From the NCBI GenBank assembly GCA_963556695.1, contig CAUWAG010000020.1, forward strand, positions 1,736,001 to 1,800,000: a DNA stretch of 64,000 nt, read 5' to 3'. Source of the stretch: Anthostomella pinea (lineage: Eukaryota; Ascomycota; Sordariomycetes; Xylariales; Xylariaceae). Under the pieces are notes generated by a model. It saw only the letters and a list, made by a program, of their open reading frames with translations. It did not search any database and was not told the DNA's origin. Position numbers and translations under genes: made by a program. Shown piece by piece: positions 1-64,000 of the stretch (its first letter is position 1; each line of letters starts with the position of its first letter).

Positions 1-949
1 TCAAGGTTTCCTGAACTCAGGGTTTATGTTTATCCGCCACTGGCTAAGTCACGTCCCAGCATACGAATGGCGTGTCTGGGAAGTTGGTGGGGTCGATATT
101 GGGCGGCATTTGAAGGGACAGAGACCGATGTTTCATATATTTAGCGACCTACCTACGTCACTATCCATTGATCCATGTTTTTTTTCGGTCCATTGACCAA
201 AGTTTATTCTTGTTGGCCCAGGCAGCTACGCAGAACGGCGTCAAAGTCCTCCGCGATCCCTCCCAAACCACCGACCTCTGAGTACGTTACTAGTGATGCG
301 GCAATGTGGGCGGGATCGCGGCGGATTTTGACGCTGCTGTGCCAGGTCCTCGATCCCGCGGTGGTTCCTACTTTCTTATAATGATAGATATGTTCCTACT
401 TTCTTATAATGATAGATATCAGTTATCACTATAGGATCACCAAGATAGTTTTCCACCAAGATCCTGAACGACGGTGAACCCGCGGGACGAGTTATTCGGC
501 GGCCGATGGAAAACCGAGCGTTAGAAAGACAGTTTTGCCACAATCTACCAGCGCCAGGTCAGATGGGAAGGACCTGTCACTGTGATGGAATCATACCCAC
601 TCGAGTGACACTGTCACTGCGCTTGCGTCCGTATTATGAATGACATTGATGGCGCCAGAGACGTCGTACTGAGCAGACACACTATCCTCGTTACTACCGT
701 TACACAGCGTACTGGTTACCAGTAACTGCACACAAATCACTCGTGGCTACAACCACCAAACGACACTCTGAACATAACCGACCATGCACTGGTATCAGTT
801 CATCGGGCCTGCGATGCTGTGCATATGTCCTGTTGCGCGGGCGGGTGGCCATGCTTACGATTTTATGTAAGAATATACTTGGCGATTATTGTACATTTTA
901 CTGACCAATATTCCTTAGGGACTTCAACGTCAAGCAGCAGACAGTCTCC
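1..949. other. No recognisable gene
   Basis: I see no convincing coding region, RNA gene or repeat here. Short open frames exist but none has a recognisable motif. A 31-base duplication around 366-420 (the TTCCTACTTTCTTATAATGATAGATAT motif appears twice, split here by its repeat) is the only local structure noticed. Confidence 0.5.
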
Positions 950-1380
950 GTGGCGCGCGGTGGTGAACCACTCGCGGCCGAAGTTTACAGCAACAACGTC
1001 TGGGTCGGCATTGTGAACCGAATTAAGGGCGATAAGAAGAGGGAAAACAAGGCCGACCTCGCCTTTCCATATACTAGCGGCGACAACACATGGATCTCAC
1101 TAATTGGGCAGCTCAAGAAAGGGGTGAGAATCAAGGCTGGAAGGAGATCGAGGCTTAAGTCCTACCACCCGTCTTGGTTGCCGATTCCGCCGAGGAGCTG
1201 CAGGATATGAAGGAGCTCGTCGAGGGCGTTATCGAACAAGTCCAGAGCATCAAGGGCGTCGGTGACGTCATTTTCGTGAATCGCAGCCTGCAGGACATCT
1301 GCCGGGTCGTGGTTTCTGACCATCCAAAATACGAGGACGACGATTGGGTCAGTGTCGAGGAATCTGCCGTTAGCTCGTAA
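905..1380 (+). pseudogene. Unidentified coding remnant
   Basis: Two adjoining plus-strand open frames (about 905-1150 and 1160-1380) have a protein-like composition. The second, ending at a TAA near 1380, carries an acidic helical stretch (AEELQDMKELVEGVIEQVQ) and ends VSVEESAVSS. They are in different frames and no splice pair I tried joins them in phase, so this is either a broken gene or a fragment cut on its right side, where the SINE begins 80 bp later. No family recognised. Confidence 0.3.
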
Positions 1381-1457
1381 CCTCGATGCATTGATTTTGC
1401 CTCACCCCAATGCACCCTAGAAGTACAGAGACGCCTAGCTAGGCACGGCCGCACGAG

Positions 1458-1932
1458 TGATTGATTGTATTTATCGTGGGTGCAGTCCCTCTATAGGGCA
1501 AACCACGCCTCCCAGAGCCATTGCATCGCAAGGTTATAGAGGTGTCAGTCTAGATACTTTCAAATCCGCGCACGAGCCTATCCTCGCTGTAGCGGTACCC
1601 ACCTAGAGTGACCAGATGGTTTTAGTCAATACCCAAGCACGATTCTGTCAGAAAAACCTCCTGTCTAGTGACAAAACGACCCAGTGAACCTCAGTTCTCT
1701 GGTGTACATATCATTTCAGTAGCCGTTCGATATATGTCGCATTGGTGGGTGAAGTAGGTATTTGTTATCTGCTGGCAAGGGAAACCACAAGGGGAAAAAC
1801 CTCGCAAGAGTGGGTGTTATAGAGATAAGCTGCTTGACTATCGGGCTCTACAATAAGGGGCCTCTCCACTGTCATGTGCTGGTGGGCGACGAGAACACAA
1901 CCAGGCGCATTTGACCATTGCGCCATACGGCC
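1458..1932 (-). mobile_element. tRNA-derived SINE, copy A (internally deleted)
   Basis: On the minus strand it starts with a tRNA-like 5' end (GGCCGTATGGCGCAATGG, an A-box-like stretch) at 1932 and runs to a TCAA-type repeat tail at 1458. From about 1860 down to 1458 it matches the SINE at 49,698-52,192 closely. The region that would hold the B box is missing: about 70 bp present in copy B are gone and a short piece (CGCCCACC) is in the opposite orientation. The last roughly 190 bp before the tail resemble the 3' end of the window's LINEs. The uninterrupted TA at 1590-1591 is the empty site for the pogo element found in copy B. No clear target duplication. Confidence 0.75.
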
Positions 1933-2088
1933 ACTTATTGACATCTGTTAGCAGTAGAGCCCTGTCGATTTTGGCTAGAAAACGCGGCTAGCCGCATTTA
2001 TGTGTCTTTTAGCAATACTTTAATCCTTAGAAAACTAGCTTGCTTTGATGCGCTTTAACTGTCAGGCCATAATCCAAGCTAATAAGGA

Positions 2089-2778
2089 TTGATTGATTGA
2101 TTGATTGTATTTAACGTGGGGATTGCTCCTCAGTAGTGCAAACCACGCCTGTAAGAGCCTCTGCATCGCAGGGTTGTGAAGGTATCGAGATAATAAGTAC
2201 AGTCAGTCCCGCTCACGAGCCCATCCCCGTTGTTGCGGTGGTATGACCTTGGGTCATCCATCTGGTCCTCTAAAAACAGCTATCTATCAGGGGCAGATTG
2301 ATGAGAAGAACTTGCTCTTCTCGACATATCTTGCCCATTCCGCGCTCCTCTCCCCCACGTATTGTAAACAAGCTGCCCTAAGTGAGCACCTGGGCAACAG
2401 TCGGTTTTTCCTAAGCCTTTTGTAAAAGAAAATATATTGCGGTGTTTTCTTTTTACTGTAACTGCAGTAGTCATTCGAGTCTGTATGCCCGAAATGTTTG
2501 TGGTATCCAGCAAAGTCGCCATATTCAGACCTGGCCGCTAAAAGTCTGTGTAAAGTGCTCCTTTCAAAAGATATGAAGTTCCTCTTGGTTACCCCATGCG
2601 AGTATACTTCTTGATACCTAGGTTCTGATTGACCTTCCCACCATTGATCGAATTCTTTCTTGCCCTTCCTCTTGAGATCTCTCTTTACCCAAGAGATTGT
2701 GGGAAGGTTCGTCGCTTCCGTTTCTAGCATGACACCCTCTTTTGCTAGTGTGTCAGCAACTTTGTTGCCATCGATATT
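2089..2778 (-). mobile_element. 5'-truncated LINE fragment (3' end only)
   Basis: The minus-strand 3' end of a Tad1-like LINE: TCAA-type tail at 2089, the conserved 3' untranslated block, then an open frame (2287-2778) holding the end of RNase H (D-x-DGNKVADTLAKEG) and the C-terminal zinc-knuckle-like region HTDSNDYCSYSKKKTPQY. It lines up with 8,028-8,740 and 27,389-28,080. Similarity stops abruptly near 2778, as expected for incomplete reverse transcription. Confidence 0.85.
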
Positions 2779-3037
2779 GTTGAATGGGAGCCGGAAATAG
2801 ACACCGGAAGATCTCCAGTGGGGTAGAGACGCACAGGGCATCTGACCCACCAGGAAGACCGATGATCAATCTCTGTACGCAGAAGAAACAGAACAGAACA
2901 AGAAGAACAACAAAAAGACACTTGACAACCTGAATAATATGAACTTGCTTGCAAGTAACAGTTAAGAGTCTCATTTGCTCTAAAAGGAGAATACTCACAA
3001 AAGATCAAGCGATTTTTACATCTATATATCACCGAAA

Positions 3038-3289
3038 ATGACGACACTGAACAACGACCGTACTATCTTATCTCGCCCCGAAGACTGGGAACGATTGAAC
3101 GCCGAATTCCAGACCAAAGCCGTAGCTTTTGACCTCTGTGATTACATCAATCCAGAAGACAAGGTTGCCTGGCCGACACAGCCGAAAGAGCCCTCATACA
3201 CAAATTACCCAAAGAAGCTCGGACGAGGAACGAGAACCTCAAGCTCGATAACCGTCAGTGGAGATAAAGAATCGGTCGACCCGACATGA
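3038..3289 (+). pseudogene. Ty1/copia gag N-terminal fragment
   Basis: An 83-aa frame beginning MTTLNNDRTILSRPEDWERL with the downstream motif DLCDYINPEDKVAWPTQPKE. The pattern (threshold phrase SRPEDWExLNxEFQxKAxxxDLxxYINP) is typical of the start of fungal Ty1/copia gag polyproteins. The frame stops after 83 residues and no pol follows. It is not the same family as the copia element at 34-40 kb, whose gag starts differently. The A-rich, TATA-containing leader at 2880-3037 would fit an LTR-proximal leader. Confidence 0.5.
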
Positions 3290-3744
3290 CGACAAGCTTG
3301 TCGATCCTGCGCATAGCTACCTGACGCCAGGCCAGTCCCGTCCCCACAGTATGTCATAAAAGTCCTATGCATGGCTAGGGGGCGTTGGGTTGCGGCCGCA
3401 GTCCACTGTATTAGCATTAAGGTATGTGGGTATCTCTTCCACGGTCATGGGTGTAGTGGCCACACTGCGCGCAGCAAATTTCAAGACAAGGGGTAACTAT
3501 TAGCGACCTTCTATTCTAGGACCTATCTGTTACATAATTATGGTGCGATTATGTTCTACCCCGGACATATTGGGACATAAGCCATTGAAATTTGAGGGGT
3601 TTAGAGCATACTAGCTATGCCGGCGCTTCACGCCTTGCTTACCCAGCTAAAGTACTGAGCAACGCTTACTAGTTGCTTAAGCTAGTTGTTAGCTAGCCGG
3701 CTAGACGATACCGCTTCTTTTGGAAGCGCCTCTGCTGGCCAGGG

Positions 3745-3860
3745 ATCCAGGTAATCTCACCCAGGTGGTCCCATCCAGGCGATCTCCGTGGTCTCCAGGT
3801 GGTACCCGTGGTCGCAGGGTGGTCCCCTTGATCTCCAGGTGGTCCCCGTGGTCTCATGTC
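3745..3860 (+). repeat. Imperfect GC-rich minisatellite
   Basis: Four to five degenerate units built on CCAGGTGGTCCC / GTGGTCTCCAGGTGGT, for example TCCAGGTGGTACCCGTGGTC and TCCAGGTGGTCCCCGTGGTC. No coding frame spans it convincingly. Confidence 0.6.
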
Positions 3861-4819
3861 ATAAACCGGAAAACGGAGCGGAGATCACGAAATGCAACAA
3901 TATCGCAAAAGATCGAGTTTCGCCTTTATGAAATAAGATTCACACGGGCATAGCCTAAGTCGCTCCAGTTCGCCAAATAATAGCGAGTTCAACATACATC
4001 GTCTTGAACAAACATAGAGTTTCGTCGATTCATCCGGGCTATACACGGTACCGTCAGATACCAGTGCCATGCTCCACGTTCTAGCTTCGTCCTTGATACT
4101 ACCAGTAGCCTGAAACCGGGCAATTCGCTTTTCGCCTTTCGCGGCGTAGTCTGGGTCTGCTGGGATAAAAATAGCGGTCATTCTTGTTTTCGTCTGGATC
4201 GTCAAGGCGCTTGAGGATGCGGCTGAGTCCTAAAGTCCACATCGTCCAGGGGCTATAGGGGCTACAGGGCTGACATAGAGCGCCATTCCGGATGTGGAGA
4301 TGAGGCCAGGTCCGGCCGTCAGCCGATGACCGTAAGCCCCTCAGCCGTGCCAAGCCCCGTCGTCAGCCCCTGAGCCGTGCCCAGCCCCGTCGTCACACAC
4401 TCCGCACCGGCGCCTCTCTCACTGGGCCACCAACCCGGATACTACACTGGCTGCAGCCTGCCTAGAGACTGCGGTTCTTCTCCCCAGCAATGTAGACTCG
4501 TGTAAGCTTTACTGTCAGCATGGCACACCAAGTAAGATCTAAATATAACCCTATAGTCAAACATCGCAAGTGGTTCTGGTCGATCTTCTTTCCATGTACT
4601 TGATAGGTATTCATAGTACTGTTGGTACTTCTAGTTCCGGGTGGTCTTCCTGTAGTCACACATGGTTGTTCAAGTTGTGAAAATACCTCCAGCATACCAA
4701 TATAGCCTTGAGAACTTCGGATGAGTATTCACTAGGTATTTTGCGAGAGCCCGCATGTGTACCATGACGTGATGTCGAAACAGCAGCCCACGAGACTTCT
4801 CAGGGGTGCCACGACGGGA
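3861..4819. other. Intergenic, no gene recognised
   Basis: No supported gene. It contains one short tandem duplication (4336-4395, listed separately). It ends at the promoter of the secreted-protein gene. Confidence 0.5.
4336..4395 (+). repeat. 30-bp tandem duplication
   Basis: Two adjacent 30-bp units, GCCCCTCAGCCGTGCCAAGC followed by CCCGTCGTCA and the near-identical GCCCCTGAGCCGTGCCCAGC followed by CCCGTCGTCA, differing at two positions. Confidence 0.75.
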
Positions 4820-4825
4820 TATAAA
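4820..4825 (+). promoter_or_regulatory. TATA box of the secreted-protein gene
   Basis: TATAAA lies 137 bp upstream of the ATG at 4957. It is followed by a CT-rich tract (CTCCCTCACTCTCTCTCTC) and a CA-rich leader, a usual fungal promoter and 5' leader layout. Confidence 0.55.
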
Positions 4826-4956
4826 GCAGCAGCCTCCTCCCTCACTCTCTCTCTCATCAACTCAACCAGACACAGATCAAACATCAAGCCTCCACAGTCT
4901 ACTAGTATTCCACAGCACTTCAACCACCGCTTCAACACCATCTTCAACACATCATC

Positions 4957-5548
4957 ATGTTCGCCTCTACCACAGTCCTCGCCGCCCTAGCAAACATCTT
5001 CATCTCCCAGTCACTCGCCGCCGCCGTCCCCAACGCCCCCGTCACAGTCGTAGCTCGTGGTGGTGGATTCCCCGCGTCCAACCCCCCGGGGGTCACCTGC
5101 TACAACACCTGGGAGACGGTCACCAACGATGTAAGTCAAGTTCAGGAGAACGGCACAGACTTCTGCCAAGCCCAAGACGTCACTACCTCATTGCTAACCC
5201 TCACTCCCACATTAGCCCGTCGTCCAGTACTGGTACGTGACTGTCCAGGATGCCGGCAATTCCATCAAGGCCGACCGCGTCTGGAACCACCTGAACCTGA
5301 ACGGCTGCGCCCCGACCGAGAACAAGTACCACGTGGAGTCCGCCATCAACGGCTGCGCCCTCACCTTCCACACCAGCGAGGCCTGCACCGCCGCGCGTGT
5401 CAGCGACGCCCTCCGGTCCGGCTCCGACCCGGCCATCAACATTGCGTGTTCGTTTACCGGAAAAGACGGCCCCGGCGCCGGTGAGGCTGTAGCTTCGGCC
5501 ATCGACGGAACGCTCGAGGGTATCCTGGAAGGACTTGGAGGCCTCTAA
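4957..5548 (+). CDS. Small secreted Cys-containing protein
   Basis: Two exons, 4957-5130 and 5216-5548. The 85-bp intron has GTAAGT, a TGCTAAC branch point and TTAG, and joins in phase 0 to give 168 aa. Residues 1-22 form a clear signal peptide (hydrophobic core ending SLAAA). The mature part has five Cys (VTCYN, NGCAPT, NGCALT, EACTA, IACSF) with a repeated NGCA motif, and ends in a Gly/Leu-rich tail (GTLEGILEGLGGL). No named domain was recognised. Size, signal peptide and Cys content fit a secreted fungal protein of unknown role; an effector function would be inference only. The gene is intact, GC-rich and unlike its repeat-rich neighbours. Confidence 0.85.
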
Positions 5549-5599
5549 GCACGTCACGCTACTAACCCACCATCCATCCCGGCGTTGCTTTCGTTGGTA

Positions 5600-8027
5600 G
5601 AGGAGGAGGGATATTAATGTGGGACAGGGACACGGTCTTTTTGTATATAATAGGCACCACCAACTGTCATTTCCCTGGGACTATCCGACTTCAATCGCAT
5701 CACGAGATTGCATATACAGAGCATTCTGCAGGTAAATTATTTGTCTCCATCGTGTTACTTTCATCCATAGCAACTCTTTCAAGTACCGGTCCAAAACACA
5801 TTGCCCATCTTCCGTTGAATTTATTGTCGAATTAATTCCTGGCTATAATCCGCTCCTGCGGAACCACCAGATCTGGCCCAATCCAGTCGGAGAGTGCGTG
5901 AAGTGTGTTGATGATTGAACTGATTGCGTCAAGTATCATAGCAGTGGCGTGCTTAGCCCTGTTGTGATAGCTAGGGTGTCATCCCGAGGAATCACATGTT
6001 AGCTGTCAGAGGTCCCTTTCCCACATATATAAGTAAGATGATACCCCCATCAGCTATCCCTTATTTCTCTTCCAATACAGACCTTTCCCAAAATCAACAG
6101 ATTGCCGATGCCGTTCCGCCACCAACCTGCAAGACTTTCAAACCAGGAGTTTGATATGCTAATAAATCTAGGTAATTTGCTGCCTGGAGATTATCCCTAT
6201 AGTAGGCTAGCTCTCTATAGTCCTTCATGAGTAGGCCTCTTGTCCCCATCGAGCGTTCGAGCGGAATTGGCCATTCCAGTAAACAGCGCTATCAGATCCG
6301 ATGTAGGGGTAGCGTAGAGACGCCCAACAAGATTGGTATCTTCCACCTTCTCTAGATGGTCGTGAACAAAAGTAATGTCAATATCTAACTAACAAAGCTT
6401 AGAATAATAGAAGTAAAAATCGAGTGACAAGGATGCATAACTTCTATTTTGAAGCCTTTGTGGCATTTAGCGTTTGGCGAAATCAAGTTGCCTAGATTCT
6501 ATTGTCCCTGGCTGAATGATGACTATGTGAATCCCGAGCTTCATGATGACCTGCTCCTATATTATCTAGCCAATTGATTGTTCCACGGCATGATGTGCAT
6601 TTAGTAGCACGGGGACTCTGCTTTTTGTTGTGAAAGCTGGCGCTGGGGCCATAGAAACCAAAAATCGAGATTATATTCAAGACACTGCCTCTTTCTGTCC
6701 CTGGTCCAGGATCCAGTTTCTGACTATAATCCAATTCCCGCTCATATTGTTTTTTAAAACATCCAAAAGAGCAGATATCACTCACCGCCTGCCTGCCTCG
6801 CCTACACCATTCTGATACCGCCTGCTTGATGCGACACCGCCTTCCCGATACGGCACCGCGGGGTCAGAAATTAATACTTCTGAGCCTAATTTGAGGGGTC
6901 CCAGCTCCCGTACCCTCTATTTCCTCCTATCTAGCATTGGGCGCATATACCATAAAGCGAAAATATTCACTAAGCTTAATGAGTGGAACAAAGAAAATGT
7001 ACAATTCATTGTTCTACGGGCATAAAGGCTGCAATGGCTAGCATTTAAAGTGATTTATACGTCAGAATTCTGAGATCCCATAGTGTGTATCAGGTGCTAT
7101 TAAGACGCTTTCTTATCGTTGTATGGCATCGCTTCCAAGAGGGGTGACGCCAGACATCAGCACGGCATCAACTCATAAAGCTGCGGGCTGTATGAAAGGA
7201 TCCGCGCCTACCAAAGTCGTGTCCTACCAGTCAAGGGTGCACAAAGCGAGAGACACAAGCAGAGAGAATGTGAAGACAAAATGGAAGACTTTAGTCCGGA
7301 CTGGATCACAGCTCCGCCTCGACCACGGGGTATCCGTGTAATTCTCGAAATCGGTACCGCATGAAGGCAAACATTACGTGTTTCAAACAACACCAATACA
7401 ACCCTGTTATTGAAAGCAGTAATTTCCGCCGACTACCAGGGTTGGGATAGCCCATGACATGTCGCATTGAAGATGGCGTGGGAGACAGTTTAGCCATTGA
7501 ATCGTATGACAACGGCAAATGGTAAACAAGGAGGATCTACTCTGTGGAGGTTCCCGTACTAGATAACATCGTCACTTGATACGATTGCTTATAAAGCGGA
7601 GTAAAAATGCCTGCTATGTGCCTTGTGGTAACGGTATCCAGAATAAGGACCAGGGTCACATATAGTGGCTATTGGTCTGTATTCTGGAAGTTGCTTGATT
7701 GAAAGAAGGGATGGGTGGGGTCCCCATCCCAGAAGTAGCTATCATCCCAGTTGGGTACGAATCGGGTACAAACGGGTACCAGTTGGGCTCCAAGGTACCT
7801 TGTACCCTGGTCCGTGACCCATCCGTCATTGTGGCTGGAAAATGGGTTGAGGAGCCACAGCTATACCTGGTTCACGCTTGTATTAGTCTCTGGAATATGA
7901 TTTCCAAATTTGATCAACCGGACCAGCGCCTGTTATGACCCTTGCGCTCACGCCACCTGTGCCCTTCATCTGTCTAGCATCTAAGCGGCAATTTTAAGTT
8001 TTTATATAGGCATGTCGACGTCTCCTT
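5600..8027. other. Gene-poor spacer
   Basis: No gene supported. Short open frames at 6,492-6,815, 7,123-7,341 and 7,699-7,938 lack motifs and signs of coding. A stretch at 7,735-7,810 repeats the word GGGTAC/GGTACC several times. A 100-bp stretch starting TGTTAG near 5,998 and ending AATCAACA near 6,103 has LTR-like ends but no matching flanks. Confidence 0.5.
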
Positions 8028-10486
8028 TTGTTTGTTTGTTTGTTTTGTGTTTGTTTCGTATTTAACGTGGGGGGTAGCTCCTCAGTAGTGCAAACCACGC
8101 CTCCCAGAGCCTCTGCATCACAGGGTTGTGGAGGTCTCAAGATAATAAGTACAGTCAGTCCCGCTCACGGGCCCATCCCCGTTGTTGCGGCGGTATGACC
8201 TTGGGGTCATCCATCTGGTCCTTCGAGAAAAGCTATCTGTCAGGGACAGATTGTTGAAAAGAACTTGCTCTTCTCCACGAATTTTGCCCATTCTGTGCTC
8301 CTCTCCCCTAAGTATTGTAAACAAGCTGTCCTAGACAAGGACCTAGGCAGTAGCCGATTTTTCCCCAGTCTCTTACAAAAGAAAATATGTTGTGGTGTTT
8401 TCTTCTCACCACAACTGCAATGGTCATTTGAGTCTGTATGCCCAAAGCGTTCATGGTATCTGGCAAAGTCGCCATGTCCAGATCTGGCCGCTAGAAGTCT
8501 GTGTAAAGTACTCCTCTTAAAAGATATCAGGTCTCTTTCAGTTACTACGTGTGAGTATACTTCTTGATATTTAGATTCTAATTGGTCTTTCCACTATTGG
8601 TTGAACTCCTTTCTGCCCTTTTTTTTGAGATCTCTCTTGATGTAAGAGATTATAGGAAGGCTTATTGTGTCTGTTTCCAGCATGGCACCCTCTTTTGTTA
8701 ATATGTCAGCAGCTTCATTGCCATCAATATCTCTGTGTCCAGGAATCCACTTGACGGTCACTCCAGGAGTGTGTGCTGTGGCAAGTTCTTGAAATCGTAA
8801 AAAAATATTCTGTGATGTCTCAGGTGGAGTCCCATTGAGCCCATCTACCACTGACGTGTTGTCCAGGCAGACATATAGCTGTTTTCTGTGTCCAATTGCC
8901 CTGGCTGCTACAAGACCTTGGAGAGCACCATGGACTTCAGCATCTATTACTTCTGTTTGGAGAAGTCTGCCCTTTCCCCGGTATACTTCTTGTGTAGTGC
9001 CGCCTTTCCTGATGGTATAACCCCATCCAGTGTGGGTTGTGCCTTGGTCGTCCAACTGTGATCCATCTGAATAGATGACAAGGTCAGTGTTCATTCACGT
9101 TTCTCTCTTGTAGCCATTGCTTGAAGAGCTCTGTTTCTTTGTCTTTGTCTTTGCGGATTGGGGGCTTCTTCCATGATGGCCTGGTGAGTGTTGGTCTCTG
9201 GAAGTCAGGGACTAGTTGGAAGCTCCTTTATAGCCTTGTTGGTTCTTTGCGAGCTTATATTTAGAGCCTGCCAACAAGAGGGTGTCTCTGATCTACTCGT
9301 CTGAGTCGGAGGCCGTGACGTCTTCTTATTGATTCTGCAAGAATTCCTGCTGGAGGAATCTGTGATTCAAAGTGTAGGATATGTCCAGGGTGTGTTTTCC
9401 AGACTGGCAAGATAGCTCTGATTGCTGTTTGTAGTACAGCATCTATCGTTCTAAGAAGCCCTTTAATGCGACATGCTGATGTCCCACCTAAGCTCCCAAT
9501 TTTTTCCATTCCTGGGTACCAGGCCTCCAGGCCATGTGTAAGAATAGGAATAACACAAGTTTTCACAGCCCTCTTGGTTAACTTTACTGGAAGTCCTTTG
9601 ACTGTGTTGCATAGTCCTCAAAGGTGGTTTGTTACCCTACTAGCTTTCTTGGCCCAGTAAGAAACGTGATTTTTGAAGTTTAGTTTTTTATTCAGGAGGA
9701 CACCCAGCCATTACATAGAGTCCTTTACTGTTTTGTTTATTGTCCCGTGGCGGACCGGAGGATTGTCTGAGTTCTTTTTTCGTGAAAAGTGCATGATCTC
9801 GGTTTTATTGGGATCAAATTCAATAGTGTTGTTATGTCCCTATTAATTAAGTAGATAAAGATTTTCAGAAGCCTCTATGGCTATTTCTTTAAGGTTCTTT
9901 CTGATATAAAGAGTCGCTAGGTCATCTGTGTATCCAAAGTGTCTCCTTTTCATACCGAGTCGAGCACAGATTGGTTGTGTATACAACATATAAAGGATTG
10001 GAGAGGCTGGTGAGCCTTGTGGTAGCCCACAAGTGAGAGCTTTTATATCAGTCACGATACCTTCAAACCAAACCCTTGCGGACCGCTCGGACATGAATGA
10101 CTGGACCATCTTATGAGAAAGCCCGGCCAGCCCTGTTCTCTCATGCGAACCACCAGCCGTCCCATTAGGGCAGCATCAAAAGCCCCTTTCACATCTGACG
10201 TGACTACCGTTGCAACGAGGCCTTGGTTGAGGACCTGCTCAATATCGTGTATGAGTGCAGCTACCAAGTCAGTGGCAGACCGCTTTGGTAGAGCTCTAAA
10301 ATGTTGTAGAGCTAGAATTCTAAGTTTAATGATTAACCAGGTAATTCTTTTTGTAATGAGTCGTTCAAGGCCTTTGCCAAGACATGACAACAGCGATATT
10401 GGTCTGTAGGCCCTGGGATTGGAGTAGTCTTTCTTTCCTGGTTTTAAGATCATCTCCACCTCAGCTACTTTAAATGGTTTAGGGTT
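8028..10486 (-). mobile_element. Decayed Tad1-like LINE, 5'-truncated
   Basis: Minus-strand LINE from a TTTG-type tail (minus strand AAAC repeats) at 8028 through the 3' block, RNase H (about 8594-9094, starting DLVIYSDGSQLDDQG and including PGHRDIDGNEAADIL) and reverse transcriptase (about 9261-10,534, with GLPQGSPASPILYML and the catalytic box GYTDDLATL, where the usual YADD is TDD). Frames are broken by stops and shifts. It aligns with the copy at 27.4-32.6 kb but breaks off near 10,486, just upstream of the RT start, where an unrelated LTR-like stretch begins. Confidence 0.9.
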
Positions 10487-10489
10487 GTG

Positions 10490-10818
10490 ACGGCCTGCAC
10501 AGACCTTCCCATATGACAAGTGGATACTTCCCAATAGGGGAAGAATCTGACCAGAGGATGCCCTTAAAGGAGCAACCTCCCACTGTACCTATCTCTCTCT
10601 CTCTCTTCCTTTCCTCTCTAGTCTTGATATTCTCGTCAATAGAGTAACAGCTTGCTGCTGGCCATGTCCCAGCTACTCAGTACGCTCGACGTGACAGTCT
10701 AGCTGGACCTGAAGGTCTGGCTAAGTGACCTCGCAACCCGGTACCTAATCTCTTATCTAATCATACATGTGAGTCCCGATATAGATGGTTTACAGGCTGG
10801 AATTTCATGGATCCAACA
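10490..10818 (-). repeat. LTR relic of the copia family
   Basis: The last 120 bp (10,698-10,818) match the copia LTRs at 33,944 and 39,697 with scattered changes: TCTAGCTGGAC, GGTCTGGCTAAGTG, CTAATCATACATGTG and the terminal GGATCCAACA. The left part, starting TGTGACGG near 10,486, does not match those LTRs, so it is either a divergent relative or a second element. No target duplication was found. Confidence 0.65.
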
Positions 10819-11799
10819 GTATCAGTCTTTAAACTTGTTTGCTTCGACAAATATTAAGAAACTTTAATGAAAAATTAATAAGTTAAATTTCAATATATTA
10901 TAATTAACTATGAAATAATAAGTATATATAGTTAATATATAATTCAGTGAGGTTTGATTATAGCTATAAACAAACGGAATTTATTAATTCACTTTTTAAA
11001 ATTTGTCTTTGTTATGATAAGTTTTTAAGGCGTACTATTTAGAATACATTAAGCTTTTCTCGTATTTATAAGATCCAGGTTATGGATAATATTGAATAGA
11101 AATATTTATATCTAATAAAAACGACTTATCGTTTTTATGGTACAAAAAAAGGAAATAAAGCCTTATAAGAAGAAATTGACGGAATGTAATTATCGTTTTA
11201 AAAGCTCGAATATTTTTAAAAGTTAATTAAATCATCTAGAAGCATCGTAAACTAAGTTTAAAATAAAACGAAATACTTTAACGAGGCAAGAAATCTAGTA
11301 AAGTAAATAATTGGACTCTTTTTAAGCTGATTAAATACTAGTCATGATAATTATATAATTTACGGCTTTTTATATGCTTATTACAATGAATTCAGAAACT
11401 ACGTAGTATTTATTAATATAAATTTCATATTTAAAAACAAGGAATTTTAACTTTTTAAGGAATAAATCAATTCTAAAAAGTATTAATAAAATATTATACA
11501 TTTCATTACATATATAAGGTATTTTTTCATTACTTAATAAACCATAATAATAATTATATTGAAACATATGTTGAAATATATAATATGTTTCAATATTTAA
11601 ATATTTAATCATTCATAATTATTTAATTCAAAATTATTATAATTATAAATAAATTTATGAATGAATGTAATACTTTAAAATATCATATATACAGATCAGT
11701 TATAATTTTTTGTTTAACTTAGAATAATATTAATATTAAATGATTTAAATACCAATTATACAAAATATATAATTATTTTAGACGCATCCATTTAAAAAA

Positions 11800-12283
11800 T
11801 GTGACGAGCCGTCTAACCTATAAGGCTAAAGGGTTCTATGGGGTTTATGTTCTGAGGTAAGTCAACACAAAGGACGATAGAGGCTTCTGTCAACTAGAAG
11901 ACACTCAGATACTGGGGCTTGGTCTGAACTGGGTTCACTGTATAGTCGAGTCGTCAGGAGATTTCTCCCACCTTAGGGTTGGCTAAGATGCTTAAATTGA
12001 TCACTGAGGTTGAGACTGTCTATCTATCTGGTTGGGAAATATCTGTCCTTATATATCCAATCTCTCCCTCACTGATTAGGTGGCTCACCCTGGATCACCA
12101 CGGTGATCCAGTGATCCAAATTCTTAGTCACGTGACCCTGGTTCTGCTGGTCACGTGATCTGTGTACCGTTGCTCCGTTCCTCCGATCTCTCCACTGATC
12201 AGCACCCCACTTACTGGTCAACCTGTTCCGAATCGTCTCCTCTTGGCCTGTTATCAGGCCGCACTGTTCATTGGTTTGTAACA
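11800..12283. repeat. Probable solo LTR
   Basis: A 484-bp island of normal GC starting TGTGACGAGCC and ending TTTGTAACA, flanked on both sides by runs of at least five A, which would be the 5-bp target duplication (uninformative because of low complexity). It has a TATATATCC stretch at about 12,050, an internal palindrome CTGGATCACCACGGTGATCCAG region at 12,091-12,112, and two GTCACGTGA motifs. TGT...ACA ends fit an LTR retrotransposon. No internal element remains. Confidence 0.55.
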
Positions 12284-12404
12284 AAAAAAACCTTTTAAAA
12301 AATTAATAATTAAACTATATATTATTTAAATAATTCAATTATGAATAAAATTAATCAAATGTCTTGATAAAGAATCAGAAAACTATTTTAAGAAAACCGT
12401 CAAA

Positions 12405-12876
12405 TGTTGGATCCCAGATATGGTGCCTTTAGGTGCAGTACCCACTAAGGGGCTGTCAAGGGAACAGTGGATCCACCCTGGCATGGTGCAGCATGGTATT
12501 TAGCTGTAGATTAGCCCTGCCGGGCATACTTGAGAACGACAACAACGTTTGAAGCGACTGCTCACACCCCCAAGGCTTGTAACCCTTCTAGAATCTCATA
12601 AAAACATATTTATATTATGTTTTAAATATATATATGTTTTTATGAGATTCTAGAAGGGTTACTATTATTAAATATGTTTTTGTGAGATTCTAGAAGGGTT
12701 ACAAGCCTTGGGGGTGTGAGCAGTCGCTTCAAACGTTGTTGTCGTTCTCAAGTATGCCCGGCATGGCTAATCTACAGCTAAATACCATACTGCACCATGC
12801 CAGGGTGGATCCACTGTTCCCTTAACAGCCCCCTAGTGGGTACTGCACATAAGGGCACCATATCTGGGATCCAACA
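12405..12876. repeat. Inverted repeat with 202-bp arms
   Basis: Left arm 12,405-12,606 starts TGTTGGATCCCAGATATGG and ends CTCATAAAAACA; the right arm 12,675-12,876 is its reverse complement with few changes. The 68-bp AT-rich loop contains a third partial copy of the arm's inner end (about 12,631-12,661). Each arm has TG...CA ends and the outer TGTTGGATCC matches the outer end of the window's copia LTRs, so these may be two LTR-like copies in opposite orientation. The arms are GC-normal in an AT-rich block. Confidence 0.8.
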
Positions 12877-14030
12877 TCTGACAAATATTTAATAATTCAA
12901 AGTAAAAAAAAGAGATTTATATTAAGAACATGAATATTAAAATACATTATAGACGTACTTATCAGAATCATTAAAAAAACAGAGTTAATAATAGTAAAAG
13001 CCTTAATATTATACGTTTTATAAATAGGTAATATATTTATAAATTTTTTATATTAAATATTATATTTAATCTTTAAATTAGAAAGACTGAACATATTAAA
13101 TTGATTAAGAGATATCAAAAACTCCCTAAAAATAGCTAGTTTGAAAAATTAATTAATTAATTAAGTTATAATAATATATAATTAAAAGCTTTATTTGTAA
13201 CAATTTTATTATTATATATATATATATATGGTCTTTTGAATTGAACGATAATACTACTACATACACATCAAGAGTTTATTATAACCTATACTTTTTGTGT
13301 TTTTTTTTTAATTTTTACGTCATTATACGAGTATTACATATTTTACAAATAAAAAATAAAAAAGTTTTAATAAATTTTGAGACATTTATAAATTATGAAA
13401 GCACGTAGATATATTAATACTTATTGAATATAAATATAATTAATGATAAATCAAAAGGTTCAAACTTTAAAAAGATATATTATAATACTTATTGAAATAT
13501 TACTTACTAATTGAGAGCAATATCCCAGATCCGATGAGTGCATGATGAACGGTACAGCGTTGTTGTATTCAGGAAAAGGTCTATCTACTCTGTTCTGTGT
13601 GCGATCGCTATATATGGGGGCCACGAAGCCTGTGTCACCCGACACGGCAACTGGCAGCCTTATCATGCTTACATACACAGATGGATTCAGCTCACACTAA
13701 TCTTTTAATTAATATCAAATAGCTAATTTTTGAAATTCTTTTGTATTTACTATAATACAAAATTCTCCTTTAAAAAATCAACGTTTAAATCTATACAATG
13801 ATTAGTTATATTATAATAATTCTTTTTCTTAAGCTAATTAAGTATATTAAAACTTTAATCAATTAATTATATCTTTAATAGTTTGTAGTTTATAAGTCTT
13901 ACTTAAAAATTAATATATAAACTTCAATGCTTTATAAGCCCGTATTTGTAAAGAATAGATTTTAAGCAGGAATATAAGAAGCATTCTTTCATTTATTCAA
14001 ACGACTATGACTAACTACTCACAACTTTTC

Positions 14031-14502
14031 CTAAGCAGTTGTAGGACTTCCAAAGCGCTGCGCAAACTCATCAAGAGCCTTGGCATTCATTCTTCCCATG
14101 CAGAAGAAAGAGTATGAAAGGATATCTTGCCCAACCGTTACACGGCCGCGGTCCTTGTCCCCATTCCGCAGCACACCATCCCACACAGGGGTACGTGGTG
14201 GTTGGCAGTCCTTTTCAGCGTAAAGAAATACCGCACAATCTCTCGGGATCACCTCCACCTTCCATGAGTTAAAAGGATTTCGCCTGCAATATTGTAGCAG
14301 GTAATAATATCCTTCCTGTCCCCGATCTCCAACGTGAGTTTTTGTGGTGGTTCATCGTCCTCGAGGGTTGTAAACGCCATCATCTGTTGTTGTTCTCCTC
14401 CTTTCCATAACTCGAATTTGGCCTTGTCTTTCTCCCCCTTCTTAATCGCTTTTGCGAAAGAGATGATCGGCAGGGCAATGAAGAGGAGTGGAAGAATCTC
14501 AT
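14031..14502 (-). pseudogene. Broken small secreted-protein gene
   Basis: The minus strand encodes a hydrophobic leader (ILPLLFIALPIISFAKA) directly followed by a charged region (KKGEKDKAKFELWKGGEQQQ), then, in another frame, a second half ending NAKALDEFAQRFGSPTTA. The ATG at 14,502 reaches the leader only after a one-base shift, and a second one-base shift near 14,265 is needed to pass from the first half to the second (from CYNIAG to FNSWKVEVIPRDCAVFLY). With both shifts undone, this would be a roughly 155-aa protein with a signal peptide. No family recognised. Either a decayed gene or two sequencing indels. Confidence 0.6.
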
Positions 14503-14713
14503 GGTGGAGGCGATTCTGGCGTTGGCGATTCTGGCGGAGGCAAGAGGTTCCGTGCTCGAGTGTAATGTGTAATAGAGAAATATGATTCGCAGGCTTTCGG
14601 TTGATATATTGGTGGTAGTGTTTTGCTGGTGTTTGTGTTCTGCTGATGGTGTTGTGCGAAAATCTAGATCGAGTCATAACGTAAGAGACCGGGTAGATAT
14701 AGAGACGATACAC

Positions 14714-15435
14714 ACCGTGCCCTTCGCCACTCTGGCCATGATATTGATGCTGACGATATGATGCTCATACATGAGTCCATTCTCCACCGAGAAAGATTTT
14801 TCGGTGTGCTCGAGGATGAGCTACCCGCAAAGATCTTTTCTAATGAGTGTCATCCTCCTACTCTGGCACGAGAGCTCCGTTGTTATTGACGAATTCGGTT
14901 CTCGGGGCTTCCGAAGCGCCATGCCGCCAGCATAAGAAGTTCCAGAGGAAAACTTATGTGCCACCTTCAAGAACTTCCATGCCCTTGCGAAGCACTTCGG
15001 TGTCCTCCTAGGCAAACCTTATGACCTTGGTGGAACATCAACACCTACAAAAACAATCCCATGCCCTTGTAGAGGACGTATGTACTACGTTGAAGGAGTT
15101 CTGTGCCAAAAAAAAATTTTATCATTGCCTTGGTGGGGGACATTTGAAACTGTGCCGCCAGTGCATTAGCTGACTTCTGCCCTTTTGGATCATAATCTGC
15201 CTTCTCAAAGAACTTCTCGCACGCTCTTTAAGTGGACAGGTGTCATTGAGGCTACAATGTGGTAGTTTGACGGGGATGTGGGTCATGTGGATGCCTCGCC
15301 ACCATTCGAGAAGTCCAGGTCGTCAACATCCAGGGGGTCGAGCACAGTGCGGGAGGGGTGGTGTATTCGGTATGTTTTGCACCACCCGCCCAGACTAATA
15401 TTGTCACTCACGTTCAGCGACGTAATAAATTATTA
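14714..15435. other. Possible minus-strand coding relic
   Basis: No intact frame. On the minus strand a few protein-like stretches occur in mixed frames (for example EKFFEKADYDPKGQKSANAL near 15,180-15,230 and LDPLDVDDLDFSNG near 15,320), suggesting a decayed gene, family unknown. Confidence 0.3.
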
Positions 15436-16330
15436 TTAGTAAGTCTGTGTGGGCATGCCTCTCTTCTCGGTGTCGTCCTGTTTGTCCACCCATGCCGGGA
15501 GATCCCACGTGGTATTGATACACCAGCTGTCGCTCAGCCGATTCTTGCTCTCGGATGTCCGGTATACGACGGAGTGTCCGCTCAAATACGATTTTTCGGG
15601 GTTTACTGTAAGTTACAAGGTCAGCTACGAGTACAGAAACTCGGTCATTGGCGACTGCTGTGGCCCGAGGGGACGTGTCGCGATACGTAGAGATCACTCA
15701 TCTGGCTTGAAGATATTCATTGAGGAGGTTTAGATGCCGTCAGCCATGTCTCTTGGTACCTTTCCTGGGTGTACACCATGCACCACCACTCCCTTGTGAC
15801 GGGGTTCGGCAGCCAGGTGCTCAGTCAGGCGCTGCACACCCGTTTGGTGACTTGAGATGCACCCAAGGTGGGTTTTCGACTGTGCCCGCCCATGCTGCTG
15901 ATGGTGACGAATGTCTTCTGACAGCTTCCAGTATCAGGGCAAACGACGCGCGCGTCGCTCGATAGGGGCCCTTGACATCGACAGTCCAGCAACTTTGCCA
16001 CCCGTCGGGGATCTGTGCCTCCAATTGATGTCAGGCCAGTCGCCAGTCTGGAATTGCGGACGATGATGCCGTTGAGACTGAACGTTTCCCTGATCTGTCG
16101 ACACTATCCTGACCCGACGCCTCCATTTACAGTGTCAGAATATTGGGCTTGGGCTTGCCAACGCTGTGTGCGGCATCTTGCATCGCCTACGAAACACCAG
16201 AAGTATCTGGACTTCAGATTCTGAAGTCGCGGCGATGGCAATCATTGAAGCACCCGCATGAGCGGAGGATACACCCAACGCTTTTCTCAGACTCCGGGAG
16301 CGACCGATGGCCTTCCCCCTGTCGCATTCT
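15436..16330 (-). pseudogene. Short-chain dehydrogenase/reductase pseudogene
   Basis: The minus strand reads, in shifting frames, pieces of an SDR fold in the right order: an N-terminal part (KAIGRSRSL ... AHAGASMIAIAAT) near 16,320-16,210; the central VDVKGPYRATRA near 15,985; an active-site-region remnant; GVVVHGVHPGKVPRDMADG near 15,750; and the C-terminal SWCINTTWDLPAWVDKQDD ending at a TAA at 15,436. SDRs use NAD(P) to oxidise or reduce small molecules. Several frameshifts and stops separate the pieces and the glycine-rich TGxxxGxG and YxxxK motifs are not intact, so no working enzyme can be made. Confidence 0.7.
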
Positions 16331-16389
16331 GTTCAGATGAGAGTCCGGGAGAGTCGCGTATCTGGACCCCTCGATCGGGTTGCATGTTT

Positions 16390-17331
16390 ATCTCTAGCCG
16401 TGGACGAGGGTATGCTGTAGGTTCTTAGTTGAGTTGGGCTGCCATCGAAGGAGAGGACCCGAAATTGTATGCAACTCGTCACTCCGACACCTTCGTACAG
16501 GAAACCTGACTATACAAGTAGTCGTCTCGGAGCCGTGATATTGTCGTACCTTAGGGCATGAGGTAAGCACATTACGGGATCATCAGCACCTATGTCTCGG
16601 CCACGGTTCGTTGTGGTTAATACTGGGATGGCTCTGACTTTGCCTGTGTCAATAAAGCAGTGACGCTTGAGATCTCACCATGGTCGAAACTTTTAAAAGA
16701 TCTTGTATGACCTGAAGCAGAACTCACCGAGGCAATCATTGCTCACATTGGAGTACTACATGTACAAAAGGTGTTGCAATAGCAATGGTACTCCCAAACA
16801 ATGTAAGTTATAGGCGGAGTAGTAGCTCCGGTGCTTGCCACCCCCGAAGATGGGGTGGCCACAACCATGCGTCGCTAAGCCCTACGGACCTGCAGCTGAA
16901 AGATCCGGAAGAGTGCCTCCCTCGGGAGGTGACGTATTAGAGGAGCTTCAATGATGGTTGATTGTGAGGGGTAACAATAAACGGCGCAAAACATCCATTG
17001 AGGAGCAGTGAGCAACGGGCGGTCGCGGTGACTCGGGGACAGGGTGAATGAATGAGGCACGTGGAACAATCATGGATGGGGGCGCGACAATGGGACAATG
17101 ACATGCCCGATCCATGACCTCATCGCGTCATCATCCAGTGCCGTCACTTAGGTAAGGAACGTTTATCTACCTTCCTCACCCTCAACCCTCCTACCCGAAC
17201 CTCTCCCAATAAAACAAGACATCATCTACCGAACTCCTAGTCATTCACGCATTTCTAAACCTCAGAAACCTCTCAACTTCACACATTCCCATCCACCACC
17301 AAGAACATCCACATCTACGCACATCGCCATC
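16390..17331. other. Intergenic with leader of the next gene
   Basis: No gene recognised. The last 170 bp are pyrimidine- and CA-rich (CTTCCTCACCCTCAACCCTCC), a typical leader for the gene at 17,332. Confidence 0.5.
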
Positions 17332-17685
17332 ATGTCCGCCCACGGCAGCTCCAACACCGGCTCGAAGCAGGGCACCGGCACCGCCTCGGCCACCACGACC
17401 CCCGCCAACGCCGGTCTTGGCGAGGACAAGCCCAAGTTGTTCGATGCCCAGGGCGCAATCGGCAAACAGTTCACCGGTAAGATCTCAATCGTTTACACGT
17501 AGCATCCAAACGCTACTAGAGCGCTGACATCGGGTACAGAGACAGGCGCGATCGGAAGCGTGGGAGAGAAGGTCGGCGGCCCCCTGGCCAGTGACGGCGC
17601 GATCGGCAAACAGTTCACGGCTGCGGGCAGCGTCGGCGGCTCCGTGCAGTCGGCACTTGGTGGCGAGAAGGGTCGGAGCAATTAG
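17332..17685 (+). CDS. Small Gly/Ala/Ser-rich protein with GAIGKQFT repeats
   Basis: Two exons, 17,332-17,476 and 17,540-17,685, with a 63-bp intron (GTAAGA ... GCTGAC ... ACAG) joining in phase to give 96 aa. The start lies in CATCATGTCC. After a Ser/Thr/Gly-rich N-terminus come two copies of GAIGKQFT separated by TGAIGSVGEKVGG, then AAGSVGGSVQSALGG. Composition is hydrophilic and disordered. The pattern resembles small fungal stress-type proteins with short Gly-rich repeats, but I cannot name a family. It converges on the EEP pseudogene downstream. Intact and strongly GC-biased at third positions. Confidence 0.8.
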
Positions 17686-17839
17686 ACGGACTGGCGTGCA
17701 TTGCGCTGCTTGTCACTAGATCATGGATACAAAGCCGTTGAGATTTCCTAAGACGAGAGGTGTGGCATACATCAGGCATGGATTGTACAGTATGGCGAAA
17801 CCTCAACGCCGCATGGGACGGGTCTAGACGACACGGACT

Positions 17840-18595
17840 CGTATGAATCGACGTTATCGTTATGACCAACACAAGATGCTCCAAAGTGTTGCCTCCAATC
17901 CCGGCCCTGTGGTCGCCGATGTATACGCCATCCTCAACATTGGTCATAACCTCATACCTCTCTACCCTCCAAGTCGAGGTGGCATCGGGCCCGACCCAGA
18001 TGAAATCAATGCGATGACTGATCGCCTCCTCCTCATGGGAATTGAACCCAATAAACGTCGTATATGGGCCGAAGCGCCGTTGCTCAGTAGCCAAGTCATA
18101 CACGTCCGACAAGTACCCATCCTGCATCACGGCAGCGTACGTATCCCCTCCGGCTCCGAATTGAAGTCGCCGGTAAGACTCACAGCCAACCCGGGCCCCC
18201 ATTCCGCCTGCACATCCCGAACTTCGAAGAACCCGCAACACGATCCCGACCCCCTCCGACCGCGCCTCCGAGCTATGGTTATCCAAGTGCGTATTCGTAG
18301 CGACGAAACGCGTGCCCGTCTCCACGTCCTCAAAGACGTTAACGATGACATACCGCCGACTCCCCGCGCCGGGCCAAAACGACGGCGCATCCGGGGTCGG
18401 CGAGAGCCACTTCTGCGTGCGGCCCAGCAGCCGCAGATGGCCCGGCTGGTAGAAGATGGGGCAGTACTCGCCGGCCTCGACGCCGTCGTCGCGGCCCGTG
18501 CCGATGTACGCCCATCCGCGCCCCAGACCGGTCTGGATGTCGACGAATTGCTCGTGCAGGACCTCTTGCAGCCCGATACCCTTATTAACTATTGA
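17840..18595 (-). pseudogene. EEP-family phosphohydrolase, 5'-truncated
   Basis: A long minus frame shows an endonuclease/exonuclease/phosphatase fold: GLQEVLHEQF near the start (catalytic Glu region), VNVFEDVETGTRFVATNTHLDN (His/Asn region), ISHRIDFIW and terminal GDHRAG (from the usual SDHR). The GDFNSEPEGD motif is present only in another frame (around 18,135-18,215), so two compensating frameshifts flank it. The N-terminal roughly 50 residues are missing: homology starts abruptly at 18,590 next to an LTR-like repeat. Family members cleave phosphodiester bonds (nucleic acids, inositol phosphates or sphingomyelin); the substrate cannot be told. Confidence 0.75.
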
Positions 18596-18798
18596 CGTAT
18601 AACGAACTCTGGTTAAAGGAAAAGAAAGATCTGGAGATGCACCCAAATTGGTGGGCAGCTAGATATGCGCAGTCGTCCCCCACCAAACCCAGCAAGGCAT
18701 GGATCAACCTATTGTCCGATCAGTCACGTGCTCAGTCACGTGACCCGGGAACCATAGGGACCATCGCTAGACCTGATGGATGGTGGAACCGTCACAGA
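18596..18798 (-). repeat. LTR-like fragment abutting the EEP pseudogene
   Basis: On the minus strand it begins TGTGACGGTTCCACC at 18,798, like the TGTGACG starts at 10,486 and 11,800, and contains paired GTCACGTGA motifs (18,725-18,741) also seen in the 11.8-12.3 kb island. It replaces the first part of the EEP gene. Its right side borders AT-rich DNA. Confidence 0.5.
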
Positions 18799-19960
18799 TT
18801 AACATTATTATAATTGATATAAAGTATGTTTATATAATGGTAATAAATCAAATAAAAATAATCTTACTTCAAAAGAATAGTAATAAATTCCGGAATAATT
18901 ATTCATATACAGTATTAAAGTCATACGTTTACACAATCTTTATTCGATTATATTGATTTTAATATTATGTTAATAGATGTCTTGTTTTAAAAAACTAAAA
19001 AAAAGATAAAATTTTTATATTTATTTTACAATATTATTTACTACTATGTATACGGAAAAAGTAAAGCGAACCCTTTTATTAAAATAGACTGGAGAAAATA
19101 AGATATTTAATTTAACTTTTGCTTCAATTTCAGATTTAAAACCCGTAAAGTTATTAACGAATCTTTTTTTTAAAAAAGTAACTCTTGCTCGCCAGCTACA
19201 CGCTACTACTAGCCACTTGATAGCGTTATAGTTTACACTGCTATAAAACCGCTAATAATAAAGTAAATATTTACAATATTAATGTTGATATTAACTTACG
19301 ATAGCTTTACCATTAAGTTAATTATTAAAGTTTGAAAAGTACTTGTAAATTGAAGTTAGTATCACCATTTATATTAATATTAATTTACCGTTAACATCTA
19401 TTAAGTTGTTTAAAACTTTGTGACAAAGATCTTACCACGTAAAACAGATCTTAATACCGCGCCAATGCGCGCGAGGCTGTAGAAACATGTGTTGAGAAGG
19501 GAAGGTTGGTTGTCTTACTAGCTAAGCTGTTGTGGCGATGGCCGTTTACATATAAGATTCTGGTACAAGGACCCGCAGGCCGGATAACGGAGCTTTCATG
19601 CGACCACACAACCTTTCCTTGTTTTCACATGCTTTCAGTCAATAGAAGAATCACCCGCTATCTGCTGCTATTACAAAAGATATTATCACCGTAAAGAAAA
19701 ACCGTTACTTTCATAAAAAAAATACTACTTGGACGAAAAATGCTGCTATTGGAACAACAATTTATATTACAAGAAATGCTAGTGTTATAAGAGATACGCT
19801 TCTGAGATTTATTACCGGCAGTTAATAAAATGTAATAGCTATACCTATTAACAATTTACCGGCTATAAAGTAAGGTATTTTAAAAATCGGATACTTTAGG
19901 AATAGCAATTCTCCTTTTAAAATCCTATTAATCATGCTCAGACATATAGATACACACACA
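18799..19960. other. AT-rich RIP-type block
   Basis: AT-rich, TA-dense, non-coding sequence like 10.8-14.0 kb, with a short GC-normal patch at about 19,470-19,640. No element can be named. Confidence 0.7.
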
Positions 19961-20277
19961 ATAAATACGATTTTCCTCGCAGAAGGTTTTACAACCCCAG
20001 ACTGAAATCGGATGGTATCGAGAGGTATCGATCGATGCTGGATGATTCACTCATCAGGACATAGTGAGATGCAAGAGCTCGTGCTGAGCGGGCTGTACAT
20101 CAGCCCGTTGATGGCGATGTGACCGTCACCCTCAATAAGAGTTATCAATCACCTGTATACCTTCAAGTTCGCTATGACAGGACTTGTAATTTTGAATCAG
20201 TTGGTAAGTATGCATTTTATTGATCTACGAGATTCGGCTCTTCCTGCTACAGCCACTTAAGGCATGCAGCCCCGGCA

Positions 20278-20619
20278 CTAACGGTGTCTGCTGCTCTTCT
20301 TTTCAGCCTCCTCGTAGCTATAGTACTTTCCGTAGTCATGTTGGCTACTGCTTCTACTGCTGTGATGCTTGCTGCCGCTACTATGGTGCTTTTCATGGTC
20401 CTTACTGCTGTGGGGCTTATTGCCGCTGCTGCTGTGGTGGGTAGAGCCCCCGTAATGGCCTTTCGCATCCTGGTACTGGTACTGTGGGACGCTCGTGGCC
20501 TGGGTTCGAACAAGTCGAGGTAGGCCATTGGCATAATACGTGACTCTGTGCGAGGACACATCTTTTGAACGGATGCGGTGTCTTTGAGAGTCATAGTGGT
20601 TGCCATCGTCGTAATTCAT
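20278..20619 (-). CDS. His/Ser-rich low-complexity protein
   Basis: A 113-aa minus-strand frame starting MNYDDGNHYDSQRHR. The first half is a mixed polar region (VTYYANGLPRLVRTQATSVP, PQYQYQDAKGH), the second half is runs of HHSSS, HHSSG, HHSSR and a Lys/Ser tail. No signal peptide or membrane segment. Likely disordered; function unknown. Strand choice rests on the non-repetitive N-terminal half and an ATG at 20,619 after a normal leader; the plus-strand frame over the same bases is an artefact of the repeats. Confidence 0.55.
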   Translation of the reverse strand: MNYDDGNHYDSQRHRIRSKDVSSHRVTYYANGLPRLVRTQATSVPQYQYQDAKGHYGGSTHHSSSGNKPHSSKDHEKHHSSGSKHHSSRSSSQHDYGKYYSYEEAEKKSSRHR

Positions 20620-21284
20620 GGTGGCCTTGCGAAGAGAGGAAGGTTCAATAAGCTTTGAAAGTATGATGCGATGGCTAGATGAATTGCTGTGATCCAGAGG
20701 TCTGAGTCTTACTCACGAGGACTGACTGGCTAGGATCAATACTTGAGGGCGTGGAGCATACTAGCCTTCTTCCATTGATACCTAGACAAGGAGATTTTAC
20801 CGACAAAGCTCCCGTTAGCACCGATACAACGCCCTTTGAAATTCTTCTCAAAGCACATGTTCAGACCCTTTTCACCCTGTTTTCCTTTTCAAGGTATCAA
20901 CTACGAAGAGATTGTATACTTGTGTTTTCAAGACTACAATGCATGGTAAAAGCGCCTTTGGAAACACACCTAAACCACTACGCGGTCACATGGTAAGTGT
21001 AGCTAGCATGTTGATAGTTTTTCTTCCACTCAAAACACAACGTCTTTCAAGAGGAACATTGAATCTCCCTCAAAGGTCAAACACTCATGATGGCCTTAGC
21101 AGGTTTCCCCACACTTTTCCCCGCATTCTCCAAATCCCCAAGATCTTTCAACCACCTAAACCTGCCAGCCTGCTAACCCCACGAACCAACCTACAATTTC
21201 CATTTATTCACATCTGGGACCTGAGTCTGTCTTCATTATCAACCTATATCCTTATTCGACCGTTGTCAGTCTGTTCTCGTCGCC
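20620..21284. other. Intergenic, upstream region of two divergent genes
   Basis: No coding region supported. It lies between the divergently transcribed His/Ser-rich gene and the phospholipase C gene. The last 100 bp are rich in pyrimidines. Confidence 0.5.
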
Positions 21285-23036
21285 ATGAGCGAGTCTCTTA
21301 CATCCCGCTTTGCCAAGCTGAACCCCCTCGCCAAGGCGCGCCCGGGCGTTTACGATGAGGACGCAGGCGAGGAGATTGACAACACCACCGTCGCGGGCGG
21401 CGGCCACGGTGCTCGGCAGTCGTCCAACACCAAAAACCAACTGAAGATCAGCCGCGCAATCAAGTCGTTTCTTGTTCACGAGTACGTCGTATCCGAGGAG
21501 GATGCGGCTTTTGACTCCGACGAGCCGAGTGAGGCGCTGCGGGTACTCCTCGACAAGCCACACATCCAAGTGCCACCAGAGGTGACCGACAGGTCACACC
21601 CACTTCCCGAATACTATATCAGCTCAAGCCATAATACGTACCTGCTTGGCCACCAGCTTCGCGGGGAGTCTTCCGCTTCGGCGTATGAGATCGCACTCAG
21701 CACCGGTTCTCGCTGCGTTGAGATCGACGCCTGGGATGACGAGGCCAACAGAGAGGAACCCAAGGTCACTCACGGGTACACATTGGTATCTAACATCCCG
21801 TTTCATGCTGTCTGCGGGACGATACGCGATGTGGTCGACAGGGAAGCAGCGGAGTCAGTGAACAAGCAAGGCTACCGGGCCGCACCTATCATGCTATCAT
21901 TGGAGAACCATTGCGATGCCCACGGGCAACTACGCCTTGCGCAGATCATGAGAGAAGTCTGGGGAGACCGCCTCTTGAGCAGAGCTGTCAGAGAGATGGG
22001 CCACGAGGAGCAAGCAACTGGCTACGAGCAAGTACGCCTAGACGACCTTGGCTCCAAGATTGTCGTCATTGTGGAATATCACCTACCGGAAGAGGCCGAT
22101 ATCAGTGATAGCAGCAGCGACAGCTCCAGCGACGAAGAGGAGGAGAAAAAGGAAGCCCGTGCTGCATACAAGGCTAAGAAGAAGACGGCAGCGAAGGGTG
22201 CCATCATCCCCGAGCTCGCAGAACTGGGAGTCTATGCTCAGTCTGTAAAGCCCAAGGATAACTCCTGGTTCGAGGATGTGCTGCCGAATGGACCCCACCA
22301 CCATCTCATCAATGTATCGGAGACGGGACTTGCTGCACATATGCCTGCCGCCAGCGAGAAGATCGCTCGACATAACTCCAAGTACCTCATGCGGGTGTTC
22401 CCCAAGGGCACCCGAATATCGTCTAAGAACCTGCAGCAAGTGCCGTACTGGGGAATCGGAGCACAGATATGTGCCATGAACTGGCAAACATTCGGCGCAA
22501 GTATGCAGCTCAACGAGGCACTCTTCAGCGGCACCGAAGGATATGTGCGGAAGCCTGCACCTTTGCGAGCAGGAGGTGACGGCAAGCTCAATACTGGGCG
22601 AAAGAGGAAGCTCATCCTGCACGTCGCCGGTGCGTCAGGGGTCCCGGTCACCGAGGGCCACGACGAAGACGAGATCAGGCCGTACGTCACCTGCTCGCTC
22701 GTGCACCCAGATGACCTTAATGGCGAGCACCAGAAGCGCAAGACGGCGCCCTACAAGCAGCACAAGCTCGGCTTCATGCACCGTGGCGATAATCCACCGA
22801 GAACCGATCCCATCTGGGACGAGAAGCTGGAGTGGGAGTACGACGACAACGAGCTCGTGTTCCTGCGCATGCTCATCAAGAGCGACGTCAGCTTCGCCGC
22901 CAACCCGATCTTTGCCGTCGCTGCGGTTCGCCTGCTGTACGTGACGCCTGAGTGGAGCTTCATCCGCATGCTGGACCTCAAGGGCCGGGAGACTAGGTGT
23001 TCTCTGCTTGTCAAGTTCTCCTTTGAGGACATTTGA
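21285..23036 (+). CDS. Phosphoinositide-specific phospholipase C
   Basis: A single-exon 583-aa protein. PI-PLC X box at about residues 100-230: SSHNTYLLGHQLRG (first catalytic His), SRCVEIDAWDD (Glu/Asp for calcium), VTHGYTLVSNIPF (second His). A charged linker (DSSSDSSSDEEEEKK) at about 268-295 separates it from the Y box at about 305-420 (LAELGVYAQSVKP ... SETGLAAHMPA ... RVFPKGTRISSKN). A C2 domain follows (KRKLILHVAGASGVP ... PYVTCSLVHPDD). It hydrolyses phosphatidylinositol bisphosphate to diacylglycerol and IP3 for calcium signalling. The N-terminal EF-hand part is short, as in many fungal delta-type enzymes. Intact; convergent with the Argonaute pseudogene 156 bp downstream. Confidence 0.95.
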   Translation: MSESLTSRFAKLNPLAKARPGVYDEDAGEEIDNTTVAGGGHGARQSSNTKNQLKISRAIKSFLVHEYVVSEEDAAFDSDEPSEALRVLLDKPHIQVPPEVTDRSHPLPEYYISSSHNTYLLGHQLRGESSASAYEIALSTGSRCVEIDAWDDEANREEPKVTHGYTLVSNIPFHAVCGTIRDVVDREAAESVNKQGYRAAPIMLSLENHCDAHGQLRLAQIMREVWGDRLLSRAVREMGHEEQATGYEQVRLDDLGSKIVVIVEYHLPEEADISDSSSDSSSDEEEEKKEARAAYKAKKKTAAKGAIIPELAELGVYAQSVKPKDNSWFEDVLPNGPHHHLINVSETGLAAHMPAASEKIARHNSKYLMRVFPKGTRISSKNLQQVPYWGIGAQICAMNWQTFGASMQLNEALFSGTEGYVRKPAPLRAGGDGKLNTGRKRKLILHVAGASGVPVTEGHDEDEIRPYVTCSLVHPDDLNGEHQKRKTAPYKQHKLGFMHRGDNPPRTDPIWDEKLEWEYDDNELVFLRMLIKSDVSFAANPIFAVAAVRLLYVTPEWSFIRMLDLKGRETRCSLLVKFSFEDI

Positions 23037-23192
23037 ACTAGGGCTACACCGGACGTCTGAGAGGTCTTGAAAGAATATGGCTCGGGACATGCTGCTCAGG
23101 TTTGACGTCCTGTCATTCTATGGGAAATGGCATGTGTTCTCGTCACACTACAGATATGCCTGCCGTCGTGTTGCCTCCGCACCCACATCTCC

Positions 23193-26100
23193 TCAGATGT
23201 AGAACATGGAATTTTGGAGATTAGGATGAACTCTTATCTGGTTTCGCAGCGAATCCAACTCCTCGTTAGTCATAGTCAAAGTGCGTTCGCCTCGATTAGC
23301 CGCGTTGCGTGAGTCGGAGCCGCCCGCCGGATCGTCGAACAGCCCGCTCAGGTAGCATCGCGCGCGCTCGCACACGATGTCGGCGTAGTATGCGGCGTGC
23401 AAATTGACACGGCCCGCGTCGCGCGCCCGAAGACATGGCATAGCCTGTGCGTCACATCGTGCAGCGCCTCGACCGGCTTGGGCTCTGGCGCGAAGATCTT
23501 GTCGTGCACCACGAAGTAGTGGGCCGGGCGCGCCGTGACTTGGATTGCGGCGTGCGACTGCAGTGACGACCACGCGTTGTTAGTGACCGATGTCCAGAGA
23601 TGGGTCGTGCGATGGGCGACACTTTAGGGATTTACTCACCTGCAGGAAGAAGTCCCAGCTGCTTGCCTCTGTCACCCCGCGGTCGACCAGCGTCCCAGGC
23701 TTGCAGTTCGACGTCGCGTCCGCCTCGACCTTGACCGTGGGGTAGAAGCGCGTGTGGTGCCGCTTGCCGACGACCACGATGGTGATGCGCGGATATCCCT
23801 TATCTCGCGCCGACTGAGGATACTTCGCATCGCACGCAGCCTCGATCTGTGGAAGCTCTTTCGAAAGCACCAGCTTGTATTGGCCCTCGGACACGCCGTC
23901 GCGGTAGATCAGGATGTTCGTCGGCAGGCGCTGACCAGGGTTTCGTTCGACCCATAGGCCAGACGGGTCTTCAGCATTTCTCCCAGACCCGTTGTCATCT
24001 CGTCCCGGCTCTTTTCCTGGATGCTGAGAACCGCAGGCCATTGACTGAAGTGCTTGTCAGTGTTGGCCACCATACCCGCAATGCTGGGTGCGCGGGAGTT
24101 CGACCCAGGGGATGGGTGCGTGACGTCGAGCCCAACTACCATCGTCTGGAGTTTGTCGTTCAATAGCCCCAGCCGGTCGAAATGGACTGCCTGGTTGGTA
24201 CCGTCCAGCTTCAGGTTGAACTTCATCGCAATGTTGCGGTAGTATTGGTCGCTTTGGCTCTCCTTGTGTTTGCTCAAGAGCGAGCAGATGGTGGCAGTCC
24301 CGTGTTCGACGTCGCCTAGGCGCTTAATGCGTTTGTACATCGGCATGAGACTGTCATGCAGGATGATGAACAATAGCTTAGAGTTAACTTTCTTAGCCTC
24401 AGCAAAAAGCGCATCAAGCCCCTTGTCATCGATCCTGCGCCCTTTGAGCGGGCTGTGCTCCCCGACTCGGACTCCAGCAGCTATTAATTGCTTTGCGAGC
24501 TTTCCCATCGACGGATCGACTAGCTCGTTAGCCTTGTCACAGTCTGTAGGTGAAAGGCTGACTGGAAGGAGGAGGACAAAACTCCATGATACGAGGTTCT
24601 TGGGAACTAGGAATGTCCTGTCCCTCGTGTCCCACTTGCCACTCGCGACGTCTCTGTTTCCCCCGCCGTATCGGAGGACAGGATCCTGTAGCATCTTTTC
24701 TTGCACGGTTATCAGTTGTGGGATGATTCTAATCCCGTTCTTGTCCTAGTCAGGTTTAGTCAGTAGGTGTTTAACATGCAACGCGGACGGCCTACCAGAA
24801 GAGGATTGACGGCTGACAGGCCGACAGTGTCTAGCCCTTGCTCGACGATAGCTTCCGCATTGTGAGCTGGCTTCCTCCCTTCAACGGCGAACTTGATCAT
24901 CTTGTCAGGCTGCGGCCCTTCCAGCTTGACGCGAGCGTTCTGCCCTGGCAGAATTTCGCAGAACTCGGCGGGCAGATAAGTTGGGTTCTTCTCGTTGCCG
25001 ACGTTCACGACAGGCTTGTCGGGGTGCTTGATTGGGTATCCAGGGTGACCTGTGGAAAATTCCTGTCAGTTACTTGGTCTGATTGGGAACGGGGGGAGTC
25101 TTACGCCTCTCGAAGTACTCGAAGACGGTCGTGTAGGAGCCGGCCTAAGCAGCAGCTTTTGCCCCTCCCTGAGCTGGTGTCTCGAGCCAGAATTGTACAT
25201 CCTTCGCTCCAGCACCGGGTGCTTTCACTCTTGGTGGGTGAGCTATGGTCTTGATTTTGTTGTCACTGTCCTTGAAGGTGCCATGTCCCGGAGTCGCGAG
25301 CCCGAAAACGGTCTTGACTTTGACGATGACTTTTCCTGCCTGGTTCTTCCTCTCCGGCAAGTGTAGAGGCTTGATCCTGACTCGTTTCAGGAAGGTATGC
25401 AGCTTGTACTTTTCCGCCCCGTTCTTCCAGTCAAGCGTATCCATGACATCAGCTACGTTGGCGGCCTCGTGGAAGACATCGTAGCTGACATTGACGTTGA
25501 CCAGGATTCGCGAAGTAGCCGCCCGAACACTGGCGAAGAATCCCCGGACCACCTGTAGAGCTCCGCCGAGCGAACTGCATGAATCGGCGCCCATCGGGAA
25601 GACCCTGCTATTACCAATAGCCACGATGTCACGTCCAGCTGCTGTGTCTCTGGCGTAATGGTTGAGGAATATGTTGAGCGCCTGGATTAGGGGCAGCTTT
25701 GCCTCGTACCCAACCGCGGCTAGGTCTGGTCTCGACTTCTTGCTGAGGCCGCCGATGTTCAGAAACGTGTCGTGCCTGATCTCGAACACGCACTTCTCAG
25801 CTCTCTTCTTGTCCTCATCCTCGCCTTCCGCGCGGTACGTGATTTCGTAGCGTTTGACATCCTGGCGCAATTTCTTGCTTGTGAGTAGTTGCGCTTTGAA
25901 GTCCGTGACAAAGCCGTTCCCATCGTCATGGAAGTCAGGATGTGCGAGCATCAACTTCTGTTGGATTCTGGGCTACGTTAGCCCATCCATAATCATCCTT
26001 CAGGATCACCATCCCCATCTGTGACTCTGTCACATACGTGGCCACATAAGGTCACGTATCCTTTTCCTTTAGTATCTTGGATATATAGGGACACTCTGGC

Positions 26101-26706
26101 CGCTCCAGAGTAGCTGGAATTTCTCTCCTTAATAGAACACTTTGAAATCTCACAACTTCACGTACTGAATCAGCTTCTTACCAGCGGGTTCATTATCTGC
26201 TGGGGGGATGATCCTATAGTTGTGGAGACCGAACTCAGCAGGCACTTCCATCTCGACGTCGTTGGCCCAGAGAACTACTTTGCGCTCTTTCGGTGTGATT
26301 CCCGCAAAGGCGGGACGGTGTGGGAAGGGCTGCTCGTCTAGCTTGATAGTCTTGTCAGCCTCCGCGACAGTTGCGTTTGGCAGAGGCGCGCTCCCGTCGC
26401 TGTACACGAGTCGCATGGAATGTCAGTCCTCGGGTCTCCGCTATGCTAGCTTAGGGTAGGCGTCACTTATAGGTAGACCACAATGTCATTTGAGGGCCTG
26501 TAACCACCGCCACCACCGCCACCTCCCCGGCCGGATGGCCCAGATCCACCTCTCGTTCTGTATGGAATTTCGTCGCCTCCTTGACCACGGCCGAGTTGCC
26601 CGGAAGGACCCCCTGACTGACCGGGGGGTCCACCACCGCGACCACTACCGTGACCACTACCACCTCGATTGCCATACCCGCCACCACTTTTTCCTCGTTG
26701 AGATAT
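23193..26706 (-). pseudogene. Argonaute (QDE-2-like), multiply broken
   Basis: Exons by eye on the minus strand: RGG-rich N-terminus about 26,706-26,475; N domain about 26,412-26,162 (FPHRPAF, VVLWANDVE); L1/PAZ 25,957-25,105; 25,049-24,796 (HPDKPVVNVGNEKNP, YLPAEFCEI); PIWI 24,745-23,640; 23,557-23,193. Introns of 50-82 bp have standard borders; the one at 26,161-25,958 is 204 bp and holds a TATATA stretch, perhaps a repeat remnant. PIWI catalytic residues are visible: GLDVTHPSPGS, SRDEM, YRDGVSEGQY and PAHYFVVHD. Lesions: the likely start codon is ATA (26,706) with no in-frame ATG; TAG at 25,147-25,145 replaces a codon just before SYTTVFEYF; one-base shifts near 24,030 (after MLKTRL) and 23,400 (after VSIC). 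The family binds small RNAs for quelling-type silencing. Confidence 0.85.
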
Positions 26707-27388
26707 CACGAAGTGGTGTTCGAGAAGAAGTGCAGTGATGAGACAAGAAAAAAGTGGAAGTTGCGCAGTTACGGCTGGCACATATATACCCCATCCAGTG
26801 CCGGTGAAGTCTTGCCTGCCGATCCGGCGAACAGCAGACTGTCCAGGATAGCAAGTCTCTCTCCTGCGATATTGCTAAAGCAAACGGTCACATTGCTATG
26901 TTCAAACTGCGAGAGATTCCCTGTCCAGCTCATTGACAAGCACTAAACGTGGTTGCCAAACTCGCTTGCGACTTGACAAGTTGTTTCTCCCAGTGCAAAC
27001 AAGCACCAAGATGGTGCTTGCGAGCATTTGTTGTTGTTTCGCCTCCTGTATTCATAGGCACACACGATAGACATACGAGCAGGAGAATACGATTTGCCTT
27101 CAAGAAAATCAAATGTTGCTTTTTGGCAGTGTGGTTGGGTATTTACACATCTCAGATCAAGGCATTTCGGTATAACATAAGTCAGCAACTGGGTCGAGAT
27201 AAGTTAGGTCGTAGACAGGAGAGTTTGCAATGGAACAGTCGCTTTCCGGGAACGATTGCACTTGATTACCCCTAAGGTAATCTCTGACTTTAATTGTCGA
27301 TGCCAATCATTCTCCCATCCGATTGCCTGTGTATGTAGGAGTGGTCTGTTACTGGCAATTGGCTGTTAGTGCAGTTGCTAGAATATAT
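26707..27388. other. Intergenic, no gene recognised
   Basis: Region between the Argonaute pseudogene 5' end and the 3' tail of the next LINE. Short frames on both strands carry no motif. The TATATATACC stretch at 26,781-26,790 could be the old Argonaute promoter. Confidence 0.45.
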
Positions 27389-27689
27389 TGTTTGTTTGTT
27401 TTGTATTTAACGTGGGGGGTAGCTCCTCAGTAGTGCAGACCACGCCTCCCAGAGCCTCTGCATCGCAGGGTTATGGAGGTCTCAAGAAAATAAGTACAGT
27501 CAGTCCCGCTCACGGGCCCATCCCCGTTGTTGCGGCGGTATGACCTTGGGGTCATCCATCTGGTCCTTCAAGAATAGCTATCTATCAGAGACAGATTGTT
27601 GAAAAGAACTTGTTCTTCTCCACGAATTTTGCCCATTCTGTGCTCCTCTCCTCTAAGTATTGTAAACAGGCTGTCCTAGGCGAGTACCT

Positions 27690-30600
27690 AGGCAACAACC
27701 GATTTTTTCCTAGCCTCTTACAAAAGAAAATATATTGTGGTGTTTTCTTTTCACTATAGCTGCAGTGGTTGTTCGAGTCTGTATGCCCAAAGCGTTCGTG
27801 GTATCTGGCAAAGTCGCCATGTCCAGATCTGGCCGCTAGAAGTCTGTGTAGAGTGCTCCTCTTAAAGGATATAAGGCCTCTTTCAGTTACTGCATGTGAG
27901 TATACTTCTTGATACCTAGGTTCTGATTGGTTTTTCCACCATTGGTTGAACTCTTTCTTGCCCTTTTTTTTTGAGATCTCTTTTTACCCAAGAGATTATA
28001 GGAAGGTTCATTGTGTCTATTTTTATTATGGTACCCTTTTTTGTTAGTGTGTTAGCAGCTTCGTTGCTATCAATATCTCTGTGTCCAGGAATCCACTTAA
28101 TGGTCACTCCAGGAGTGTGTGCTATGGCGAGTTCTTGGAATCGCAGAAAAATTTTCTGTGATGTCTCGGGTGGAGTCCCATTGAGCCCATCCACCACTGA
28201 TGTGTTGTCCAGGCAGACATATAGCTGTTTTCTGTGTCCAATTGCCCTGACTGCTGCAAGACCTTGGAGAGCACCATGGACTTTAGCATCCACTACTTCT
28301 GCTTATAGAAGTCTGCCCCTTCCCCGGTATACTTCTTGTGTAGTGCCGCCTTTCCTGATAGTATAGCCCCATCCAGTGCGGGTTGTGCCTTGGTTGTCCA
28401 ATTGTGATCCATCTGAATAGATGACAAGGTCAGTGTTCGCATTTCTTTCCTGTAGCCATTGCTTGAAGAGCTCTATTTCTTTGTCTTTGTCTTTACGGAC
28501 TGGGGGCTTCTTTCATAATGGCTTGGTGAGTATTGGTCTCTTGAAGTCAGGGACTAGTTGGAAGCTCCTTTGTAGCCTTGTTGGTTCTTTGCGAGCTTGT
28601 ATTTGGAGCCTGCTAACAAGAGGGTGTCTCTGGTCTACTCGTCCGAGTCGGAGGCCGTGACGTCTTCTTATTGACTCTGCAAGAATTCCTGCTGGAGAAA
28701 TCTGTGATTCAAAGTGTAGGATATGTCCAGGGTGTGTTTTCCAGACTGGCAAGATAGTTCTGATTGCCGTTCATAGTACAGCATTTATCGTTCTAAGAAG
28801 CCCTTTAATGCGACATGCTGATATCCTACCTAAACTCCTAATTTTTTCCATTCCTGGGTACCAGGCCTCCAGGCTATGTGTAAGAATAGGAATAACACAA
28901 GCTTTCACAGCCCTCTTGGTTGACTTTACTGGAAGTCCTTTGACTGTGTTGCATAGTCCTCAAAGGTGGTTTATTACCCTACTAGCTTTCTTGGCCCAGT
29001 AGGAAATGTGATCTTTGAAGTTCAGTTTTCTATCCAGGAAGACACCCAGCCATTGCATGGAGTTCTTTGCTGTTCTATTTATTGTCCTGTGGCGGACCGG
29101 AGGATTGTCTGAGTTCTTTTTCCGTGAGAAGTGCATAATCTCGGTTTTGTCGGGATCAAATTCAATAGCATTGTTATGTCCCCATTGGTTGAGCAGGTAA
29201 AGATTTTCAGAAGCCTCTTTGGCTATTTCTTTAAGGTCCTTTCTAATACAGAGAGTCGCTAGGTCGTCTGCATATCCACAGCGTCTCCTTTTCATACCGA
29301 GTCGGGCACAGATTGGCTCTGTATACAGCATATAAAGGATTGGAGAAGCTGGTGAGCCTTGTGGTAGCCCACAAGTGGGAGCTTTAATGTCGGTCATAAT
29401 ACCTTCGAACCGAACTCTTGCGGACTGTTCAGACATGAATGACTGGACCCATCTTATGAGAAAGTCTGGCCAGCCCTGTTCTCTCATGCGAACCACCAGC
29501 CGTCCCATTAAGGCAGCGTCGAAAGCCCCTGTCACATCTGTTGTGACTACCGTTGCAACAAGGCCTTGGTCAAGGGCCTGCTCAATATCGTGTATGAGTG
29601 CAGTTACTAAGTCGGCGGCAGAGCGCTTTGGCAGAGCTCCAAAATATTGTGGAGCTAGAATTCCGAGTTTAATGACAAACCAGGCAATTCTTTTTGTAAT
29701 GAGTCGTTCTAGGCCTTTGCCAAGACATGATAATAGCGATATTGGTCTGTAGGCCCTGGGATTAGAGTAGTCTTTCTTGCCTGGCTTTGGGATCATCACC
29801 ACCTCAGCTACTTTGAATGGTTTAGGGTGGTGTCCAATCTGTAGACAGGTCTGGAAAAGGGCTCTGATATGCTCCCCAATGACTGGCCAGCAAGCTTTCA
29901 GAATCTGTACAGGTCTTTTGGTTCAGTCGCTGAATCAATTAGAGTCTGCCAGTACTCTCTCTTAGCTTTTCGGACCACACAGCAAAATTCCCGTCGGGCT
30001 GAATTTTGCCCTTCTTGGCTTGTGGTCTGTTTAGAAAGGGCCCTGTATGTCTGAACAGCTGCTTTGCAGTCATCATTCCACCAAGCAGTGGGCCTAGATT
30101 GACGGGGCTTCTTGCCCACTGTCTTGATACAGCCTTGAATCATATTGATCAAGCTTTGTGTAAAGGTATCCACCTGGCCAGGGGATACACCCAGCCGGGG
30201 GAGTTCATGAATCCTGGTTTGGACATTGTCTGCCAGCTCTTGTAGTTTATCGTCCGGTACTATCCAATAATTGGCCTTAGGAACTTGGTCCCGATCTCCC
30301 TGAATTGGAATGACTATTCGTAATGTCTCATGATCTGAGGTGCACTGAAGTGTATCATTGACTGAGGCTTCAGCCATGGGGACATCTGAGAACACCAGAT
30401 CCAGTACATTTCCATCGTCATGTGTTGGGACATCTGGTTCAGAAATCAGATCCAGTCCGTGGTCTGCCATAGTCTGTGCCAGTATGACGCCACCGTGATA
30501 TCCTGGATTGCTCGAGTCCCAGGATATGTCGCCAGCATTAAAATCTCCAGCTATAACACAGCCAAAAGGTGGAGTCCATACTTCCAGAATATCATCCACT

Positions 30601-30995
30601 TCCTGTGGGTTGTCACATGGCCGGTAGACACTGGCAAATGTGATGCCATGTACCTTGACCCAGGTGATGTCTCGTGTAGCATAGGGCCGAAATTGATCCG
30701 CTTGAAGGTGTTTTCTCACATAGATGAGAGATCTGGGCCGTGTACTGTCGCTGTCCCAGGAATCCACTGGGGAGTATATATTGTAATTGGGGTGTGTCTT
30801 TACTCCCATTCTCCTGCCTGGTGATATGCCAACCCAGGGCTCTTGCATCAGAATGATGTCTGCTTGTTCTCCTTTGTAGTCAGCCAGGTTGATGGCTAAC
30901 TCTGTAGGGCCTGCACTCTTTTGTCCTCTTGCTGCATTTATAGAGTGGATGACTAGATGCCCATGTCGATATGTTTCATTTGATGTACCTAGCAT
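27690..30995 (-). pseudogene. LINE ORF2: endonuclease-RT-RNase H, broken
   Basis: Begins MLGTSNETYRHGHLVIHSIN at 30,995. APE-type endonuclease to 29,898: ILMQEPWVGI, CVIAGDFNAGDISWDSSN, TSDHETLRI. At about 29,900 the frame changes and jumps from EPKDLYR directly to ILKACWPVIGEHIRALFQ, suggesting that the linker and first RT part (perhaps 300 bp) is deleted. RT: IPKPGKKDYSNPRAYRPISL, GLPQGSPASPILYML and the catalytic GYADDLATL; a stop at 28,960 follows. RNase H: VIYSDGSQLDNQG, then, after a frameshift near 28,303, CLDNTSVVDGLNG and IPGHRDIDSNEAAN. ORF2 nicks DNA and copies the element RNA at the nick. Confidence 0.9.
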
Positions 30996-32560
30996 TAACT
31001 GACAATAATGGTGTCGGTATCCTTGGGATGAGCTGTATCTGTTGTGTCGATTTGCATTGTGGTGTCTTTGTTATTATTGTTAGGTATTGACTTAGCTTGA
31101 TTTCTGCCTGTTTTATTGAAGGCCCTGGATCTGGCTCTTTCTCCGGCCAGCCTTATTTCTTGGATTTGTTTCCATGTGTGCTTGTGGATAATACCTTTTA
31201 CAACCTTGGGGCGTGCAGGGCATTTATCGAAGTCAGTAGCATGAGTTCCTTTGCAGTTGACACACTTTGGGATTGGTTTTTTGCACTCCCCTTGGTGTAC
31301 TGTGTTGGCGCAATGTGCACATACTTGCTTTTTATATCGGTAGTTCTTACTATGGTATCTGAAGCAGCTCGCACACTGGTGAACCTTAGGGGAGTATTGA
31401 ATGTGCCTTAAGGTCATTAAGTGAGCAAAAAGCATGAATGGTTTCTTTGCTGCACGGGGCAGAGAGATCACCTATGTGATCTCTGGATCTGAATCAACCG
31501 TGTTCCTTAAGAGTATGCACCTTAAAGGTCTGTCACCTGTTTAGGCTTCAACCTTGTTAGTGACAGCAGTATTAGTAATATCGATTATAAACCCTTCTAT
31601 ACTGATGACCTTTTTTGGGCATCTATCGACCTTGTAGTGATACCAGACTGTGTGGGTCTCGATCTTTTCTGCCTTGAGAATATCAGTGATTTCTTCTTGG
31701 AAGGCCAGGAGCTTAGCCTGAGTTGGCTTGTCCCTTTGGTATAAGGTAAATCCGGAGGGGCACCGGGTCACTTCTCTAAGCTCTTAAGGGTGGAGCTTAA
31801 GTCTTCTGTTCAGTGTAGACTTTATTCCGTAAGGCTCTAAGTGGCTATTATCTATACGGACAAAGACCCGGAGATCGGCCTGTTTCTTCTTTAATTAGTT
31901 AGTAATGATAAGGGCGCCAGACTGTGTTTTCTTTATTGTAATGTTGACTATCCGTGGATGCTGTCGCTGGCTAAAGGAGACGGCTTGGGCAAAGGTCATG
32001 GTGGGCTTCACCATCCCTATCCCCCCAGGAATGGTCTTCTTTTTGGACGGATCTTGGGTTTCCAGCCACTTGTTCAGACATTTAGAGAAAAAAGCGCTGA
32101 ACTCTTTGACATAAGAATATAATTCGGTTCCAGCTTTCTCAAATGTCTTATCAATTATTGCAGTATATTCCTGAAACATTGTTATCCTGACTTCATAAAG
32201 GTGCTTGTCTTTAGCCAGTATTTTGGCAACTTGGTTCTGGCATTCTGAAGAGGAGGCTTTATTCCTTATATAGTGTGTAATGGCTTGGTCTATAAAGATT
32301 TTGTTCAATTGAGGTCGTTTCATTCTAGTAGTGCTGCTGTCATTAGTATTTCAGGATTTTCCTTTTAGAGGGGAAATAACAGTGAAATCAGTCTCAGAGA
32401 CCTGTGACAGGCTGCTGCTGATGTTGTCAAGCAGCGCCTGGCGGAGCCTGCTCGGAGTTGCTGGGCCATATGTCTTTCTAGGGGCAGGGGATTTGAGCAC
32501 GCCGCCGGTGGTCGTCTTTGGGACGGCCACGGGCGTGTTTAAGGGCCCGTCGTGGAAGGG
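30995..32560 (-). pseudogene. LINE ORF1 (gag-like, CCHC) with in-frame stops
   Basis: One frame on the minus strand from about 32,560 (MAPFHDGPLNTPVAVPKTT) to 30,996, interrupted by five or more in-frame stops at about 32,352, 31,895, 31,800, 31,543 and 31,472. The C-terminal third has CCHC-type zinc knuckles (CASCFRYHSKNYRYKKQVCAHC, given here as two overlapping motifs CASCFRYHSKNY and CAHCANTVHQGEC, then CVNCKGTHATDFDKC), the usual RNA-binding end of Tad1-type ORF1. ORF1 stop and ORF2 start overlap or nearly touch at 30,995. The same stops occur in the second copy at 47.5-49.4 kb. Confidence 0.85.
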
Positions 32561-32587
32561 TGCCATCCGGCTTGTGAGAAAAATTCT

Positions 32588-33510
32588 TCTGTATATTTTT
32601 AATACTAGATAGCTATAATAGCTATATATCCGTATGTATATAAATTTTCTTTTCCACCTTGGCATAGTTGTTAAACTGCCTACCTTTACGCAAGTCGACG
32701 ACCCACTGACAAGTACAGTGGTCGGCGACGAGCTACACACATCGGCGGTCGGCGATAATACGAAGCGACCGTGCCACTCGTTCAAGTCGCCGCCGTCCAG
32801 GTGGTACACTCACTGACGACGACGTGTACGAGGTTGATCCAGGCGAGGAATTGGGTGAAGAATTAGGGGAGCAAGGAGCGGGGAGGAAGATGACACGCAA
32901 GCGACTTGTCGAAGGTACCGTGTGGGTTAGATTAAGGTAACACACCTCACGAGGAGGAGGGGGGACTCGTGAAAGATTTGCGAAGCCATCGACAAAAGGG
33001 GAGATGTAGTAGTAGTGTACACTATGTGCGAACTTCCAGTGATGTCGGGCGGTGACGATTTGCTAGATGGGTTAAGCGACGAAAAAAGTTCCTTGTAATA
33101 TACCGTATTGGTACTTCCTAGCCTAGCACGTCAGTATGCCACTTGGGAGGCTCGAGATCGCCGCTATGCAGCTTGATCTCCTGGCATTGAATACAACAAC
33201 AACATAATAACAACAACAACAATAACAACAATAATAACAACAACAACATATAAATTTTCTTTATTTTATATAAACTTCTTTCATTTTTTCTTAAATTAAT
33301 AAGGGCTAACACGTATTATAAGGACAATCTCACGAGTCCTATGGCGGTGAGTTGCAATCTGGGATTGATTACGGAAATGATAAGGTAGGAGAAAAGAAAC
33401 AGGTATGTGTACAGCTAAGGCTGCAGCACATATGGTCCTGGTCTCCTTATCTAATCTACACGTGACTTGATGACTCAGCATCCAACCAGGTGGATACAAC
33501 TGTGCACCGT
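32588..33510. other. Unassigned sequence upstream of the LINE
   Basis: GC-normal DNA with one short plus-strand protein-like tail (VYEVDPGEELGEELGEQG ... TVWVRLR, about 32,820-32,940, ending in TAA) that may be the end of a destroyed gene. An ACA/ATA microsatellite sits at 33,190-33,250. No other feature. Confidence 0.4.
33190..33250 (+). repeat. ACA/ATA microsatellite
   Basis: About 60 bp of ACAACAACATAATAACAACA-type repeats. Confidence 0.85.
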
Positions 33511-33943
33511 TACAGACAAATTTATAACAATTTATTATTTGATTAACATATTGCTTTATTTCTCTTTTATGTTTACTAGTTAAGATATATAACCTTCAAA
33601 TAACGAGTCTCAAAACGCCTGAAATGCTTTTTATTAATAATTTCTTTTTTAATCTAATTCTTTAGTAAATGTCTTACTTGTCAATAAGATTAACTTTATT
33701 CAATATTTCAATCCGGTTAAAACTGCTATTTTTATTAAAGTAAACATCCTTTTCAACTTTAAAACAATTTAATATTATTTTATCAACCGCAAGTAGTGGT
33801 TGGCGCCCTTGAAATTTTAAAAAGAAAAGTAAAAAGCGATTAAGCTTGAAACATTTAAACGCTTGAATTGAAAAACTGATAAACAATTACTATGAGCTGT
33901 TAAATTATAAATTTTTAAAAAATAAGTTCTTTAACACTTAGTT
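33511..33943. other. AT-rich block, left part
   Basis: AT-rich non-coding sequence continuing on the other side of the copia element at 39,906-40,215. The two parts were one block before the insertion, as shown by the TAGTT duplication at 33,939-33,943 and 39,901-39,905. Confidence 0.7.
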
Positions 33944-34147
33944 TGTTAGAACAGGCTTGAACGATCAATCATAATACTCGAGTATGGTGTCAAGGTCATG
34001 ATGTTGCTGATGGTTGGATTGAGAGGAATCTAGCTGGACTCGAAGGTCTGGCTAAGTGCCCTCTCAATCCACTATCTTATCTTATCTAATCATACATGTG
34101 GGTCCTGGTATAGATGGTTTGTAGTCTGGAATCGTATGGATCCAACA
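33944..34147 (-). repeat. Copia LTR (3' LTR of the element)
   Basis: 204 bp, TGTT...AACA ends on the plus strand, flanked on its outer side by TAGTT. Confidence 0.9.
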
Positions 34148-34203
34148 CAGGATACTCTTTCTTTCATGGTTGCGATTCCATCAAACCATCTTTCCAGGTG
34201 ATC

Positions 34204-37200
34204 TCAACGCTGAACCCAGCCTTTAACTTGAACCGTTGTCTTGTTATCAGAAATAAGACTATGAAGAGCTTTATTTGGAGACGATTTGGTCATTGAGTCA
34301 GCAGGGTTGTCTTCACCATGGATCCATCGGATTTCTGTGATCTCATGATTCTCGTATGACTGCCGGAGCGCCATGACATCAATCATCAGGCGCTTCTCAT
34401 TGGTAGTGCCGAGCTTGACAAGGCACTGGTATAACGAGTATGAGTCCGTGTAGAGGATCAGGGGGATCGAAGGTACTTCGAGACGTTGGCAGATAGTTGC
34501 CAGTATACGGTAGATCACGTATCCGTAGTCATAGCCAGCAACCATGCCATAGATTTCAGAAGCTAGGCCGCTCCGAGTGACTCTCTTATATTTGGTAGAG
34601 GACCAATGAACAATGTTTCCGGTCAGATCAAATGTGAATATCTCACCATTGCCAGATGATTCATTCCCGAGGATAATGACAAATCCGATCTGTGATGATA
34701 GGTCCTTGTTATTGACAAATGATCCATCAACGAACACAAAGAGTTTAGCAGTAGACAGGTCAGTGGTTACGAATCGAAGTCTACGTGACTTATTGTCTAG
34801 TTGCCATTGAATACGTTTGTTTAGCATCTCGACATCTTTGTCAGAGGGTTCTTGGGCTTGGGCTGCGACAGAATAGTCAAATGCAACTTCTGGTTGACAG
34901 ATGGAGGCAATGTAAGCGCCTCTTGCTCGTTGCTCAATAAATTTCTGCTTGTAGTCCTTGTCACTCATGTCAATCAGGACGAGCTTGTCAGCTTGTCCCT
35001 TTTGAGTCGCTGTCATGCTCTCAGTCTGAAATTCTAGGCGGCATCCGTTAAAGTCGCCAGAAGAACCAGTATCAAACTGGGTTCGTGGCTTCGTCTTGTA
35101 GCCCGCTTTCCTCGTTTCGTTTTTTTCCTTCTCTAAGAAGCCGGTAGTGCCAATGACAAAGGTGTCGTCAGTTTGAAGGGCTGTGATAGCAAAGTCGTTG
35201 CCTTTCTTCGTAATGAATAAACAAGGGTCGTATACGGATGTCTCCATCTCTAGTCTTTCCTTGTGGTGGGCGGAGTATGTGTCATACCAATGATTCCCAG
35301 CTTCTGCAATTCTGTATAGGGGTTTGTTGACGCAAAGAATCGTACCCTCTGGATACTTCTTCTTTAGTTCAATAGGCAGCTTGCATAGGACAAGATGATT
35401 CATAGGGTGTCGTGACTGCGTATAGGCCATGGTGATGTCTCGAGAGGCAGCGAGGCATCCTAGCCGTCATAAGGACGGTGTCAGGGCCATTGCCAGTCGT
35501 TGGCTGCATCGCATGATCGTCAGAGCTTGGGTCATGATATCGTGCTTTTCATGATCGTTATATTCTTGAACGACGAGTCTGCTCTTCTCGTAAGGGCGGT
35601 CATTAACGCCTTTAACAGTGCGGACGAGACAAGAGTTAAACAGTTGGGTGTCGCTGTGAATCTTGCTGTCAAACAGAATGGGGACAAGCACTTCATCGGC
35701 AAATAGAGACTCAATCTCAAAGACATCAGATTGCTTGAAGGGTGCTCCAGGGGTTGTGATCTTGCCTTCAGTGCGCAGTTTCAGGGCGAGAGCATGGTCA
35801 GCACGCTCCTTGTGCAAGAGGAAAATGCCATATTCATCTTGCTGGACGAAGGAGCCAGCAAAGTTCTCCTCTTCGCTTGTAGTCGTAGTGGCCATATGTA
35901 CCATGTATATTTTTCTGGGCCGGCCTCGCGTTCGTTTCGTGCTTTGGACGGGTATAGGGAGCTTCAGAGGGCGGCCGCGACGACCGGGGAGTGTCGGTTC
36001 AGGATATTCGAACAGAACGGGGGCATCGTGGTTGTTAAGCTTCTCAGTATCGAGGGTCGTGTCAGGGTGACGGTTGTACGGCTTGACGTGCGTGCGGTTG
36101 AATAAGGTTGGTCCGTTGACCATCTCAACGGTCACTTCTCGGTCTGTTACCGATAGAACCTTATGCGGGCCTTGATATTTGTCTTTTTCGCGATAGACAA
36201 GGACCTCACTGCCGATGGGAAGAGAGAGAGGCAGTGTTGGGGTTGTATCAGGGCCGTTCCTTGTGTTTAGAGCACTTTGAACGTTGCGCTTGGCTCGAAG
36301 CTTACGTAGTTCGATCATTGCTTTGGCCTGGGCCTGGGCACGTTGAAGCTGCGATTGTGTCGGGGGTGAATCCATTGTAACGCGTGGATAGGCTCCAAAG
36401 ACCAAGAGTGTTGGTACAAGGCCATTAGGACCGGCGGTATCGTTCACGGCTTTTACTGCCATCTGTAGGGCAGCTTCTCAAGAGATCCCAGATGATTGGC
36501 TCGGATGATCTCGTAAGAGCGTCGAATGGGGGTATGATACCGTTCAACCTCGCAATCGACCAATGAGCTTCGACGGGAATCTGGTGACAGGTGATTCCAA
36601 GCAATCGGGCTTCAGCTCAGAATTCTGTGGCTGCGAAGTTGGTACCAGCGTCGTGCGTTAGAACATCTGGAGGACCAAGATAGGTGTTGATCCAACATCG
36701 TTTCAATGCTTCCCAGGTCTCCTTGGCAGACAGGTTGGGGAGGAATTGGGCTGCCTGGAAGGCTGTAGCGGCATCAACGCAGTGAAGGATGGGCTTGCTC
36801 TCCAAGTACATGACATCGACGATGACTTCGTAGTTGAAATCAACATCCTTCTTAATGGAAAACTTGAAGCGTTGTGGTGATGGGCCTTTGACCTGGCAAT
36901 GATGGCAAAACTTGTTGATCATTGCAATGGCATCTCGATTAGCTCCATTGCCAGATTTCTCTAAAAGCTTGTGGAGCTTGCCAACAGAATGGTGGCCGAA
37001 TCGGGTGTGAATACGTCGCAGCTCGGCTTCTGTGAGGAAAATACCAGTTGACGCAGTCGTGGATGCTAAGGGAAAGAACCAAGGGTGGCCCCATTTTTGG
37101 GTGATTGGGATGGACTTGCCATCTCGCAGTCGGATCATTCTATTGGCAATATTGTCAAACATTACGCCAAGCTTGTCGAAGTCTTTCAGGCAGAGGAGGA

Positions 37201-37588
37201 AGGGAGTTTGGGTGTCAATGACATGGAACGTCACGTCTCCAATGGGGGTGTCAACATGGATCGTGCCAAGGGAATCTAGGGGCTGTCCTCTACCGAATTT
37301 AACCGTAGCTTCTCCAACGCGTGATTTATCGAGTAAAACTGAGGGTAGCTCGCGTTGTAAGGCTAGGAATTGACCCTTGCCGGCTATTGAAACAGAAGCA
37401 GCACCAGAATCAGGTATAATTCCTTGGAATATGGAACTGGCGTATCTATCCAGTGTGAAACTGTCAGACTCGAATCCAACTTGCGAGTTGTCCGTGGCAG
37501 TGATTGAATGTTGGAATGCTCGGTCGATAAGTAAGGTGGATATGAGATATTGGACAGCATCGTCACTGCTGTCACTTCTAGAATCCAT
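34204..37588 (-). pseudogene. Copia pol: protease, integrase, RT, RNase H (broken)
   Basis: Three minus-strand segments: 37,588-36,617, with protease site PDSGAASVSIAGKG, the integrase zinc finger HTRFGHHSVGKLHKL ... CHHCQ, and core motifs VIVDVMYLES and LTHDAGTNF; 36,462-35,467, the integrase C-terminal and linker region including VTVEMVNGPTLFNRTHVKPY and a GRPRK motif; and 35,430-34,204, RT end (NKPLYRIAEAGNHWYDTY, DPCLF, ALQTDDTFVIG) and RNase H (FVDGSFVNNKDLSSQIGFV ... VHWSSTKYKRVTRSGLASE). The N-terminal part of RT is short, so part has been lost between segments. Gaps of 35-155 bp hold stops and frameshifts. Confidence 0.85.
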
Positions 37589-37915
37589 GACATGTTGGTC
37601 ATGTGTGTCATCGGGGTCTGAGTCAAGATCTGGCTCGTAATCGGCCAGGAAATAGATATAGGCAGAGCCTGTGGTCGGTCGTGAACGGAAATGTTGATCG
37701 TGTCGCCATTTCTCTTTGGATCTCCGCTGTTCCTCTGGAGAATGCTTCCACGATCGACAGTCAGGGTCACTACAGATGTAACAACGTCTGGTAATGTTGC
37801 CATCTCATTTGCTATATTGCTTGTCTTTCCGCCGGTGAAACTTGCGATCAGTAAAGTACTGATTAGTAGTATGTTGGGCGCTGTCAGCTGAGTCTTCAGA
37901 GGTCTGGAGTAATTG

Positions 37916-39366
37916 TTAGAGATTTGAAGCAAGAGCTTTAAACGTGTGTGAAGGAGTGAATAAGGCGTAGTTGAATTCTTTGATACCACAGCAGGCGCGT
38001 TCCACAGCTGCAATCAGCTGTGTCTTGCCTAGGTACGAAGGGCCAAGGGCACGTTGACAGAGTTGCAGTTTGCCAAGGAGTGCCTCAAGGATCTCCATGC
38101 CGGTCTTGCCAGCATTCTCAGGTCGTGCCTTTATGTTGATATAGGTGATTGTTGACCAATCGCGATGATATTGAGTCTTGTTAACTTCCGTGTCAAAATA
38201 TGCCTTGAGACGGTTGTACATGTCTGAGAACATCGAGTGACGGCTGATATGGTGTATGAAGTATTCTTGAGCTGTGCCAGTGAGGACTTGGGGGAATACT
38301 GCGTGGAACTGGCCAGGTTTGACGCCAATGGTAGAACATGTGTTTAGGAAGTAGCGTATCTTGTCATTCAGAATATCGTAGGGTCGTCCTGAGTAGCAGT
38401 TCTTCTCTTTCCAGATCTTGGCAAATATTGTGATTGTTCCAGGAGTTAGGTCCTTGTTGGGCACTGGGATAGGGGGAATCTGGGTATATGGATCAGGTGG
38501 TTGATTCTGTAGCCATTGGTTGTGCTGCTGGTATGTTCCGAAGCCAGGGTCTGGTGTGATAGCGATGTGCCGAGGATCGGGCATGAAGTTGCCAGTTGTA
38601 TATGCCGTTGGGATTTGTGGTGGTGAGGGATTCTGGTACTGGGCTAGATTTAGATCTGGGGTAGTCTTTTGTGATGCATGTTCAGCGGTAACAGAAGGGA
38701 TGTCATCATGAGGATCAATCAAATCTGGGGTATCAGCATTAGGAGCATTAGTCTGTGTAGCCATGCAGACATTAATAATTTTCCAGACATTTGGGTATGG
38801 ATAAGTAGTTCTTGCTCTGTCAAGTAAGACTTTGTCCCAGGTTGGGAGGTCCTTTGTGGTAACAAGGTTGGCAAGGGCGTCTGCAATGGAATGGTTTGTT
38901 TTGCCTAGATAGATTCCTTTAGAGTTGAGGCATTTCCTGAAGATGTCTCGTATGGTGCGCTCAACCTTCTCAAAGTCTGCCTTTGTCCAGTTCTCAAAGT
39001 CCATCTAGAATGTCTCGTGAATCTCGAAGGGGACGGGCGTCTTAGCATTATTGTAGCGGTCGATACATGACAAGGTGTACGAGTTGAAATGGGTATCCTC
39101 GTCATATTCAAGGTCGATTGTTTTCTAAATTTGATGCGATCAAGATCAATGAGGTCAACAAGGTTGACATATAGGTTGCGGTCGCTGAGATATCGTAGCT
39201 TCTTGTCTCTCACAATGTCTGCAGGGTCTTGAGCGACTTGGATTTCGCTGTTGCCATTGCTGGAGGCCATCTTGTCGGATGTACTCGTGTCGGATGTACT
39301 TGTGTTGGATATGGTCGTGTCGGATGGACGTGTCGATGGATGTGTGTCAGGTGGTTCTGTCAACAA
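37916..39366 (-). pseudogene. Copia gag (broken)
   Basis: Two minus frames: 39,366-38,905 starts with a Thr/Ser/Asp repeat region (SDTTISNTSTSDTSTSDK) followed by DPADIVRDKKLRYLSDRNLY; 39,004-37,916 starts MDFENWTKADFEKVERTIRD, with a Pro/Gln/Asp-rich middle and a gag core (YSGRPYDILNDKIRYFLNTC ... HAVFPQVLTGTAQEYF). A frameshift and a stop near 39,000-39,120 separate them. No zinc knuckle was seen. Gag forms the particle of the element. Confidence 0.75.
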
Positions 39367-39696
39367 TCTGGCATGTGTCGGATGGGCGTGTGTCGGACGG
39401 GCGCGTCAGATGGATGTGTGGGGGAGGGTTCTGTCAACAGTCTGTGCTGCCGCGCGGGATATGAGTATTGCTGTGATTGCAGCGTAATCTATTGCCTCGA
39501 GTCGCCTCTTGAGGAATGTTTGTAGTAGAAAACCTCGGATCTTGTGCTGTGCCTCGAATCGCCTCTTGAGGAACGTTTGCGACAGAAGATCCAGATCTTT
39601 GGCTGTATCCCAAGTCTCGTGTCAGGAACGTTGATACAGTAAGACCTCTTCTTTTCCTTGCTTATCTGTGTTGTCTTGGGAGACAACACTGATCAG

Positions 39697-39900
39697 TGTT
39701 GGAACAGGCTTGAACGATCAATCATAATACTCGAGTATGGTGTCAAGGTCATGATGTTGCTGATGGTTGGATTGAGAGGAATCTAGCTGGACTCAAAGGT
39801 CTGGCCAAGTGCCCTCTCAATCCACTATCTTATCTTATCTAATCATACATGTGGGTCCTGGTATAGATGGTTTGCAGTCTGGAATCGCATGGATCCAACA
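39697..39900 (-). repeat. Copia LTR (5' LTR of the element)
   Basis: 204 bp, about 97% identical to the other LTR, followed by TAGTT at 39,901-39,905. Confidence 0.9.
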
Positions 39901-39905
39901 TAGTT

Positions 39906-40215
39906 AAAGTATAAAAATATAGCTACCGGGTTTAAAGTTAAAAAAACCGACCTTTTAATTAAAACATGAAAATTAAGGCCTTAAAAGTTAAATTAAAGCG
40001 GTTACGGTTAAAAAAGCGCTAAAAAATCCTTAATTTTAATACAAAGTTTAAACAATTACAAAGGTACTAAGTACAGGTAGTACTATTACCCCTAGTACTT
40101 TTATACATATATTAAAAGTTATAGTTAATAGTAACGAGAAAGAAAGGAAAATGAAGACTCGGCTAAAACGGCCGCTTTAAAAGCTATATAAAAGCTTAAA
40201 TAAACCCGTTTAAAG
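39906..40215. other. AT-rich block, right part
   Basis: AT-rich non-coding sequence, the continuation of 33,511-33,943 interrupted by the copia element. Confidence 0.65.
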
Positions 40216-41058
40216 GGATCCATTCGGGCGCCTACTAGATATCACGAATGAGCAACTTCAGCGCTATGGAATGATAATTTTGCTGGATTTCTTTGACCTG
40301 AATGACTTCTTTTAGATGTGGGTGAATAAGGGGGTGTTTTGGTGGTGTTGGTGGGGTTTGGCTGTACGAGATGTGGGGGTGTACAAGATGTGGGGGGGGG
40401 GATGGTATAGCTCACGATGTCATTATGTAAGGACGGGGTTTCGATCACCAGGACTGCGCTTTCTGCGGTGTGCATGGTCCACACCGCCCTTAAACCCTGA
40501 CTACTGTGCTGTGGCTTGCATAATCAGCCTTCCCAACTGTACCCCTGACGGTGTTTAGCCAGTAAGCTCGCGACTGTAAGCGCGCGTGCCCTGGCCGCAT
40601 GTAAGGGTGGCTGGCCGCGAATCCTTCGACTCAGCGATTGGGTACACCAACGTTGTGGTAACTCATGGGACAGGCCGGATTGCGCCCCACTTGACTTCAA
40701 ACCATGTTGGTTGTCTGAAACGCAGATGATGCCCGTATATGAAGATGATGGATAGCGGCGGAAGCTTTCTGTAATGTTCCCAGGGTCAAGAGGCCACACT
40801 GTCAGCCCTGCACGAATGACACTTTCGCGGCTACGACTTTCCGTATCTTGATTGCCATATATTCCTGAGAGCGCCGACTTGAATCGTTGGCTACCCGACC
40901 CCGAATGCGCCCCTCTAATCACCATTTGATAAGATTCCAGCATATCCAGCATCGGGAATACTTATCGGGCAGACTTCCTTCTCTTTGAATCGTTGGTACC
41001 TTACCCATTATCACACATCGGTAGTCACTGCCAACCTCCACCATATCATCAATTCATC
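40216..41058. other. Intergenic, dynamin upstream region
   Basis: A G-rich tract (GGGGGTGTACAAGATGTGGGGGGGGG) at about 40,374-40,398, broken here only by description, and no supported gene. The last 150 bp form the leader of the dynamin-like gene. Confidence 0.5.
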
Positions 41059-43993
41059 ATGGACAGTATAACCCTCGACCGCGTCGCTCTGGAGCAGCTC
41101 CACGGGGAGCAGAAAGCACTGCTAGATACTATAGATGACATGCGCAAGCACGGAGTCGGTCGCTTCGTTGATCTGCCCCAGATCATTGTCGTGGGAGACC
41201 AGTCGTCGGGGAAAAGCTCAGTGCTGGAAGCAATCTCCAGAGTTCGCTTCCCCGTCAAGGATGGGCTTTGTACACGTTTCGCGACCGAGCTTGTACTTCG
41301 TACCGACACACAGGCAAAAGTTGATGTTCGAATCCAGAACACGACGGCTTCATTGAGTCAACCTTCCCAATTCAAAGAATCAGGATCCAGCCAGGACGAT
41401 TTGCCCGGAATCATCGAGGCCGCCAAGTCTCAGATGCTCAGCGGTCTCGCCACCTTTTCCGAGGACGTTCTGCGAGTCGAGATTAGTGGCCCAAATGTGC
41501 CCCATTTGACCCTTGTCGATCTTCCCGGGTTCTATCATTCTGAGGATGAGAATCAGTCTGCTGCAGGCCGAGCGATTGTGGACCGCCTGGTGGAAGGCTA
41601 TATGGCTCGAAAGACCAGTATCATCCTGGCAATCGTCTCCGCGAGGAACCAGGTGATACTACAGCGAGTTTTGTCGATGGTCAGGCACCATGACCCGAAC
41701 AAAACTCGGACGCTTGGCATCATTACCAAGCCGGACCTTCTGGTGCCTGGCTCCCAAGATGAGGCCAGCTTCATCAGCCTAGCCAAGAACATAGAAAGAT
41801 CGCACACACTGTCACTTGGATGGCACGTTCTACGCAATCGCGGCGAGAAGGAAGAATCTGATTCTCACGCCGAGAGAGATCAGAAAGAACAAGAGTTCTT
41901 CCAGACAGGTCTCTGGTCCATTGTGCCATCGATCAACCGAGGGGTGGGGACGCTCCGCAAGAAGCTTAGTACCATCCTACTTGAACACATCAGAGGAAAC
42001 CTTCAAGAACTCATCCAGGCCTTACAGGAGCAGATCAATGATCGCCAGAGCAGGCTCAAGCGTCTCGGTGAGTCTCGGTCAACACCACGAGAGCTCCGAG
42101 CCCATCTAGACGGTATTATTTCCCAGTTTCAGATTTTGTCGCTGAACGCGGTTGATGGCAACTACGCCAATGACTTCTTCGGCGGCTTATACCCCCCTAG
42201 TGGACGTTCGTCCATCACGGACAGCAGGATCAGAAAGCTTCGTGCGCTTGTTCGAGATCTGAACCGCGCATTTGCTTATGTTCTATCGACCAAAGGCTCC
42301 CGGCGATTGATTATATACGAGGATGAAGAAGATGAAGAAGATGAAGAAGATGAAGAAGATGAAGAAGATGAAGAAGATGACGAGGATGACGAAGATTACA
42401 AGGTCAACTCGCACGCATCGGATGTTGCACTGCCATCTTTCCTGAAGGCACTAACCAGACACTACAACTTTGATGATCCAGAAAAGGTCACCTTCGCGTC
42501 TATCACTCAAGATCTCGCCTCACTCTCATCTGCCAATCAAGGCAACGAATTCCCAGGAACAGCGAATGACCGTCTAGCTGTGAAGCTTTTTCAAGACCAG
42601 TCTCAACCCTGGGAGGCAATCGCGCGGCGACATCTTGAGTTGATGCTGCGTGTAACCCAAGAGTTCGTCGAGAAGCTTATAGGCCACATAACTGGACCTG
42701 ATCAGAAGACAAACTCTGCCATTTTATCAGAAATTGTCGATCCATTCTTCGAGAAAACATCTTCAGTACTAGAAAAGAAGTTGCAGGAGCTTCTTCGTCA
42801 CTTTCGAAGCGGATACCCACAGCCCTTGGACGCCGACTTTCGGTCGATTCTGGCTAGTCGCCGGCGAAAGAACCTCACGTCTGAGGTGATGCGAGACCTT
42901 GTCGCCAAGCGCCCTGAGTTATTCACGGAAGAAGCGCGTCTTGAACTGGGAAGACTTCAAATTCCCAGGCGCACGAGTGATTTCGGAGTTGAGGGACTGA
43001 TTGATAAATCCGAAGCCTACTATGAGGTCTGTCGGCCGCCCCCGGGAGATATTTCAGCTAACCAGTGTGGACAGATGTCTCTGAGGACCTTCACGGACAA
43101 CATGATCATCCTGGCGATCGAGAACTGCCTTATTAGTAAGATTCCCTTCATATTCACCACCGAGAATGTGAACCATATGGGAGACAAAAGGCTTCAGCGA
43201 CTGGCTGCAGAATCGCCGGAAATCCAAGTCGAACGGTCTGAGCTGGCAACCGAACTTGAAGCTCTCGGACAGGGTCTGCAACTCTGCAATAAGTACAGAT
43301 CTCGTAGAACAACAGGTATGTCGATTGCCGCTCAAGAGTCAGTGGGTAGGCTCACTGATACGCGTCATGCAGTCATACCCTCGGTGCTGCTGGAGATGGA
43401 AGCCCCGCCGTCGATGAGCTCTTCAGAATCAGGAGGTCGGCACGGCTCAGAAGGACCAGGGACATCACCACGAAGCCTCTTCACTCCCCCAACACCGCCT
43501 ACACAGCAAGCCAAATCCAATCCATTAGCCAATCGACCACCACCGTCTGCTTCTCTGTTCCAGTTTTCACCAGACCCGGCAGGACCTTTCGCCACGCCCA
43601 ATTCATCCTTACGCGCGACGTCCACCATCTCCGCCCCTAAGTCCACAAACCCTTTCAGTACCGAGGGTTTATCTGCAGCCCGGCAGGCCGGAACTTCCTC
43701 TTCACCGTCTTTCAGCGTCCCTCCCGAAGCCACTTCTAGACCAAGTGGGAGCTTCTTCGGCGGTTGGCAGAATCCGAGCAACTCCAAAACGTGTAAGTGC
43801 GGTGCATCACCATAACGAAGGCCTCCTCTAACCGGTTCTGCGTGTTAGAAGAGCCCTATCCACACGCGCGTTTCCCGACCACGTCAAGGTATCTCAAGGG
43901 ATTGAACTCTTTCAATCGATTTACGCCCAGGAGCCGTATGATCAAGTCTCGCCTGAGGAGTTAAGGTGGACGGAGGCATACTGCCGAACATGA
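41059..43993 (+). CDS. Dynamin-like GTPase with nucleoporin-like C-terminus
   Basis: Start at MDSITLDRVALEQ (41,059); an upstream in-frame ATG at 40,993 would add 22 poorly coding residues. GTPase domain: G1 GDQSSGKSSVLEAIS, G3 DLPGFYHS, G4 TKPDLL. Middle domain follows, with an inserted acidic repeat (GAA/GAT codons, 42,319-42,396) and an Arg-rich part. GED at about 43,080-43,310 (TDNMIILAIENCLISKIPFI). An intron-like 57-bp segment at 43,316-43,372 (GTATGT ... GCTCACTGAT ... GCAG) is in frame and free of stops, so it may be spliced or retained. After it comes a Ser/Pro/Phe-rich tail, then a likely intron of about 58-61 bp near 43,791-43,853 leading to an exon reading ELFQSIYAQEPYDQVSPEEL and ending at TGA 43,993. 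Members remodel membranes using GTP. Confidence 0.9.
42319..42396 (+). repeat. Coding (GATGAAGAA)n microsatellite
   Basis: Eight or so GATGAAGAA units coding Asp-Glu-Glu repeats inside the dynamin gene; a likely site of length polymorphism. Confidence 0.9.
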
Positions 43994-44834
43994 GACGATA
44001 TGCGAAGAATGACGAGTAGCTGTGTACGAAAGCGTCTTGATTTTCTGCAAATCTATTATCCTGGTGTTATCTTCATCAAGTCGGTCGACCTCTCGCATGC
44101 TCTGAGTGTCGCGTCGTACAAATATCTTAGTCAATGTGGCTTTTATCAGTTGGCACTTACGGTCATTTGTAGAACTATTTCACCACCTTGAGTTTTATTT
44201 TACTTAGGCCTACAATCGATATTCAGGTTTTATACGTCTTGCTTCGGGGTAACTGTGGGTCTGTTATACCTATCTATATACAAGTGCCCATCGCAGCAAG
44301 GAGCAACATATTTGCAAACAGCGGCACATTTATTAGCTAATCCAATATTTGCAAGTCTTGTCATCCTCCGTACGTGCCACAGTCCGGGCTATAAATATAG
44401 TATGGTCGATATACGCAGCACTTGAACATGCTTTGATGAAGTAACCAGTTGCCAGCACAGGTGAATATAGCGATGTGTGTACTTTGATCCTTTTTCCTGA
44501 TTGAAATATATACACGACTCCTTTCTGTTGACGTCCTCCGCTGCCCGGGATAGTCTTTTACTTCTTGCCCCGTGATAAGATCAACCAAGCGGTCTCCTGG
44601 GACAACTCAAACCACCTCGCCTAGACGACCCCCACCGTGTCAACCACAATTTACCACCACCTGCTCCAGATACTGCAAACCTCCTTCACACCATCCGTTA
44701 CCCGCTACTCGCAAATTTCCCATCCACGAGGCCAGCAATTCCCATCTCTTCAATCGCCGCGGCCGATTGCACAACTTTCCGAATGTCGTAAGCCTTCGGC
44801 ACCCTCATCACGAGCGGTATAACCACATACATGC
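43994..44834. other. Intergenic, no gene recognised
   Basis: Short frames only. The last 200 bp (CCACC/CACCACC-rich) form the leader of the RNA-ligase-like gene. Confidence 0.5.
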
Positions 44835-45911
44835 ATGATGGCTCCCCCCCGAAAGCTTGCCTTCACAGGACGGGTCCAGGAGGTGATATACGGTTCGGAT
44901 GAAACCCCGAGAGTCGGCGTTGCCGTCGTCAACGGCACCGCCTGCGCAGTCGGCTCCGGAATGATAGCATCAAACGATGTTGTGATCGTCTTCAATGCGG
45001 ACACTTTCGTCCCCAGCGCCGGACATGCGCCCACATTCGACCAAACCCGAACCCCAGCCCACCGGGACCCTGCAACCCTAAATGGCGTTGAAGGCATCCG
45101 TGTCAAGCCTATCATCCTAGATGGAAAGCTCTCTGCAGCCTTTGCACTGAAGACAGACCTATATCCAAACATCCACGGCAAAGTTCGGGCCTTCGCCTCC
45201 CGCCATTCGATTACCAGCCTCGATCAGAAATTCCTAGGTATTCAAGTCCCTGTGAGCTTGGGCCTCAAAGCTTGGGAGCCGAAGGTTGCATTCGACATAG
45301 TTTATGAACGACCCGACTTCATTCCGATCAACACTGTACCGGACATAAAGGCCACTACGGCATTCTAAGATGCCTCAAACTACTGCCTTAACTTCCAAGT
45401 CAGCGCCAAACCGCTCGGTTACCCCATGGCGGTTTACTACTTGCAGACGCAATCCGCCTTTGCCGACGCGATACGACACTGCGAAACTGGCCGCATTGTC
45501 GAGACAGGCCGAGTAGGAGTCTGCGGCGAGCGCTTCGATTACGTGGAGATGTTCTCCAACCCGTCATGGCGAGCCGCGCTTACCACAGGCCTTGCCGAGA
45601 AGCTGATTGCCTTCAATCGCAACATCGTTCTCGTCGGAGTCCAGAACGAGAGATCAGTCGGAGATCAAGGACGTGTCACGTACGAATTCGTGGTTATAAG
45701 CATCTGGGATCTGGACGAGCAGAGACGGTGGTCTTTTGAGCAGACCAGACGTCAGCTTGCCGCATGGGGGCTTCAAACTCCTCGTTTGCTTGGGCAATCA
45801 TCCCTCTGGGACATCGGCGCCGGTACTGCGAAGGCTGCATATGGCCATACCAGTCCCGTTGGCTTGGTCTTCGAGAGCTTGGACGGAGGCATCGTCTTTG
45901 GTCAGGATTGA
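44835..45911 (+). pseudogene. RNA-ligase-like protein, broken and lacking catalytic motifs
   Basis: Two segments in one frame, 44,835-45,368 and 45,369-45,911, separated only by a TAA at 45,366-45,368. The first resembles the OB-fold N-terminal part of Deinococcus-type (Rnl5/DraRnl) RNA ligases: RVGVAVVNGTACAVGSGMI, VVIVFNADTFVP, GIRVKPIILDGKLSAAFAL. The second resembles the ligase domain: GRVGVCGERFDYVEM, the FVVISIWDLDEQRRW strand and GLVFESLDGGIVF. The nucleotidyl-accepting motif K-x-DG-x-x-M reads AKPLGYPM, keeping the Lys (codon 45,408-45,410) but losing the Asp; the motif III Glu and motif IV Glu positions are not Glu. Motif V is absent. Family members reseal RNA ends with ATP. Either a pseudogene or a sequence-drifted relative. 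Confidence 0.6.
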
Positions 45912-46731
45912 ATTGGTGCTAGAGGTAAAGTCTCGTCAAAGCAATACACAGATCGGGTATCATAGCTAACAACCACAGCCTTCAGATTCTGTGATCAATT
46001 AGCATTACCGAAGACAACCTCGGGCCAACTTCGCAAGGACCGTCAGAAACTGGCGAGCCACATCTCCCATCACCAGATCTCCAGTACGCAAGGGTGGTCA
46101 AAAGAAAAGACTCGTGGCTACGGTAAGTTTGCACCAATGGATGGCATGCAACGGACAGGATGCAGACTGACTTCAGAGCAAAAGATTCAGATAAACACGA
46201 CCACGGCTCGTTAAGACGAGTAGACCGCAACCTAGGCCGGAATCTACAAGGGGAGACCGTGGGGCATAGGGTTTCTCGAGGACCAGCTGGACCTTGGCGG
46301 TTACTTGACGAGATGCCGTTGAGATGGGGGCAATTTCAACATGCAGAAGCAATTTCGATCTTCCCTACTCGTTGCTCGGCTTGCAGTCGACATCCGTCAC
46401 TGGGGCATTACGGAACATTTCATCGATCCAGCTGCTTGTAAGATATTGGCCCATACTCACGTGGGTCAAGAGATAAAATATATGTGTAGCAATAAAGCAG
46501 AAGTGGAGGTGCAAGGGTTAAACTCATGGTGTGTGTGATGTGTGACTCCCCTCGGGATGTTACAACCCTCTCCATCACAACGGGAAAATGAGGAGTCCAC
46601 CCAGGCCGTGGCAAGTCAGCCGCTGAACCATAAACGCAATCAGTTGTTACTATAATCTCTTTAACCTTATTGAAGGGATTTGAATCCTGGGACAACATCC
46701 CCAAGCTCTAAAAGTCTCCCATTGCCACTCC
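45912..46731. other. Unassigned sequence
   Basis: Plus-strand frames at 46,160-46,440 and 46,341-46,538 overlap but show no known motif. They may be the remnant of the end of the RNA-ligase-like gene. Confidence 0.35.
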
Positions 46732-47520
46732 CTAGGTCGTATAGAACAAGCCATCTATGACAACCCGAGCCAACAGAGATGGACTCAAAGCATTGGCCTG
46801 AAGCTTGTTTTCTAATTGAGTCGCATCATTTGTCATTGCGATAATACGCCTGACTTTCGTAGAGCTCACCTCGCGCTCATCCATCGGATTGTCGCATGGG
46901 ATGAACCGAATCGTATGTCGAGGCCGCCCTACTGAATGGCAAGTCCAGACGACGCTGGGTTGCCGGTTTACTTTCGCCATTTCGTGTATCCACTGAGCTT
47001 GAGTAAAATTTCCGTGTCATCCGTGACGAACTCGCATTGGCGGCCGATATTTGTGACAACTAAGTGGTCTGACTACAACCCCAAATTTAGGGTGTTAGAT
47101 ATGCTGGCATGGTCAGCGCCATAAAGGTCGATGCACTCCGCTTTGAAACCAGCAGACTTGATCGAGTCTTTTAGGTCTCTTTCGAATCCTGGGGCAGTTG
47201 GTTTCGCCCCTACCCAGCATCAATGACTCATGCCATGTTCTTTGAGTGCTTCTCTCCAGAGCTGTATCCGCTGATCTCGTACGAAAACCAGTGGGTCTTG
47301 ACGGCCGGCCAGTTTAGAACGCAGAGATTTGTCGCTCAAGACGAACACGAAGGCGGCAATGGCATTCCAGTCTTCGCCGCAGTTTTCAAAGGCATATCTG
47401 AGACTGTTTAGGTGGCCGACGTGTGGGGGGTTGAAGAAGCGTCGGTAGAAGAAGATTCGGTTGACACGGTCTTTTCTCAAGGTTGGAAGCTGCAGTGGCA
47501 GATTCGAGTCCGTGTTGAAG
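46732..47520 (-). pseudogene. Nucleotidylyltransferase (NMNAT-like), main part
   Basis: On the minus strand it reads NLPLQLPTLRKDRVNRIFF, then FNPPHVGHLNSL (the HxGH nucleotide-binding motif; the usual GSFNPPH is RRFFNPPH), LSDKSLRSKLAGRQDP, RIQLWREALKEHG, IDLYGADHASIS, SDHLVVTNIGR and the SSTKVRRII signature (ISSTxxR) near the C-terminus, ending at 46,732. Breaks: TGA at 47,222-47,220, TAG at about 47,083 and a one-base shift near 46,985. Family enzymes join a nucleotide to nicotinamide mononucleotide or similar substrates. The N-terminal codons lie at 48,403-48,498 in inverted orientation. Confidence 0.75.
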
Positions 47521-47522
47521 AG

Positions 47523-48189
47523 ACTGTGTTTTCTTTATGGTAATGTTGACTATCCGTGGATGCTGTCGCTGGCTAGAGGAGACGGCTTGGGCAAAGGTCA
47601 TGGTGGGCTTCACCATCCCTATCCCCCCAGGAATGGTCTTCTTTTTGGACGGATCTTGGGTTTCCAGCCACTTGTTCAGACATTTAGAGAAGAAAGTGCT
47701 GAACTCTTTGGCATAAGAGTATAATTCGGTTCCAGCTTTCTCAAATATCTTATCAACTATTGCAGTATATTCTTGAAACATTGTTATCCTGACTTCATAA
47801 AAGTGCTTGTCTTTAGCCAGTATTTTGGCAACTTGGTCCTGGCATTCTGAAGAGGAGGCTTTATTCCTTATATAGTGTATAATGGCTTGGTTTATAGAGA
47901 TTTTGTTCAATTGAGGTCGTTTCATTCTAGTAGTGCTGCTGTCATTAATATTTCAGGATTTTCCTTTCAGAGGGGAAATAACAGTGAAATCAGTCTCAGA
48001 GACCTGTGACAGGCTGCTGCTGATGTTGTCAAGCAGCGCCTGGCGGAGCCTGCTCGGAGTTGCTGGGCCGTATGTCTTTCTAGGGGCAGGGGATTTGAGC
48101 ACGCCGCCGGTGGTCGTCTTTGGGACAGCCACGGGCGTGTTTAGGGGCCCGTCGTGGAAGGGTGCCATCCGGCTTGTGAGAAAAATTCT
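47523..48189 (-). mobile_element. Inverted 5' part of LINE copy 2 (ORF1 N-terminal half)
   Basis: Matches 31,919-32,587 in the same orientation (about 97%): 5' region, MAPFHDGPLNTPV start, stop at KGKS, then MKRPQLNKI and onward to IKKTQS. It ends at 47,523 at exactly the base where the plus-oriented remainder at 48,499 begins, so the two are halves of one element. Confidence 0.88.
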
Positions 48190-48402
48190 CTTGTGCCTTG
48201 ACAAAGATAGTCAGTTATTAAGAGAAGTGCCTGCTTGAGTGCAGATATCGAGGTTGCGCCCTAACAGCGGGGCGTCAAGAAAAATAGTTGTTTTTGTTTT
48301 GTGGTGGTGGAGGGAATATAAGAGTTGGAGACCGCTGCCCATTCAATACGTTCCAATGCTAAACCTAAACACAGTTGATAGTTACCAGCTATACTACACA
48401 TC

Positions 48403-48498
48403 ATGGAAACACAGAGTACCTCAGAAAATGTCGGGTCCGAGAGCATGGCTCTGTCGGACTATCTACACAATTTGAAAGACCTCGAGGACAACTCATAA
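48403..48498 (+). pseudogene. Inverted N-terminal codons of the NMNAT-like gene
   Basis: Open frame METQSTSENVGSESMALS and onward through DYLHNLKDLEDNS to a TAA at 48,496-48,498. A TATA-like AATATAAG at about 48,315-48,322 and a normal leader precede it. Flipping 47,521-48,500 back puts this frame in phase with LFNTDSNLPLQLP of the main part, separated only by the TAA (CAA to TAA is a RIP-type change). Confidence 0.65.
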
Positions 48499-49839
48499 CT
48501 GGCGCCCTTATCATTACTAACTAATTAAAGAAGAAACAGGATGATCTCCGGGTCTTTGTCCGTATAGATAATAGCCACTTAGAGCCTTACGGAATAAAGT
48601 CTACACTGAACAGAAGACTTAAGCTCCACCCTTAAGAGCTTAGAGAAGTGACCCGGTGCCCCTCCGGATTTACCTTATACCAAAGGGACAAGCCAACTCA
48701 GGCTAAGCTCCTGGCCTTCCAAGAAGAAATCACTGATATTCTCAAGGCAGAAAAGATCGAGACCCACACAGTCTGGTATCACTACAAGGTCGATAGATGC
48801 CCAAAAAAGGTCATCAGTATAGAAGGGTTTATAATCGATATTACTAATACTGCTGTCACTAACAAGGTTGAAGCCTAAACAGGTGACAGACCTTTAAGGT
48901 GCATACTCTTAAGGAACACGGTTGATTCAGATCCAGAGATCACATAGGTGATCTCTCTGCCCCGTGCAGCAAAGAAACCATTCATGCTTTTTGCTCACTT
49001 AATGACCTTAAGGCACATTCAATACTCCCCTAAGGTTCACCAGTGTGCGAGCTGCTTCAGATACCATAGTAAGAACTACCGATATAAAAAGCAAGTATGT
49101 GCACATTGCGCCAACACAGTACACCAAGGGGAGTGCAAAAAACCAATCCCAAAGTGTGTCAACTGCAAAGGAACTCATGCTACTGACTTCGATAAATGCC
49201 CTGCACGCCCCAAGGTTGTAAAAGGTATTATCCACAAGCACACATGGAAACAAATCCAAGAAATAAGGCTGGCCGGAGAAAGAGCCAGATCCAGGGCCTT
49301 CAATAAAACAGGCAGAAATCAAGCTAAGTCAATACCTAACAATAATAACAAAGACACCACAATGCAAATCGACACAACAGATACAGCTCATCCCAAGGAT
49401 ACCGACACCATTATTGTCAGTTAATGCTAGGTACATCAAATGAAACATATCGACATGGGCATCTAGTCATCCACTCTATAAATGCAGCAAGAGGACAAAA
49501 GAGTGCAGGCCCTACAGAGTTAGCCATTAACCTGGCTGACTATAAAGGAGAACAAGCAAACATCATTCTGATGCAAGAGCCCTGGGTCGGCATTCCACCA
49601 GGCAGAAGAATGAGAGTAAAGACACACCCTAATTACGATATATACTTCCCAGTGGATTCCTGGGATAGCGACAGTACACGGCCCAGATCTCTCATCTTGA
49701 TTGATTGATTGATTGTATTTATCGTGGGTGCAGTCCCTCTATAGGGCAAACCACGCCTCCCAGAGCCATTGCATCGCAAGGTTGTAGAGGTGTCAGTCTA
49801 GATACTTTCAAATCCGCGCACAAGCCTATCCACGCTGTA

Positions 49840-51775
49840 ACATCTCACCCCCCCCTGCGGACCACCCCCCCACGGACCACTCCACACCACACCACTCTCA
49901 TTCAGATGAAGCCATCTACAACCACCACAGTTGCTAAATACACTAAGGTCGTGTTGTTCTAATCATAATACAGCTCCCAGAATCCGATTCCGACCCTAAA
50001 TCTTCACCAGGGATCTCTTATGGGACCTCTTTGCCTATAGCGGAGTCCCTATAAACCCTCCTGTTCCTCAGCTCCATTTTGGCCTCCTTTATGTTAGCCA
50101 TTGTGACGAATCGTTCCCCTGGTGTTGGTTTGACTGCTTTTTGAGTGGTATTAGCCTTTTTAGCCACTTGAGCCTCAAGCAGCTCACATTTGGCCCGTAG
50201 ATTTGTAATGGTAGCAGCCTGAACATCTATGGCCTTGCCAGCCTTCCGTACCAACAAGCGCTCAAAGGGCCCCCCAAAGGAAGGGTCCTTTCTTTTGAGC
50301 TTTCGAGCACTCTCCCGCAAAGCCCGGCTTCCAGAGGGTGTTGTGACAATGGTTTTAGCTACCATCTCGAGAAAATCTGGTGTTGTGGCTCGCTCGGAAG
50401 TCTTAGGGTCCCTTTGGCGTGCCCTGGCCACCCCCTTGTCCTCCAGAATCACATATTTTGACTTCGACGCCTCCGCTCTGTTGCGAGGAACAATCCCAGT
50501 CTTTTTCCAGGCAATTCTGATGTTGAGGTGCGTCATTGTGTCCTTCCGGGCCTGCTCGTAGCACTCCAAAACCTCCTCCTTAGATGGTCTGAGTCCCAGA
50601 CGGCCGCTGGGCGTCTCCTGGAGTAAGGTCTTCAACCTTTTCTTTACCAAATTGAAGACTCCCACATCTAATACCTGGACAACATGGGAGCAATGAGGTT
50701 CATAAAAGATCAACCATACTTTGTTTCTCAAGCAGGTGGCTAGGAACTCGTCATTCGTGTGGGAGTCGTGGTCATCACACACCAAAACCACCCATGTGTT
50801 GCCGTGGACCTCCCGAATGTGAGGAATAAAGATACGTTGAAGCCATTCTAACGCAATGGGATTCGAGGTCCATCCATTGGGCGGCGTAATAAAGCTCCAG
50901 TCGGTGAATTTGCCCTCGTTTTGGTTGCTAAACCACTGGGCTTGTACGTTAACCCCCTTGAGAATCACCAGCGGCGGCAAGGTCTCACCAGATCCGCTCA
51001 CACACTCTAGGGCAGTTATCCATTCACCCTTCTCGACCCCTTTCTTCATAGCCACGTTGCCGGAGGCCTCGGAGACCACCCAATGGGAGTCCCCAACCCC
51101 CTGGGCGATTCCCATTTTGTCGACGTTGTACCAGCGTGCTGGCATGAGGTTAACCACGTCAGGGGCGTCACACTGATCGAAAAAAATGTTGATATTTGCC
51201 GCTATAGCACCATTCACTCGGTTGTAGTCGATAACACGAGACTTTATTATCTTGACTTCCGGGTTTCGAGACAGGAACTTGGATGCCTAATTTTTCCCTA
51301 ATTCTCGAGCATCCCCGGTGGCATGGAGCATCCGCTGGGCCATGAGACGGAACTTAGAGACCGCCAGAGAATACCCTAACCGTGCTTGCACCAGGGCCCA
51401 GCTTGCCAGCTTATGTTCGAGATACGGTGAGAGAGCCTGTTGGAGAACGCTGGTCTCATTCCGCGTTGGGGTGCCAGAGATTCGTCGGTTGACGTACGAG
51501 CGGCTGATTTGCCATTTGAGGGCTGACGAGCGGACTGGAGCTCCGCATTGGATGGCCAAAATGGCGGCTTCAGCTTTTATTTGACGGTCGTAAAATGACA
51601 TCATGAGATTCAGCAGTGGATAAGGATTCAAATAGTGTGCTTTGTGAAAAAAAAGATGCAAAAGTGATGGTGTAGATGGTGGATCACCATAATCCTGGTG
51701 GTTGGTGAATTACGCGTTTGTGGGTCAGAACGCGCTGGTCCGCGGGGGGGTGGTCCGCAGGGGGGTGGGAGATGT
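49840..51775 (-). mobile_element. pogo/Fot-like DNA transposon
   Basis: 1,936 bp with 40-bp terminal inverted repeats matching at 37 of 40 positions (ACATCTC...CTGCGGACCACCCC...CGGACCA at 49,840-49,879; the inverted copy at 51,736-51,775) and TA duplications at 49,838-49,839 and 51,776-51,777. The empty site is the TA at 1590-1591 in SINE copy A. One transposase gene nearly fills it. Confidence 0.93.
50018..51661 (-). pseudogene. pogo-like transposase with one premature stop
   Basis: One continuous minus-strand frame of about 547 codons interrupted once, by TAG at 51,289-51,287. N-terminal part: psq-type helix-turn-helix (SALKWQISRSYVNRRISG) and a CENP-B-like region ending ARELGKN; the next residue is the stop, where the family usually has Trp (TGG to TAG would be a RIP-type change). 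Then ASKFLSRNPEV and a DDE_1 domain: NVDKMGIAQG, VCDDHDSHTN, PHCSHVVQVLDVGVF, giving a D-D-D triad. A coiled-coil and basic tail ends at 50,018. The first good ATG may be at about 51,604. It would cut and paste the element at TA sites. Confidence 0.9.
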
Positions 51776-52099
51776 TAGCGGTACCCACTTAGAGTGACCA
51801 GATGGTTTTAGTCAATACCCAAGTACGATTCTGTCAGAAAAACCTCCTGTCTAGTGACAAAGCGACCCAGTGAACCTCAGTTCTCTGGTGTACACATCGT
51901 TCCAGTAGCCGTTCGATATATGTCGCATTGGTGGGTGAAGTAGGTGTTTGTTATCTGCTGGCAAGGGAAACCACAAGGGGAAAAACCTCGCAAGAGTGGG
52001 TGTTGTGGAGATAAGCTGCTTGGCTATCGGGCTCTGCGATAAGGGGCCTCTCCACTGTCATGTGCTGGTTGTCGACTCGCACAAGCCGGGTCAGAAGGA

Positions 52100-52191
52100 G
52101 GCCATAACAGGATTCGAACCCACTTGTTCTCGTCGCCCACCGCACAAACGAGAACACAACCAGGCGTATTTGACCATTGCGCCATACAGCC
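52100..52191 (-). other. tRNA-like head of SINE copy B
   Basis: GGCTGTA (52,191-52,185) pairs over 7 bp with TATGGCC (52,106-52,100) as an acceptor stem. An A-box-like GGCGCAATGGTC and an exact B box GGTTCGAATCC are present. The middle has an 8-bp stem GTTCTCGT/ACGAGAAC instead of a normal anticodon arm, so it is a degenerate tRNA-derived Pol III promoter, not a tRNA gene. The parental tRNA cannot be named safely. Confidence 0.8.
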
Positions 52192-52856
52192 GATATCTCA
52201 TCTATGTGAGAAAATATCTTCAAGCGGATCAACTTCGGCCTTACGCTACACAAGACATCACTTGGGTCAAGGTACGAGGTATTATATTTGCCAGTGTCTA
52301 CCGACCATGCCATAACCCACAGGAAGTGGATGACATTCTAGAAGTATGGACTCCACTCTTTGGCTGTGTCATAGCCGGAGATTTTAATGCTGGCGATACA
52401 TCCTGGGACTCAAGCAATCCAGGATATCATGGTGGTACTATACTTGCATAGACTATGGCAGACCACGGACTGGATCTGATTTCTAAACCAGATGTCCCGA
52501 CACATGATGACAGAAATGTACTGGATCTGGTTTTCTCAGATGTCCCCATGGCCGAAGCCTCAGTGAATGATGCACTCCAGTGCACCTCAGATCACAAGAT
52601 ATTACAAATAGTTGTCTCAATTCATGGAGACCTGGACCAGGTCCCCAAGGCTAATCAGGGGTAGTCCCGGACAATAAATTACAAGAGCTGGTGGACAATA
52701 TCCAAAACAGTATTCATGAGTTCCACCGGCTGGGTGCATCCCCTGGCCAGATAGATGCCTTTACACAGAACTTGATCAACATAATCCAAGGCTGTGTCAG
52801 AACAGTAGGCAAGAAGCCCCAAGAATCTAGGCCCACTGCTTAGTGGAATGATGAAT

Positions 52857-53226
52857 GTTTGTTTGTTTGTTTGTTTGTTTTGTATTTAACGTGGGGGGTA
52901 GCTCCTCAGTAGTGCAGACCACGCCTCCCAGAGCCTCTGCATCGCAGGGTTGTGGAGGTCTTAAGAAAATAAGTACAGTCAGTCCCGCTCACGGGCCCAT
53001 CCCCGTTGTTGCGGCGGTATGACCTTGGGGTCATCCATCTGGTCCTTCAAGAACAGCTATCTATCGGAGACAGATTGTTGAAAAGAACTTGCTCTTCTCC
53101 ACGAATTTTGCCCATTCTGTGCTCCTCTCCCCTGAGTATTGTAAACAGGCTGTCCTATGCGAGTACCTAGGCAATAACCAATTTTTTCCTAGCCTCTTAC
53201 AAAAGAAAATATGTTGTGGTGTTTTT
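52857..53226 (-). mobile_element. LINE 3' fragment, minus strand
   Basis: TTTG-type tail at 52,857, the 3' block and the very end of the ORF2 region, matching 27,389-27,745 closely. It stops abruptly at 53,226 (TTGTGGTGTTTT) beside an oppositely oriented LINE end. Confidence 0.85.
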
Positions 53227-53228
53227 TT

Positions 53229-53300
53229 AGGCTCTGGGAGGCGTGGTTTGCACTACTGAGGAGCGACCCCCCACGTTAAATACAAAACAAACAAACAAAC
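53229..53300 (+). mobile_element. LINE 3' terminus, plus strand
   Basis: 72 bp, AGGCTCTGGGAGGCGTGG to CCACGTTAAATAC and an AAAC tail, the same 3' end as above but in plus orientation. It may be the true 3' end of LINE copy 2, its middle having been lost. Confidence 0.75.
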
Positions 53301-53888
53301 ATCTTATATTCCCTCCGAGATACCGAGAAGCTGCACTTCGCGTCAGCCCCTCTAGACACTGGCTGGTGTGAAACATGCATGCCCTATTTCCTCCTTTCAG
53401 TGACAAATGAAGTCCTCGAAAAGAGCCCGATATGTTTCCAAAAGGATGTATCATCCTCAAGAATCATCTCATCACTACCATTGTCTGTGGTATGTCTCAG
53501 GTGACGTTGGGAATAATTGTGTGTGGTTTGTGGAGAAAATCTTCGCGAAGCGGGAGATTCCCATGCGAGGATTTGTCCTTATATAGGGCTATTGTGACTC
53601 ATCGGTACGAAGGTTTCGCTGGTGCCATATTGGCGTTGAGGTTGAGAAAGAAGACGAACAAAGTTCAGCCATGAGGCACCAAAAAAACCCATCGATAATT
53701 TGCTCCAAGTCAGTTGCGGCAAAGCCAAAATTAATTCCATATCATACCATTGTCTTCTTAGATTGGAGATTACCAGTGTCTCAAGCTCTAACCGATTTTG
53801 GAGGCTGTGTTGAACATCCTATTGTCCCTATGAGAAACATGACCCGTTTCAACTACCGTGCCACGCACTTCTTCGCCTTGCTTTAGCT
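53301..53888. other. Unassigned sequence
   Basis: Short frames only (for example 53,432-53,674 plus); no motif recognised. Confidence 0.45.
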
Positions 53889-54654
53889 TCACCGCTTCGC
53901 AATGACCCAAAGAAACGAGGAATCGTCAACTGTATCCTTCGCGACCTCACTTGAGACGACTTCCAAGCCTGCGGTTTTGATTGCTTCCAGAGTTCCGTCG
54001 ACACCCCATCCGCTCCAAAACATCCACCCCTTATCTTCGATCCATGCCTTGTTGATAGAAGCGTCCGCGGCCACCGTTGAGAAGTTAGCAAGTAAGTAGC
54101 CATCCGGCTTCAGCCATCGTGCGATCTTCTCGAGCAGTGCAGTCTGCTCAACTCGCGGCAGATGAATGATACTGTAGAATCCGAGGACGAGGTCAAGCGA
54201 GTCGTCAGGAAAGGCTAGACTGAACATGTCGCCTTCGATGAGGGTCAATCGCTTCGCGTTCTCGTCATCTGGACCGTCGAGGAGGTTCTTTCTCGCGATT
54301 GCGATCTGAGCACTGGACAGGTCATTGGCGATGACTGTGGCTGCAGGGTATGACATGAGCTTTTTCGTGACGGGGAGGCCGCAACCGCAGCCAAGCTCGA
54401 GGATCTTAGGCTGCAGCGAAGGATCGGACAGAGGCAGCTTCTCAAGGACGGTTGCGAGATATTGCATGCGTTGTGCCGAGTGCGGAACCGTCCTGGATTC
54501 ACCCTTGAGTATTTGACCGGAACATTTGCTGAAGAGACAATGTCTCTCCAATGGGGAGTACTCACCATTCGTTGTACTCGGTTGCGATGGCGTCGTACGA
54601 CGACTTGATCCGCTCCTTCACGTCCGCCGGAATTTGCGATGTGTTGCCAGCCAT
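53889..54654 (-). CDS. Class I SAM-dependent methyltransferase
   Basis: Exon 1 54,654-54,566 (MAGNTSQIPADVKERIK ... YNEW), 73-bp intron 54,565-54,493 (GTGAGT ... CCAG), exon 2 54,492-53,889; total 230 aa. The acceptor at CCAG is chosen because it gives EYNEWTVPHSAQRMQYL, the usual YNxWTxxHxxxR start of this family. Motif I ILELGCGCGLPV, then VIANDLSSAQIAIAR, EGDMFSL, FYSIIHLPR and LKPDGYLLANFST. Members move a methyl group from SAM to a small molecule or protein; substrate unknown. A TATATAA stretch at 54,781-54,788 lies about 130 bp upstream. Intact. Confidence 0.9.
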
Positions 54655-56303
54655 TGTGTGGCTCGACAAGGGCAGTGATTGAAAGTTGGTGATTGTGAAG
54701 ATTGGAAAACGAAGATGGCAACGACAAGATGGTGCGAAATGGCAGGGGATGATGGGATTGATGGGATTGATGTCAGCTAGTTATATAATTTCTGCCACAG
54801 GCAAGCATAGTCATGTCGGCGGCATGGTGGATTTTGTGAGTCATGATATCTTCCCCGCTCGAGCGGCGCAGCAGACCTGGAGAAGAAGCTCAAAAGCGAC
54901 ATCGCCGAGGGCGGCAAGACGTTTCTTGACTCAACAGACGCTCACGTTATAGAGCCAAGGAATAGCGACAACACATGAGTCATCCGGCAGGAAAAGGCTT
55001 TGTGATGTCGGATCAAAATTGTGTAATAGAACAAATTGGCTAGGCCACCCCGGCACCATATACCCCAAAACCCAATCTTCTAGCTAACGTTACCACCTAC
55101 CTCGTCTAAACAATCGTTGGAGATATAATTCGTGCATTGATGACTGCGTCGAGCTCAGAGGCCATGCAAAAGCCGAAGCCGTGAAAGATAGCGTGCATCA
55201 TCATCTGGACTCGACGATTACTCCAGGGGATGATGGCGATATCGCTGCCGATTCCCGCGGCATGACTTTCAACATTTGTCCAGGCGGCCGGCCTGGGCAT
55301 CGGTGACTCTATTTGAATGAGGCGACTGTAATTTTGCCAGATAGTCACGGCCGAGAATTAGCGGTGAGTGAAGATCACCTCATATTCGCTTCGTCGGACG
55401 AGCTGCGGGTCATGCCGAGCCTAACTGTTGAGGTACACACATATCTAGCAGCTTCAGTAAACCTTGGACACAGGCTAGATGGCCAGTCTACGTTCTGCTC
55501 ACGGTGCTACATCACTGGCGATGCCAAACTCCTTCCGCTGTCGCTTGCGGTAACTCGCCAGATGGCTTAGAAAGACACTGTGCTCGCAGCGAAGGTTGCC
55601 GTCACCGACTGGACCAACCTGCTGCACAATCACTCCTTCGGCGCTGTCTATTACTTTCGCTATGATGCTCCGTGGTTTAAACCCGCCCACTCTGACTAGA
55701 ACTATGTGGCGGAGGGATATTGGACCTTCGCCAGTTGGGCCTTCGCCAGTATCGACATCTTGCGCAATCATCGGGACGCAATCAGGACGCAATGACAGCG
55801 TTGGCAGTCTCAGCAGCCCTCGGCTCTCGCAACAAAAGGGCGCATTGGGTTACGGGTACCTGAAGCCTTTGCGGCCAGAACTTGAGATCATCTACATCAC
55901 CGAACCTGGTTTTTCGAGCCATTCGACGCTCATCCGTGATTCACAGGTACAAACTGAGCCGTCCTCGATTGCCTGATCGTATGGTGAAGATGACCACATC
56001 GGGTCTAGACGGTGAATCACACTGTAAAGTAGATAAGAACTTCAACTGTGACGGGCTGGATATCTACCTTTGCACAGAACTCCGTCATCCATAGATAGAC
56101 TGTAGAGGAATTTTTGAGACTTTGGGTTGCGTTCTCGGGTGCAACCACCCCAATCATTCGCATTGTCAGTAGGTCAACCAACTCGAGAATACATTCGCCA
56201 CGACTACACATTGCCAATAATCTCTGTGAGTTCATGACTCCGCATTTATATTCCTATCACTCACCTATCCTCCATATCAGACGATACCCTGTGGCTTATC
56301 AAC
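54655..56303. other. Intergenic with possible coding relics
   Basis: No complete gene. A plus-strand tail (LEKKLKSDIAEGGKTFLDST near 54,865-54,980, ending TGA) and minus-strand stretches at 55,792-55,499 (ISLRHIVLVRVGGFKPRSI) and 55,348-55,106 (MHAIFHGFGFCMASELDAVI) look protein-like but have no recognised family. Confidence 0.35.
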
Positions 56304-56615
56304 ATGGCAAACTATCGAGATGTCAACAATCCACCCGTCGAGAAGCTCAGCGACCGCATAGACGATTTCCTAAAAACGATTGACAAGGTCACTACAGAAC
56401 TTGTGCCGAAGTACAACACCGTAGCGGGCTACGCCAAAGCATTTCGGGAGGTTCTCGAGACAGTGGAACCCAAATTCGATAAGTGGGAACGACGACTCGA
56501 GGAGTGTAGGAACTCGGGGACCCCCAACTCCGCATCCTTGCATCCGCGCAGTACATCTTTGGCGACTTCTCAAACGAAAGGCAAGAACAAAGAGCCAAGC
56601 GAGAATAGCGCTTAA
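56304..56615 (+). CDS. Small helical hypothetical protein
   Basis: 103 aa, MANYRDVNNPPVEKLSDRID followed by a long amphipathic helix (FLKTIDKVTTELVPKYNTVA, FREVLETVEPKFDKWERRLE) and a Ser/Lys-rich tail. No signal peptide, no Cys beyond one. Start supported by the context AACATGGC. Function unknown. Confidence 0.6.
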   Translation: MANYRDVNNPPVEKLSDRIDDFLKTIDKVTTELVPKYNTVAGYAKAFREVLETVEPKFDKWERRLEECRNSGTPNSASLHPRSTSLATSQTKGKNKEPSENSA

Positions 56616-57517
56616 TGGTTTGAATTGCGGTATTATGTGTGTTGGGCAATTGGGTAGTGCCGATGGTGTGAGGAGGGCACTGTACGCAAATGGGTGTACG
56701 TTCTTTGGTGCCATATCATGGGACGGATTAGCGAAGTACATGGGAGGCTATCGCATTCGTTACCGTCGTCGGGGTCCGAGCCGGGTTTCGTTGCAGGGAT
56801 GAAGCAGAATGCAAGGGAATACACTTCGGGCCGCCAGTCCGTGCCGATCTACGATGAATGAGCCTCCCAGTCGCGTGTTTGCCGACACGTTTTGGGTAGA
56901 TGAGGGACTTTAGACGACAGAGGTTCTTGTGGCATGTTGCCTTCAGTCTCGTTTCTTTGGGTGTCCTCGAACTGCGTGCTTGAGGCAAACTCCAAGACCG
57001 CTGATTGCGGGATTGTTCATCCTATAAACTTTGAGTGGGTCCGACCCCTGAACCCCTTTTCCATGACACCGCGGAACTCGACAGGAGATACACCGCCAAG
57101 CTTGATGAATGGGTGTGCGGCGTTCTACCGCGTGGTGGGTATCAATCGTGGAAATGGATCGCAATCTTTTCCCGTTTGCCTCCTACTGGTGCCTCTACTT
57201 GCGAAGTCCCGATACCGAACATTGTGCAGGCAAAGCCCTCCGTCTGATCTTTTCGGGGATCCGCTCCATTGATCACACCGTTCAAACACCCGCACTGGCC
57301 AGGTACAATCTCCCACACCGGCTACTTTCCCCATGGAAAATGAAGAATGGACGATAACACTTCGTCTTCGCTGCCTATAAAGCTCGCAGTTTCCGCACCT
57401 CCAAAAGCAGATTATGCAGCAACCCTCTCCCACACCATACATCAGGTCTCCGCCATACGACACGCAGCCGACAACCCTCAGAGGCCTTTCTAGACATAGC
57501 CAGCAACACTTACGAAT
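56616..57517. other. Intergenic, promoter of the oxidoreductase gene
   Basis: No supported gene. Contains the TATA box at 57,376-57,381. Confidence 0.5.
57376..57381 (+). promoter_or_regulatory. TATA box of the oxidoreductase gene
   Basis: TATAAA, 137 bp before the ATG at 57,518, followed by a CT/CA-rich leader. Confidence 0.55.
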
Positions 57518-58984
57518 ATGGTCTTCCGAGTTCCCATTACCGTGGCTTGCCTTGCCTGGGCCGGCTTCAGTACAGCGATTGACACCATCACTCGGGATGT
57601 CGTCATAATTGGTGGTGGCTCGAGCGGAACCTATGCTGCCATCAAGCTGAAGGACGCCAACGTGAGCGTCGCCGTCGTCGACAAGAGCAACCGGCTGGGC
57701 GGCCACACTGTCACCTGGGATGACCCAGTCAGTGGTGCAGCCGTCGACTACGGTGTCATCGTGCTGGGTAACTCGCCTACGACCCAAGACTACCTGGCAC
57801 GACTCGGTCTTACCACCGTCACTGGCAATGTCAGCTTCACAAATGTCAGCTTCTTCGACTTTAAGTCGGGTGAACACAACCCCTACTACGTCGAGCATAA
57901 TCCCTCGGACGCACTCGAGCGCTACTTCGACCAGCTGGAGAATTATCCCTTCCTGAACCTAACATATGATCTCACCGCGGATATCCCCGCCGACCTACTC
58001 ATTCCCTTCGGCGACTTCATGAAGATGTACGAGCTTGGTGATGCGAGTCGCGCGATCTACCAGTGGTCTCAGGGATTCGGCCAGATTCTCGAGGTCCCCG
58101 CCCTGTACATTCTCAAGTTATTCAGTGCTCGTGTGGTCAACGGCCTCAGGGGTGCCGGGTTCCTCATCCCCTCCAACAGAAACATGAGCTCCATCTACGC
58201 CAAGGCCACTGACATCCTTGGCGACGATGTGCTCTTCCGCACTACGGTCGTGACTGCCCAGCGCAGTGAAGTCGACTCTGAAGGATATATCAGGTAAGCC
58301 ATGATTTTTCGATATCTATTGAAACTGAACTAATCTCTTGCCCTTTCAAGTCTGAACGTCCAGCATGGGGGGACGTCCGTCATCCGGGCCAACCGCATCA
58401 TTGTCTCGATCCCTCCTCTCACCGATGTCGGCTACCTCGGAACTTTTGACCTGGACTCGGCCGAAACTGACGTGTTCAAAAGGTTCAAGTACTTCGAGTG
58501 CTGGGCCGGAGTGGTGCGGGAGCCTGCCATCCCCGCGGGCCTGAACATCGACAACGTGTCTCCTGGAAACATGACCATCCCATACTTTTTCGCCGACCTT
58601 CCCGCCGACTACTTATTCCGAGCCTCGCCGGCGCCAGCTTGCTACGTGACTGCGTACGGCTTGCCCGAGGGGCAGAGCAAGACTGAAGATGAGGTTCGGG
58701 GCGAGATCGAGGCGACCATGCAGCGGCTCCGGGACGCGGGCGCCTACAACACCACGACGACGGATCCGTATGAGATTGTGGCGCTTGCCAACCACAGCCC
58801 CTATGGGTTGCACATGGAAGTCGACGATGTCAAGCCTGGTTACTATCAGAAGATGTACAACTTGCAGGGACACCTGAACACGTACTGGACGGGAGCGGCT
58901 TGGGTCAGTCATGATTCAGCTGCTTTGTGGGAATACACTGCTGAAGTGGTTGCGAACGTTACCAAGAGCTTGCAGAAGGCTTGA
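57518..58984 (+). CDS. Secreted FAD-dependent amine oxidase-like enzyme
   Basis: Exons 57,518-58,293 and 58,351-58,984 with a 57-bp intron (GTAAGC ... AACTAATC ... CAAG) give 469 aa. A signal peptide (VPITVACLAWAGFSTAI) is followed by the dinucleotide-binding motif VVIIGGGSSGTYAAIKL and the GG-doublet region NRLGGHTVTWD, typical of amine oxidase-type flavoproteins. Several N-glycosylation sites (NVSF, NLTY, NMSS) support export. The C-terminal part ends WTGAAWVSHDSAALWEYTAE. Fungal relatives are often labelled beta-cyclopiazonate dehydrogenase-like, but no secondary-metabolite gene cluster is visible here, so substrate and pathway remain open. Intact. Confidence 0.9.
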
Positions 58985-59572
58985 ACCTAAATGAGCCTGT
59001 CTTCACAGGCGCCTGGTGGATGAAGCAGTGGGCGGTATGGCAAATCGCGTGTTATCTTGACAGTTAATAGTTAATTAAGCGCGTTATGTCTGATACTTAG
59101 GGACAGTCACACGTCGACCCAAGCAGAAAATATACAAGGAACGGAATTTTACCCGGCGTGGCGTGTGGATGTTTGCGAACTCGAGCGTTCGCACTTCCTG
59201 ATCCTGGGGCGACAGCAGCAGGCCGTCGGATACACAACACACCGTGGCATGAGCAGATGTCCAGTGTTTATCCCACTATATTACCTCAGTGATATTGGCT
59301 CGATCCAGGGGCTCAGAAGCGCCCAGATCATATGTATTAGCACTGCCAACCAGTTCATCGTAGTATCGCTGAAGAGTGTCAAATTACTCTAGTAATACGC
59401 TATTCTCGAGCCGCACTCGAACCTATGTAATGTGCTAGGCTTTGGCAATTCTGACTCCCCCGTCGCTCGGATGTTAATAGAAACAGGAACGCGGCTACTA
59501 ACCCAAAAGCTGTCCGCCTTGAGGCATACGACTAGCTTCTAACTATTCGTGTCTCCAACCTTCTGTAGCTTG
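58985..59572. other. Intergenic, no gene recognised
   Basis: Separates two convergent genes. No feature supported. Confidence 0.5.
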
Positions 59573-60928
59573 TCACCTCCTGAATATCAAACCATCGTCC
59601 ACCATCCTTCCTCTCAGATCTGCCCCCTTTCGTCTGATCCTGCGAGTGCCATTGCACAAGCTGCCGCCATCACCCTGGCAGGAGTGGCCATAGCCACGTG
59701 TTTGCATATCCAACCGCAAATGACGATCGCACAAAGTTCCGATGAGACTTGTCGAAGCATAGCACTTTCTCTGAACGCAGGTGTGAAACCGACAGCACTC
59801 ATGCTCCTGATGAAGACCGCGTTCATCATCCCAATAGCGGCGATTAAAACAATCTCGTATTCCGCATTCGTGGTCTCGACAAAATGCCCCTCTGGACGAC
59901 CGGAAATAACAGCCATCCTGGGCACAGCTGTGGTCGACACAATAGTTGCCAATGGTGTTGCCGATGCATTGGACCTTGTCTTCGCAGTCACTGGCGTTGC
60001 ATGTGTGGTCCCGACAATATCTTCCCCTCTGAAGCGTTGGATAATCACACCGGCTCCAGTGGCAGCAGTGTCGTCGACACCAGTCTTGTCCGGGTATGCG
60101 ACGTCGTGGACAACCAGTTTCCCGGCACTGATCGTCGCCGGGCAGGTTGCTGTTCACGCCAGCGGCCACGGCGCACGACCCAGATTTATGATCGGCGCAG
60201 TGATGGAAGCCCCTGAATCGAACAGACCCACAACCGTCAGACGCGCACTTGTGCTGTCTACAAAACCAGGTCTGTCCGGTCTGACCTTCGCTGCAGTCAC
60301 CGACCTGGCATTCGTGATTGATGCAATATCGACTTCCTGGCGGTCGAGGTATGGGACAAATGTCCACATCGCATCCGTGATCTTTACAGAACTTAGTTGA
60401 GCGTAAAGGTGGGTGGGTACAGTCTTCGATGCGACATCTATGCTTGTGGCAGTACTCCGATTGTGTATCGCAACGTCTTGAGCACTCCTTGCAATGGCGC
60501 GAATGTAGAGAACAGTACCGGCTCTGCTGCCCTAGCTTAGGCTCCTCACAGCCACTGCGGCGGCACTTGTGACTGATACAGTAGGGTAGAGCGCCAGCCT
60601 TGACTCCATTGCATTCCGGTAGAGAGCAAGCGTGGTCGTGGCAGAAGTTCGTAAGCCGTCCCTTGAGTCGACGGTTGGCGCATCCGTATTTGCGGCACTT
60701 GTGTCTCTGGCAGTAGTGGGTTCCTCCAGTGGTAGATCTGCTGCAGCGGCTGGAGATACAGCAGGGTTCATGGACTTATATCTGAATAGGAAGGTCGAGG
60801 CCTTCGTACTGATATAGAATCGTATATCTGGGCGGGCAATTCTCGTCGTACTCGGCGTATGGCGGGGGCGGAGTTTCCGATCGTTGATGGGTGCGCATCG
60901 CGGGCGCGTGCAGGCGTCGTAGCGACAT
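59573..60928 (-). pseudogene. Cys/His repeat protein, interrupted by one stop
   Basis: From ATG at 60,928 (MSLRRLHAPAMRTHQR) the minus strand reads a Pro/Tyr-rich start (PPRYTILYQYEGLDLPIQI), then one TAA near 60,780, then continues in the same frame to 59,573. The rest is about eleven repeats of the form C-x(4-5)-C-x(n)-C-x2-H-x-C, for example CNASDCEDKVQC ... YCVDHSC and CGSVRFRGFHHCADH. The spacing suggests zinc binding by each repeat. The last repeat is followed by an Arg/Gly-rich tail. Without the TAA it would be roughly 450 aa. Similar multi-repeat proteins occur in filamentous fungi without known function. The TAA could come from CAA by a RIP-type change. Confidence 0.65.
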
Positions 60929-62025
60929 GTCGAAATAGGGGTTTGGATTCAGGATATGGTAGTAGGGGAGGCTGTGTGTGATGGGATTGAAGTAGTTCCC
61001 AACTGGACTGAAGACAGTCGATCTGCGAAAAGGGCCAGTTAAGGGTTGACAACAAGGTGAATGAGCTTCAATGCTTGAACGAAGAGCGAGGCCAGATGTT
61101 GAGATCTGTTGGCTCCTTGATAACCAGTTGTCTCCTGATACTTTATGCTGTTTCGTTTGTAAAAATCATCCGAAAGCAGATGAATGTAAATGCCATTGAA
61201 CATGGTCTGTGAACATTCTGGTCCATTGGGGGCCACCGAACGCACAATGCATTTGAGAAAGCAAACATCGTGACAATGCCATCTTCGTGTTGCCGCATTC
61301 AGGACGAAGCACGGTCCATTAGCTTCGGGTATGGGATATCGATTGGGATTACCATTGTGACATTGAACTGAAGCGTAACTTATTTCTTCAAGTTAGTCGT
61401 CGTCGCTCCTTGATTGAGCACAATGTCATAGTATCACACCCCGGTAAAGAATAGAAGCGCTCTCACTCTTGAATGCTTGCAGTATCTCGGCCATGAGCGT
61501 TTCAGTCTCCCAACGATACAGAAATCGCTGGATAATGGTCTGCAAACCTACACATCAATGCGCTTACCATAGTGCACTTGGACCTCCCTGGTTATGTTGG
61601 CTAGGATTGTGTATATTGACCTTGCTATTGTCTGGCTAAAGGTAGGCTGATGGTCTCGTCATACTCTGGTAAGATTGTCGTCCCGACGCTTACGAATGAG
61701 CAAACCCCCAAACAGTTCCAAGGGTTGACGCCTTAATGGAATCTGTTTTGACCCCGAGATACGCATTGTCCTCGACACGATGGAAGCTTGCTTATATAAC
61801 TACGATGCGGTCTCCTTTGTTACTGAGTCAACTAGTAACTAGGAGGTTGGACGATTGTGTACAAATAGTGCTGATCTAATGGGGCATTATGCTGACTGAT
61901 AGATGTGATGAGCCTTGTCACGGATCGAAATCCAAAGCAACCTGTAGACGAGACGGCTATCAGCCTATGACGCGCTCGGTCCTTCGACGTGTTCAGTCCT
62001 ACAAGCACCACGCGGAGTCAACTAC
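60929..62025. other. Intergenic, no gene recognised
   Basis: About 1.1 kb between two minus-strand genes with no supported coding region or repeat. Confidence 0.5.
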
Positions 62026-63960
62026 TTATAGATCCTTTCTGACATATTCTACCGGCCCCTCATAATGGTATCGTCCGGTAAAGTAATAATAAGCCAAAGA
62101 CATAACAATGACACACCCGTAGATTAGACATGCCCAATTCATTGACGTCGCAGTTGGATTGGGTGAAGCGGGGAAGAAGAGGAAGATGTACGCCACGCAG
62201 AGGAACATCAATGCTACGCAGTTAATGGCCAATCCAGCCCTTCCTAGACTAAACCTGGAATGGAGAAGAGGCCGCTGGGTAAGGCGCCGAAGGATCATGC
62301 AGATGATAACTATGATGTAGGAAGAAATCAGTGCGACTGTGCCCAAGGACGTGATGACGTTGAAGGCGATTGGGGACCCGATGATTATGAGGGATATCAA
62401 AGTGGTAAAGAGAAGAGTGGCCATGACAGCATTGATGGGGATGTCCCATCCCTCAGGCACCTGGGGGCGATTCATCAGTAATTGCGATTATCCGGGGGCG
62501 AAGGGAACGCTCACAGTCGATATCCACTTAGAGAACGGAAGGCCCTTGTCTCGTGAGAAAGCGAACAGCTGCCGAGAAGCAGTGGTTACGGAATTCGAGG
62601 AGCAGAAGACGAGCAGCACCGCGACCGCTGCTGTGAGGATGGATGTGCCCACGCGAGACCGGGTCGCATTGATTACGACTTGGACATACACCTGGCCAGT
62701 GTTCGTCTCCATTACAGTCTCGAGGTCTCCGCGCGTCATCATGATTGTCACCGTCATGATGAATCCGAGGCCGTAGTTTACGATGGCGGAGACAACCACC
62801 GAGCGCGGAAGAACCCACGAAGCGTCCCGGAGCTCTTCCGAGAGATGGCAGACAGAGTCACCGCCGACCAACGTAACGATTGGACCGAGGATGCCCACCA
62901 ATGTTGCGAGTCCCGGGTTTCCCCAGCCAGTGTTGTCTTGGAAGTCTGTCCAGGTCTGACCAACGTCGGATCTGGGCGACAGGAGCCAGAGGACGACCAT
63001 GAAGGCGATGAATCCAAATCCATGCAGTACCAAGGCGATACCTTCGAAGATCCGCAGTTTTCGGACAAGAACGGTATTGAAGACGATGGCGAGCAGGGCG
63101 ATTGCAATACTCAGCAAGGTCCCATGCCAACCGTGTATGGAGTACGTCGGGATATTCAAGGCAATCAGTGCCTCAAACTGTTGGGCTGCTGCAAACATCG
63201 ACGATGCCATAGCCCCTTGCCAGCCCAGAACACATAGCCAGCCCACTACGTAGCTGGCGATCTTCTGAAACTTCTTGGGCGCGAACTCCGATACCCAATG
63301 ATACTGTCCACCACTTCACAAATCATTACATGACCTTTCGGTAGAGTACAGCTTACCTAGCAATGAAGCGTGGTCTGAGCCTCCTTGAAAGTCATTACCT
63401 GGTAGGTGCTAAGAAGCGTTAGAACTTGGCTCGGTATCTGCAGAGTCTGACGATACCTACCCATCAATGCCATCTCGGCCATCGAAAGTGTGACGAAGAA
63501 CATGCCGAAGCAGACGATCAAAAAAAGCCAGATGGCTCCCGCAGGCCCACCATTCACCGTCGATATTCCTGCCACCCTACATGTGATCTTAATCGAGTTG
63601 CTCAGTGGTGCGCAGGAGAAGATAGCATCGACTCACACCAAGGCCCATTCCCAGGTAGAACCCAACACTGCCGAGAACCCGACGATGGAGAGAAAGCGAA
63701 AGTTGCGCTTTTGGACTCTGTCAGTCTCCGATTTCCGCATCGAGCTGGATATTGCCCACTCTCAGCTTTTGTACTTTGCCTAGGCGGTCCATATCCAAGC
63801 GGTCGTCTTGCGTTCCCAGGTACTTGTTCACAACCTCAACCCGGCCCTCGTCTTCGTCTCCGATAGGAGCCAACATGCCCGCTGCTGATAGTTTTATCTC
63901 TGTGGTCTTCATAGCAGAGCAAACGATGATTGTTGAGGATGCAAGATAGAACGAGAACAT
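62026..63960 (-). CDS. APC-family amino-acid/GABA permease
   Basis: Multi-exon minus-strand gene. Exon 1 63,960 (or MKTTEIK at 63,912) to 63,760; intron 63,759-63,708; exon 2 63,707-63,637 (NFRFLSIVGFSAVLGSTWEW); intron 63,636-63,577; exon 3 from 63,576 (GISTVNGGPAGAIWLF, MAEMALMG); a roughly 145-bp intron to about 63,310 (a tiny internal exon is possible); long exon to 62,515 (GGQYHWVSEFAPKKF, VVGWLCVLGWQ); intron 62,514-62,461; last exon 62,460-62,026 (VPEGWDIPINAVMATLLF). About 12 membrane helices. The QYHWVSEFAP loop is typical of fungal GABA/choline-type permeases. It imports amino acids or GABA at the plasma membrane. No lesion found. Confidence 0.88.
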
Positions 63961-64000
63961 TCACGTCGCACTTGAAAATGGCCAGTTACCCCGCGCAAGC

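What the first reader, a model, noticed from the sequence alone, without database searches (positions are those of the whole stretch)
47521..48500. A 980-bp inversion that split a LINE and a nucleotidylyltransferase gene at the same time
Seen: the LINE ORF1 5' half (47,523-48,189, minus) and the remainder (from 48,499, plus) meet at the same base of the element, and between them lie about 300 bp of host DNA holding a promoter, an ATG at 48,403 and 31 codons. Flipping 47,521-48,500 restores a continuous LINE and at the same time puts these 31 codons in frame with the NMNAT-like gene at 47,520, with only a TAA between. Both joins carry a 2-bp AG/CT overlap. One event explains both broken genes; simple twin priming would not explain the host DNA between the halves.
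Basis: partly seen in the sequence, partly recalled or inferred. Interest (0 to 1): 0.75.

Follow-up and report, generated by a model that had tools for sequence, protein, structure and literature searches.

The report
Small inversion across retrotransposon and gene
In a fungus, a jumping element landed just upstream of a gene and a 980-base piece holding part of each was then flipped around; the copied landing-site sequence, now back to front, records the order of events, but this kind of accident is already known.

Summary
The inversion is real. The window lies in Anthostomella pinea F5. Against an uninterrupted LINE copy in the same window, the two LINE halves meet at one base, share only 2 bp (AG/CT) and lose nothing; 16 of 16 other copies fetched run through that point.

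New evidence: 15 bp beside the LINE 5' end (48309-48323) recur right after its 3' end (53302-53316). They have no other exact occurrence in the 53.7-Mb genome and now stand inverted. They become a direct target-site duplication only if 47521-48500 is flipped, so simple twin priming is out and the flip came after the insertion, or at the earliest with its sealing.

Correction: 48190-48308 is LINE leader; only 190 bp (48309-48498) is host DNA. The flip puts 31 codons, TAA and the nucleotidylyltransferase-like frame in phase. That half rests on geometry and modest coding signals; no orthologue was found and the gene has other lesions.

Likely mechanism: two breaks about 980 bp apart, rejoined flipped by end joining. 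Inversions of this type are known. Interest low to moderate.

The parts
46732..47519 (-). 3' remainder of a nucleotidylyltransferase-like (PF01467) pseudogene: two in-frame stops and an apparent frameshift
   Evidence: PF01467 E 1.6e-4, 22.3 bits against cut-off 21; single copy
47521..48500 (.). inverted segment (ends ambiguous by the 2-bp AG/CT overlap)
47521..48189 (-). LINE ORF1 5' half, inverted
48190..48308 (-).
48309..48323 (-). left copy of the 15-bp target-site duplication, inside the inverted segment
48309..48498 (+). host DNA: leader with a TATA-like motif (seen by eye, within the duplication) and the presumed gene 5' end
   Evidence: 48324-48498 single copy
48403..48498 (+). 31 codons from ATG, then TAA: presumed N-terminus of the nucleotidylyltransferase-like gene
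   Evidence: In phase after the flip; best of six frames by codon usage from a small training set
48499..49697 (+). LINE continuation (ORF1 3' half, start of ORF2)
49698..52191 (-). SINE-like insertion with a tRNA-like head (52097-52191) and a DDE_1 transposon nested inside it
52192..52856 (+). LINE continuation (ORF2 endonuclease part)
52857..53228 (-). antisense LINE 3' end, probably a nested truncated insertion
53229..53301 (+). LINE 3' terminus
53302..53316 (+). right copy of the 15-bp target-site duplication
27380..32587 (-). LINE copy B, uninterrupted at the point where the other copy is split; used as yardstick

Best explanation
A LINE (non-LTR retrotransposon) inserted by target-primed reverse transcription about 94 bp upstream of the presumed ATG of a nucleotidylyltransferase-like gene, pointing away from it, and made a 15-bp target-site duplication (duplication shown; process inferred from it). 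Then two double-strand breaks, one just past codon 31 of that gene (after the present TAA) and one in LINE ORF1, freed a segment of about 980 bp. It held the first 31 codons, the gene leader, the left duplication copy, the LINE leader and half of ORF1. The segment was religated in reverse with no loss, at 2-bp AG/CT overlaps (the joins are shown; breaks and end joining are inferred). Both the gene and the LINE are now split, decayed pseudogenes.
For: Halves meet at one base with a 2-bp overlap against an uninterrupted copy, and 16 of 16 other copies fetched align through the join. The 15-bp duplication abuts both LINE ends, is inverted now and direct after the flip, and has two exact occurrences in the whole genome. 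The host segment and the gene remainder are single copy. The flip puts 31 codons in phase with the gene. The gene frame has no Met in its first 96 residues after the join, while its domain match starts about 29 residues after the join (residue 34 of the frame), so its start must lie beyond the join. The 31-codon frame scores best of six frames and above 2000 of 2000 shuffles, with a small training set and a stop penalty that favours open frames. Read N50 of 8.3 kb at about 80x (PMC10763133, passages) should span 980 bp.
Against: No orthologue was found to confirm the N-terminus, although other Xylariales proteins are in that database. A TAA sits at the restored gene join. An equally long open frame is not very rare by chance (667 of 20000 shuffles). 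The 2-bp overlap is not significant by itself (my arithmetic: about 0.16 for 2 bp or more) and cannot separate end-joining pathways. No raw reads or uninverted relative could be inspected. A 9-bp word is shared between 47486 and 53327, which is unusual but abuts neither end. Of 14 other copies with both ends located, only 6 show a shared word of 9 bp or more at their ends.
Confidence: 0.93

Rival explanations
1. Twin priming during insertion: a second priming event on the LINE RNA inverted the 5' half, and the host DNA between the halves came from a transcript that began upstream of the source element.
For: An inverted 5' LINE part followed by a sense 3' part is the outward shape of twin priming (PMC2837659, passages).
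Against: The left target-site duplication lies inside the inverted segment, not at 47520. The host stretch has no second copy in the genome. No element base is lost at the break, whereas twin priming is described as leaving an internal deletion. None of the 16 copies fetched has an inverted 5' part at E<=1e-20 (one, L025, is held for only 1765 bases).
Confidence: 0.02
2. The inversion happened during LINE integration: open ends at the target and a further break 190 bp away in the host were rejoined wrongly.
For: The inversion includes the LINE 5' junction, the last end to be sealed in integration (recalled). No call separates the two steps in time.
Against: It needs a break in the middle of finished element DNA (ORF1), so element synthesis must have been complete; two independent steps are simpler.
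Confidence: 0.04
3. Assembly error.
For: The region is rich in repeats, and raw reads were not available.
Against: The left breakpoint and the host end of the segment lie in single-copy DNA, and the two breakpoints share 2 bp, with one inverted 8-mer within 100 bp, so no repeat would mislead an assembler. The reads are long, at about 80x.
Confidence: 0.01

Closest known systems
Retrotransposon-associated inversions between human and chimpanzee (Lee et al. 2008, PMC2603318; abstract, section list and passages seen)
   Same: Inversion with a retrotransposon at a breakpoint. [quoted passage not shown]
   Different: Here it is a fungal LINE and a very short inversion (980 bp), and the target-site duplication is trapped inside it, so the order of events can be read without an outgroup.
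Twin-primed 5'-inverted LINE insertions (PMC2837659; passages seen)
   Same: Inverted 5' part followed by a sense 3' part.
   Different: Here the inverted part carries the left duplication and host DNA; nothing of the element is lost at the break.
Fungal Tad1-type LINEs (clade name recalled, not tested)
   Same: An ORF1 with apparent zinc knuckles (by eye) and an ORF2 piece resembling Exo_endo_phos_2 (27.3 bits, just under the cut-off of 27.4); 3' end of short tandem repeats.
   Different: No tree was made and no clade was tested; the element is ordinary for its own family in this genome.

Membership tests
Post-insertion, retrotransposon-associated inversion | Element continuous once the segment is flipped, in agreement with uninterrupted copies | tested here: met
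Post-insertion, retrotransposon-associated inversion | Target-site duplication inverted now, direct after the flip | tested here: met
Post-insertion, retrotransposon-associated inversion | Uninverted order in a related genome | not testable with these tools
   The genome collection holds no relatives of this fungus (note)
Twin-primed LINE insertion | Duplications flank the two opposed element pieces directly | tested here: not met
   none abuts 47520
Twin-primed LINE insertion | Only element sequence between the two opposed pieces | tested here: not met
   190 bp of host DNA between them, 175 bp of it tested as single copy
Inversion by recombination between inverted repeats | Inverted repeats at the breakpoints | tested here: not met
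   2 bp at the breakpoints; within 100 bp of them only one shared inverted 8-mer
Nucleotidylyltransferase (PF01467) | Match over the curated cut-off | tested here: met
   22.3 bits against cut-off 21, but only over positions 6-57 of 133; read-through 22.9 bits
NMNAT proper (TIGR00482) | Match over the curated cut-off | tested here: not met
   13.2 bits against 112.45; the query is a broken gene and the models are bacterial and archaeal, so this only says that the name is not supported

The most novel reading that the evidence does not exclude
The inversion was coupled to LINE integration: breaks opened while the new element was being sealed were rejoined in inverted order, a way for one insertion to break a gene 190 bp away.
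Probability: 0.04. Interest if true: 0.45.

Novelty: new member of a known kind. Interest (0 to 1): 0.25.

Why it matters
It is a clean case in which a target-site duplication trapped inside an inversion gives the order of events without an outgroup. It shows how a small inversion next to a LINE can split a gene and look like twin priming. The lesson is methodological: check where the duplication lies before calling a 5'-inverted LINE twin-primed. It changes no general understanding.

Tried and rejected
Orthologue test of the gene N-terminus: no match in two protein searches (665 candidates, none at E<=1e-3; residues 45-140, 15 candidates, none at E<=10), none among solved structures at E<=10, and no second match in the genome with a 167-aa piece. 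The four PF01467 matches in the genome (the window's own gene is not among them) did not help: by my reading of frames at L036 and L038 they look like other nucleotidylyltransferases; L035 and L037 were not examined. A control search with the neighbouring methyltransferase gave 443 proteins at E<=1e-3 (120 listed), many of them from Xylariales, so the database does hold related fungi; the empty result for the gene may reflect the word-sharing limit of the search, the decay of the query or a rare gene.

Twin priming, recombination between inverted repeats and 5' transduction were each tested and rejected. A classical RIP signature was looked for against other copies: C-to-T and G-to-A make up 35 of 40 changes in the inverted half, 62 of 82 in the right half and 34 of 64 beyond the SINE; of these, 8 of 35, 35 of 62 and 18 of 34 are in a CpA/TpG context. 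So RIP is only partly supported. The bacterial-type promoter scan is not informative for a fungus. Paper searches: organism; twin priming; 31 papers; fungal Tad1 inversions; 6 papers, listing only; four phrases for post-insertion inversion; 0 papers; inverted target-site duplication and others; 1,039 papers hold two terms or more, 15 listed, 0 occurrences of that phrase in those 15. My note gave about 196 bp of host DNA; the duplication later set it at 190.

Full report
Organism. The window is C16:1736001-1800000 of a 53,736,082-base, 16-contig genome. The neighbouring methyltransferase is 100% identical over 83% of the query to an Anthostomella pinea protein on a contig of 6,385,752 bases, the length of C16. 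The published F5 assembly has a largest contig of 8,924,063 and an N50 of 5,428,629 (PMC10763133, passages), the lengths of C2 and C14. Its table gives 19 contigs and 53,727,737 bases, slightly different from the copy held here. The reads were Oxford Nanopore, about 80x, N50 8.3 kb after filtering.

The joins. At 47520/47521 the nucleotidylyltransferase-like frame (minus strand) meets inverted LINE ORF1. At 48498/48499 host DNA meets the rest of ORF1. Flipping 47521-48500 makes the LINE frame continuous and gives METQSTSENVGSESMALSDYLHNLKDLEDNS, TAA, LFNTDSN... in one phase. An uninterrupted LINE copy 15.6 kb away in the same window (32587 down to 27380) aligns to both halves, which overlap by exactly two bases. 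The flipped sequence aligns through the join in 16 of 16 other copies fetched, 15 without gaps and one (L027) with a 1-base gap 8 bases from the join. None of those 16 has an inverted 5' half; four have antisense pieces, all from the 3' part of the element or outside it. The 16 are the best-scoring of 38 copies listed outside the window, so this is not a random sample.

What lies between the halves. 48190 to about 48302 is LINE leader, found at 39 other places (247 candidates, 40 scored, one being the query itself). The remaining 190 bp (48309-48498) are host DNA; 48324-48498 has no second copy.

The decisive evidence. The finding does not mention a target-site duplication. In the flipped orientation, 15 bp immediately upstream of the LINE 5' end are identical to the 15 bp after its 3' end. 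In the present orientation the longest word shared by these flanks is 6 bp, and none abuts 47520, where twin priming would put it; a 9-bp word is shared between 47486 and 53327 but touches neither end. The 15-mer has exactly two exact occurrences in the genome, at 48309-48323 (minus) and 53302-53316 (plus). Of 2956 random pairs of stretches from the window, 2 shared 15 or more bases, which I take to be repeats. Of the 14 other copies with both ends located by alignment, 6 show shared words of 9-15 bp near their ends and 8 show none longer than 7, so the yardstick is good but not universal. No listed match other than the window itself covers the right flank 53302-53485. Since one copy of the duplication lies inside the inverted segment, the flip followed the insertion or, at the earliest, went with its sealing.

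The gene. PF01467 is matched at 22.3 bits (cut-off 21) from residue 34 of the frame. The frame has no Met in its first 96 residues after the join, so the gene must have begun across it. Its ancestral upstream neighbour, by the inversion, is the 31-codon stretch. That stretch scores best of six frames on codon usage and above 2000 of 2000 base shuffles, with 942 training codons and a stop penalty. An open ATG frame at least as long in that phase arises in 667 of 20000 shuffles, so the frame alone is weak evidence. Two further in-frame stops, an apparent frameshift and the TAA at the join mean the gene may have been inactive before the flip. 'NMNAT' is too specific: TIGR00482 reaches 13.2 bits against a cut-off of 112.45. 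No orthologue was found.

Mechanism. The joins have no loss and a 2-bp overlap, and no inverted repeat at the breakpoints beyond that. Two breaks rejoined by end joining is the simplest account. A 2-bp overlap or more is expected in about 16% of random inversions (own arithmetic), so no microhomology claim is made. Inversions with a retrotransposon at only one breakpoint are on record: 41 with L1 and 22 with Alu between human and chimpanzee (PMC2603318, passages). Twin priming is described as two opposed pieces inside flanking duplications, with an internal deletion (PMC2837659, passages); neither feature holds here.

History. Other events hit the same LINE: a SINE-like insertion with a tRNA-like head that itself holds a DDE_1 transposon, and an antisense LINE end next to the 3' terminus. 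Their order relative to the inversion was not established. The split copy and the copy at 27-33 kb are identical over 985 bp (48543-49527) but differ at 19 of 669 positions in the inverted half and are 86.4% alike beyond the SINE, which suggests gene conversion limited to the collinear side of the break. This is a hint, not proof, that the inversion came before that conversion.

Noticed in passing
48543-49527 and the matching part of 30722-31920: 985 bp identical between two LINE copies 15.6 kb apart, while the inverted half is 97.2% and the part beyond the SINE 86.4% alike; the 16 other copies are about 86-92% alike. Looks like recent gene conversion ending 44 bp from the inversion break.
   Followed up: partly
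49698-52191: SINE-like element with a tRNA-like head (ARAGORN: tRNA-His, 52097-52191, minus) and a tail resembling the LINE 3' end, flanked by an 8-bp exact repeat (11 of 12 by eye); a transposon with a DDE_1 ORF at 50018-51286 sits inside it.
   Followed up: partly
52857-53301: Antisense LINE 3' end (about 367 bp) directly followed by the sense LINE 3' terminus, with about 2.6 kb of the element missing: probably a nested insertion plus a deletion; locus L024 shows a similar antisense 3' end inside a LINE.
   Followed up: partly
53486-53745: Dispersed repeat of about 260 bp, 72-91% alike in the 40 listed matches besides itself (103 candidates, 40 scored), between the LINE and the methyltransferase gene.
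   Followed up: no
44823-45911: Frames with weak RNA_ligase (PF09414) and PHA02142 OB-fold similarity below the cut-offs, split by a stop: possibly a decayed RNA-ligase-like gene.
   Followed up: no
47386-47952: The inversion leaves a 188-codon stop-to-stop open frame that runs from LINE ORF1 out of frame into the host gene; whether it is used was not tested.
   Followed up: no
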